A stretch of DNA of 38,947 nucleotides from contig JACRCI010000108.1 in assembly GCA_016219105.1 (NCBI GenBank), forward strand, positions 1-38,947. The letters are read 5' to 3'. Under the pieces are notes generated by a model. It was not told the origin of the DNA. It worked only from the letters and a program-made list of their open reading frames with translations, and ran no database searches. Within the stretch, counting starts at the first letter, position 1. Each line of letters opens with the position of its first letter. Below are positions 1-38,947 of this stretch, piece by piece. Position numbers and translations under genes: made by a program. Source of the stretch: Deltaproteobacteria bacterium (lineage in GTDB: Bacteria; Desulfobacterota; GWC2-55-46; DRQE01).

Positions 1-46
1 AAATACTACCACCTCCCCGGCTAACAGGGAAGAAAAAACTCGACCG
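1..46 (-). other. Downstream flank of truB, start of next gene lies outside
   Basis: Read on the minus strand, the bases after the truB stop contain GGGGAGGTGG close to the window edge. This looks like a strong Shine-Dalgarno sequence for a gene beginning just outside the window. In related gene orders rpsO follows truB, so rpsO is the natural expectation, but no coding sequence is visible here. Confidence 0.4.
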
Positions 47-772
47 TTACGACGCTAAATCCCCGCGCCAATAGTCCCCGGCGCCTTCCGCATCACTGAG
101 AAGCTCTTTTAGCGGGATTATACCCTTACCGAGGGCCTCATCCGCGGCCTCCATGGACAGCGCCCCGTCCAGCTTGAACCTGCCGCTCCTTGTGCGGATA
201 AGCCTCGCCAGATGCGCCCCGCATCCGAGGGATTTACCCGCGTCATGGCAAAGCGTCCTCACATACGTGCCCCTTGAACAGCCCATGCTGAACGTGGCGT
301 AAGGGGGCGAAAAATCAAGGAACGTGATGGAATGGACTTCTATCTCCCTGGGCTCGCGCTCCACGACCACGCCTTTACGGGCGAGCCTGTAAAGGGGAAC
401 CCCCTGCCTCTTGACGGCCGAAAACATCGGAGGGATCTGATGTATCCTCCCCACGAAACCCATAAGGACGTCCCTCAAGCCGCCCTCTGTCACCGATGCC
501 GCGTCCGACGCCCCGACGACCCTGCCGTCGGCGTCGTAGGTGTCCGTCTCCACGCCGAGCTTCATGGTCGCGAGATACTCCTTTACGCCGCCCTGCAGAA
601 CCCCCGCGTATTTCGTGGCGCGGTTCACCACAAGCGGCAACACCCCGGTCGCCATCGGGTCGAGCGTGCCGAGATGCCCCACCTTTGAGGCCCCAAGCCT
701 CCTCTTTATCCTTGAAACAACGTCATGGGAGGTCATCCCGGTTGGTTTATTTATGACGAGAACGCCGTCCAT
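47..772 (-). CDS. truB: tRNA pseudouridine(55) synthase TruB
   Basis: TruB isomerises uridine 55 in the T-loop of elongator tRNAs. The N-terminus LVINKPTGMTSHDVV and the catalytic motif GTLDPMATG, with the nucleophilic aspartate at residue 38, are diagnostic. YVRTLCHDAG, a family motif, lies in the second half. At 241 residues it is shorter than the E. coli protein (about 310) because the C-terminal PUA-like extension is short or absent, a common variant. The ATG is preceded by AGAGGG and lies 3 bp after the nrnA stop, so it is translated as the last visible gene of the rimP-nusA-infB operon. Confidence 0.95.
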   Translation of the reverse strand: MDGVLVINKPTGMTSHDVVSRIKRRLGASKVGHLGTLDPMATGVLPLVVNRATKYAGVLQGGVKEYLATMKLGVETDTYDADGRVVGASDAASVTEGGLRDVLMGFVGRIHQIPPMFSAVKRQGVPLYRLARKGVVVEREPREIEVHSITFLDFSPPYATFSMGCSRGTYVRTLCHDAGKSLGCGAHLARLIRTRSGRFKLDGALSMEAADEALGKGIIPLKELLSDAEGAGDYWRGDLAS

Positions 773-775
773 ACG

Positions 776-1789
776 TTACCCTCTTGCGGCTTCCCCAGCC
801 GTATTGCCGGAGGTCGAAGCGCCGCCGAGCGAAGAGTTGAGCGCCAAGACCACCCGCCTTTTTACGTCTTCATAGCCGCCCTTTATGTTGAACCCGGCGG
901 CATGGCAGTGTCCCCCGCCGCCGAAACCCCCGGCCACCGCCGCCACGTCCACGTCCCCTTTTGACCTCAGGCTTACCTTGTATTCGTCCTGGCCGCATTC
1001 CCTGAAAAGCACTCCAACCTCTACCCCCTCGATGGCCCTGGCGAAGTTCACGAACCCGTCGGAGAGGTCTTTGTCCCCCCCGACCTTTTTGAGCATATCG
1101 AGCGTTACGCTGAGCGCCGCGACCCTGCCGTTGTCGAGAATATCGAGCGTGGAAAGCACCATGCCGAGGAGCTTGAACCTCCCTGCCGGATAGTTCTCGT
1201 AGACCCTCCTCGATACGTCCCACGGGTCGGCGCCAAGCCTTACAAGCTCGCCGGCCTTTTTAAACGCCTCGCAAGTGGCTGAACTGTAACGGAAAGAGCC
1301 TGTGTCCGTGTGTATGGCGACGTACAGGTTGGTGGCGACGTCCTTCGTTAGCTTTATATCCGCGCTGAGGAGAAGATCGAACACCATCTCCCCGGCCGCG
1401 GCGGCCTCCGGCGAGATTATGTTTATGTCACCGAAGTTGTCGTTCGACACGTGATGGTCTATGTTGACGAGCGTCCCTCTGCCCTTAAAGGCCGTAAAAC
1501 CCCTGCCCAGCCTTTCGATCTGTCCGCAGTCAACGGCAAACGTGGCGTCCACCGGGGCCATGCCATCAAGCGAGTGGACGACTGAATCCGCGCCGGGCAG
1601 AAACCTGTAGAGCGCGGGAACGGGGTCTTCGAGATACGGCACCACATCCCTGCCCGCCCCCTTAAGCGCGAGGGAAAGACTGAGGAGCGAGCCCACGGCG
1701 TCGCCCTCCGGGCTAAGATGGGAAACCACCATGAACCTTTTTCCTTTTTTAATTCTCTCTACCGCGGAGGCGAACTTCGTCCTGTCCAT
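776..1789 (-). CDS. nrnA: DHH-family phosphoesterase, NrnA type (nanoRNase/pAp phosphatase)
   Basis: This 337-residue protein has the two-domain DHH/DHHA1 architecture. The first motif, SHLSPEGDAVGS, supplies metal ligands near residues 24-34. The signature DHHVSND is at residues 111-117, and the glycine-rich substrate loop GGGGHCHAAGF is near residue 292. Family members degrade 2-5 nt RNA and dephosphorylate 3'-phosphoadenosine 5'-phosphate with Mn2+. The position between rbfA and truB is conserved in many Firmicutes and Deltaproteobacteria. Its link to ribosome maturation genes is therefore contextual, and the enzymatic role is inferred from family. Confidence 0.88.
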   Translation of the reverse strand: MDRTKFASAVERIKKGKRFMVVSHLSPEGDAVGSLLSLSLALKGAGRDVVPYLEDPVPALYRFLPGADSVVHSLDGMAPVDATFAVDCGQIERLGRGFTAFKGRGTLVNIDHHVSNDNFGDINIISPEAAAAGEMVFDLLLSADIKLTKDVATNLYVAIHTDTGSFRYSSATCEAFKKAGELVRLGADPWDVSRRVYENYPAGRFKLLGMVLSTLDILDNGRVAALSVTLDMLKKVGGDKDLSDGFVNFARAIEGVEVGVLFRECGQDEYKVSLRSKGDVDVAAVAGGFGGGGHCHAAGFNIKGGYEDVKRRVVLALNSSLGGASTSGNTAGEAARG

Positions 1790-1796
1790 AGGCGCC

Positions 1797-2153
1797 CTAC
1801 AAACCCTTATCTTCCTTTATTTCCTTTATGACCCTCTCTATGCGGTCCGAGTATTCGAGCGAATGGTCGAATACGAAACCGACCGAGGGGATATGCCTCA
1901 GCTTGAGACGCTTTGCCAGGATTCTCCTTATATAGCCGCTTGCGCTCTCAAGGCCGGCCCTGGTCTTTTCCACGTCCTCCGCGTTGCCCAAGGTGCTGAA
2001 AAAGACCTTCGCCGCCTTCATGTCGCTACCGAGGACGACCTTCGTTATGGTTACGAAACCGATCCTGGGGTCCTTTATCTCGCCGTGCAGTATCATGGAG
2101 GCTATCTCCTCCCTGATGACGTCCCCCACCCTCTCCGAACGCTTATACACCAC
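1797..2153 (-). CDS. rbfA: 30S ribosome-binding factor RbfA
   Basis: RbfA binds the 30S subunit near the 5' end of 16S rRNA and helps late maturation and cold adaptation. The protein is 118 residues, the usual size, with a single KH-like fold. YKRSERVGDVIREEI at the N-terminus and the IGFVTITKV segment match the family. The start codon is GTG (VYKRSER), preceded by GGAG at good spacing. The ATG five bases upstream is out of frame. It lies 7 bp from nrnA and about 45 bp after the DUF503 gene. Confidence 0.93.
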   Translation of the reverse strand: MVYKRSERVGDVIREEIASMILHGEIKDPRIGFVTITKVVLGSDMKAAKVFFSTLGNAEDVEKTRAGLESASGYIRRILAKRLKLRHIPSVGFVFDHSLEYSDRIERVIKEIKEDKGL

Positions 2154-2197
2154 TGCATACGCTCCGCGCCTGACAACAGGGAGACTTCCGCCGGGCT

Positions 2198-2497
2198 CTA
2201 TCGAGGAGACGAGCAGTTTATCAACTCGATATCATGCCCGATTATCTCCACGACATGAAGACCCTCTATGAAATTGACGACCCTGTCCACGACCGAGTTG
2301 ACCGCGGCGCCGTCGGTACCCACGGCCGAAATCCCTATCTCGGCCCTCTGATAGAGGTCATGGAAACCGACCTCGTTAACGGACACGTTAAAACTGTTCC
2401 TGACCCCGTCCACAATCTTCCTCAAGACCTGCCGCTTGTCCTTGAGAGAGTGGTTGCCGTGCATGAGAAACTCTATGTGGCAGACTCCGACCACCAT
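2198..2497 (-). CDS. DUF503 (YlxP-like) small protein
   Basis: This is a 99-residue protein of the DUF503 family, recognised from the MVVGVCHIEFLMHGNHSLKDKR start. It is almost always found between infB and rbfA in Firmicutes and Deltaproteobacteria. The B. subtilis relative is called YlxP. The fold is a small ferredoxin-like alpha/beta domain. A role in ribosome assembly or cold-shock is suspected from the operon but not established. It has no signal peptide or membrane segment, so it is expected in the cytoplasm. Confidence 0.85.
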   Translation of the reverse strand: MVVGVCHIEFLMHGNHSLKDKRQVLRKIVDGVRNSFNVSVNEVGFHDLYQRAEIGISAVGTDGAAVNSVVDRVVNFIEGLHVVEIIGHDIELINCSSPR

Positions 2498-2540
2498 GTT
2501 CGAAAATATCTTTTCTTCCGGCGTCGGTGGAAGGGCGGCG

Positions 2541-4880
2541 CTAAAGCCTCGCGGCCTCCTCTTTCAGCTCATACGCCTCGATTACATCCCCGGCCTTTAT
2601 GTCGTTATAACCCTCTATGGACACGCCGCACTCATATCCGGCCTGAACCTCTCTGGCGTCCTCCTTGAACCTCTTGAGCGACGACACCTTGCCGTCGTAT
2701 ACGACCACGTTGTCCCTTATAAGCCGTACCTTGGAGTTCCTGACTATCTTTCCGTCGGTCACGTAACATCCGGCGATACTCCCGACCTTTGACACCTTGA
2801 AGACCTCCCGTATCTCGGCCCTGCCCAGCACCTCTTCCCGCACGACCGGCGCGAGCATGCCCTCCATGGCGTTTTTGACGTCGTCCACGAGGTTGTAGAT
2901 TACGTTATAGAACCTTACGTCTACTATCTCGCCTTCGGCCAGAGCCCTGGCCTTTGCCTCGGGCCGGACGTTAAACCCTATTATTATGGCGTTTGAGGCG
3001 GCGGCGAGCATCACGTCCCCCTCGTTTATCCCTCCAACGGCGCCGTGTATCACCTTAAGCCCGATCTTGTCGGAGGAGAGTTTCCCGAGGGCGTCTTTCA
3101 CGGCCTCTATGGAGCCCTGCACGTCGGCCTTGACCACCACGCTCAATTCCCTCACCTCTCCCTTTTTTATCCTCTCGTAGAGGTCGGCGAGGTTCACCTT
3201 GGCCGTCTTAAGCCTCTCCCTCTCCTGCGCCTTCCTCTGCCTCATCGCGGCTATCTGCCTCGCCGTGGCCTCGTCCTTCACGACGCTGAAGGTGTCGCCG
3301 GCCTCAGGCACGCCGGCAAGCCCGAGGACCTCGACCGGCATCGAGGGGCCCGCCTCGGAAATCCTCTTGCCCCAGTCGCTTATCATAGCCCTCAATCTTC
3401 CCGAATAAAGCCCGGCCACGCACGCGTCCCCGACCCTGAGCGTGCCGTTCTGTATAAGGACCGTTGACACGGGGCCCAGGCCCTTGTCGAGCTTCGCCTC
3501 GATTATGACCCCTTTTGCCGGGATGGACGGGCTTGCCTTGAGCTCAAGCATCTCCGACTGCAGGAGTATCATCTCAAGCAGTTCCTTTATCTTTATCCCC
3601 TTCTTTGCCGAGACCTCGACGAAAATGGCCTCTCCGCCCCAGTCCTCGGGGACGAGTCCGTACTCGGTAAGAGCCTGTTTCACCCTCTGCGGCTCGGCCT
3701 GAGGGAGATCCACCTTGTTCACGGCCACTATTATAGGGACCCCGGCGGCCCTTGCGTGGTTTATGGCCTCAACGGTCTGGGGCATGACCCCGTCATCGGC
3801 CGCCACAACGAGCACGACCAAGTCGGTCACCTTCGCCCCCCTCGCCCTCATGGCCGTGAAAGCCTCGTGGCCCGGCGTGTCGAGAAAGGTTATATCGCCC
3901 CTGTCGAGGTGCACGTGGTACGCGCCGATGTGCTGGGTTATCCCTCCGGCCTCGACGCTTGCGACATTGGTCCTCCTTATCGCGTCAAGGAGCGATGTCT
4001 TGCCGTGGTCCACATGCCCCATGACGGTCACCACAGGGGCCCTCGGCTTCAACTCGACGGGAACGGCCTCGGCGGGAGCGGCCTCGAACAGGGCCTCTTC
4101 CTGGACGGCGACGTTTTCTATCTCATAGCCGTATTCCTGCGCTACGAGCGCGGCCGAATCAGCGTCTATGAGATGGTTCACCGTAGCCAGGATGCCGCGG
4201 CCCATGAGCCTTTTGATTATCTCGCTCGCCTTCACCCCTATCCTCTGGGAGAATTCGGCGACGCTTATGGCCTCTTCTATCTTTATAACCCTTTTTTCAG
4301 CGCTGGGTACGGTAATCTCGGTCTTTTTAAGCGGCCTTGCCGTCTGGAGGGCTTGCTTGCGGGACGACCCTTCCCTGAGTTCGTAATGTCTGCCTTTTCT
4401 GAAAACCTGCCTCGGAGGATGTATCCTCTCCCCCTTGGTTTCCTTACCGAAAATCTTTACTTCCCTCTTGTGGACCTTTGCCGGTTTTTCCTCCGGAGCC
4501 TTGGCCGCGGCCGGTGCTTGCGCGGCCGGGACCTCCGCCTCGATTTTCCTTACGCCCTTTTCCAGGGCGGCCCTTGAGGTTTTTTTGGCGCCGGCCTTTG
4601 CCCTTGCGGTCTTTTTCTCGCCGGCGAGGCCGGCTGGTTGGCCGGCGGCCTCTTTAACGGACGTTTTCTTTTCTTTGACCTTTGCCTCGGCCTCAGGCTT
4701 CTCGGAGGAAGACGCAACAGGATGGGCGGGGGCCTCCTTCTCCTCTTTCTTCTCGGGAGCCGGCTTTTCCGCCACGGCCGCGCGCCTCCTGATAACGGCC
4801 GGCTTAATCCGCTTTTCTTCCACCCCGCCCCTGGGCGGGCTATCGGACTGGGCTGTTTTTGTGTTTTCCTTCTCTGTCAT
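2541..4880 (-). CDS. infB: Translation initiation factor IF-2
   Basis: IF-2 is the GTPase that delivers fMet-tRNA to the 30S subunit and promotes 50S joining. The first ~190 residues are a Lys/Ala/Glu/Pro-rich linker. An IF2_N domain ([19 protein letters not shown]) follows. The G domain has [14 protein letters not shown] (G1), DTPGHEAF (G3) and NKVDLP (G4). The C-terminal beta-barrels end in [18 protein letters not shown]. The length of 779 residues is normal. The linker carries one copy of the dispersed 21-bp palindrome (around residues 76-86, read as QPAGLAGE). Because the linker is poorly conserved, the insertion is probably tolerated. It lies 14 bp after nusA. Confidence 0.97.
4621..4650 (-). 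repeat. 21-bp palindromic repeat, one unit, in infB linker
   Basis: CCGGC-GAG-GCCGG followed by CTGGTTGG, then a partial second stem CCGGCGG. It is the inverse orientation of the family core. It sits in frame in the low-complexity N-terminal linker of IF-2. Confidence 0.7.
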
Positions 4881-4894
4881 GGCGTATGAAAATC

Positions 4895-6202
4895 TTACTT
4901 TCCGGCGAATTCTCTGGCGGCCTTTATTATGGCCCCGGCCTTTTTCTCGCCTATTCCGTCTATCTCCTGAAGGGCCTCGGAGGTTGTCTTGAGAATGTCT
5001 CCGACGGTTTTATACCCGGCCTCCGTAAGCGCCTTGTGCGTCTTCTCCCCTATTCCGCTAAGTTTCGTTATATCCTCGGATAGAAGGGCCTCCTCGGCCT
5101 CCCTCGTGGCCGCGGCCTCGACCTCTCTCCTCAATGCCTCATCCGGAGTCATCCCCTCTTTCTGCGTGCCTTTCGCCTCGGTCTCGGTATGGATGTCTAT
5201 CTTCCAGCCTGTGAGCTTGGCGGCGAGCCTGACGTTCTGCCCCTTTTTCCCTATCGCGAGCGAAAGCTGCTCGTCCGGGACTATCACCTCGAGGCTCCTT
5301 TCGTCCTCGTCCACTATCACCTTGCCTACCTGAGCCGGAGAAAGGGCGTTCTTGGCGAGTACGGCCGGGTCTTCGGACCAGTGGATGATGTCAATCTTCT
5401 CGCCCTTGAGTTCCTGCACAACGGCCTGCACCCTCGAACCCTTAAGCCCCACGCACGCCCCGACCGGGTCAACGTCCATGTTGTTTGAAACCACGGCTAC
5501 CTTGGCCCTCTCGCCCGGCTCGCGCGCGGCCGCCTTTATCTCAACGATACCCTCGTATACCTCGGGCACTTCCATCTGAAAGAGCTTCATGATAAATCCG
5601 GGGTGGGTTCTGGACATTATGACCTGCGGCCCTTTGGCCTCGGTCCTTACGTCCAGCACAAGCCCCCTTACCCTCTCGCCCTGACGGTAGGTTTCCCTTC
5701 TGACCTGCTCCTTACGGGGCAACAGGGCCTCTGTCCTTCCGAGGTCCACCACTATGTCCCCGCGCTCGAACCTCTGGACTATGCCGGTTATCACCTCGCC
5801 TTTTTTCTCGCTGTACTCCCTGAATACTATGTCGCGCTCCGCCTCCCTGACCTTCTGGATTATAATCTGCTTGGCGGTCTGCGCGTCAATGCGGCCAAAC
5901 TCACGGGAGTCGAGCTTGAGCCCGAGGCTATCGCCGAGGACGGCCTCGGGGTCGTGTTTATGCGCCTCTTCGACCGAAATCTCGACGTCGGGATTTTCGA
6001 CCTTCTCAACCACCGTCTTGAAAACAAAAAGCTCTATCTCGCCGGCATCCTCGGCGTATCTGGCCTCTATCATCTTGTTCGGGCCGAACCGCTTCTCCGC
6101 CGCCTTGAGCATCGCGGACTCAAGCGCCTCTATGAGTATCTTTTTGTCTATACCCTTGTCTTTTTCAACCTGCTCTATGATATGCGTCAGATTGCCGAAC
6201 AT
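4895..6202 (-). CDS. nusA: Transcription termination/antitermination factor NusA
   Basis: NusA binds RNA polymerase and RNA and modulates pausing, termination and antitermination. The N-terminal domain begins [20 protein letters not shown]. The S1 domain ([18 protein letters not shown]) is near residues 135-200. Two KH domains follow, including [15 protein letters not shown] and [16 protein letters not shown]. The last ~65 residues form a helix-hairpin-helix module ([23 protein letters not shown]). The length of 435 is typical for forms with one C-terminal module. It lies between rimP and infB, the conserved order. In E. coli this operon is subject to NusA feedback, which is relevant to the hairpin in front of rimP. 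Confidence 0.97.
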
Positions 6203-6262
6203 CCCCGTGCTTCCTCCTTGAAAAAACTTTTATCGCCCGCGCCGCAAACGGCGCCTTGCCGC

Positions 6263-6748
6263 CTAAATGACCACCTCAAGCCGTGCCCTCTCTATGTTCG
6301 AAAATTCCACCTGATAGAGCCTGCCCTCGGAGTCCCTTACCACAATGCCTTCCCGCCCGGCCGCCTCCAGCGTCACCTTGAAATTACTCCGGCCCTCGAT
6401 GGGCGCTTTCGTCTTTACGTATATCTTCTTTCCGACCGCGAGGGTAAAATCCTTTTCGCGCACCAAAGGCCTATCGAGCCCCGGGGACGAGACCTCGAGA
6501 CAATAACTGCCCGGCACGGCGTCCTCCACGTCGAGGATCTTGCCTGCCTCACGGCTTACCCTCTCGCAGTCACCCACCGTCACGCCTCCGGGCCTGTCTA
6601 TGAGGATGCGGAGTATCCTCCTGCCCCCTTCGGCGGCAGACACGACGTCCACGAGCTCGATGCCGAGGTCTTCGGCAACCGGCCCGACGAGCCTCGCCAC
6701 CCTGTCTTCCAGACGCTCTGAGTTGAAAACCCGGCCCTGTTTTTCCAT
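6263..6748 (-). CDS. rimP: Ribosome maturation factor RimP
   Basis: RimP is needed for 30S maturation. This 161-residue protein shows the LGIELVDVV strand and the RILRILIDRPGGVTVGDCERVSREAGKILD stretch typical of the N-terminal domain. The family signature YCLEVSSPGLDRPL follows, and a C-terminal SH3-like domain ends in IERARLEVVI. It is the first gene of the operon. The ATG lies only 13 bp from an intrinsic-terminator-like hairpin, and the nearest purine-rich stretch (GAGG) is very close to the start. Its translation and transcription may therefore be coupled to that structure. Confidence 0.93.
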   Translation of the reverse strand: MEKQGRVFNSERLEDRVARLVGPVAEDLGIELVDVVSAAEGGRRILRILIDRPGGVTVGDCERVSREAGKILDVEDAVPGSYCLEVSSPGLDRPLVREKDFTLAVGKKIYVKTKAPIEGRSNFKVTLEAAGREGIVVRDSEGRLYQVEFSNIERARLEVVI

Positions 6749-6754
6749 GCCTCA

Positions 6755-6781
6755 AAGAAAAAAGTGGGCATCCGCCCACTT
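6755..6781 (-). terminator. Terminator-like hairpin in rimP leader (attenuator candidate)
   Basis: On the minus strand an 8-bp perfect stem AAGTGGGC/GCCCACTT with loop GGAT is followed by T4-C-T3 and, 13 nt from the stem, by the rimP ATG. No minus-strand gene ends immediately upstream because the neighbouring BON gene runs the other way. A transcript entering rimP must pass through it, so it may attenuate the operon rather than simply end a transcript. Confidence 0.6.
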
Positions 6782-6792
6782 CTTAATACGTT

Positions 6793-6821
6793 AATTTATC
6801 ACACAAAAAATTCCTTTGCAA
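6793..6821 (-). promoter_or_regulatory. Candidate sigma-70 promoter of the rimP operon
   Basis: On the minus strand TTGCAA, 17 bp, TAAATT (4 of 6 matches in each box). The predicted start is near 6786, about 5 nt before the terminator-like hairpin. The -35 box sits inside an imperfect palindrome TTCCTTTGCAAGGGAA, which could be an operator. This is the only reasonable promoter in the short divergent gap. Confidence 0.4.
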
Positions 6822-6890
6822 GGGAAAAGTAAAAACCGCCATACGCCGGCGCGCGCCATGAAATAATGGGGGAAAACCGTCAAACCGCCC

Positions 6891-6919
6891 TTGTCCGCCG
6901 CTGAGATATCTGCTATACT
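6891..6919 (+). promoter_or_regulatory. Candidate sigma-70 promoter of the BON-domain gene
   Basis: TTGTCC, 17 bp, TATACT on the plus strand. The transcript would start near 6926, only about 5 nt before the first ATG at 6931. No Shine-Dalgarno sequence precedes any of the three candidate ATGs (6931, 6940, 6949), so the mRNA may be leaderless. Confidence 0.5.
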
Positions 6920-6930
6920 GCCTGTGTCCC

Positions 6931-7635
6931 ATGTCCGGCATGAATAACATGAAAGAAAACCCCGTCATAAAAAAGCTCGGCGCGCTTCTTACCGAAAAAC
7001 TCCATATTGATTTCAGGAAAAACCCCGTCCATCTAAAGATGGACGGAGACGCGATCGTCATGGATGGGACGGTCGAAAAGATAGCGCACAAGAAAAGGGC
7101 TCTTCTCCTCGCCATGGGCATGGAAGGGACTTCAGGGGTGATTGACAGGCTGAGGGTAAGACCCTCGAAACATATGACGGACAGGGAGATTTACAATCAC
7201 CTCGTTCATGCCATAAACGGAGAGCCAGCCCTCGTTGGCGCGGACATAAAAGTCGAGGTCAAAGACGGCGCCGCGGACATAGAGGGCACGGTGGGGAGCT
7301 TAAGCGCGAAGCGTCTCGCGGGCGTGCTCGCGTGGTGGGTTCCGGGCACCGCCGACGTCATAAACAGTCTTGAGGTCCTCCCGCCGGAGGAGGACTCTCC
7401 CGATGAGATAAACGACGCGTTGAGGATTGTGTTCGAAAAAGACAGCCTCGTGGACGCGTCCTCGATAAAGGTTTCCACGAACGGATGGGTCGTCACCCTC
7501 TCCGGCACGGTGAAAAGCCATTCTGGAAAAGAAGCGGCGGAGGATGACGCATGGTATGTCTGGGGGGTAAACGACGTGGTAAATAACATCCAGGCCGCCG
7601 GCCCACCAACCGGCCACGCCGGCCCCCCGGCTTAA
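6931..7635 (+). CDS. Triple BON-domain protein
   Basis: This is the only plus-strand gene in the window. The 234-residue protein has three tandem BON-like modules, roughly residues 12-75, 85-150 and 160-222. Each has the pattern of a helix followed by beta strands with a G-T-V motif (MDGTVEKIAHK, IEGTVGSLSAKR, LSGTVKSHSGKE). BON domains bind phospholipid or other hydrophobic ligands in periplasmic proteins, but no signal peptide or lipobox is present here, so this form looks cytoplasmic. The last residues (PPTGHAGPPA) are encoded by a dispersed palindrome copy and are unlikely to belong to the fold. It is convergent with ppiA, whose stop is 9 bp away. The precise function is unknown. Confidence 0.8.
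   Translation: MSGMNNMKENPVIKKLGALLTEKLHIDFRKNPVHLKMDGDAIVMDGTVEKIAHKKRALLLAMGMEGTSGVIDRLRVRPSKHMTDREIYNHLVHAINGEPALVGADIKVEVKDGAADIEGTVGSLSAKRLAGVLAWWVPGTADVINSLEVLPPEEDSPDEINDALRIVFEKDSLVDASSIKVSTNGWVVTLSGTVKSHSGKEAAEDDAWYVWGVNDVVNNIQAAGPPTGHAGPPA
7606..7622 (+). repeat. 21-bp palindromic repeat, one unit, at the 3' end of the BON gene
   Basis: CCAA followed by CCGGC-CAC-GCCGG. It is translated as PTGHAGP immediately before the stop codon at 7633-7635. It also lies in the convergent gap with ppiA, where it could act as a weak bidirectional terminator hairpin. Confidence 0.6.
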
Positions 7636-7644
7636 GCGCGCCCC

Positions 7645-8235
7645 CTACTCTATTATCCTGACCTTTATTTCGACCCTCTCGTCCGGCATGTCCCTCGAAT
7701 CGCGCGGCAGCGCCACTATCTTATCCGCCACGTCCATCCCCTTTGTAACCTCGCCGAAAACCGTGTACTGCCTGTCGAGCGATGGCGAGTCCTTTACCAC
7801 TATGAAAAACTGGGAACCGGCGCTATTGGGGTCGCTTGAGCGGGCCATGGACAGTATCCCGCGCTTATGCGGTATTTCGTTGAACTCGGCGTTTACCTTG
7901 GAACCCGGCCCGCCCAAGCCGTACGTGGACCTGTCCGGCCCCTTTGTGTTGGGGTCCCCGCCCTGGATTACAAACCCCGGTATGACCCTGTGGAATATCG
8001 TCCCGTCGTAAAAACCCTCTTTCGCGAGCTTTACGAAATTCCTGACGTGGTTCGGCGCCGCGTCCGGGAAGAACTTCAACTCTATCTCGCCGAATCTGGT
8101 CTCTATGACGGCCCTCACCTTCTTTAAATCCTTCACTTCCCTTACCTCCTTATCCGCGCCGCGGCCCGCGGCCGGAAAGAACGCGAGCATGAAAAACACC
8201 GCAACCAGATACCTTACCGTTTTTTTGACGACCAT
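7645..8235 (-). CDS. Secreted cyclophilin-type peptidyl-prolyl isomerase
   Basis: This is a cyclophilin catalysing cis-trans isomerisation of X-Pro bonds. I choose the internal ATG (MVVKKTVRYLVAV) because AAGGAG lies at ideal spacing and the residues form a signal peptide ending near PAAGRGA. The ORF-track start would add an 18-residue cytoplasmic tail overlapping the upstream gene. The mature part shows IETRFGEIELKFFPDAAPNHV, FHRVIPGFVIQGGDPNTKG and NSAGSQFFIV, the active-site segments of bacterial cyclophilins. Residues for catalysis (the FHR arginine and the QFF region) are present. The predicted location is the periplasm. It is the last gene of the accB/accC/TPR/CCA operon. Confidence 0.9.
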   Translation of the reverse strand: MVVKKTVRYLVAVFFMLAFFPAAGRGADKEVREVKDLKKVRAVIETRFGEIELKFFPDAAPNHVRNFVKLAKEGFYDGTIFHRVIPGFVIQGGDPNTKGPDRSTYGLGGPGSKVNAEFNEIPHKRGILSMARSSDPNSAGSQFFIVVKDSPSLDRQYTVFGEVTKGMDVADKIVALPRDSRDMPDERVEIKVRIIE

Positions 8236-8270
8236 AGAGCCTTTCTCCTTTTTACGGGTGTGTTTTATCT

Positions 8271-10031
8271 TTAATACCTTCGCGGACAAAAATCAACTGT
8301 TTTTTTGCCTCTCTCTTCGCTTTCTGAGACTTTAAGCCATTTCCGTATATGTCTTACCGCGTCCTTTTTGCCGCGCACCGTCCCTTCCTCGAAGGCCGAA
8401 CACAGCTCCCTCATTATTCTGCCGACAACCGGCCCCTCGGCCACGTTGAACGTATCCATTATCTCGCCGCCTCCCAGAATGGACTCTGCCCCGCCCCTGG
8501 CGTAGACGTTAAAATAAAACTCCAACATCTCTTTTACCACGGATAGAAGCCTCCTGTCCTCGCTCCCTCTCGTGGCCCTGGCGTCGGCAAGGCCGAGCAT
8601 CAACAAAAAAAGGCCCGTCTCCCCGCCGGCCTGCCAGCCGGCCTTGCCGGCGGCGTTGAAAAAATGCGCCCGTGTCCTGCCGGATGGTTCGGAAAGAGAC
8701 GCGAGAGTGAAAATGCGGTGGTGGTTCCTGACGATTGCGGCCACGGCCCTTATGACCCTGCGGGAGAATTTAAGCCTCCGTAAAATCTTTTTTACGAGGA
8801 TCTCGCCCTCCACGTCATGCCCCATGAAACTCAACCCTGATAGACGGCCCTGCCGGCCAACACTCCGTCCTCGACGGCCAACCAGCCGTCCCTGCCGGTC
8901 CTCGCCTTCCGCCTTCATGGTAAGAGGCTTGCCTATATCGTGGAAAAAGGCCGCGAGTTTGAACGTAACAGTCCTTTCCGCCTGCCGGCCCATGCCGCCT
9001 TCGAAATCGAAAAACCCCTTAAGCCCGCCGTTGAGTTTTTCCGCGCGGCCAACACTCCGTCCTCGACGGCCCGCCAGCCGGCCTTGCCGGCCAGAGGCGA
9101 GATAATCCGCTTCTTTAAGCGTTTTCAGGGAATGCGAGGCGATGTCATAGCTTGCGGCCTGCCAGCCGGCCTCGCCGGACTGCCAACCATCCTCGCCGGA
9201 CTGCCAGTATTTCAATTCCGGGATGATTGTCCCCAAAAGGCCGAGGGTAAAAAGCGTTTTCATGCTTTCCGCGGTTCCGGGATGCGCGAACATCAGGGTC
9301 ATCTCATCCCGTATCCTTTCCATCGCGCTCTTTTTAATGAGGCGGGCTTTTTCCTTAATCCACGCCCTCGTGGATTTTTCCACCTTGAAGGCATACTGCT
9401 GAGACAGCCTTACGGCCCTTAACATCCTCAGGGGGTCTTCGTCAAAGACCATAGCGGACACCGGGCGCAGTATCCGCTTTTTCGCATCTTCAATCCCTTC
9501 GCAGGGGTCTACGAGAGATGGCCTTTCGTTCTCAAAAACGTCCCTTATATCGAGGGCTGTCGCATTGACGGTGAAATCCCTTTCTTTCAAATCCGCGGTT
9601 ATACCGCTTCCCCTTACCGGCGCAATGTCAACCGTGCGTTGGATATCTCCCTTTACCGCTATCCTCCATGTAGAGGATTCCTCATCGAGCAGGAAAAAGC
9701 TTCCGCCGAGGGCTTCGGCGAGCCTCCGGGAAACCTCCCTGACCGTGCCTCCCTTCAGCCTATCGGCCCCGCCCTCCACGCACAGGTCATAGTCAGCACC
9801 CGGGGCTTCTCCGATGAGGAGGTTCCTTAAAACCCCGCCCACAAGATATATCTTTACTCCGGCTGACCGTCGAAGACGGCTGGTTGGCACGGCGAGGGCG
9901 TATATTTCCTTAATTACCGGGTCTTTTCTCAACGCCTTAAAAAGGCCGCCTGAAAAAGAAAAAGCCGACTTTTGCGGTCGGCCATTTCCTTTTCCCCTGA
10001 CGGAGATGCGGGTTTTTCTCTCTTCCATCAT
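8271..10031 (-). CDS. Class II CCA-adding/poly(A) polymerase-type nucleotidyltransferase with HD domain, carrying repeat insertions
   Basis: This is a tRNA nucleotidyltransferase/poly(A) polymerase family enzyme that would add CCA or A residues to RNA 3' ends. The polymerase head shows IYLVGGVLRNLLIGE, the metal-binding DYDL pair, RDFTVNATALDI and DPLRMLRAVRLSQQ. An HD domain (AAFFHDIGKP) is near residue 365. The protein is 586 residues. It is inflated by four in-frame arrays of the 21-bp palindrome, around residues 275-290, 312-325, 375-396 and 460-469, read as WQSGEDG or RQGRLVG heptads. One array lies in the loop directly after the HD motif. The canonical GGxVRD reads GGVLRN here. The start overlaps the TPR gene stop (ATGA). 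CCA versus poly(A) specificity is not decided. Confidence 0.85.
   Translation of the reverse strand: MMEERKTRISVRGKGNGRPQKSAFSFSGGLFKALRKDPVIKEIYALAVPTSRLRRSAGVKIYLVGGVLRNLLIGEAPGADYDLCVEGGADRLKGGTVREVSRRLAEALGGSFFLLDEESSTWRIAVKGDIQRTVDIAPVRGSGITADLKERDFTVNATALDIRDVFENERPSLVDPCEGIEDAKKRILRPVSAMVFDEDPLRMLRAVRLSQQYAFKVEKSTRAWIKEKARLIKKSAMERIRDEMTLMFAHPGTAESMKTLFTLGLLGTIIPELKYWQSGEDGWQSGEAGWQAASYDIASHSLKTLKEADYLASGRQGRLAGRRGRSVGRAEKLNGGLKGFFDFEGGMGRQAERTVTFKLAAFFHDIGKPLTMKAEGEDRQGRLVGRRGRSVGRQGRLSGLSFMGHDVEGEILVKKILRRLKFSRRVIRAVAAIVRNHHRIFTLASLSEPSGRTRAHFFNAAGKAGWQAGGETGLFLLMLGLADARATRGSEDRRLLSVVKEMLEFYFNVYARGGAESILGGGEIMDTFNVAEGPVVGRIMRELCSAFEEGTVRGKKDAVRHIRKWLKVSESEERGKKTVDFCPRRY
8625..8650 (+). 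repeat. 21-bp palindromic repeat in CCA-enzyme gene (array 4)
   Basis: A partial unit GCCGG-CCTGCCAG is followed by CCGGC-CTT-GCCGG. It is read on the minus strand as AGKAGWQAGG near the C-terminal third of the enzyme. Confidence 0.7.
8844..8906 (+). repeat. 21-bp palindromic repeat, three tandem units, in HD region (array 3)
   Basis: Three units start at 8844, 8865 and 8886, exactly 21 bp apart. The middle unit is CCGTC-CTC-GACGG with spacer CCAACCAG. The flanking units have imperfect stems (ACGGC/GCCGG and CCGTC/GCCGG). On the minus strand they encode the heptads RQGRLVG, RRGRSVG and RQGRLSG, inserted between HDIGKP and the following GHD motif. Confidence 0.85.
9049..9092 (+). repeat. 21-bp palindromic repeat, two units, in CCA-enzyme gene (array 2)
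   Basis: Units start at 9057 (CCGTC-CTC-GACGG) and 9078 (CCGGC-CTT-GCCGG). The difference in stem sequence is compensatory (T-A to G-C). They encode RQGRLAG and RRGRSVG. Confidence 0.85.
9158..9207 (+). repeat. 21-bp palindromic repeat, two units, in CCA-enzyme gene (array 1)
   Basis: Units start at 9166 (CCGGC-CTC-GCCGG) and 9187 (CCATC-CTC-GCCGG, decayed), with spacers ACTGCCAA and ACTGCCAG. They encode WQSGEAG and WQSGEDG, a different frame from arrays 2 and 3 of the same gene. Confidence 0.8.
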
Positions 10032-11815
10032 AAAAGCTCTACTTCCATCATGTCGTCGCCCTTCGGGATGCCGCGGGGCTCCTCCTCGGACAAAGCAGCC
10101 TCCACCCTGTCCGCGACCTCCCTGTATTCCGGGTCTGTTTCATGGATTGACCTGAATATCTCCATGGCCTCGGACTGATTCCCGGCTTCATCGTATGCCA
10201 GCGCAAGCTCGTACATAAGCCCCTTTCTCTCCTCATCGCTCCTGCCGCCGGCCTTCAACGCCTTGAGATAATAGCTTATCGCGTCACCAGTGGAGCCGGA
10301 TGCCTTTGAGCAAAGCCCGCTCCTGGTGTAGGCCTCGAACTCAAAAGAGGCGTCCTGCGCCGAAATCTTGAACTCCCTTATGGCATCGTCGTACAGCCCC
10401 ATTTCCATGTAGGCTATCCCCATATTGTGGTGCGTCTCAACGTCCTCGCGGAAAAGCTGCTTGCCGATGCCGGCCCTTATCTCCTCAACAGTCTCTATGG
10501 TCGAGTCCTTTGACCATGGGCCTATCAACTTTTCAACGGCCTCTTCCATGCCGAGTTCCCTGGAGAGGTCCACGAAATCCTCCTCTCCTTTTTCCTCCTC
10601 TTCCTGCCCCTCTATGCTCTCGGCGGCTTTTTCAACGGCCTCGCCGGCCGCAGCCGTTTCTTCCTCCGTTATCCCGGCTTCCGTTTCAACGGACGCCGCT
10701 TCAGACGGAAAACCGCCCTGCGGCAACGCCTCGCCGTAGCCGGCCGGCACTCCGTCCTCGACGGCTTCCTCTTCCTCCGCAGGTATCTCGAACCTCGGGA
10801 TCCCGCCGGTGAGACTGGATGGATGGCCCGCGGCCTCTTCCACCGCCTCCTCAATCATCTCGACGGGTTCGAGCACCTCTATTTCTTCCTCCATCGGCTC
10901 GACAACGAGCTCTATCGTCTCCTCCTCCTCGACCGGAGCGGCAACGGCTTCAGTCCTCAACCAGATGGGTTGAGGGCCGGCTTCCGCCTTTATCTCCGCC
11001 GGCTTCTCAGGCTCCGCCAATTCCCCGGCTTCGCGCGTAAACTCCCTTGCCTTTTCGTCATGCGGCTCCAATTCGAGTATCGCCTTCGCGACGGCCTTCG
11101 CCTTTTCCCTGTCCCCCTTCCCAACGCTCACGCCGAGAAGCTCCCTTGCGTACTTCAAGAAATGAAACCTTTCGCCCTTTACCCTGTAAAACTCCATGAG
11201 GCAGTCCAGCAGCCTTAAGTCCCCGGGATAAGACGGATAAAGCTCGGAGAGTATCTTCTCGGCCTTGTCGGTTTTACCCTGTCCGAGGAACCTGCGGGAC
11301 ACCCATAGGTACTCATCGAGGGCGTCGTCCATGTAGCCAAGCTTTTTGTGCGTATCGGCGAGCTTGAGCTTCAGCCCAACGTTCTCGCGGTCTATATCCG
11401 CCATCTTTTTCAAGAGGTCCAGACAATCTACGTTCCTCCCCTTTTTCTCGAATACGCCCAGGATGTGGCTGTACTCGCCTATGGCGTCAACTATGAGCCT
11501 CTGCCTCGCATACAGGTCGGCGAGCTTGTAGTGGACGTCGAGGTTCGATTCGTCGAGCTTCATTATCTGCTTATAGACGGCTATCGCCTTGAGATAGAAG
11601 CCCTTCTGCGCGTTTACCTTGGCTACCTCGCCGTACTCTTTTATGGCGTCTTCCTTCCTGCCGGACTTTACGTAGAGCTCGCCAAGCCTCAGACGCACGG
11701 AGATATCCGCCGGGTCCATCGCGGTTATCGCCCTGTACTCCTCGATGGCCTTGTCCAGATAGCCCTTCTGGATGAACTTTTGCGCCCTGTCTATAGCCTT
11801 TTCTTTTTTAGCCAT
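10028..11815 (-). CDS. Tetratricopeptide repeat protein with acidic central linker
   Basis: This is a 595-residue protein with no signal peptide. Residues 1-240 are a run of TPRs (GYLDKAIEEYRAITAMDP, GRKEDAIKEYGEVAK and similar). Residues ~265-450 are a long Glu/Val/Pro-rich disordered linker (EEEIEVLEPVEMIEEAVEE). Residues ~455-560 hold further TPRs (YMEMGLYDDAIREFKIS). Similar TPR-acidic linker-TPR proteins occur near pil and aro genes in Deltaproteobacteria, but I cannot name a function, and a scaffold role is an inference. The linker contains two copies of the dispersed palindrome, one decayed. It starts 3 bp after the lipM-like stop and overlaps the CCA gene by 4 bp, so it is co-transcribed. 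Confidence 0.8.
   Translation of the reverse strand: MAKKEKAIDRAQKFIQKGYLDKAIEEYRAITAMDPADISVRLRLGELYVKSGRKEDAIKEYGEVAKVNAQKGFYLKAIAVYKQIMKLDESNLDVHYKLADLYARQRLIVDAIGEYSHILGVFEKKGRNVDCLDLLKKMADIDRENVGLKLKLADTHKKLGYMDDALDEYLWVSRRFLGQGKTDKAEKILSELYPSYPGDLRLLDCLMEFYRVKGERFHFLKYARELLGVSVGKGDREKAKAVAKAILELEPHDEKAREFTREAGELAEPEKPAEIKAEAGPQPIWLRTEAVAAPVEEEETIELVVEPMEEEIEVLEPVEMIEEAVEEAAGHPSSLTGGIPRFEIPAEEEEAVEDGVPAGYGEALPQGGFPSEAASVETEAGITEEETAAAGEAVEKAAESIEGQEEEEKGEEDFVDLSRELGMEEAVEKLIGPWSKDSTIETVEEIRAGIGKQLFREDVETHHNMGIAYMEMGLYDDAIREFKISAQDASFEFEAYTRSGLCSKASGSTGDAISYYLKALKAGGRSDEERKGLMYELALAYDEAGNQSEAMEIFRSIHETDPEYREVADRVEAALSEEEPRGIPKGDDMMEVELL
10745..10764 (+). repeat. 21-bp palindromic repeat, one unit, in TPR protein linker
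   Basis: CGGCACT-CCGTC-CTC-GACGG. It is read on the minus strand as AVEDGVPAG within the acidic linker. Confidence 0.65.
10804..10829 (-). repeat. Decayed copy of the 21-bp palindrome
   Basis: The minus strand reads CCATCCATCCAGTCTCACCGGC, which aligns to the CCAACCAGCCGTCCTCGCCGGC form with several substitutions and a broken stem. It encodes GHPSSLTGG in the TPR linker. Confidence 0.35.
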
Positions 11816-11818
11816 ACT

Positions 11819-12628
11819 TTAGATGTTTACCGCCGATATCCGGCTTTCCATATCCCCGTCGTCCCCGTTGAGGTTCCACTCGCCCCTTGAGTATCTGCGC
11901 TCGGCTATGACGCCTTTTAAATAGACCTCGCCCCCGCTGAGCGTATCTTCAATGAACTCGACTCCGAGGCCCTCTTCCATCCTCCTTACGAACGCGGCCG
12001 CAAGCTCCTCTTTCCCGGCCGTTGAAAAATCCCTGACCCATCCAATCTCGCCGATTGCGGCGCCGTCAAAGACACGGGCAAAAAGGCCTTTGTCAACGTC
12101 CATGAGGATGGAGCCGTGCTGCAGAAACGCATTTTTAAAACGCCTCTGGGCGCTGCCAACGAGCTTTCTTCCATTGACGAGGATTTCATGCCTTGCCGGG
12201 GCGTGGAAGCACGACTCTCTGAGGGTTGCCCCCCTCCTCCGTCCGGGCGACAACGCGGCCTCTATCCCTATATCCCTGAGCGCGTTCAGTATGCAGCCGC
12301 TCAGTATCGAATACGCGCCGCCGATCCCGGCTGAAAAAAGCGGGTGGGAGACGACGCACACGACCGAATAGGTCATCTCCATGTGGTGCATCACCGCCCT
12401 GCCGCCGGTTATCCTCCTTACAACCGGCACGCCGCAGCCCTGCGCGCGATGAATGAACCGGGCGGGGTCCTGCGTGTAGCCTATGGAGATGGCCGGCCTG
12501 TCCCACTCGTATAGCCTGAGCGTGGGGGCAACGGCGCCTTTTTCAACGGCCCGGAGGATCGCCTCGTCCGAGGCCATGTTCCCGGCCCCGTCCGCCGGAG
12601 CGTCCTGAATAAGCCTCCAGTTTCGCAT
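11819..12628 (-). CDS. lipM: Lipoyl/octanoyl transferase family protein (LipM/LplA type)
   Basis: This is a biotin/lipoate-protein ligase-fold enzyme that attaches octanoyl or lipoyl groups to acceptor proteins. The motif RRITGGRAVMHHMEMTYSV (residues 71-89) and the segment GRKLVGSAQRR...LQHGSIL are typical. The cysteine at residue 140 in RESCFHAPARHEI is placed like the catalytic cysteine of Bacillus LipM, which favours octanoyl-ACP transfer over ATP-dependent ligation. No ATP-ligase C-terminal domain is evident in 269 residues. It is preceded by a strong GGAGG ribosome site and a hairpin separating it from accC. LplA or LipL activity is the alternative. Confidence 0.75.
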   Translation of the reverse strand: MRNWRLIQDAPADGAGNMASDEAILRAVEKGAVAPTLRLYEWDRPAISIGYTQDPARFIHRAQGCGVPVVRRITGGRAVMHHMEMTYSVVCVVSHPLFSAGIGGAYSILSGCILNALRDIGIEAALSPGRRRGATLRESCFHAPARHEILVNGRKLVGSAQRRFKNAFLQHGSILMDVDKGLFARVFDGAAIGEIGWVRDFSTAGKEELAAAFVRRMEEGLGVEFIEDTLSGGEVYLKGVIAERRYSRGEWNLNGDDGDMESRISAVNI

Positions 12629-12659
12629 CTTCCGGAAATCCCCTCCTCCTTGAAATAAG

Positions 12660-12682
12660 CTTTACGCCGTAACGGCGTAAAG
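12660..12682 (-). terminator. Hairpin between accC and the LipM-like gene
   Basis: A 10-bp perfect stem CTTTACGCCG/CGGCGTAAAG has a 3-nt loop. On the minus strand it is followed by CTTATTTC, a weak U-tract. It would act as a partial terminator or processing site at the end of accC. The GGAGGAGGGG ribosome site of the next gene follows within 10 bases. Confidence 0.5.
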
Positions 12683-12690
12683 ATTCTGTT

Positions 12691-14025
12691 TTACGAAAAC
12701 CTCGACAGGAACTCTATGTCCGTGTTTCCCGCGATGAACTCGTGGTCTTTCATTATCTCCCTGAGAAGCGGCATGTTCGTCTTGATGCCGCCCACGTGGA
12801 ACTCATCGAGCGCGCCGGCCATTTTCTTTATGGCCGCCTCCCTCGTGGGGGCGTGCACTATGAGTTTCGCAAGAAGCGGGTCGTAGTGGCTGGGGACGGT
12901 ATAGTTGCAGTAGATGGCCGTATCCACCCTCACTCCCGGCCCGCCCGGAAGACGCAGCTCGGTAATCCTGCCGGGGGATGGGATGAAGTTTACGGGGTCT
13001 TCGGCGTTTATCCTGCACTCGATTGAGTGCCCCTTCATCGCTATATCCCCCTGCCTGAAGGGGAGCTTCCCCCCGGCGGCTATTTTTATCTGCTCTTTCA
13101 CCACGTCCACCCCGGTCACAAGTTCAGTCACCGGGTGCTCCACCTGGACCCTCGTGTTCATCTCCATGAAATGAAAATTCTTCTGCCTGTCAACGAGGAA
13201 TTCGACCGTGCCGACATTCGTGTATCCTATCGCCTTCGCCAGGCGTATGCTTGCCTCTCCCATCCTATGTCTGAGCTTCTCATCAACGGCCGGAGATGGC
13301 GCCTCCTCCACTATCTTCTGGTGCCTCCTCTGGATGGAGCATTCCCGCTCGCCCAGGTGAACGACGTTGCCGTGCTCGTCCGCCATAATCTGTATCTCTA
13401 TGTGCCTCGGCCTTTCACAGTACCTTTCCATGAAGACCTCGCCGTCGCCAAACGCGCTCAACGCCTCCATTGCGGCCATGTGGAAGGCGCTCCCCAAGGC
13501 GGCCTGCGTGTGCACGAGCTTCATCCCCCGGCCGCCCCCGCCGCTTGCGGCCTTTATGATAAGCGGAAAACCGATCTTTTTGGAAACCTCCATGGCGTCT
13601 TTCTCGTCCTTCAGGGCGCACCCGCTCCAGGGCATGACCGGGATACGCGCCTTCTCCGCCTCTTTCTTGGCCTGGATCTTATTGCCCATGAGCCTTATGA
13701 CGCTGGAGGCGGGGCCTATGAACCTTATCCCGCATTTCTCGCATACCTCCGCAAAGGCCGCGCTCTCCGCCATGAACCCGTAACCAGGGTGCACCGCGTC
13801 CGCGTCAACGACCTCCACGGAACTTATTATTGACGATATATTGAGATAGCTCTCGGAACTCCTGGCCGGGCCTATGCATATCGCGCCGTCGGCAATCTTG
13901 ACGTGCAGGCCCTCCCTGTCCGCCTCGGAATACACCGCGACCGTCTTTATGCCAAGCTCCCTGCATGCCCTTATGACCCTTACGGCTATCTCACCTCTGT
14001 TGGCGATAAGCATTTTGTTGAACAT
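12691..14025 (-). CDS. accC: Acetyl-CoA carboxylase, biotin carboxylase subunit AccC
   Basis: AccC carboxylates biotin on AccB using ATP and bicarbonate, the first half of malonyl-CoA synthesis. MFNKMLIANRGEIAVRVIRACRELG is the classical start. The ATP-grasp glycine loop KAASGGGGRGMK (near residue 160), FMERYCERPRHIEIQI, MEMNTRVQVEHPVTE and IECRINAED all fit. At 444 residues it is the normal size. It lies 109 bp after accB, a gap with no gene and only a short weak stem (CTGAAC/GTTCAG) overlapping the accB stop. Confidence 0.97.
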   Translation of the reverse strand: MFNKMLIANRGEIAVRVIRACRELGIKTVAVYSEADREGLHVKIADGAICIGPARSSESYLNISSIISSVEVVDADAVHPGYGFMAESAAFAEVCEKCGIRFIGPASSVIRLMGNKIQAKKEAEKARIPVMPWSGCALKDEKDAMEVSKKIGFPLIIKAASGGGGRGMKLVHTQAALGSAFHMAAMEALSAFGDGEVFMERYCERPRHIEIQIMADEHGNVVHLGERECSIQRRHQKIVEEAPSPAVDEKLRHRMGEASIRLAKAIGYTNVGTVEFLVDRQKNFHFMEMNTRVQVEHPVTELVTGVDVVKEQIKIAAGGKLPFRQGDIAMKGHSIECRINAEDPVNFIPSPGRITELRLPGGPGVRVDTAIYCNYTVPSHYDPLLAKLIVHAPTREAAIKKMAGALDEFHVGGIKTNMPLLREIMKDHEFIAGNTDIEFLSRFS

Positions 14026-14134
14026 TGGACTTTAGACCCTTCCGTTAAGGAAATTATACCGCGCGGGAATATGCCGTAGCCGGGATTTTGAAAAGGCCGG
14101 AGGATCTGCGTAATGCGCCTGAACAGGGCTCCGT

Positions 14135-14569
14135 TCAGATCTCGATATTGAAGAGCGGCTCTCCGTACTCCACGGGCTGGCCGTTCTCAACGAGCACCGC
14201 CACGACCCTGCCCGTATACTCGGACTCCACCTCGTTCATAATCTTCATGGCCTCTATTATGCATACCACCTGCCCGGTCTTCACCTCGCTCCCGGCCTCG
14301 ACAAACGACTCGGCCTCCGGCGCCGACGACCTGTAAAACGTGCCGACCATGGGAGAGGTTATGGTCTTCAGGTTGCTTTTAAGCTCCTCCCTCGTCTCTT
14401 CCTTTTTACCGCCCTCGGACGGCTTTGGCAACGCCCTCGTCTCCGGGGCGCCTTCAGCCGCCTGAAGTAATCTCATCTTGACTTTCCCGCGTGAATCCTC
14501 AAGCTCGAACTCGACGATGTCCGTAGTCTTCAAGAACCTGTAGAGGGCCTTTATGTCCTTGATATCCAT
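14135..14569 (-). CDS. accB: Biotin carboxyl carrier protein AccB
   Basis: This is the biotin-carrying subunit of acetyl-CoA carboxylase. The N-terminal helical region (MDIKDIKALYRFLKTTDI) and a flexible Lys/Glu/Pro linker lead to the biotinyl domain, SPMVGTFYRS and CIIEAMKIMNEVES. The biotinylated lysine is at residue 109 of 144. The stop of the upstream prolidase lies 8 bp away. In Geobacter-type clusters efp is usually found between the prolidase and accB. It is absent here. Confidence 0.96.
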   Translation of the reverse strand: MDIKDIKALYRFLKTTDIVEFELEDSRGKVKMRLLQAAEGAPETRALPKPSEGGKKEETREELKSNLKTITSPMVGTFYRSSAPEAESFVEAGSEVKTGQVVCIIEAMKIMNEVESEYTGRVVAVLVENGQPVEYGEPLFNIEI

Positions 14570-14577
14570 GCTTCCTC

Positions 14578-15687
14578 CTATTCGATGATGCGCAGTCCCG
14601 CGGCGACCCCGGCCAACCGGCCGGCCTCGCCGGTCAACACCTCCGCCCCATCCCGCGTTACGAGCGCCATATCTTCTATGCGTACCCCGCCAAAGCCCGG
14701 TATGTAGATGCCCGGCTCCACGGTCACGACCATACCCTCTTCGAACACGTCCGTACTCTGCGGGCTTATGTGCGGCCTTTCATGCACGTCAAGCCCGACG
14801 CCGTGGCCTGTGCCGTGGCCGAAATATTTGCCGTAGCCGGCCTTCCTTATGCACGTCCTGGCCGCGCCGTCCACGTCCTTAGCCCTGGCCCCCGGCCGTA
14901 TCGCGTCTAAAGCCCTCATCTGGGCGTCCTTCACGGTAGAGTATATCTTTTTTTGCGCGGCGGTGGCACTGCCCACCGCGTATGTGCGCGTCTCATCGGA
15001 CCTGTAGCCGCCGAGCTCCACCCCCATGTCAACGATCACGAGTTCGCCTTTTTTAATCCTTTTGCCCGAGGCCACCGCGTGCGGCATGGCGCTTCTGAAG
15101 CCGGATGCGACGATCGTTTCAAAAGAGAGCGCATCCGCCCCGGCCTTTTTAACGGCCGCCTCTATACGGATGGATACCTCTTTCTCGGTCACGCCGCCTA
15201 TACCCCTTTTTTCAACGCTTTCAAAACCCTTCCCAGCGGCGGCTATAGCCCCGCGGATATATTCTACCTCATCGGCGTCTTTAACCGCCCTTTTTCCTTC
15301 AACCGCGTCCGGGGAGGACTTGAGCCGCACCGCGGGAAGGAGCTTTTTAAGCCTCCTGAAAGTATCGTAGCTTAAGTTCCTTCCATCAAAGCCGACCCTT
15401 TTAAGCCCGAGCCCCTTAACCGTGCCCGCAATCTCCTCGATGGCCTTTTTGTATATCGTTATCCTTAACCCCTTTACCTCGCCTCTGGCCTGCAGGGCGT
15501 ATCTCGAATCGGTAAAGAAAAAACCGGCGGCTCCGGCATGACTGGCTTTGAGGCTCGTCAAAAGCACATAACCGCTCGTCCCGGTAAAACCGGCGAGATA
15601 CCTTACGTTCTTGAGGTCAGTGACCAGTATCCCGTCGAGACCGCGGCCTTCGAGTCCGGCCCGCATGATTTTTATTCTGTCTGTCAT
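14578..15687 (-). CDS. M24 family Xaa-Pro aminopeptidase/prolidase
   Basis: This metallopeptidase cleaves X-Pro bonds. The N-terminal creatinase-like domain (residues 1-130; ITDLKNVRYLAGFTGTSGYVLL) precedes the pita-bread catalytic domain. Its metal ligands are visible: D in VIVDMGVELGGYRSDETRT (two Asp), H in FGHGTGHGVGLDVHE, E in VTVEPGIY and E in GVRIEDMALV. The 369 residues are normal for the YqhT/PepQ-like group beside acc genes. Residues ~349-356 near the C-terminus (GEAGRLAG) come from an inserted palindrome unit, just after the last metal ligand. Confidence 0.9.
   Translation of the reverse strand: MTDRIKIMRAGLEGRGLDGILVTDLKNVRYLAGFTGTSGYVLLTSLKASHAGAAGFFFTDSRYALQARGEVKGLRITIYKKAIEEIAGTVKGLGLKRVGFDGRNLSYDTFRRLKKLLPAVRLKSSPDAVEGKRAVKDADEVEYIRGAIAAAGKGFESVEKRGIGGVTEKEVSIRIEAAVKKAGADALSFETIVASGFRSAMPHAVASGKRIKKGELVIVDMGVELGGYRSDETRTYAVGSATAAQKKIYSTVKDAQMRALDAIRPGARAKDVDGAARTCIRKAGYGKYFGHGTGHGVGLDVHERPHISPQSTDVFEEGMVVTVEPGIYIPGFGGVRIEDMALVTRDGAEVLTGEAGRLAGVAAGLRIIE
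14613..14640 (+). repeat. 21-bp palindromic repeat, one unit, in prolidase 3' end
   Basis: CCAACCGG then CCGGC-CTC-GCCGG then TCAACAC. It is read on the minus strand as LTGEAGRLAG, about 15 codons before the stop. Confidence 0.75.
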
Positions 15688-15694
15688 ATACAGC

Positions 15695-15736
15695 GCCGGC
15701 CAACACTCCGTCCACGACGGACAACCACCGGACCGT
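15695..15736 (+). repeat. 21-bp palindromic repeat, intergenic, prolidase-roadblock gap
   Basis: GCCGG-CCAACACT, then CCGTC-CAC-GACGG at 15708-15720, then a decayed unit ACAACCACCGGACCGTCG. The 51-bp gap between the two genes is almost entirely repeat. Confidence 0.8.
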
Positions 15737-15738
15737 CG

Positions 15739-16104
15739 CTATCTCAAAAGCTCCTTTCCGGCGCGGGATGCGGCCTTGCGCACGAGATACCTCGCCTTTC
15801 CGAGCGCGGCGCCTCCCCTCACCGCAAACGCCAGAAAATAATCGGGAGTTACAATCCTCAGTATAACCCTGTTGCCGCCCGATGATATCACAATTTCCTC
15901 GGCATCGCCAAGTTTCAATACCCGAGATGCCTTCCGTATCTCATCGAGCGCCTTGCCGTACTCCACACCGAGGGTCTCTATATCGCAGCCAGAGCCTTCC
16001 CTTACGTAGTCCTCGACCGTAATGCCGCCTTTTTCCATTATCGTGCCGGCGTATCCCCCGTCCACGCCATCAACCATCTCTCTCAATATCCCCTTGAATT
16101 CCAT
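15739..16104 (-). CDS. Roadblock/LC7-domain protein
   Basis: This 121-residue single-domain protein follows the Roadblock/LC7 pattern. It has an N-terminal helix (EFKGILREMVDGV) and a G-G-x-A-G-T-I-M-x-K-x-G-I strand pair. A long helix with DIETLGVEYGKALDEIRKASR comes next, then strands ending in DYFLAFAVRGGAALGKARYLVRKAA. Family members such as MglB regulate small Ras-like GTPases (MglA) and cell polarity. No MglA-like GTPase is in the window, so any link to pilus polarity is inference. It lies between a tiny TPR gene and the prolidase, probably in one transcript. Confidence 0.75.
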   Translation of the reverse strand: MEFKGILREMVDGVDGGYAGTIMEKGGITVEDYVREGSGCDIETLGVEYGKALDEIRKASRVLKLGDAEEIVISSGGNRVILRIVTPDYFLAFAVRGGAALGKARYLVRKAASRAGKELLR

Positions 16105-16133
16105 TGCCCCGAGACCCCGCGATATTGACGTTA

Positions 16134-16376
16134 TTAACCCCTGTTAAAACCGGCCCCTTGTCCCAACAGCCCCCTGTTTCCCCTTTTCCCGTGCTGTCCG
16201 GCAAGTTCCTTCAGCCTCTTCACCATCTCCGCCGTGGCGGAGTCCTCCGGGTTTGAATCGGAAAGGATCTTGTAGATAGTAAGCGCGTCCTCCATGCGTC
16301 CCTGTTTTTCAAGTATCTCGGCCATGGTGCGCGTGAAGAATATATCGTCTTTCCTGGCAAGCCTGAGTTTGTTCAT
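16134..16376 (-). CDS. Small TPR-like protein
   Basis: This 80-residue protein contains one clear TPR-like helical pair (MAEILEKQGRMEDALTIYKILSDSNPEDS) followed by a Lys/Gly-rich tail. It is the first gene of a presumed transcript continuing through the roadblock protein, the prolidase and accBC. Small proteins of this type with one or two repeats are common next to roadblock genes in Deltaproteobacteria. No specific function can be assigned. A possible promoter lies immediately upstream. Confidence 0.65.
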   Translation of the reverse strand: MNKLRLARKDDIFFTRTMAEILEKQGRMEDALTIYKILSDSNPEDSATAEMVKRLKELAGQHGKRGNRGLLGQGAGFNRG

Positions 16377-16387
16377 AACGTCTAAAA

Positions 16388-16414
16388 ATTATTAGAGATT
16401 CCCCTCCAAGTCAA
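16388..16414 (-). promoter_or_regulatory. Weak candidate promoter before the small TPR gene
   Basis: On the minus strand TTGACT is followed after 15 bp by AATAAT, or after 17 bp by TAATTT. Spacing or box match is imperfect in each reading. Its position just before the ATG at 16376 would give a very short leader. Continuous transcription from aroB is the alternative. Confidence 0.3.
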
Positions 16415-16428
16415 GGAGAAACTCGGCA

Positions 16429-17526
16429 TCAGCCGCGGCCGTGGCAGTATAACTCAAGAAAATCCTTGAGTTTTTTCCCTTCGACATCCTTCACGGCAAC
16501 CCTTCCCATATCTTCGACCAGCACAAATCGGATATTGCCGGCCTTGACCTTTTTATCCAGCCTTACGGTCTCGATAAAGTCCGAAGGCGCGATACCGGGG
16601 GCATCCACGGGAAGCCCAAACGCGACCAAAAGATTTTTTATCCGCTTCTGAACGCCTTCGGTGGTCACGGCGAGGTAGAGGGAGAGTCCGGCCGCCATGA
16701 CCATGCCTATAGACACGGCCTCCCCGTGCCTGAACGCGGTATAGCCGGTCCGCGCCTCTATCGCGTGGCCGAAGGTATGCCCGAAATTAAGGATGCCCCT
16801 TAAGCCGCTCTCCCTTTCGTCCTTCATCACTACCTCGGCCTTTATCCGGCACGACCGCACGATGGCCTCGACTATGGCGCTCTTGAGGTTTAAAAGCCCG
16901 TTTACATTAGCCTCGATGAACGAAAAAAAAGCCTCGTCCCGTATGACACCGTATTTCACCACCTCGCTCAGGCCGGCGCGGAGTTCCCTTTTATCGAGTG
17001 TCTCCAACGCGTCCGGGTCTATGAAAACCCCCCTGGGCTGGTAGAAGGCGCCTATGAGGTTTTTCCCTTGCGGATGGTTTACCCCGGTCTTGCCGCCTAC
17101 GGAACTATCCACCTGCGCAAGGAGCGTTGTCGGCACCTGCACGTAAGGAACCCCTCTTAAGAAGGTCGAGGCGACGAACCCGGCCATGTCGCCTACGACC
17201 CCGCCGCCGAGGGCTATTATCGAGGAGTCCCTGTCTAACCTTTCCTCGAGCAGGCGGTCGTAAACGCTTGCGACGGTTGAAAGGGTCTTGTGCTCCTCGC
17301 CGTCCGGTATCTCGATAAGGGCGGCGAGGAAGCCGGCGTCCTTAAGCGAATCCATGAGCCTCTTTGAGTAAATCGCGCCGACCGTGGGGTTTGTGACGAC
17401 CGCGCATCTGCCGGACAGGCCGAGCCCTTTCATCCCGGCGCCTACTCTGTCGAGAATACCCCTTTCAATCACTATTGGATAAGAACGGAAAACGGCTCCG
17501 GTGAGTTCGACTTTAACGGTGCTCAC
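16429..17526 (-). CDS. aroB: 3-dehydroquinate synthase AroB
   Basis: AroB converts DAHP to 3-dehydroquinate in the shikimate pathway, with NAD+ and a divalent metal. The NAD-binding/active segment IIALGGGVVGDMAGFVASTFLRGV and VPTTLLAQVDSSVGGKTGVNH are present. Metal-ligand motifs are FGHTFGHAIEARTGYTAFRHGEAVSIGM. The 365 residues are standard. The start overlaps the aroK stop by 4 bp, giving translational coupling in aroC-aroK-aroB. Confidence 0.97.
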   Translation of the reverse strand: MSTVKVELTGAVFRSYPIVIERGILDRVGAGMKGLGLSGRCAVVTNPTVGAIYSKRLMDSLKDAGFLAALIEIPDGEEHKTLSTVASVYDRLLEERLDRDSSIIALGGGVVGDMAGFVASTFLRGVPYVQVPTTLLAQVDSSVGGKTGVNHPQGKNLIGAFYQPRGVFIDPDALETLDKRELRAGLSEVVKYGVIRDEAFFSFIEANVNGLLNLKSAIVEAIVRSCRIKAEVVMKDERESGLRGILNFGHTFGHAIEARTGYTAFRHGEAVSIGMVMAAGLSLYLAVTTEGVQKRIKNLLVAFGLPVDAPGIAPSDFIETVRLDKKVKAGNIRFVLVEDMGRVAVKDVEGKKLKDFLELYCHGRG

Positions 17527-18053
17527 GGGCTGCCGCCTTTTCCGGGCCTCGGCGATGATAAAAACCTCACTATCTTCTCGATGACCTCCTCCGCGCCATT
17601 TTTTGACGTGTCTACCATGAGGTCTGAGTCCCTGTAGGCCGCCTCCCTTTTTTTAAGGAGCGCCTCGGCCTCCTCCCTTTTGTCCGCCCCGTCCAAAAGC
17701 GGCCTTTCGTCGCCGGAACCGACCCTCTTTAAAATAGTCTCAACGTCCGCGGTAAGACAGACAACCGTGCCCCACGACCTTAACGACCGCCTCGTGGAAT
17801 CGTCCGCGACCGCTCCTCCGCCGGTTGAAAGCACCAGCCCATCGCTCGATGAGATAATGCCGTCAATCACCTCTTTTTCGAGCCTGCGGAAACGGGTCTC
17901 GCCGAAACGGCCGAATATGTCCTTTATAGTCATGCCGGCCCTGGCCTCGACGAGGTCGTCCGTGTCGGCATACTTAAGGCCGAGCCTTTCGGCAAGCCTC
18001 CTTCCAACCGATGACTTGCCTGTCCCCATGAATCCCGTAAGGACGATGTTCAT
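17523..18053 (-). CDS. aroK: Shikimate kinase AroK
   Basis: AroK phosphorylates shikimate at O3. Walker A GFMGTGKSSVG is at residues 7-17. The shikimate-binding DxD-like segment ADTDDLVEARAGMTIKDIF and the arginine in GETRFRRLE follow. The GGGAV loop (LSTGGGAVADD) and a lid with RPLL are also visible. The length of 176 is normal. It lies 47 bp after aroC. Confidence 0.95.
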   Translation of the reverse strand: MNIVLTGFMGTGKSSVGRRLAERLGLKYADTDDLVEARAGMTIKDIFGRFGETRFRRLEKEVIDGIISSSDGLVLSTGGGAVADDSTRRSLRSWGTVVCLTADVETILKRVGSGDERPLLDGADKREEAEALLKKREAAYRDSDLMVDTSKNGAEEVIEKIVRFLSSPRPGKGGSP

Positions 18054-18100
18054 ATTGATTTCCGGATAGGCAAAACGGAAAAAGGAGACGCCGGGGCGGA

Positions 18101-19288
18101 CTAAAACTTTTTCAGTTCGCCCAGGTAACCCGCGTAATTGCCCTTTATCTCCCTTATCGAATCACCGCCGAATTTTTCAAGAAACGCGCGCGCTACCTCG
18201 AATGAGACCACGGCCTCGGCTACCACGCTGGCGGCCGGGACGGCGCAGACGTCGCTCCTCTCGACAGCCGCCTTGAATGGTTTTTTGGTCAGGATATCAA
18301 CGGAACGGAGCGGCCTGTAGAGGGTCGGTATGGGCTTCATCGCCGCCCTGAGGACTATCGGCTCGCCGTTGGTCATCCCGCCCTCTATGCCGCCTGAGTT
18401 GTTGGTCTTCCTGTAAAAGCGCTTTTTGACGGGCCAGTAAGGGCCTCCATCTTCGCCGCCGTCTCCGTAAAATATCTCATCGTGCACCCTGGAGCCGGGC
18501 GTTGAACTTACCCCCATTCCCATCCCTATCTCAACGGCCTTTATCGCCTGTATGCTCATGAGAGAGCGCGCCAGAGTTCCGTCGAGCTTCATGTCCCACT
18601 GCGTGTGGCTTCCGAGCCCCGGAGGGACTCCCGTCGCGACCACCTCGAACACCCCGCCGATAGAGTCGCCGGCCGCCTTCACTCTGTCTATCTTTTTTTT
18701 CATCCTGTCCGTCGTTTTTCCGTCCGGACACCGCAGAGGAGAACCCTCCGCCAGTTCAAAAAGACGGCGCGGCTCCCGGCCGGCGCCGGGGGAATACCTC
18801 ACCCCGCCTATCTCAACGACCCAGCTGAAAACCCTTATGCCGAACTCCGTAAGGAGCCTCTTTGCCACGGCCCCTACCGCGACCCTCGCCGCGGTCTCCC
18901 TCGCGCTCGAACGTTCGAGTATGTCCCTTATGTCTCGCGTCAGATACTTCAGCGCCCCGGCCAGGTCCGCGTGTCCGGGCCTCGGACGGGTGACCTCCGC
19001 CGACGGCGCCGACGGCTCCGCCGTCATCTCGACCTTCCAGTTCTCCCAGTCGAGGTTCGGTATCTGCATGGCTATGGGCGAGCCGAGAGTGCGGCCGAAC
19101 CTTACGCCGGAGGTTATATCAACCCTGTCTTTTTCGATTGCCTGACGGCCGCCTCGTCCGTAGCCCCCCTGCCTGCGCGAAAGCTCCCTGTCTATGTCGG
19201 CCTTCGAGAGGATAAACCCGGCCGGCACGCCGTCGAGTATGGCGGTGAGGAGCTTCCCGTGCGATTCTCCTGCTGTAAGGTACCTCAT
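18101..19288 (-). CDS. aroC: Chorismate synthase AroC
   Basis: AroC converts EPSP to chorismate, the last shikimate-pathway step, using reduced FMN. I start it at ATG 19288, giving MRYLTAGESHGK, the invariant family N-terminus, about 395 residues. The ORF track begins at an upstream TTG inside a terminator U-tract. Signatures GYGRGGRQAIEKDRV, RPGHADLAGALKY, SSARETAARVAVGAVAK and GGIEGGMTNGEPI are all present. GAGGG precedes the start by 11 bases. It sits directly after the pilQ terminator, so expression by read-through from the pil operon is plausible. Confidence 0.96.
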   Translation of the reverse strand: MRYLTAGESHGKLLTAILDGVPAGFILSKADIDRELSRRQGGYGRGGRQAIEKDRVDITSGVRFGRTLGSPIAMQIPNLDWENWKVEMTAEPSAPSAEVTRPRPGHADLAGALKYLTRDIRDILERSSARETAARVAVGAVAKRLLTEFGIRVFSWVVEIGGVRYSPGAGREPRRLFELAEGSPLRCPDGKTTDRMKKKIDRVKAAGDSIGGVFEVVATGVPPGLGSHTQWDMKLDGTLARSLMSIQAIKAVEIGMGMGVSSTPGSRVHDEIFYGDGGEDGGPYWPVKKRFYRKTNNSGGIEGGMTNGEPIVLRAAMKPIPTLYRPLRSVDILTKKPFKAAVERSDVCAVPAASVVAEAVVSFEVARAFLEKFGGDSIREIKGNYAGYLGELKKF

Positions 19289-19304
19289 TTTATATGCGTC
19301 CCTC

Positions 19305-19331
19305 AAAAAAAATGCACCCCGGAGGGTGCAT
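19305..19331 (-). terminator. Intrinsic terminator after pilQ
   Basis: On the minus strand an 8-bp stem ATGCACCC/GGGTGCAT with loop TCCG is followed by seven further T residues, 20 bp after the pilQ stop. It lies 17 bp before the aroC ATG, so it also forms the aroC leader. This resembles the stem-plus-U-run placed directly before rimP. Confidence 0.85.
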
Positions 19332-19350
19332 CTTCAAGACATCACGGCCC

Positions 19351-22263
19351 CTAACCCCTGGTCTTGTCTTTTATAATGGTCGGGGTTATGAATATCAGCA
19401 ACTCCTTCTGGCTATCGGAGATGGATTTGCCCTTGAATATCCACCCCAATACCGGGATGTCCTTAAAGAACGGGATGCCCCTTTCGCTCCTGTTCGTGTC
19501 CGACACGATGATGCCGCCCATGACCGTGGTCTCTCCGTCCCCGACCAGCACGTTTGTGGTGGCCTCTTTTTTATTTATGCTCGGCTCCCCCCCTGACGTG
19601 CGGAAACTTCCGATCGAGTTTCTGTTTGCCTTTATCTCCATCAGCACGCTCCCGTCGGGCGTTATCTGCGGCTTGACCGTGAGGCTCAAGTTCGCGTCTA
19701 TGAATATCGTCTGGGTGCCGGTGGCCGACGTGGTCGAAAATGGTATGGACTCGCCCTGCGATATCTTGGCCTCCTTGTTGTTCATCGTCACTATCCGCGG
19801 CCTTGAGATGGTCTTTACGAGACCGTCCTGCTCGCCGGCGGATATCCTCAAGTCCAGGAGCATCGGGTTTGCGCCTACCCTGCCAAGGATGAACCCCAAC
19901 GCGCCGAGCGTGCCGGCGGTGCCGGAGGCCGGCAGGTTGACCGCGTAGTTCGTAACGCCAAGGTCGGAGGTGAAACCGGTTTTATCAGTCGCGGCAACCC
20001 CCTGGCCGGTCGCCGGCCCGGTCTGAGTCGCAGGCTGCGGCGCCTGCTGGCCGAAACTTTCCGCGCTTCCGAAAACGCTCGTATGAACCCTGTTGCCGGC
20101 CCCTCTCTGGTCAATGCCCCACTGGATCCCGAGGTCCCTGGCGAAGCTGGATTCGGCCTCGACTATGCGGGCCTCTATGAGCACCTGCGGTATTGGTATG
20201 TCCACCTTCCGTATGTAAAACCTGGCGCCTTCTATGGCTGATTTCACGTCTTTTATGACCAGGGTGTTCGTGGGCTCGTGCACCGTTATGCTGCCGCGGT
20301 CGGAAAGGACGCTTTTAACCTGCGCGGAGAGCGAGGCCGCCTTGTCGTAGTTTATCCTTATGTACTCGGTCTGGAGTTCCTCGAGTTTCTCCGCGGCCTT
20401 CCTGGCCGCAAGGACGGCCTCTTTCTCCTGCCGGATATTGTCAAGCGGGGCCACCCTCACGATGTTGCCTTCCTGTATCTTGTCCAGCCCCCTTACCTTC
20501 AGTATCAGGTCAAACGCCTGGTCCCACGGCACGTCGGTTAGCCTCAGGGTTATCGTGCCGACGACGTCCCCCGAGGCTATGATGTTTAAGTTGCTCACCT
20601 CGGCCAGGAGCTTCAATATGTCGGTGACCTTCGCGTCAACCATGTCTATGCTTATCCTGCGCCCCGTGTATTTCTTCTCCGGCAGCGGTTCCTTGCCACC
20701 CGCGGCAATAACAACGGCGGTCGGCGCGCCTGACTCTTTCTCAGCCTCAACCGCGGACGCTTCCGCGGGCTTCTCCGCGGATTTCTGCGGGGCCTTTACG
20801 GCCATGGCCGCCCGTGCCGGGAAATCCACGTTTATCGCGCCGTTATCCTCGGTCACTTCATAAGACGCCCTCTCCGAGAGCCTTACAAGCACCCGCACCC
20901 TCCAATCCGGCGCCGGGGAGGACTGATATGCACTTATCGTCGAGACCGGCGTGCCGAGGTCCGCGGCATCGAGGGTCATCTTGAGTTCTTCGGGTATGAC
21001 CGCGGACTGGATGTCAACCGTAACGGTCTTCCCGTCCAGAGACTCCTTGACCTGGTAATCCGCATGGGCTGAATTTACTATCGTAAGCCTCGCCGTATCC
21101 TTAAACTTCTTGAAATCCACCTTTTTAACCGTCGTGGACGGAGTGCTGGCCACAACCAGCGCCGCATTCGCCGTTTTTTCATCGGAACGCCGGGCCACGG
21201 CCGGAGAAACCGTCTCAGATGGAGTGCCGGCCGTCGTGGACGGCTGGTTGGCCGTCGTGGACGGAGTGATAGCCGCCTCAGGCGCGGCCTCTTTGGCCTT
21301 TTCAGCCGTTTTCGCCTCCGGCGCCCCGGCCACAACCACCAGGGGCAATGCCTCTTTCTTCTCCGCGCCGAAGATCACTACAAGGGCGCTCCCGGCCTTT
21401 TCCACGTGATAAGGGGGCACGGCCTTCCCGCTCGAGTCCAGTACGAACCTGACCTTGTCGGCGTATGACCCGACCCTTACCCTGTCCACCATGGGGAGGC
21501 CGACCTGGACGTTCCTTTTCTTCATGGCGCTCTTGACGTTCCATACGTCTATGACAACCCGCGCCGGATCGTCGAGGGCAAACGTGTTGTAGTTGCCGAC
21601 CCTGCCGTCGCCCTCGATCCTTACGACGGTGTTCGAGCCTTCCCTCGTTGCCGTGACATCCGTAATCGTCGTGGCAGTGGGACTCGTTTCCTCCCGCTTC
21701 CCTTCCGTTAACGCGGCCTCTTTCTCATCGGCCGGCGTAACGGCATCGGCCGCGGCCCCGGCGCCTTCTTTCGAGAGTTCTATCAGTATGCTTTTATCGC
21801 CGGATTTAATATCGTGCCCGACGCCCGCCTTCAGGCCTATCTCTATCCTCCCTATCGCATCGCCGCCGATGCCGTATGTCGAGGCGAGTATTTCCGTAAT
21901 GAAATCGTTATTGACGGCAATAGGGCTCTTTACGTTCTCAACGCTGGCGCCCGGCATGTCCACTATGACCCTGGGCGGATCGGACAGCCCGAAGGCCGTG
22001 TATTTCAACGGAACGTCCGACTCGATAATGACCGCGTTGCCGGCCCCCACGACGCTTGCGAGAACGACCGGCGAGGCCGGCTGGTTCACCCCGGCCGCCG
22101 GAGCGGGCGTTTCGCTTCCCTTAACCGCGGCCTGCTCCGCCGCGCATCCGGCCGCGAGCAAAAAGACGACCAGGACAAAACTCGCGAGAATGCCCCTTGA
22201 ACGGCCGGCACTTTGCCTGTGACGGCCAGCCAGCCATCCGTCATGGTTTCCTTTTATATTCAT
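19351..22263 (-). CDS. pilQ: Type IV pilus secretin PilQ
   Basis: This is the outer-membrane secretin through which the pilus exits. The 970-residue protein has a secretion signal (ASFVLVVFLLAAGC) and two to three AMIN peptidoglycan-binding domains in the first ~500 residues. An STN/N0 domain follows (RRISIDMVDAKVTDILKLLAEVSNLNIIAS), then N1 (YIRINYDKAASLSAQVK) and the secretin barrel (VLIEARIVEAESSFARDLGIQWG to VLGWIFKGKSISDSQKELLIFITP). The cysteine after LAAG could be a lipid site, though the -3 residue is not canonical. Repeat units encode parts of the n-region of the signal peptide, residues ~57-65 and an inter-AMIN linker (~330-378). A very strong GGAGGGGGG ribosome site precedes the ATG. 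Confidence 0.95.
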   Translation of the reverse strand: MNIKGNHDGWLAGRHRQSAGRSRGILASFVLVVFLLAAGCAAEQAAVKGSETPAPAAGVNQPASPVVLASVVGAGNAVIIESDVPLKYTAFGLSDPPRVIVDMPGASVENVKSPIAVNNDFITEILASTYGIGGDAIGRIEIGLKAGVGHDIKSGDKSILIELSKEGAGAAADAVTPADEKEAALTEGKREETSPTATTITDVTATREGSNTVVRIEGDGRVGNYNTFALDDPARVVIDVWNVKSAMKKRNVQVGLPMVDRVRVGSYADKVRFVLDSSGKAVPPYHVEKAGSALVVIFGAEKKEALPLVVVAGAPEAKTAEKAKEAAPEAAITPSTTANQPSTTAGTPSETVSPAVARRSDEKTANAALVVASTPSTTVKKVDFKKFKDTARLTIVNSAHADYQVKESLDGKTVTVDIQSAVIPEELKMTLDAADLGTPVSTISAYQSSPAPDWRVRVLVRLSERASYEVTEDNGAINVDFPARAAMAVKAPQKSAEKPAEASAVEAEKESGAPTAVVIAAGGKEPLPEKKYTGRRISIDMVDAKVTDILKLLAEVSNLNIIASGDVVGTITLRLTDVPWDQAFDLILKVRGLDKIQEGNIVRVAPLDNIRQEKEAVLAARKAAEKLEELQTEYIRINYDKAASLSAQVKSVLSDRGSITVHEPTNTLVIKDVKSAIEGARFYIRKVDIPIPQVLIEARIVEAESSFARDLGIQWGIDQRGAGNRVHTSVFGSAESFGQQAPQPATQTGPATGQGVAATDKTGFTSDLGVTNYAVNLPASGTAGTLGALGFILGRVGANPMLLDLRISAGEQDGLVKTISRPRIVTMNNKEAKISQGESIPFSTTSATGTQTIFIDANLSLTVKPQITPDGSVLMEIKANRNSIGSFRTSGGEPSINKKEATTNVLVGDGETTVMGGIIVSDTNRSERGIPFFKDIPVLGWIFKGKSISDSQKELLIFITPTIIKDKTRG
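21129..21272 (-). repeat. 21-bp palindromic repeats in pilQ linker (four units)
   Basis: One unit lies at 21129 (CCGTC-GTG-GACGG) and three tandem units at 21210, 21231 and 21252. Spacers include CTGGTTGG and AGTGCCGG. The orientation is opposite to most other copies. It is read as TPSTTAN/QPSTTAG-type heptads between AMIN domains. The gap between the first unit and the array is 81 bp (27 codons), so frame is kept. Confidence 0.85.
22068..22088 (-). repeat. 21-bp palindromic repeat, one unit, in pilQ N-terminal linker
   Basis: CCGGC-GAG-GCCGG followed by CTGGTTCA. It is read as NQPASPV shortly after the signal sequence. Confidence 0.7.
22213..22246 (+). repeat. 21-bp palindromic repeat, two units, in pilQ signal-peptide n-region
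   Basis: TTGCC-TGT-GACGG, spacer CCAGCCAG, then CCATC-CGT-CATGG, 21 bp apart and both slightly decayed. They encode HDGWLAGRHRQSAG, which lengthens the positively charged end of the PilQ signal peptide. Confidence 0.7.
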
Positions 22264-22286
22264 AACCCCCCTCCGTAATGAACCTT

Positions 22287-22305
22287 CCCAAAGCTTGGCT
22301 TTGGG
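22287..22305 (-). other. Hairpin in the pilP-pilQ gap
   Basis: CCCAAAGC/GCTTTGGG, 8 bp with a 3-nt loop, 24 bases before the pilQ ATG on the minus strand and just ahead of its strong ribosome site. No U-run follows, so it is more likely an mRNA structure than a terminator. Its AAAGCTTGGCT sequence recurs at 22356-22366. Confidence 0.5.
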
Positions 22306-22332
22306 GTATCATGGGACATCGTTCCAAACAAC

Positions 22333-22353
22333 CTAACCAGCCGTCCTCGACGG
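22333..22353 (+). repeat. 21-bp palindromic repeat, intergenic, pilP-pilQ
   Basis: TAACCAG then CCGTC-CTC-GACGG. The bases TCCTCGA can alternatively pair with TCGAGGA at 22368-22374, giving two competing folds in the 160-bp pilP-pilQ gap. Confidence 0.75.
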
Positions 22354-22423
22354 TTAAAGCTTGGCTATCGAGGAATCAAACCCGCGTCGCGGGATTAACT
22401 CCATTATTGCCTTACGCGCAAAC

Positions 22424-22954
22424 TTATCTGCCCGCCTTTTCCTTATCTTTATCTTTCTCGCCCGGCAGCGCGAGTTCCACCCTCTGGGTGAAAACAACCC
22501 TGCCCTCGGCGTCCTTCTCCACCTCTTCCACTATCACGCCCTTTTCCTTGACGGCCACTATCCTGCCGTCCCTGACGCCTATGCGGTCGCCCTTGCGGGC
22601 CGTGTAGGTCTTGCCCTCGGGCACCTGCACGAGCACAAGCGGCTCGTCTGTGCCGACCATTACGGCCAGGACCTTCAAGGCGCTCAGGTCGCAGCACTCA
22701 AGAGGGGTCTTCACCCGCTCCTCCCTCTTCGTCTCCTCGGCGAGATAGCTGAGGAACGGATTACGCTTTACCGTGACGAACGACTGCGTCGAGATTGCCA
22801 TACCCTCTACAGTCTGCGGCCTCAATTGCGTCGCCGGGGCCGCTGGCCGCTGTATGGAGGCGGCCTCCTCCCCGGTTTTTTTCCCCTTGCACGCGCTCAA
22901 GACAAGCGGCAGGAGGAGGACCGTCGCGCATAATATCCGGTGGTGTCTTATCAT
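22424..22954 (-). CDS. pilP: Type IV pilus inner-membrane lipoprotein PilP
   Basis: PilP links the PilM/N/O platform to PilQ. The 176-residue protein starts with a lipoprotein signal (HHRILCATVLLLPLVLSAC, lipobox LSAC). A disordered Pro/Gln linker and a C-terminal beta domain follow (LKVLAVMVGTDEPLVLVQVPEGKTYTARKGDRIGVRDGRIV), with the family's YxVxxGDxIG-like pattern. It overlaps pilO by 4 bp. Its 160-bp separation from pilQ is unusually large for this operon and is filled with repeat and hairpin sequence. Confidence 0.92.
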   Translation of the reverse strand: MIRHHRILCATVLLLPLVLSACKGKKTGEEAASIQRPAAPATQLRPQTVEGMAISTQSFVTVKRNPFLSYLAEETKREERVKTPLECCDLSALKVLAVMVGTDEPLVLVQVPEGKTYTARKGDRIGVRDGRIVAVKEKGVIVEEVEKDAEGRVVFTQRVELALPGEKDKDKEKAGR

Positions 22955-23586
22955 TTTGATTCGCCCCTGGCCTTTGCCGGCTCGGCGCCCTGACCCTCGT
23001 CCGGCACGAACCTGAAGGTCATGGCGATGAACTTCGCGTTAATGCCGGGTGCCGGGTTTGTAAAAGTCTTCATGTCCGACAGCGTGACGTTTATCCCTTC
23101 TATGTTCACTATCCTCGGAAGCCGGCTGACCTTTTCGCAAAAACCATACAGGCTGTCGTACGTGCCCTCAACCTCCATGTCCACCGGCACCTCCGCGTAG
23201 AAGCCCTTGGGGGTCTCGGCCTTCGGCCTGAAGAGAAGTATCTTGAGGCCCGATTTCTTGGCCGCGTCGCTTACGCTGTCTATAAGGCTCGGTATCTCCT
23301 TTTCGTTCGGAAGCTGGGCAAGCGCGTTTTTGAGCTGCCCTTCGAGTTCCTCTTTTTCCTTCTCAAATGCCGGTATGTCCTTGGCTATCCTCCTGCTGTC
23401 GTCAAGCTGCGCCGTAAGGTCATTGACCGTATTCCTCAGCCCGGCCACCTCGTCCCTCTCGGGCCCTATGAGGAACTGATAAAAGAGAAGGGCTATGACG
23501 ACGTCAAGGACCGCCACGATGATTATCTTTTTCGAGAGCGAAAGCTTGAGTATAAAATCTATCTTCAGCAGGCTCTTTATCGCCAT
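22951..23586 (-). CDS. pilO: Type IV pilus alignment protein PilO
   Basis: PilO is the inner-membrane partner of PilN in the alignment subcomplex. Of 211 residues, a short cytoplasmic start is followed by one membrane helix (KIIIVAVLDVVIALLFYQFLIG, about 20-41). A coiled coil then runs through LRNTVNDLTAQLDDSRRIAKDIPAFEKEKEELEGQL. A ferredoxin-like periplasmic domain follows, including EVPVDMEVEGTYDSLYGFCEKVSRLPRIVNI. It is encoded directly after pilN, with stop and start adjacent. Confidence 0.93.
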   Translation of the reverse strand: MAIKSLLKIDFILKLSLSKKIIIVAVLDVVIALLFYQFLIGPERDEVAGLRNTVNDLTAQLDDSRRIAKDIPAFEKEKEELEGQLKNALAQLPNEKEIPSLIDSVSDAAKKSGLKILLFRPKAETPKGFYAEVPVDMEVEGTYDSLYGFCEKVSRLPRIVNIEGINVTLSDMKTFTNPAPGINAKFIAMTFRFVPDEGQGAEPAKARGESK

Positions 23587-24129
23587 CTACTGCCTCTCAA
23601 CCACTATCGTGAACTCCACGAGGTCTCTGCCCGCGGTCTTTGTCTTTGACCTCTGGGCCACTATCAACTCCACCTTCTTGAACGCGCCGTAGCCCTCAAA
23701 GCCCCTCATGAATTCGGCGACGTCCTCGTCCTTCCCGGCGTATCCGTTGACGGTTATGACCTTGCCCCTGTCCTGGAGCGAATATATCCACGCCCTCTGC
23801 GGGACGCTGCCGGCGACCTTCGTGAAAAGCTCCACCGGCCCGGTCCTCGCGCCCTCGAGCCTTTTGACCACGCCGAGCTTGCTCTCTACCACGCGTTTTT
23901 GCTCCTTGAGCTTGGAGAGCTCGCCCACCTGCCTCTTGAGGTCCTGCAGTTCCTTGCCGGCGCTGTCGATGTCCATCTTGAGGAGTGAGGCGTCGGAGCC
24001 GAGCTTGAAATAGGCCGCGACGGATATCGCGATGACGCTTACGGTTACAAGGCCGGCCACGGTAAGCTGGAACCTTACCGACTCTTTTTTCTTCGCCGCC
24101 CTTACCGGAAGCAGGTTTATCCTTATCAT
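23587..24129 (-). CDS. pilN: Type IV pilus assembly protein PilN
   Basis: The N-terminal MIRINLLPVRAAKKKES is the PilM-binding peptide (INLLP motif). A membrane helix (LTVAGLVTVSVIAISVAAYF, ~24-43), a coiled coil and a small periplasmic ferredoxin-like domain with VITVNGYAGKDEDVAEFMRGFEG follow. The 180 residues are normal. It overlaps the pilM stop by 4 bp (ATGA). Confidence 0.94.
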   Translation of the reverse strand: MIRINLLPVRAAKKKESVRFQLTVAGLVTVSVIAISVAAYFKLGSDASLLKMDIDSAGKELQDLKRQVGELSKLKEQKRVVESKLGVVKRLEGARTGPVELFTKVAGSVPQRAWIYSLQDRGKVITVNGYAGKDEDVAEFMRGFEGYGAFKKVELIVAQRSKTKTAGRDLVEFTIVVERQ

Positions 24130-25190
24130 CTGTCGCCCAGCCTCCTCGTGGCAAGCCCCACCGCGACGCCGAACGACGGGGCCATCTCGCCGAGCGTGCC
24201 GGCGTCAAAACTTTTGGGGTTAGAGGCCACTCCGTTGAACGGGTTCACCGGCTCAACCGGGATATCGGTCCTCTCCTGCATCAGTTCCCTGAGGCCGGAA
24301 ACCTTCGCCCCGCCGCCGCACAGGAATATCCTGCTTATCACCCCGCCCGGCGCGCCGCCCAGAAAAAAATCAACCGACCTCTTCACCTCCATGGTTATGT
24401 TCGCGGAGACGGCGTTCATGACCCCGGCGAGCTCCGAGGGCTCGCCTGGGGGTTTGGCCCTGCCGAGCTTTATGTCCTCGGCCTCCTTGAAGCTTATGTT
24501 GAAGCTCCTCTGTATCTCCTCGGTGTACTGGTTGCCGCCCATGGGGATGCTCCTCGTGAACGTGGTGACGCCGCCGGCCATGACGCTTATGCTCGTTATG
24601 CCGGCGCCTATGTTCACCATCGCGACGCTCTCCCCCGGCGCCAGGGTATAGTTTATCTCCATCATGTTCTCGAGCGCGAAGGAGTCCACGTCCACGACGA
24701 CCGGATTAAGGCCGGCCTCCTTTATGACGTTCGTATAATCGTTTATGACGTCCTTTTTCACCGCGACGAGCATGACCTCCATCTGCCCCTTGCCCTCGCC
24801 GTGCTCCCCGAGTATCTGAAAGTCTATGTTGACGTCGCTCATGGGGAACGGGATATACTGCTCGGCCTCCCACTGGATGGACTCGGCCAGTTCCTCCTCG
24901 GTCATGGCCGGGAGGCTCACCTTCTTTATTATGACCGAATGGCCGGTGAGGGAGGAGACGACGTCCTTCACCTTGACGCCCTGCTCCTTTATAAGCCCGG
25001 AGATTGCGTTGGTGACGGTCATGGAGTCTATTATGGAGCCGTCCACTATCGCCTCGGGCGGGAGGTATGCGATGCCGAGCTTCTGAAGCTCCCAGCCCTT
25101 CTTGGCCTGCCTGAGCTGGACGAGCTTTATGGAGTGCGAGCCTATGTCCAGCGCCACGACGTCTTTTTTCTTGAAAAACGACAGTCCCAT
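24126..25190 (-). CDS. pilM: Type IV pilus assembly ATPase-fold protein PilM
   Basis: PilM is an actin/FtsA-fold cytoplasmic protein that anchors PilN. VVALDIGSHSIKLVQL is the phosphate-1 loop. The 1C-like insertion and the remaining actin-fold motifs are visible (VVVDVDSFALENMMEINY, SVAMVNIGAGITSISVMAGG, IFLCGGGAKVSGL). The length of 354 is standard. It is the first structural gene of pilMNOPQ, preceded by a small HTH gene 63 bp upstream and presumably sharing its promoter. Confidence 0.95.
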   Translation of the reverse strand: MGLSFFKKKDVVALDIGSHSIKLVQLRQAKKGWELQKLGIAYLPPEAIVDGSIIDSMTVTNAISGLIKEQGVKVKDVVSSLTGHSVIIKKVSLPAMTEEELAESIQWEAEQYIPFPMSDVNIDFQILGEHGEGKGQMEVMLVAVKKDVINDYTNVIKEAGLNPVVVDVDSFALENMMEINYTLAPGESVAMVNIGAGITSISVMAGGVTTFTRSIPMGGNQYTEEIQRSFNISFKEAEDIKLGRAKPPGEPSELAGVMNAVSANITMEVKRSVDFFLGGAPGGVISRIFLCGGGAKVSGLRELMQERTDIPVEPVNPFNGVASNPKSFDAGTLGEMAPSFGVAVGLATRRLGDR

Positions 25191-25253
25191 TATTTATCGT
25201 CCCTCGGCCCCGGGAGCCATGAAAGACCTCCGGTCCGCCTCCGTAAATCCCCC

Positions 25254-25463
25254 TCAGTGCGCCTTGCCGAAGATCATGTCCTTGTCCGAGAGCTTGAAAC
25301 CGAGCGCCTGTATTATCTTCCTTTTCGTGTCAACCCTGCACGTATAGCCCTTCTCTATCCTGTCAATGGTAAGAGGGGACACCCCGGCCTTGCGCGCGAG
25401 TTCGGACTTGGTAATGAGCATACCCTCCCGTATCCTCTTCAGCCTGTTCTTATCCCTGCCCAT
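25254..25463 (-). CDS. Small helix-turn-helix (XRE/Cro-type) regulator
   Basis: This 69-residue protein is essentially one HTH_3 domain: LKRIREGMLITKSELARKAGVSPLTIDRIEKGYTCRVDTKRKIIQALGFKL. The start is placed at MGRDKNR because GGAG lies 8 bases upstream. The ORF-track start falls inside a leader hairpin. The classic scissor HTH (SELARKAGVSPLTIDRIEKG) is intact. It is co-directional with pilM and is a candidate local regulator of the pilus operon. It may also autoregulate at the leader. No partner toxin is visible. Confidence 0.85.
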   Translation of the reverse strand: MGRDKNRLKRIREGMLITKSELARKAGVSPLTIDRIEKGYTCRVDTKRKIIQALGFKLSDKDMIFGKAH

Positions 25464-25490
25464 CTTGAACTCCGGTAAAAAAAGCCTGAC

Positions 25491-25567
25491 CGCGCCCGGC
25501 GCCACTTTCCATCGCCGAGTCCGTGCAGGATAATAAGGATGGTGCTGGGAAGTGGCGCTGGACGCGC
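25491..25567 (-). promoter_or_regulatory. Long leader hairpin upstream of the HTH-pilM operon
   Basis: Arms 25491-25510 and 25547-25567 pair over about 20 bp with one G-U and two mismatches, enclosing a 36-nt loop. The inner core GCGCCACTT/AAGTGGCGC is perfect. On the minus strand a T7 run follows 8 nt after the stem, just before the HTH ribosome site. It could be an attenuator, an operator for the HTH protein or an unrecognised RNA element. It does not match the c-di-GMP-I riboswitch core. Confidence 0.6.
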
Positions 25568-25573
25568 ATCTTT

Positions 25574-25589
25574 CAGCCGTCCGTGCCGA
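25574..25589 (+). repeat. Decayed 21-bp palindrome in the pilM-operon leader
   Basis: CAG-CCGTC-CGT-GCCGA. One stem position is broken. It lies between the predicted transcription start and the long leader hairpin. Confidence 0.4.
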
Positions 25590-25610
25590 CGTCCCCGAAA
25601 ACTACGCTTA

Positions 25611-25639
25611 ACTGTATTCTATAACGGCTAATTTGTCAA
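25611..25639 (-). promoter_or_regulatory. Sigma-70 promoter for HTH-pilMNOPQ
   Basis: On the minus strand a perfect TTGACA box, 17 bp, then TACAGT (4 of 6), in an AT-rich island (25611-25680) that contrasts with the GC-rich surroundings. The start would fall near 25604, leaving a leader of about 140 nt containing the long hairpin. Confidence 0.7.
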
Positions 25640-25779
25640 GAATTTTTTACAATTAGGCATAATTTATATTAAATTATAACCCCCGCCCCATCCACCGGGC
25701 ATCGAGGCGCTGTGCCTTTTTTCTACGATTGCAAGGATATTGAGGGGGGAGGCAAAAGTGAAACTCCTCTCACCTTTGT

Positions 25780-25889
25780 CCCCCTCACCCTACCCTCTCC
25801 CCGCCGGGGAGAGGGAGAAGAATACGGATAATGCCCTTTACTGTAATCTCCTCTCCCCCTTTAAGGGGGAGAGGAAAAAGGTGAGGGGG
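25780..25889. repeat. CCCCTCACCC-type cruciform intergenic element
   Basis: The outer arms CCCCCTCACC and GGTGAGGGGG enclose two perfect inner hairpins: CCCTCTCCCC/GGGGAGAGGG (25793-25815) and CCTCTCCCCC/GGGGGAGAGG (25850-25874). The whole can fold as a cloverleaf. Elements of the same CCCTCACCC...GGGAGAGGG style are widespread in intergenic DNA of many bacteria. Here it follows pilX and may end that transcript. Confidence 0.8.
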
Positions 25890-25937
25890 TCATCTGAGAG
25901 TGCGGCGAGGACATTATGAATGCAGTCGCCAATAAGG

Positions 25938-25973
25938 CATGGACGTGGTGCGGCGCTCTTCCTCGCAATGACA
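25938..25973 (-). repeat. Probable relic of the TCATTGCGAGGA dispersed repeat
   Basis: The minus strand reads TGTCATTGCGAGGAAGAGCG and continues with a degenerate tail. The start matches the dispersed TCATTGCGAGGAGCG-type intergenic repeat seen in several Deltaproteobacteria and other phyla. The rest of the 25890-25997 gap shows no supported gene. A 33-codon plus-strand ORF at 25917 is not convincing. Confidence 0.4.
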
Positions 25974-25997
25974 AAAATAGAATTAATCAGAGGTTCC

Positions 25998-27215
25998 CTA
26001 ACGCTTCGCCCACCTGAGGAGCTTCGGGATGCCGATATTGTCCGCGATGCCGGAGACCAGTTCCTGGCTCCCCTTGGACGTCAAGTTCCCGTTGAACTCG
26101 ACCTCGGTGTTGGACATGACCGTGCCGTAGACGGTCGCGGTGCCCTCTATCTCGAGCTCTCCCATGACGTATATCATGCCCTCCCACAGGAAGTTGCCTG
26201 TTATCTTTAACTCCCCCGTCACGATGAGCAGCCCCCTGCCCGAGCCCCCGGTTATCTTGGCCTCGCCCCCCTGGGTGTCTATGAATATTATCTTGGCGTC
26301 GTTGCCGCAGATATGGTCCGCCGCCGGAAGGGATGGGTCGGTGCTGCACGCCGTGCCCCATTGCGACGTGTCGTATACGACCTCATTCTGGGTCTGGGTG
26401 TATGGGGACGGCGGGTCTCCGAAGGCCTTCAGGTCCGCGAGGTTAAGCCCGAGGTAGTTCATCATGTCGGCGTCCCCGGGGTAGCTCCCCGCGGCGGCGC
26501 ACACGTTGGTGCATCCCGCGCCGCACCCGGTGACCGCCTCGGCGCATACGCTGCCCAAGACGCTCGATGAGCCCTGCTGCTCCACCTCCTCGTTGGCGAA
26601 TACATCGCCGGCCGGAGGTATGAGGTTCAGCCTGCTCGCGGTTATATAGCTCCGAACCTTGACCTCTGTCCCGCCCGGCGCGGTCGTGCCGGTTGCGTCT
26701 ATCTTGTAGACCGGCACGGCCTTCGCGCAGGAGTTCGGCACCCCCAGGCCGGTGAACCCGAAGTCCGCGCAGTAGACAACCGTCTCGCCGTTGCATCCGT
26801 CGCTGTCGCACCATGTGTCCGAGCCTTCGGTCGCGTAGGCGACCGTAACGTCGTAACGGCCGCCCGTGCCAACGAGGTTGAGTCCGTTCGCGCCGTCCGA
26901 GGCGAAGGTGTTGCCGGTATAGGTCGGCGCGCCGCCGTAGCGCGCCTGCTTCTGGGCCGAGGTCTCCCCGACGAATCTTGCGTGGGCGTCCGCCAGGTCC
27001 ATCCTGTCTATCGCCTCCTGCATGCCGCTTTCGGCGAGGAAGAACGCGCCCTTGGCCTCGCGGTCGTTCCTCGCTATCATCATGTCCGTGGTCGAGGTCA
27101 TGACGGACAGTATGCCTATGGCGGTCATGGCCGCCATGACGACCAACGAAAGCACGAGCGCGAAGCCTCTTTCGCCTTTTATCGCGTCAATTGCGTCTTT
27201 ATACGGCAGTTTCAT
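25998..27215 (-). CDS. pilX: PilX-type minor pilin/pilus assembly protein
   Basis: This 405-residue protein has a short leader ending ERG and the hydrophobic helix FALVLSLVVMAAMTAIGILSVMTS, the PilX_N pattern. As is common for PilX, position 5 of the mature protein is not glutamate. FLAESGMQEAIDRMD follows, also typical. The C-terminal half is a large Gly/Thr-rich region with many cysteines (CDSDGCNGETVVYC, CGAGCTNVC) and a beta-helix-like end (GELKITGNFLWEGMIYVMGELEIEGTATV). PilX is normally about 200 residues, so this form carries a long surface domain. It is the last gene of the minor-pilin operon. Confidence 0.8.
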   Translation of the reverse strand: MKLPYKDAIDAIKGERGFALVLSLVVMAAMTAIGILSVMTSTTDMMIARNDREAKGAFFLAESGMQEAIDRMDLADAHARFVGETSAQKQARYGGAPTYTGNTFASDGANGLNLVGTGGRYDVTVAYATEGSDTWCDSDGCNGETVVYCADFGFTGLGVPNSCAKAVPVYKIDATGTTAPGGTEVKVRSYITASRLNLIPPAGDVFANEEVEQQGSSSVLGSVCAEAVTGCGAGCTNVCAAAGSYPGDADMMNYLGLNLADLKAFGDPPSPYTQTQNEVVYDTSQWGTACSTDPSLPAADHICGNDAKIIFIDTQGGEAKITGGSGRGLLIVTGELKITGNFLWEGMIYVMGELEIEGTATVYGTVMSNTEVEFNGNLTSKGSQELVSGIADNIGIPKLLRWAKR

Positions 27216-27236
27216 ATATCCGCCTTAATCCCGGCC

Positions 27237-30200
27237 TCAACTCCGCGTCTCGTTGACGGTGTTGGAGTATGGACTCTTGTTGGACGTCGGAGAGCATGTG
27301 TCGTATGCCTTCACCTTGTAGTAATAGATGTAGTTCTTGAAATTGCCCGGCTGGTCCGGGGTTACGATCTTATTGACCGGACTGGTGGTGATAGGGCTCG
27401 GGACCACGGCCGGGTCTATGACCGCCCAGTCGGCCTGTATGTCGCCTCCGGTGCAGTTGGGTTTGTCCTTTTTGCAGGCCTTTCTCCAGACCTCGTAGCC
27501 CGCGAGGTCCGAGGCCGCGGGCTTGGTCCACCTAAGCGTCACCTGCGCGTCGGTCTGGGTGGGTATACTGAGGCTCGTCGGCGCGTCCGGGATATCAAGG
27601 CACGGGTTGGCCACCACGGTTATCGTCTGTGGCGAGTTGCTCGCGTATGGATACGTCACGTTTATCGTGTCGCTTGAGTTGACCTGCAGGGTGCCGGCCC
27701 CTCCGGCCGCGGAGGTCTGGACGGTCGTCTGGAACGTGGCGGTCTTAAAGCCGGTCTCCGTGAGCGCGGGGGGATAGTAAATCGTGTCGTCCGCGGTTGA
27801 GCCGGTGTTCTTGGTCGCCGTGTTCTTAAGCGAGGTAGTTCCCGCGGCTATATCGGTGGACGCGCTGTTCACGTAGTCCAGATGACCTTCGTGCCCGCTC
27901 TCGGCCGCGAGGCAGTCTATCAGGGTAATGGTGTAGCTCAGGCCCTGCTGTATCTGGCTCGTGCCCAGGGTTATCTTCGCCTGGCCGAACGTGCTGCCGA
28001 TGCAGACGGTCTCATTGGCAGAGGCCGCGCCCGTATTTGGACAGGTATTCTTTGCCTTCACGCTGTAGGTGTACACGCCGTCACCCGGGACCGTATCGGT
28101 GCAGGATGTCCCGGAAATAGACGGCGAGGAATCGCAGCCCCCGGCGGTTATAAGTCCTATGTCGGAACGATAGACTTCGTAGCTTATGCTGTCGCCGGGC
28201 TGGATGGCCACGCCGTTTGAGTACGTGGTGACCGCGTTCCACGTCAGTGTCACGTCAAGCCCGGACTTGGAGACCGGGTTGGCCGGCCACGTCGGCTGGG
28301 CGGGCCACACGCTGCATACGCTGAAGGTCTTCTGGTCGTAGACATACGCGCCGTGGTTTATCTCCGGGTCCCTGTCGAAATTGCCGTCCGCGTCGGTTGC
28401 GATGATAAATGACCACACCCTGTAGCCGTCCTCGGCCGGGATGGTCCCGGAGCACGTCCCGCTCACGGCCGTGCCCGGAACGGCGCAGGGGCTTCCGCCG
28501 TTGTCGAGCATCGTGACCTCGGTGTAGTTATAGACGGAAGGGTCGGGCGCTGTAACGACCGTCTTTGGCGTCACGGCGTAGTAGAGCTTGACGCCGGTTA
28601 CGTCCACCCTCTGCTGGGTCTGCTCGTTCATGGTGTTGGTGGTTATGACGGCGGACACCTTTACCTGGACCATCGAATCGGCTATGACAGGGCCGTCAAC
28701 GCCGGACTGCACCTGATTGTTGCCAGTGGCCCCGGGCACGGCGTAGCCGGTCGTAGGGTTTACGGGCTGGTCCTGCTGTGTCGCGGTTATTATCGGGCCG
28801 GTCGGCACAGTCACTCCGACGAGCGTCTGGGATACCGTCAGGTAGCTAACGCAGGTCGTGGTGAGGGTTATGCCGGAGCCGCTCTTTATGTTGAACGTGA
28901 CCCTGATTCTATCGTCCCTCATGTCAACCACCGGGTCGCCTTCGTCGTCCTTGAACTCGAACGTTACGGGCACGTAGAGCGCCGAGGCCGGGACTACTAT
29001 GTTGGAGAGGTCAACGTCCGAAAGGGTCCGCGTGTAGGGGTCATCCGCGGTCGGGGTAAGGGACGTCGGGTTGGCCGATATGCTCCTGGACGTCGCTCCC
29101 ATGACGCTCCTGCCGCCTCCGACCGTGACCGTCCTTAAGTACGCGTCGGAATTGACCCAGCTTATGCTCATCGTCTGTATGGTGAGCGCGTCCGCGCTCG
29201 TGTTCCTCAAAAACATGGTTACGCTGTTATGCCGGTACGAATCCGCGGTCCATGCCGTAATCCTTGCGGGCGAAGCCGCCGTGGTGACGCCGGAGGGGGA
29301 ACTGTTGTTGGAGCCGTCAATATCAACGCCGGTCAGGACCTCCCTGTGGTCGTCCTGGGTGCAGCTTCCGGCGCCCGGGCACTTCTCGTCCCTCTGTATC
29401 CTTCCGGGGTACACTGGCCCTATGACCTCGGAATGGATGACGTTCCCTATCATGTCGGTCTTTATAGTGCTCTCGTTGGGGTTAAGCTTCTCGTACGGGC
29501 AGTCGGTCGTCGCGACCCTGTAATAATACGTCGAGCCGTCGGTTGCGCCGGTATCCGGGAACGAGCCGCCCCAGAAGGGCGCGCTCCCTGATATCATCGT
29601 GGACGAACTGAAGTCGGAGGACGTGCTCCTGAATACCCTGTAGCCCGCGAGGTCGTACGGGTTGGCCGGCGAGGAGGACTGGGATAGATCGCTCGATACC
29701 TGGGTCCACGACAGCACAACCCCCGCGGGCTCGGCGCCGCAGCAGACAGGGTCGCTGTCGCAGCACGCGGCCGCGAGATTGGTCACCTTGGGCGGCTTGG
29801 GATGGTCAACGTTGTTTGAGGGGAAGGCCGCCACCGCCGGGTCCTCGCCGCACAGGGTGGTTGTATCCTGGGCCTGCGAGGGGTTGGAGCCGTTGCCGCA
29901 CAGGTCGAATGAGACCGCCCTGTACGAATATGTCCCGCTCTCGACCAGCGACGGCTGGGACGGGGTTTCCTGCGTCATGGAGTCGTGCCAGAAGGCCGTG
30001 GGTTGACCCTGGCTCAACTCGCTTACGGTATACACCCCGCCGGAGTCCGGGACCAGCGCCGCGTTGGGGGTGCCGGTCATCGGGCTGGTATCCACCTGAT
30101 AGCAATTATACGCGTCCTTGGACGATAGAAACGCCGGATAGCTTGAACTCTCCGGGTTTACGTAGACGCAGGTCTGGTCAAGGTCAGCGGAACTCGGCTG

Positions 30201-31841
30201 CGTAAGCGACACGGCGACCCTCTTCCAGCCGGCCCTCACGCCGAGGCCGGGCGCCGTTGGCGCGGTCGTGTCCGGCGGCGCGGTGTCTGACCCCGAAGGC
30301 GAATCAACGCCCGGGCCGGCGCCGTCGCCGTAGGTTATGGCGTAGTCGGACGCGCCGTATTTCTTGTCGGCCGGGTCGGAACCGGTATCGTCGGTTACGA
30401 GCGTGGCGTCGCAGTTCACGGGCGCTATGGCGTAGTAATATACGTAACATCCGAGCTCGGAGGTGTCGGTATACTGGAACGCCGAGCCTGCCACGCCCGT
30501 CTCGCTGACTATCCAGTCCACGCCCCCTCCCGGCATTATCGGGTAAGAGGAGAAATCGGACCCGCTCTTCCTGTATATCCTGAAACCGCTTACGTCCGGG
30601 TACGTCGTTGCGCTATACGCGGTCCAGTTCAGGACGACCTTGTTGTCGCTTGCGCCGTCAACGCCGTAGAAGCCCGTTACCGCCGGCAGTTTCGATGGGT
30701 TTACGGTCGTGTCGTTTGCCCCGCCGTCGCCGAACGTTGAAGTCCCCCTCGATGGAGAGGGGTTGCCGCTCACCTCGTTTGAAAGAAGGCTTGCGTTGTG
30801 CGAGCTGTCGTATGCCCTTATGCCTATGGTATAGGTCTTGATGCTCGATCCGTCCGAGGGCGTGTGCTGGAGGTTCCAGTCGCCGCTCGTTGAGTCCTTG
30901 CCCGGGGCCAGGGTGGCCTCGTACTGCGTGCCGCCGACGACAGTCAACTGGCTCAGGAGCACCCTGTAACTTTTCTGCACGGCGCCGAGGGTGTAGAATA
31001 TCTTGTAATACGCGAGGTCCGTCTCGGCGCCCTTATCCCACCGAAGCCTGAGCCTGCCGCATACGCCGGTCCTTCCGCCGACCACGTCCTCCCTCACCTC
31101 AAGCACGGTGGGCTGGGCCGGCGCGACAAAATCCCCGCCGGTGCTCGATGCGTAGAGGTTCCGAAGCCTGACCTCGGTCTCCGCGACAACCGATTTGGCG
31201 GCGCCCGTGGCGGCGAGCACCTCCTTGGTCTTCGTGGTGAGCGTTATCTTTATGAACCGTATCTTGCCGACGTCGGCCGCCGCCACGGGGGCCGCCATGG
31301 CGTTGCCGTCCTCGTCATAATAGGCGAAGACGAGCCCGCCGCCTGCTGCGGAGGTATCGATGTTGTCTATCACCGTATACCAGTTCGGGTCAACGCAGGT
31401 GCTCCATTCATCGTCCTGTTCGCACGCCTGCCTGGTGAGGGCCTTTGTGGCCGCGTTGACCCTGTAGCTGACCTTGAGCCTTCTGTTGTCTATCGGGTTA
31501 CGGTAGCGGAACTCCACGTCGCTCGCGGAGGCCGTCGGGATGAGCGTGACCGTCGCCCCGAGGGGGGTCCTCTCCGGGACGTTGTGCCCGGTGAGCGTAA
31601 GCTCCTTTTCGAGCATGTTTATGCCGGCCCTGACGTTCTGCTGGGCCTCGATGAGGAGGTCCTGCTCGGTCGTCTTTTTAAAAAACGTGTTGTAAAGGCC
31701 GTATATGCTCGCCATGAGCACCGTGGTGATGGCAAGCGCTATGAGTATCTCAACGAGCGTGTACCCGCGCTCGTTGAGCGTGGGCCAGCCAGCCGTCCCT
31801 GACGGCCAGCGGCCTCTGCCGCGTCTCATCGCATCACGCAT
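27237..31841 (-). CDS. Giant PilW-like minor pilin fused to fibronectin type III domains
   Basis: I start at ATG 31841 (MRDAMRRGRGRW) because AGGACA precedes it, giving about 1534 residues. ATG 31859 is possible, and the ORF-track start is a shadow. The leader contains a repeat-derived segment (WPSGTAGWPT) and ends ERG. Mature YTLVEILIALAITTVLMASIYGLY has glutamate at position 5. A PilW-like pilin body (~250 residues) is followed by at least six fibronectin-III-like modules (LRLRWDKGAETDLAYYKIFY, VVLNWTAYSATTYPDVSGFRIYR, VTLRWTKPAASDLAGYEVWR and others). A cysteine-rich middle lies between them. PilW is usually ~350 residues. The extension suggests a tip adhesin, which is inference. Confidence 0.8.
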   Translation of the reverse strand: MRDAMRRGRGRWPSGTAGWPTLNERGYTLVEILIALAITTVLMASIYGLYNTFFKKTTEQDLLIEAQQNVRAGINMLEKELTLTGHNVPERTPLGATVTLIPTASASDVEFRYRNPIDNRRLKVSYRVNAATKALTRQACEQDDEWSTCVDPNWYTVIDNIDTSAAGGGLVFAYYDEDGNAMAAPVAAADVGKIRFIKITLTTKTKEVLAATGAAKSVVAETEVRLRNLYASSTGGDFVAPAQPTVLEVREDVVGGRTGVCGRLRLRWDKGAETDLAYYKIFYTLGAVQKSYRVLLSQLTVVGGTQYEATLAPGKDSTSGDWNLQHTPSDGSSIKTYTIGIRAYDSSHNASLLSNEVSGNPSPSRGTSTFGDGGANDTTVNPSKLPAVTGFYGVDGASDNKVVLNWTAYSATTYPDVSGFRIYRKSGSDFSSYPIMPGGGVDWIVSETGVAGSAFQYTDTSELGCYVYYYAIAPVNCDATLVTDDTGSDPADKKYGASDYAITYGDGAGPGVDSPSGSDTAPPDTTAPTAPGLGVRAGWKRVAVSLTQPSSADLDQTCVYVNPESSSYPAFLSSKDAYNCYQVDTSPMTGTPNAALVPDSGGVYTVSELSQGQPTAFWHDSMTQETPSQPSLVESGTYSYRAVSFDLCGNGSNPSQAQDTTTLCGEDPAVAAFPSNNVDHPKPPKVTNLAAACCDSDPVCCGAEPAGVVLSWTQVSSDLSQSSSPANPYDLAGYRVFRSTSSDFSSSTMISGSAPFWGGSFPDTGATDGSTYYYRVATTDCPYEKLNPNESTIKTDMIGNVIHSEVIGPVYPGRIQRDEKCPGAGSCTQDDHREVLTGVDIDGSNNSSPSGVTTAASPARITAWTADSYRHNSVTMFLRNTSADALTIQTMSISWVNSDAYLRTVTVGGGRSVMGATSRSISANPTSLTPTADDPYTRTLSDVDLSNIVVPASALYVPVTFEFKDDEGDPVVDMRDDRIRVTFNIKSGSGITLTTTCVSYLTVSQTLVGVTVPTGPIITATQQDQPVNPTTGYAVPGATGNNQVQSGVDGPVIADSMVQVKVSAVITTNTMNEQTQQRVDVTGVKLYYAVTPKTVVTAPDPSVYNYTEVTMLDNGGSPCAVPGTAVSGTCSGTIPAEDGYRVWSFIIATDADGNFDRDPEINHGAYVYDQKTFSVCSVWPAQPTWPANPVSKSGLDVTLTWNAVTTYSNGVAIQPGDSISYEVYRSDIGLITAGGCDSSPSISGTSCTDTVPGDGVYTYSVKAKNTCPNTGAASANETVCIGSTFGQAKITLGTSQIQQGLSYTITLIDCLAAESGHEGHLDYVNSASTDIAAGTTSLKNTATKNTGSTADDTIYYPPALTETGFKTATFQTTVQTSAAGGAGTLQVNSSDTINVTYPYASNSPQTITVVANPCLDIPDAPTSLSIPTQTDAQVTLRWTKPAASDLAGYEVWRKACKKDKPNCTGGDIQADWAVIDPAVVPSPITTSPVNKIVTPDQPGNFKNYIYYYKVKAYDTCSPTSNKSPYSNTVNETRS
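31785..31813 (+). repeat. 21-bp palindromic repeat in the PilW prepilin leader
   Basis: GCCAGCCAG-CCGTC-CCT-GACGG-CCAGCGG. It encodes WPSGTAGWPT immediately before the ERG cleavage site of the prepilin, in the same frame as WPSWTAG in pilS. Confidence 0.75.
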
Positions 31842-31867
31842 ATAATGTCCTGCGCGCATCTTCAAGG

Positions 31868-32419
31868 TCAGCCCTCTGTCCCTATGATAAGCGGCGGTCC
31901 CCCGCCTATGGTCCCGACCACCCTCGACCTCAGGGACTGAAGCGTGGTGGTGTGCGCTCCGAAGATGTCGGCCCATGTGACCGTCACGTCAATCTTTTTC
32001 ATGTCGTTCTGGTCTATGGCCGGGTTGGTCGAATAGTAGACGCCGTCGTTATCGAGGTCAACGTATCTTACGGTCCACCACCACGTGAACTGCATGTTGT
32101 CCGCGGGCGACGGGGAAAAGGTGCCGGCCGTGGGGGTGCACGTATAAAGCGGCGGGGTTGGCGTTGTAAGGACGCAGGTCCTCGCGATATTCCCGTCGGC
32201 CGTCAGGTCCGCTCCGTTGGTTGTCTGCACGTTCGCATACGGTATGGCCTGAAGGGCCTCCATCTTCTCGCTTGCGAGGTTCAAGGCCTGCGTAAGCCTT
32301 TTGCCGCTTTCAGTCGCCTTCATGCTCTGGGTGGCGAGGCCGGCCAGGGCGATGAGCGCCACGGAAAGCATCGCGAGCGCTATCAGTATCTCGAGTATCG
32401 TAAAACCCCTGTCGTCCAT
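31868..32419 (-). CDS. pilV: PilV-type minor pilin
   Basis: The start is placed at ATG 32419 (MDDRG), preceded by GGGAG at 8-base spacing. ATG 32446 (MRLGAGDNG) is an alternative and would suit coupling to the preceding gene. The short leader ends RG, and the mature helix FTILEILIALAMLSVALIALAGLATQSMKA has glutamate at position 5. About 183 residues, the PilV range. The C-terminal part includes NMQFTWWWTVRYVDLDNDGVYYS, resembling the beta domain of PilV/GspI-type pilins. It is the second gene after the sigma-54 promoter. Confidence 0.85.
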   Translation of the reverse strand: MDDRGFTILEILIALAMLSVALIALAGLATQSMKATESGKRLTQALNLASEKMEALQAIPYANVQTTNGADLTADGNIARTCVLTTPTPPLYTCTPTAGTFSPSPADNMQFTWWWTVRYVDLDNDGVYYSTNPAIDQNDMKKIDVTVTWADIFGAHTTTLQSLRSRVVGTIGGGPPLIIGTEG

Positions 32420-32451
32420 GCCGTTATCTCCCGCGCCAAGACGCATATTCG

Positions 32452-32934
32452 TCAACCACCCGTCATGATTATGTTGCCGGTATACGTGTTGAGGTGCAGC
32501 TTCCTCGAAAAACCGCCGCTTGTGCCCCTGACCTCGACTATCTCCACGTCGTTCGACGGGCCGCACACGCCCGAGCCGTCGGCCGTGCCGTTTTCGTAGA
32601 ACTCGACCCTGTCGCCCGCGCACCCCGCCGGCAGTATATCCACGTCCGCCGCACCCTCGGCCACTATACCCACGCTGTCCCATGTTGCGCCGTTAAACTT
32701 AACGACCCTGTAGCTGTCAATGGCGCCGGTAAGGGTAAACGCGACCCCGTATATTTTATTCTCCTGTATGGCCCTCATCCTCGCCATCATGAACTTCGCC
32801 TGTATGTCTCTGACCGTGCCGTTGACGTGCCATTTGGGCATCTGCGACATGAGCATCGGAATGGCTATCGCGAGGGTTATCGCGATAACCGCCACAACGA
32901 CCAGCAATTCCACCAATGTAAAGCCTTTCTCCAT
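32452..32934 (-). CDS. fimT: FimT/GspH-type minor pilin
   Basis: The start is at ATG 32934 (MEKG), giving 160 residues with leader MEKG and mature FTLVELLVVVAVIAITLAIAIPML, glutamate at position 5. The ORF-track start (33048) overlaps the pilR stop (ATGA) and would add 38 residues. However, the segment between contains a sigma-54 promoter whose predicted start site lies 20 bases before this ATG. FimT/GspH features include QAKFMMARMRAIQENKIYGVAFT and a C-terminal beta domain ending VRGTSGGFSRKLHLNTYTGNI. It is the first gene of the minor-pilin operon fimT-pilV-pilW-pilX. Confidence 0.85.
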   Translation of the reverse strand: MEKGFTLVELLVVVAVIAITLAIAIPMLMSQMPKWHVNGTVRDIQAKFMMARMRAIQENKIYGVAFTLTGAIDSYRVVKFNGATWDSVGIVAEGAADVDILPAGCAGDRVEFYENGTADGSGVCGPSNDVEIVEVRGTSGGFSRKLHLNTYTGNIIMTGG

Positions 32935-32965
32935 ATCATCCAACATATCTGGCTTTATAAGGGAT

Positions 32966-32981
32966 GCAAGAGGTGTGCCGG
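32966..32981 (-). promoter_or_regulatory. Sigma-54 promoter for the minor-pilin operon
   Basis: The minus strand reads CCGGCACACCTCTTGCAT. Against TGGCACG-N4-TTGCW it keeps GGCAC and TTGCA, with GG and GC exactly 10 bp apart (GG at 32979-32978, GC at 32967-32966). The start would be an A near 32954. It lies about 65-80 bp after the stop codon of pilR, itself a sigma-54 activator gene, and just before fimT. Confidence 0.75.
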
Positions 32982-33044
32982 AACTTATCTCTTTGATTTT
33001 TAAAGGTTTTGTATTTTGAGGCTGGAGGAAACTACGCAATTTTT

Positions 33045-34385
33045 TCATAGTCCGTAACTTTTCACCTTGTAGAGGAGCGCCCTGTGGCTTATCTCGAGGA
33101 GTTCCGCGGCCCTGGTCTTATTGCCATTTGTCATCTCGAGGGCCTTTTTTATAAGTTCCCGCTCTATGGCCTCCTCGGCCTTTTTAATCGAAAGCATGTC
33201 ATGGCCGGAGCGGACCTGCGCAGGATCCCCTTTTTTGAAGAACGGGAGGTTCTTGAGCTGTATCGTATCCGTATCCTCGAGTATGACCGCCCTTTCCATT
33301 ACGTTTTCGAGCTCTCTTATATTGCCGGGCCAGCGGTACGAACTCAATGCATCCATGGCGTCGTTAGCCGCGGCCTTTATCCGCTTCGAATATTTCCTTG
33401 TATATCTACCAATGAAAAGCCTGACCAGCCCGGGTATGTCGCCTTTTCTCTCCCTCAGGGGCGGCAGATGCACCGGCATTACGTTGAGCCTGTAGAAAAG
33501 GTCTTCCCTGAACGCCCCCTTTTTTATCTCCTCTTCGAGGTCCCTGGCGGTCGCGGCCACGACCCTCACGTCAACCCTTGCGGATTTCGTGTCCCCTACC
33601 CTCCTTACCTCGCCTTCCTGCAGGACCCGGAGCAATTTTACCTGCAATTCCTTCGGCAGTTCCCCTACCTCGTCCAGGAAGATAGTCCCATGGCTTGCCT
33701 CGTGGAAAAGCCCGTTCTTGGTCCTTACCGCGTCGGTGAACGCGCCCCTTACGTGGCCGAAAAGCTCGCTTTCAAGCAGTTCTTCCGGTATCGCGCCGCA
33801 GTTTACGGCCACGAAAGGGGCCTCCCTCCTTTTGCCGCCTTTGTGTATCGCGCGCGCTATAAGCTCCTTGCCAGTGCCGGTCTCCCCGGTTACAAGGACG
33901 GTGGTGTCGTAGTCGGACACCTTTCTCACGAGTTCGAGCACCTCGACCATCTTTCTGTCCGCGGCGTAGATTTCCTCGTAATCCCGGGCCGCCTCCCTTC
34001 TCAGGCGGTCGTTTTCAGCCCTCAGGTTTTCCCTCTCCTCGGCCTTTCTGATGGTCAGCATTATCTCGTCGGGTCTGAAGGGTTTTGATATGTAGTCATA
34101 CGCCCCGAGCCTCATGCACTCAAGCGCCGTATCCATCGTACCGTAGGCGCTCATCATTATGACGGCGGGGTGTATGTCCAGCTTTTTAAGCTCCCTCAGA
34201 AATCCCGGCCCGTCGAGCCCGGGCATCTTTATGTCGCAGAGTATGAAATCGAACGGGTCTTTTTCGAGGGCCCTGAGCGCCGAGGCTCCGTCGGCGGCAG
34301 TGGCGGCCTCGCAGCCCTCTTTTTTGAGTATGACCGAGAGCATGTGGCGCATGCCTTCTTCATCGTCCACGACGAGTATCCTCAT
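33045..34385 (-). CDS. pilR: Sigma-54-dependent response regulator, PilR/NtrC type
   Basis: The receiver domain (residues 1-120) has the acidic pair DD at 7-8, phosphoacceptor Asp51 (LCDIKMPGLDG) and the conserved Lys in YISKPF. The AAA+ domain has Walker A GETGTGKELIARAIH, the sigma-54 contact loop RGAFTDA, Walker B GTIFLDEVGELP and the arginine-finger region REDLFYRLNVMPVHLPPLRER. A Fis-type HTH (NKTRAAELLEISHRALLYKVKSYGL) ends the 446-residue protein. With GAFTDA intact it should activate sigma-54 holoenzyme. The promoter found directly downstream is an obvious target. It overlaps pilS by one base at its start. Confidence 0.93.
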   Translation of the reverse strand: MRILVVDDEEGMRHMLSVILKKEGCEAATAADGASALRALEKDPFDFILCDIKMPGLDGPGFLRELKKLDIHPAVIMMSAYGTMDTALECMRLGAYDYISKPFRPDEIMLTIRKAEERENLRAENDRLRREAARDYEEIYAADRKMVEVLELVRKVSDYDTTVLVTGETGTGKELIARAIHKGGKRREAPFVAVNCGAIPEELLESELFGHVRGAFTDAVRTKNGLFHEASHGTIFLDEVGELPKELQVKLLRVLQEGEVRRVGDTKSARVDVRVVAATARDLEEEIKKGAFREDLFYRLNVMPVHLPPLRERKGDIPGLVRLFIGRYTRKYSKRIKAAANDAMDALSSYRWPGNIRELENVMERAVILEDTDTIQLKNLPFFKKGDPAQVRSGHDMLSIKKAEEAIERELIKKALEMTNGNKTRAAELLEISHRALLYKVKSYGL

Positions 34386-35986
34386 TACGCCTCTCCCGGC
34401 ATCTCTGGAATGAGCACCCGGAAAACGCTCCCCTCGCCGGGCGCTGATTCAACCTCTATCGTGCCGCCGCAGGCCTTTACGATGGTCTGCGACATGAAAA
34501 GCCCCAGACCCGTGCCGAGGCCCGGCGGCTTTGTCGTATAGAAAGGGTCGAATATCTTTTCCATGTCTTCCTTTTTTACGCCGCGGCCCCCGTCGGCCAC
34601 GCTTACGGCCACTGACCGCCTCTCAGCCCTGCCCGCCAGCCGGCCCTGCCGGTTATCCATGACGGCCGGAAGAGGCCCCGGGTCGTCCTTGCGCACCCGG
34701 ACCGGGGTTTTGACCGCAACGGGCCGGCTTACGGCCGAGGTCTCGACCGTAACCACGCCGCCTCGGGCGCCCGTGGCCTCGGCCGCGTTGATGAGGAGGT
34801 TCAGCAATACCTGCCTGAGCCTGTCCCCGTCCATATTAACAGGCGGGAGATTGTCCTGCAATTTAAGCTCCGTTGTCACGCCCTTGAAGGCGGCATCGCA
34901 GGAAAGGAGCGCCGACGTCTCTTTAACTATCGCGTTCACGTCCGCCGCATGGGCGGGCGCTTTCGGGGGCCGCGATATGTAGAGGAACTCCTTCACTATC
35001 CTGTCTATCCTTGATATCTCCCTTACCGTCCTTTCGATTATGTCCTTTTCCTCGGCCCTGTCACATAAGCCCTTGGCCAGGACTCCGAGATAGCCGCTCA
35101 CCGCGCCGAGCGGATTCCCTATCTCATGGGCTATACCGGCGGCAAGCCTTCCGACCGAGGCAAGCGTCTGGGTCCTCAAAAGCTCCTCCTGCGTGTCCAT
35201 GAGTTCACCGTTCACCCTGCCGAGCCTTTCTATCTCCAATTGGAGCCTCTCGGCCATGGAGTTGAACGCCGAGGCCAGGCGGCCTATCTCGTCGTTGCCA
35301 ACGACCTCGGCCCTTACGCCGAGGTCCCCGCCCGATATGCGCGTTGCCGCCGTCTCAAGCCTCTTTACCGGCCTTATTATGAAACGCGACAGGAAATAAA
35401 TCCCGAGGGCCATGATGATAACCGAGTCAACGACCGCGTAAAATACTATGACCCTGCGCATGGTCGAGGAGTAAAGGGCTATGTCCGAAAGCGATACCGT
35501 GAACTCGGCCCTCAACGCCTCGGCCCCGCCCGTGCCCTCGGCCACGGTCACGCGTAGCAGCCTGCCGGGCCCCCCGAACCAGTCAGTCGTCCACGACGGC
35601 CAACCAGCCGTCCACGACGGCCGCCCGTGGCCGAGCCTGTGTATCTTGACACCGTTCTCGAAAAAAACGCTCTCGCCCTTTTCGGCTGGAAGGTCTCCCT
35701 CGGAAAAGACCGCGTTCCCGTCCCTGTCTCTTATGACCATGGCGGATATGCCGGAGGCGCGCATAACGCCCCTGGCGTACCCTTCAATGCCCGAGGGGTT
35801 TTTAACGTCCAGGACCGTAACGCGCAGGATATTCGCGACCTTGACGGCCTCGCCTACCTTGAGGGTCAGGGCGTTGGTCTGAAGGAGCAAAACGCTCAAG
35901 GCCCCCACGAATCCTATGGCGGCGAGCGTCGTTACCACGATGCCTGAGATGAGCTGCGCCCTTATGCCCGTGGTCGTAAGCTTCAT
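34385..35986 (-). CDS. pilS: Membrane sensor histidine kinase, PilS-position
   Basis: The start is at ATG 35986 (MKLTTTGIRAQL), overlapping the pilD stop by ATGA. The ORF-track extension is a shadow of pilD. Its 533 residues comprise TM1 (~14-36), a periplasmic sensor region, TM2 (~175-200) and HAMP (RFIIRPVKRLETAATRISGGDLGVRAE). HisKA follows (SVGRLAAGIAHEIGNPLGAVSGYLGVL, phospho-His in AHEIGNP). The HATPase has LLINAAEATGARGG, VADGGRGVKKED and GTGLGLFMSQTIV. Unlike Pseudomonas PilS there are two, not six, membrane helices. Two repeat insertions occur, one in the sensor domain and one between ATPase strands just before the G1 box. Confidence 0.88.
   Translation of the reverse strand: MKLTTTGIRAQLISGIVVTTLAAIGFVGALSVLLLQTNALTLKVGEAVKVANILRVTVLDVKNPSGIEGYARGVMRASGISAMVIRDRDGNAVFSEGDLPAEKGESVFFENGVKIHRLGHGRPSWTAGWPSWTTDWFGGPGRLLRVTVAEGTGGAEALRAEFTVSLSDIALYSSTMRRVIVFYAVVDSVIIMALGIYFLSRFIIRPVKRLETAATRISGGDLGVRAEVVGNDEIGRLASAFNSMAERLQLEIERLGRVNGELMDTQEELLRTQTLASVGRLAAGIAHEIGNPLGAVSGYLGVLAKGLCDRAEEKDIIERTVREISRIDRIVKEFLYISRPPKAPAHAADVNAIVKETSALLSCDAAFKGVTTELKLQDNLPPVNMDGDRLRQVLLNLLINAAEATGARGGVVTVETSAVSRPVAVKTPVRVRKDDPGPLPAVMDNRQGRLAGRAERRSVAVSVADGGRGVKKEDMEKIFDPFYTTKPPGLGTGLGLFMSQTIVKACGGTIEVESAPGEGSVFRVLIPEMPGEA
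34632..34665 (+). repeat. 21-bp palindromic repeat inside the PilS ATPase domain
   Basis: CGCCAG-CCGGC-CCT-GCCGG, then TTATCCATGACGG as a partial second unit. It encodes AVMDNRQGRLAGRAERR between two strands of the catalytic domain, immediately before SVAVSVADGGRG. Confidence 0.7.
35576..35628 (+). repeat. 21-bp palindromic repeat, two units, in PilS sensor domain
   Basis: TCGTC-CAC-GACGG (35587) and CCGTC-CAC-GACGG (35608), spacer CCAACCAG, exactly 21 bp apart. It encodes GRPSWTA and GWPSWTT in the periplasmic region. Confidence 0.85.
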
Positions 35987-36774
35987 ACCTGCCACACGCT
36001 CGTAATGTACCACCAGAAGAGTTTCTTGCCGTAGAATATATACGTGACCGCGCCGAAGGCCAGAAACGGGCCGAACGGTATGGCATACTTGGATTTTTTC
36101 CCCCACACGAGCATGAGCGCCGCGCCCACCGCCGCGCCGGCGAACGAGCCGGCGAAGAGCGTGAAAAGCACCCCCTTCCATCCGAGAAAGGCCCCTATCA
36201 TGGCCAGCAGTTTAACGTCCCCGCCTCCCATGCCCGCCTGTCTGGCCACAAAATAATATGCGGCTGATATCGCGATAAGAACCACGCCGCCCGCGGACAA
36301 CCCTAAGAGCGAAGACGCCGCGCCTGAATACACGTCCGGATAGGACGCGATGACCGACATGATAAACCCGGCCGCTATGCCGGGCAGGCTTATCACGTTG
36401 GGGATTATCCTGTGCCTTAAGTCTATGAAGGTTATCGCCACAAGGGCGGAGACGAGGATGAAATTGAGCGCGAAGGCGGCGGTAAGCCCGAACCATCCGT
36501 AAAGGAACACCCCGGCCGCGGCAACGAGGAGTTCCACCAGCGGATACTCGGCGGATATCGGGGCGTTACAGTTCCTGCACCTGCCGAGGAGAAATACGTA
36601 GCTTATAATCGGGATATTGTCGTAGAAGCGGATGGATGAACCGCAGGCCGGGCACCTTGAGCCGGGTGAGACGACGGATATGCCGCGCGGGATTCTGTGT
36701 ATGCATACGTTGAGGAAACTGCCCACCGCCGCCCCAAAGGCGAATATGAACGCGTATTTCAGAGCCTCTGGCAA
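35983..36774 (-). CDS. pilD: Prepilin leader peptidase/N-methyltransferase PilD
   Basis: PilD cleaves prepilin leaders and methylates the new N-terminus in the inner membrane. The zinc-type cysteine pairs CPAC (41, 44) and CRNC (66, 69) and the catalytic aspartates Asp118 (FIDLRHRIIPN) and Asp186 (GGGDVKLLAM, the GxGD motif) are intact. The 263 residues contain the expected eight or so membrane helices. The start codon is TTG (36774), since an in-frame stop lies four codons upstream and no ATG or GTG occurs before the conserved GSFLNVCIHRIPRG. The ribosome site is weak, so expression may be low. pilS follows by ATGA overlap. Confidence 0.93.
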   Translation of the reverse strand: MPEALKYAFIFAFGAAVGSFLNVCIHRIPRGISVVSPGSRCPACGSSIRFYDNIPIISYVFLLGRCRNCNAPISAEYPLVELLVAAAGVFLYGWFGLTAAFALNFILVSALVAITFIDLRHRIIPNVISLPGIAAGFIMSVIASYPDVYSGAASSLLGLSAGGVVLIAISAAYYFVARQAGMGGGDVKLLAMIGAFLGWKGVLFTLFAGSFAGAAVGAALMLVWGKKSKYAIPFGPFLAFGAVTYIFYGKKLFWWYITSVWQV

Positions 36775-36811
36775 CGTGTGTTACCGATCCTCCGTCGGGT
36801 GAGCGGCCCGG

Positions 36812-36845
36812 CCGGCCACGCCGGCCAACCAGCCGTCTATGACGG
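36812..36845 (+). repeat. 21-bp palindromic repeat, two units, pilD-HEPN gap
   Basis: CCGGC-CAC-GCCGG (36812), spacer CCAACCAG, CCGTC-TAT-GACGG (36833). The array abuts the HEPN stop codon on the pilD side. Confidence 0.9.
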
Positions 36846-37268
36846 CTAAATGGTTTCGGGCATATAGTTTTTCCTTGTCTCCTCGACCATCCTTATTATG
36901 TCGGCGGCCGTGCGCACGGATTCTCTGGCGTCTTTCTCGGTTATCACCTCGGCCGGTATGCCGCCGGGTATGGCGTCCGGGAAGCGGGAGGTCTTGTAAT
37001 AGATGTCGAGCCTGCCTGAGGATTCCACGTACCCCTTGAACGCCTCGTCATAGGTAATGGCCCTGCCCAGGAGTTCTATCACCGAGCGGGTTTCCCTCGC
37101 GTCCTCTTTCTTGAAAAAGAGAAAGGCCCTCAGGCCCTTTGCCGCGGCCTGCTGCGCCCAGAAGCACGCCGGCGCGAAAAAACCCCCTTCAAGGTTCCAT
37201 TCCGAAACCCTGAGATCGTATTCAGCCTGCCTGAGCCACCTGTCGGATTCCTTTGCGATGATTTCCAT
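36846..37268 (-). CDS. Stand-alone HEPN-domain protein lacking the catalytic histidine
   Basis: This 140-residue protein starts at ATG 37268 (MEIIAKESDRW), chosen because AAGGGGG lies at good spacing. It has the COG2250-like HEPN pattern: WLRQAEYDLRVSEWNL, FWAQQAAAKGLRAFLF and YYKTSRFPDA. HEPN RNases carry an R-x4-6-H motif. Here the usual T-H-S-L position reads TRSVIELL and the protein has no histidine at all, so RNase activity is unlikely. No MNT nucleotidyltransferase partner is adjacent. It lies between argJ and pilD, flanked on both sides by palindromic repeat arrays, suggesting a separate insertion. Function unknown. Confidence 0.8.
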   Translation of the reverse strand: MEIIAKESDRWLRQAEYDLRVSEWNLEGGFFAPACFWAQQAAAKGLRAFLFFKKEDARETRSVIELLGRAITYDEAFKGYVESSGRLDIYYKTSRFPDAIPGGIPAEVITEKDARESVRTAADIIRMVEETRKNYMPETI

Positions 37269-37300
37269 AACGCCCCCTTGAAGAGTTCCGGTGAAGAGCT

Positions 37301-37379
37301 CCGGCATAGCCGGCCATTTAACAACCGGCCTCGACGGCCCACCAGCCGTCCATGACGGCCTACCAGCCGGCCACGCCGG
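37301..37379 (+). repeat. 21-bp palindromic repeat, four units, HEPN-argJ gap
   Basis: Stems lie at 37301 (CCGGC-ATA-GCCGG), 37325 (CCGGC-CTC-GACGG), 37346 (CCGTC-CAT-GACGG) and 37367 (CCGGC-CAC-GCCGG). The last three are 21 bp apart with spacers CCCACCAG and CCTACCAG. This is the longest array in the window and fills most of the HEPN leader region. Confidence 0.9.
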
Positions 37380-37383
37380 TCAA

Positions 37384-38586
37384 TCAACTCCTGTAAGACG
37401 AATTTATCCTTACATAATCATAAGAGAGGTCGGATGTCCAGAGCCTTGCGCCCCCTCTTCCGAGTTTAATGTCCACCATTAACTTTATCTCTCTTTTCTT
37501 CATGGCCGCGGCCGCGGCCTTCTCCATGCCGGTATCAACGCCGTTTTTAACGACCTTGACTCCGTTGATGGATATGTCCACCCTGTCCTCTTTAAGCCTT
37601 ATGCCGCAGGCGCCCACGGCCGCCATTATCCTGCCCCAGTTCGGGTCTTTGCCGAAAAGGGCCGTTTTCACAAGGAGCGACCCGGCGATCCTCCTTGCGG
37701 CCGCCTCGGCGTCGGACCTGCTCCTGCAACCCGCCACCTCTATCTCGGTAAATTTAGTCGCTCCCTCTCCGTCCCTCACTATCATGTGCGAAAGCTCGAG
37801 CGAAAGCCCGCTGAGGAGTTCGCGGAATTGATTAAACCCGGCGCCTCCGGCGGCGAGAGAACCTCCCCCGGCAAGACCGTTGGCGAATATGAAGACGCAG
37901 TCGTTCGTGGATGTGTCGTTGTCAACGGTTATGCGGTTGAAGGACTCGTCCGTGGCCGAGAGGAGGGCCTTTTTAAGGGACTCCGGGTCTACAGGGGCGT
38001 CGGTCGCGAAAAACGCGAGCATGGTCGCCATGTCCGGACATATCATGCCCGCGCCCTTCGCAATGCCGACGATGTTTATGGATCTTCCGTTGATCTTTTT
38101 CCTGCCCGAGGCCGTCTTGGGGAAGGCGTCGGTGGTCATTATGGCCTCGGCGGCATCCATCCAGCCGTCGGGCCTCAGGCTCCGGACAAGGCCGGGGAGC
38201 GAAGAAATAATTTTTCCCGCGGGAAGCGGGACTCCTATGACGCCGGTCGAGGCGACGAGCATGTCCCCTTTTTTTACGCGAAGGTTTTTTTCCGCGGCCT
38301 TTGCCATATCCCCGGCAAGGCGAAGCCCCCTCTTGCCGGTGCACGCGTTGGCGTTGCCGCTGTTGATTATTACCCCCCTCGCGCTCCCCTTTTTAACCCT
38401 TTCGATGGAAAGAAGAACCGGCGCGGCCCTGACCGCGTTCCTCGTAAAAACCCCGGCGACCGCGGCAGGCACGTCGCTCACTATGAGGGCAAGGTCTTTT
38501 TTACCGCCCTTTTTTATGCCGGATGCTACGGCCCCGGCCCTGAAACCCCGGACGCGAAAACCCGGGTCTGAACGTTTTTTATCCAT
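37384..38586 (-). CDS. argJ: Bifunctional ornithine acetyltransferase/N-acetylglutamate synthase ArgJ
   Basis: ArgJ transfers the acetyl group from N-acetylornithine to glutamate in the cyclic arginine pathway. The precursor self-cleaves before a catalytic threonine. The cleavage motif is clear in KGAGMICPDMATMLAFFATDAP (Ala-Thr bond, near residue 188). The N-terminal VRGFRAGAVASGIKK, INSGNANACTG, TDAFPKTA and the C-terminal KTALFGKDPNWGRIMAAVGACGI all match. The 400 residues are normal. It follows secA by 34 bp, an order known in Geobacter-type genomes. Confidence 0.95.
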   Translation of the reverse strand: MDKKRSDPGFRVRGFRAGAVASGIKKGGKKDLALIVSDVPAAVAGVFTRNAVRAAPVLLSIERVKKGSARGVIINSGNANACTGKRGLRLAGDMAKAAEKNLRVKKGDMLVASTGVIGVPLPAGKIISSLPGLVRSLRPDGWMDAAEAIMTTDAFPKTASGRKKINGRSINIVGIAKGAGMICPDMATMLAFFATDAPVDPESLKKALLSATDESFNRITVDNDTSTNDCVFIFANGLAGGGSLAAGGAGFNQFRELLSGLSLELSHMIVRDGEGATKFTEIEVAGCRSRSDAEAAARRIAGSLLVKTALFGKDPNWGRIMAAVGACGIRLKEDRVDISINGVKVVKNGVDTGMEKAAAAAMKKREIKLMVDIKLGRGGARLWTSDLSYDYVRINSSYRS

Positions 38587-38620
38587 GCTCCCTATACGGC
38601 GTCTTTAAAAGATAAGACCC

Positions 38621-38947
38621 TTACTTCCCACAGCATTTTTTGTATTTCTTGCCGCTTCCGCACGGACACGGGTCGTTGCGGCCGACCTTGTCCGCGCCGC
38701 GCGTAACCGGCGCCTGTCTTGTCTCTTCGGCGGCCGGGGCGAGTTCGCTCCGGCTCAAGACGACCTTCCGCGGCCGGGGCCTTTCGTCCAGTTCCTTCAC
38801 GGACTGCTCGCCCTCTACCTCGACCCTGAAGAGCCTCTCCGTGACCTCGCTCTTGAGCCTGAATATCATGTCGGAGAACAGGTCGAAACCCTCTTTCTTG
38901 TATTCGTTCAGGGGGTCTTTCTGCCCGTAACCCCTCAGTCCTATCCC
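38621..38947 (-). CDS. secA: Preprotein translocase subunit SecA, C-terminal fragment
   Basis: The reading frame is open to the window edge, so only about 108 C-terminal residues are seen. The ORF-track ATG at 38869 is an internal methionine. Reading upstream gives [20 protein letters not shown], the hallmark of the SecA helical scaffold/wing. A variable linker and the zinc-binding tail [18 protein letters not shown], which contacts SecB and phospholipid, follow. SecA is the ATPase motor of Sec export. argJ follows 34 bp later. Confidence 0.97.

Follow-up and report, generated by a model that had tools for sequence, protein, structure and literature searches.

The gene of an ordinary tRNA nucleotidyltransferase has very probably been entered five times, always in frame, by a short dispersed palindromic repeat that multiplied in the lineage of its host. 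The gene, for a class II tRNA nucleotidyltransferase/poly(A) polymerase-type protein with an HD domain, occupies positions 8271..10031 on the reverse strand of the stretch of DNA analysed here (the window, 38,947 nt), and it contains five in-frame arrays, that is, nine 21-nt units or 63 amino acids. The initial annotation had counted four arrays with at least eight units between 8625 and 9207; these four are confirmed, each running in frame within the gene's open frame, and to them must be added a fifth, at 9861-9888 on the opposite strand, which lies outside that range and had been overlooked.

The 586-aa translation contains the Pfam domains PolyA_pol, PolyA_pol_RNAbd and HD, and its fold is matched best, among PDB entries, by the tRNA processing enzymes 3wfo-3wfs, with CCA-adding enzymes next. 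The catalytic PolyA_pol head domain (9465..9851, reverse strand) harbours none of the five arrays, and the HD domain match (8706..8966, reverse strand) is split by one of them, A4. As the initial annotation had stated, the polymerase motifs and the open frame are kept: GGxxR (G65-R69), DYD (80-82), RD (151-152) and EDPLR (198-202) are intact, and together with the head domain they correspond to the GGxxR, DxD, RRD-like and EDxxR motifs of the class II enzymes. The protein thus has the fold and the catalytic motifs of class II tRNA nucleotidyltransferases (PDB 3wfo-3wfs), and differs from them by the 63 additional repeat-derived residues. Judged by its sequence, it is of the class II tRNA nucleotidyltransferase/poly(A)-polymerase type, and it may be a CCA-, A- or CC-adding enzyme. 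The window enzyme is the one PolyA_pol homologue detected in its own assembly (94.9% complete); most relatives have a second, usually of ~840-940 aa, which here may be absent from the assembly or lost.

Following the protein from its N-terminus, array A1 (9861..9888, forward strand, opposite to the gene) is a single unit encoding PTSRLRR and adds 7 aa relative to the orthologues. A2 (9155..9207, reverse strand) has two units encoding WQSGEDGWQSGEAGWQ and exceeds the orthologue median by 13 aa, orthologues of the family and order having loops 13-14 aa shorter; A3 (9046..9093, reverse strand), with two units encoding GRQGRLAGRRGRSVG, also exceeds the median by 13 aa, the loop being about 14 aa longer than in the orthologues of the family and order and 17 to 19 aa longer than in the closest three. 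The three units of A4 (8842..8900, reverse strand), encoding RQGRLVGRRGRSVGRQGRLSG, add 21 aa to the HD-domain loop from HDIGKP to GHD, exactly where a three-unit array had been described, and the single unit of A5 (8620..8651, reverse strand) encodes AGKAGWQ and adds 7 aa. The nine units are read in three contexts: one frame is shared by A2 and A5 and a second by A3 and A4, while A1 is read from the opposite strand. The heptads RQGRLVG/RRGRSVG and WQSGEAG are present in two frames, as had been noticed for RQGRLVG and WQSGEAG. A further 8-aa insertion (aa 88-95; 9747..9770, reverse strand), absent in the orthologues, has no clear unit match. The variant that comes closest to it, at C114, differs at 5 of 24 nt; at best, the insertion might be a heavily eroded copy of the repeat.

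To compare these segments with the rest of the family, homologues were searched and found in 38 of 39 genomes, with a longer paralogue among some of the matches, and the window protein was aligned with 19 orthologues, the excess of each loop being measured between conserved anchors. In this alignment, orthologues of the same family and order contain none of the five arrays and no heptads, and the excess over the orthologue lengths at A1-A5 is close to 7n residues. The initial annotation had warned that heptad-rich loops in close orthologues lacking the palindrome would make the segments ancestral protein sequence. Since the orthologues have neither the palindrome nor such loops, the five array segments are, on the evidence of the alignment, insertions and not ancestral sequence.

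The core of the enzyme seems little disturbed. The array-bearing protein retains 63 of the 64 residues invariant across the 19 relatives, those of the four polymerase motifs included, and its AlphaFold model has a mean pLDDT of 80.5, with the core mostly above 90. Values below 50 are found at 279-293, 317-332 and 388-398, corresponding to A2, A3 and A4, and local dips to 59 and 64 in the ten-residue blocks with A1 and A5, a low pLDDT at insertions partly reflecting the alignment columns absent there. All five arrays are thus predicted to lie in floppy loops of a well-folded core, the structural check that had been suggested. The enzyme appears to have survived five insertions and, we infer, to be active. 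Core conservation and the structure model support the tolerance of its loops, as initially proposed for this one enzyme; it is, however, no special case, being one of about 214 decorated genes.

The repeat unit measures 21 nt and consists of a 13-nt hairpin (CCGKC-NNN-GMCGG) and an 8-nt linker, successive units being joined head to tail; the profile built from 419 oriented copies reads CCG(T/G)C-RNG-G(A/C)CGG followed by CTGGTTGG. Position 4 of the stem covaries with its partner (T-A 267 and G-C 219 vs T-C 43 and G-A 29; odds ratio 47), and the hairpins strongly favour a loop of exactly 3 nt (558, vs 34-121 at other loop lengths). The DNA folding of single arrays is mostly only weakly better than that of shuffles, and the covariation of the stem is the better evidence for a hairpin. 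Neighbouring hairpins lie 21 nt apart in 73 pairs within genes and in 50 intergenic ones. Two intergenic arrays are in the window, both on the reverse strand, one of two hairpins (36812..36845) and one of three hairpins at 21-nt spacing (37325..37379). Since intergenic arrays share this spacing, the period is intrinsic to the element rather than set by reading frames. The consensus unit is open in all six frames, and the lengths of the arrays cluster near 21n+5. Adjacent units are only modestly more alike than random pairs (5.3% vs 1.8% identical over the whole unit), and therefore recent tandem duplication is not the main source of the arrays. A search of Rfam gave no match within the 38,947-nt window.

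A profile scan of 1.65 Mb, or 88% of the 1.87-Mb genome, yielded 484 arrays (~762 units) at a threshold of at least 22 bits, whereas an order-3 Markov model predicts ~8; this model took the place of a reversed-sequence control, in which the repeats keep a likeness to the profile. Moreover, a pattern longer than one unit, allowing up to 3 mismatches, matched the genome 230 times, vs 12 for the reversed pattern. A simple hexamer gene finder called 1415 genes (86% coding); of the arrays, 318 lie wholly within these genes, 11 overlap the edge of one and 155 are intergenic, so that about two thirds are genic and ~214 genes (about 15%) carry arrays; per base, intergenic DNA is enriched 2.3-fold. No preference for strand was seen, 165 arrays having the same orientation as the gene and 164 the opposite one. 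Internal arrays decorate, among others, homologues of dnaX, glnE, mnmG, mnmE, mutS2, uvrD, comEC and cheA as well as ftsX-like and penicillin-binding-protein homologues, and within the window five further arrays lie in a PilQ-like secretin gene with AMIN domains (19351..22263, reverse strand). In its load of arrays, the tRNA enzyme ranks with the foremost genes but is not unique. The highest load in the genome is that of the gene at C119:12956-15235, with 11 arrays and ~18 units in a protein of 759 aa, for which Pfam gave no match. Arrays are enriched towards both ends of genes (the first and the last tenth), an enrichment to which mis-called start codons may contribute. The use of frames is uneven, with Arg-rich frames rare (p ~2e-18 vs one third); since plain CCGKC shows a similar usage in the array-free parts of genes, this bias is no proof of selection on the peptide, an explanation that we dropped.

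Outside its own genome the repeat is hardly seen. The pattern found 230 times at home occurs 0-2 times in each of 38 relatives (named relatives being uncultured Deltaproteobacteria MAGs, for instance GWA2_55_10 and GWB2_55_19); in a comparison with 47 genomes of the order the counts were 275 and 1, and an exact 24-nt pattern was found 135 times in the own genome vs once in the 394 further genomes searched from its phylum, a match judged to be chance. The exact sequence CCGTCCTCGACGGCCNRCCAGCCGKC had no match in 84,980 species genomes, a set from which the host's own records were possibly excluded. Seven single matches in viral contigs of 64-73% GC were likewise attributed to chance. On these searches the repeat is lineage-specific and essentially absent from the relatives searched.

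As a unit of 21 nt makes a whole number of codons and its consensus is free of stops in six frames, whole-unit insertions keep reading frames open. Each such insertion would leave the gene open, and selection would remove only those that break the fold. The repeat could be a selfish or neutral mobile element without genes of its own, which would be copied in the form of a single-stranded hairpin and would take GGCCGKC-like sites already present as its seeds. Hairpin copying into seeds would fit because the covariation of the stem is strong and the arrays have a short terminal match, their lengths near 21n+5 looking as if whole units had joined a site already matching ~5 nt of the unit. In fact, GCCGGC is present at the empty A5 site of the nearest relative, but not in most other relatives. 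The repeat is thus presumably mobile, with empty sites recognised at the protein level in orthologues from outside the genus. A search for transposases, which covered Y1_Tnp (RAYT), found none in the own assembly (94.9% complete). We tentatively put forward, as a possibility that should be taken with reserve, that this frame-neutral hairpin-plus-linker of 21 nt is an undescribed minimal mobile DNA, spreading without a Y1 transposase by hairpin copying into short GGCCGKC seeds, and that in this way ~15% of the genes of one lineage, core enzymes included, came to be decorated.

An element of REP/REPIN type mobilised by a RAYT, the Y1 tyrosine transposase, is unlikely, even if a small palindrome in hundreds of copies, with stem sub-families of compensated residues, would suit it well. 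The intragenic GTAG and CGTC REPs are palindromes of 20-40 bp with many copies and stem sub-families, and copies within genes occur in repair and RNA enzymes (PMC3733652), all traits common to the 21-nt repeat. However, the search for Y1_Tnp that was negative in the 94.9%-complete assembly was positive in 5 of 14 controls, and no GTAG stands next to the hairpin on either side of the unit profile. REPs/REPINs of the GTAG class are, moreover, mainly extragenic and arranged as inverted doublets, in contrast to the genic majority (318 vs 155 intergenic) and the predominance of head-to-tail tandems at 21-nt spacing observed here. CGTC REPs have a CGTC tag, a stem of 8-9 bp with A-T at the first two positions and a loop of 4-5 nt (PMC3733652); here, instead, the stem is GC-rich and of 5 bp, the loop has 3 nt, and CGTC lies inside the stem, where ~41% of the copies read CGGC.

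A local origin, in which hairpin-assisted slippage and template switching enlarge pre-existing GCCGGC-like seeds with no transposition, would account for the ~5 nt of terminal match beyond 21n, for GCCGGC at the A5 site of the nearest relative and for a frame usage that follows the CCGKC background. Pairing correction, moreover, is known to result from template switching in quasipalindromes. Against it, slippage cannot explain why hundreds of unlinked sites share one 8-nt linker, CTGGTTGG, and neighbouring units resemble each other little more than random pairs do; we regard this origin as improbable. That the units are selected functional sites, such as a protein-binding DNA site, an RNA hairpin or a terminator, could be suggested by the intergenic enrichment and by the strongly retained pairing, and yet it is very unlikely, given that two thirds of the arrays are genic and show no strand preference and that the repeat is essentially absent in the relatives searched. 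Finally, heptad loops that are ancestral, protein-level repeats of the enzyme family with no insertion of DNA are hardly credible: the A3 loop does vary among orthologues (29-38 residues), and the loop at A2 or A4 is longer in single orthologues, but heptads occur in none of the orthologues, the repeat is essentially absent from the relatives, and its 21-nt DNA unit recurs across the genome, within ~214 genes as well as between genes, on either strand and in all six frames, which refutes this reading.

As for known dispersed repeats, the small dispersed repeats (SDRs) of Nostoc are reportedly of ~21-27 nt, proposed to be mobile, sometimes located in coding sequence and accompanied by empty-site evidence. 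They are the nearest in size among known systems; they match the 21-nt repeat in size and dispersal, its own empty sites being at the protein level, and differ from it in being cyanobacterial and of another sequence. The name SDR appears in PMC3116915. Rickettsia palindromic elements (RPEs) are palindromes of 105-146 bp with 12-bp terminal repeats in conserved genes (Ogata et al.; review PMC2229807), and a guanylate kinase decorated by one is translated and active (PMC2229807). The present repeat likewise is a dispersed palindrome fused in frame within conserved protein genes; by contrast, it is a head-to-tail minihairpin of 21 nt, stop-free in six frames, far from the length of an RPE. PARCEL elements are palindromic DNA that encodes a 25-residue amphipathic domain in ORFs without assigned function and spreads horizontally (PMC2996958); there too palindromic DNA gives rise to tandem protein repeats, whereas the 21-nt repeat leaves a 7-residue by-product in ordinary enzymes. 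By analogy, it would work like RPEs and intragenic REPs, while falling under the definition of neither.

Taken over the whole genome, the arrays amount to a natural experiment on in-frame insertion into conserved enzymes, in which orthologues mark the empty sites and the tolerance of loops to insertion is directly measurable by comparing array-bearing genes with them. They also raise the question of how a 21-nt repeat came to occupy hundreds of sites with no Y1 transposase found. Within the repeat itself, the linker variant TTGGTTGA defines a sub-family (unit CCGGCGAGGCCGGTTGGTTGA, 10 copies), and AGTGTTGG and AGTGCCGG recur as further linkers.
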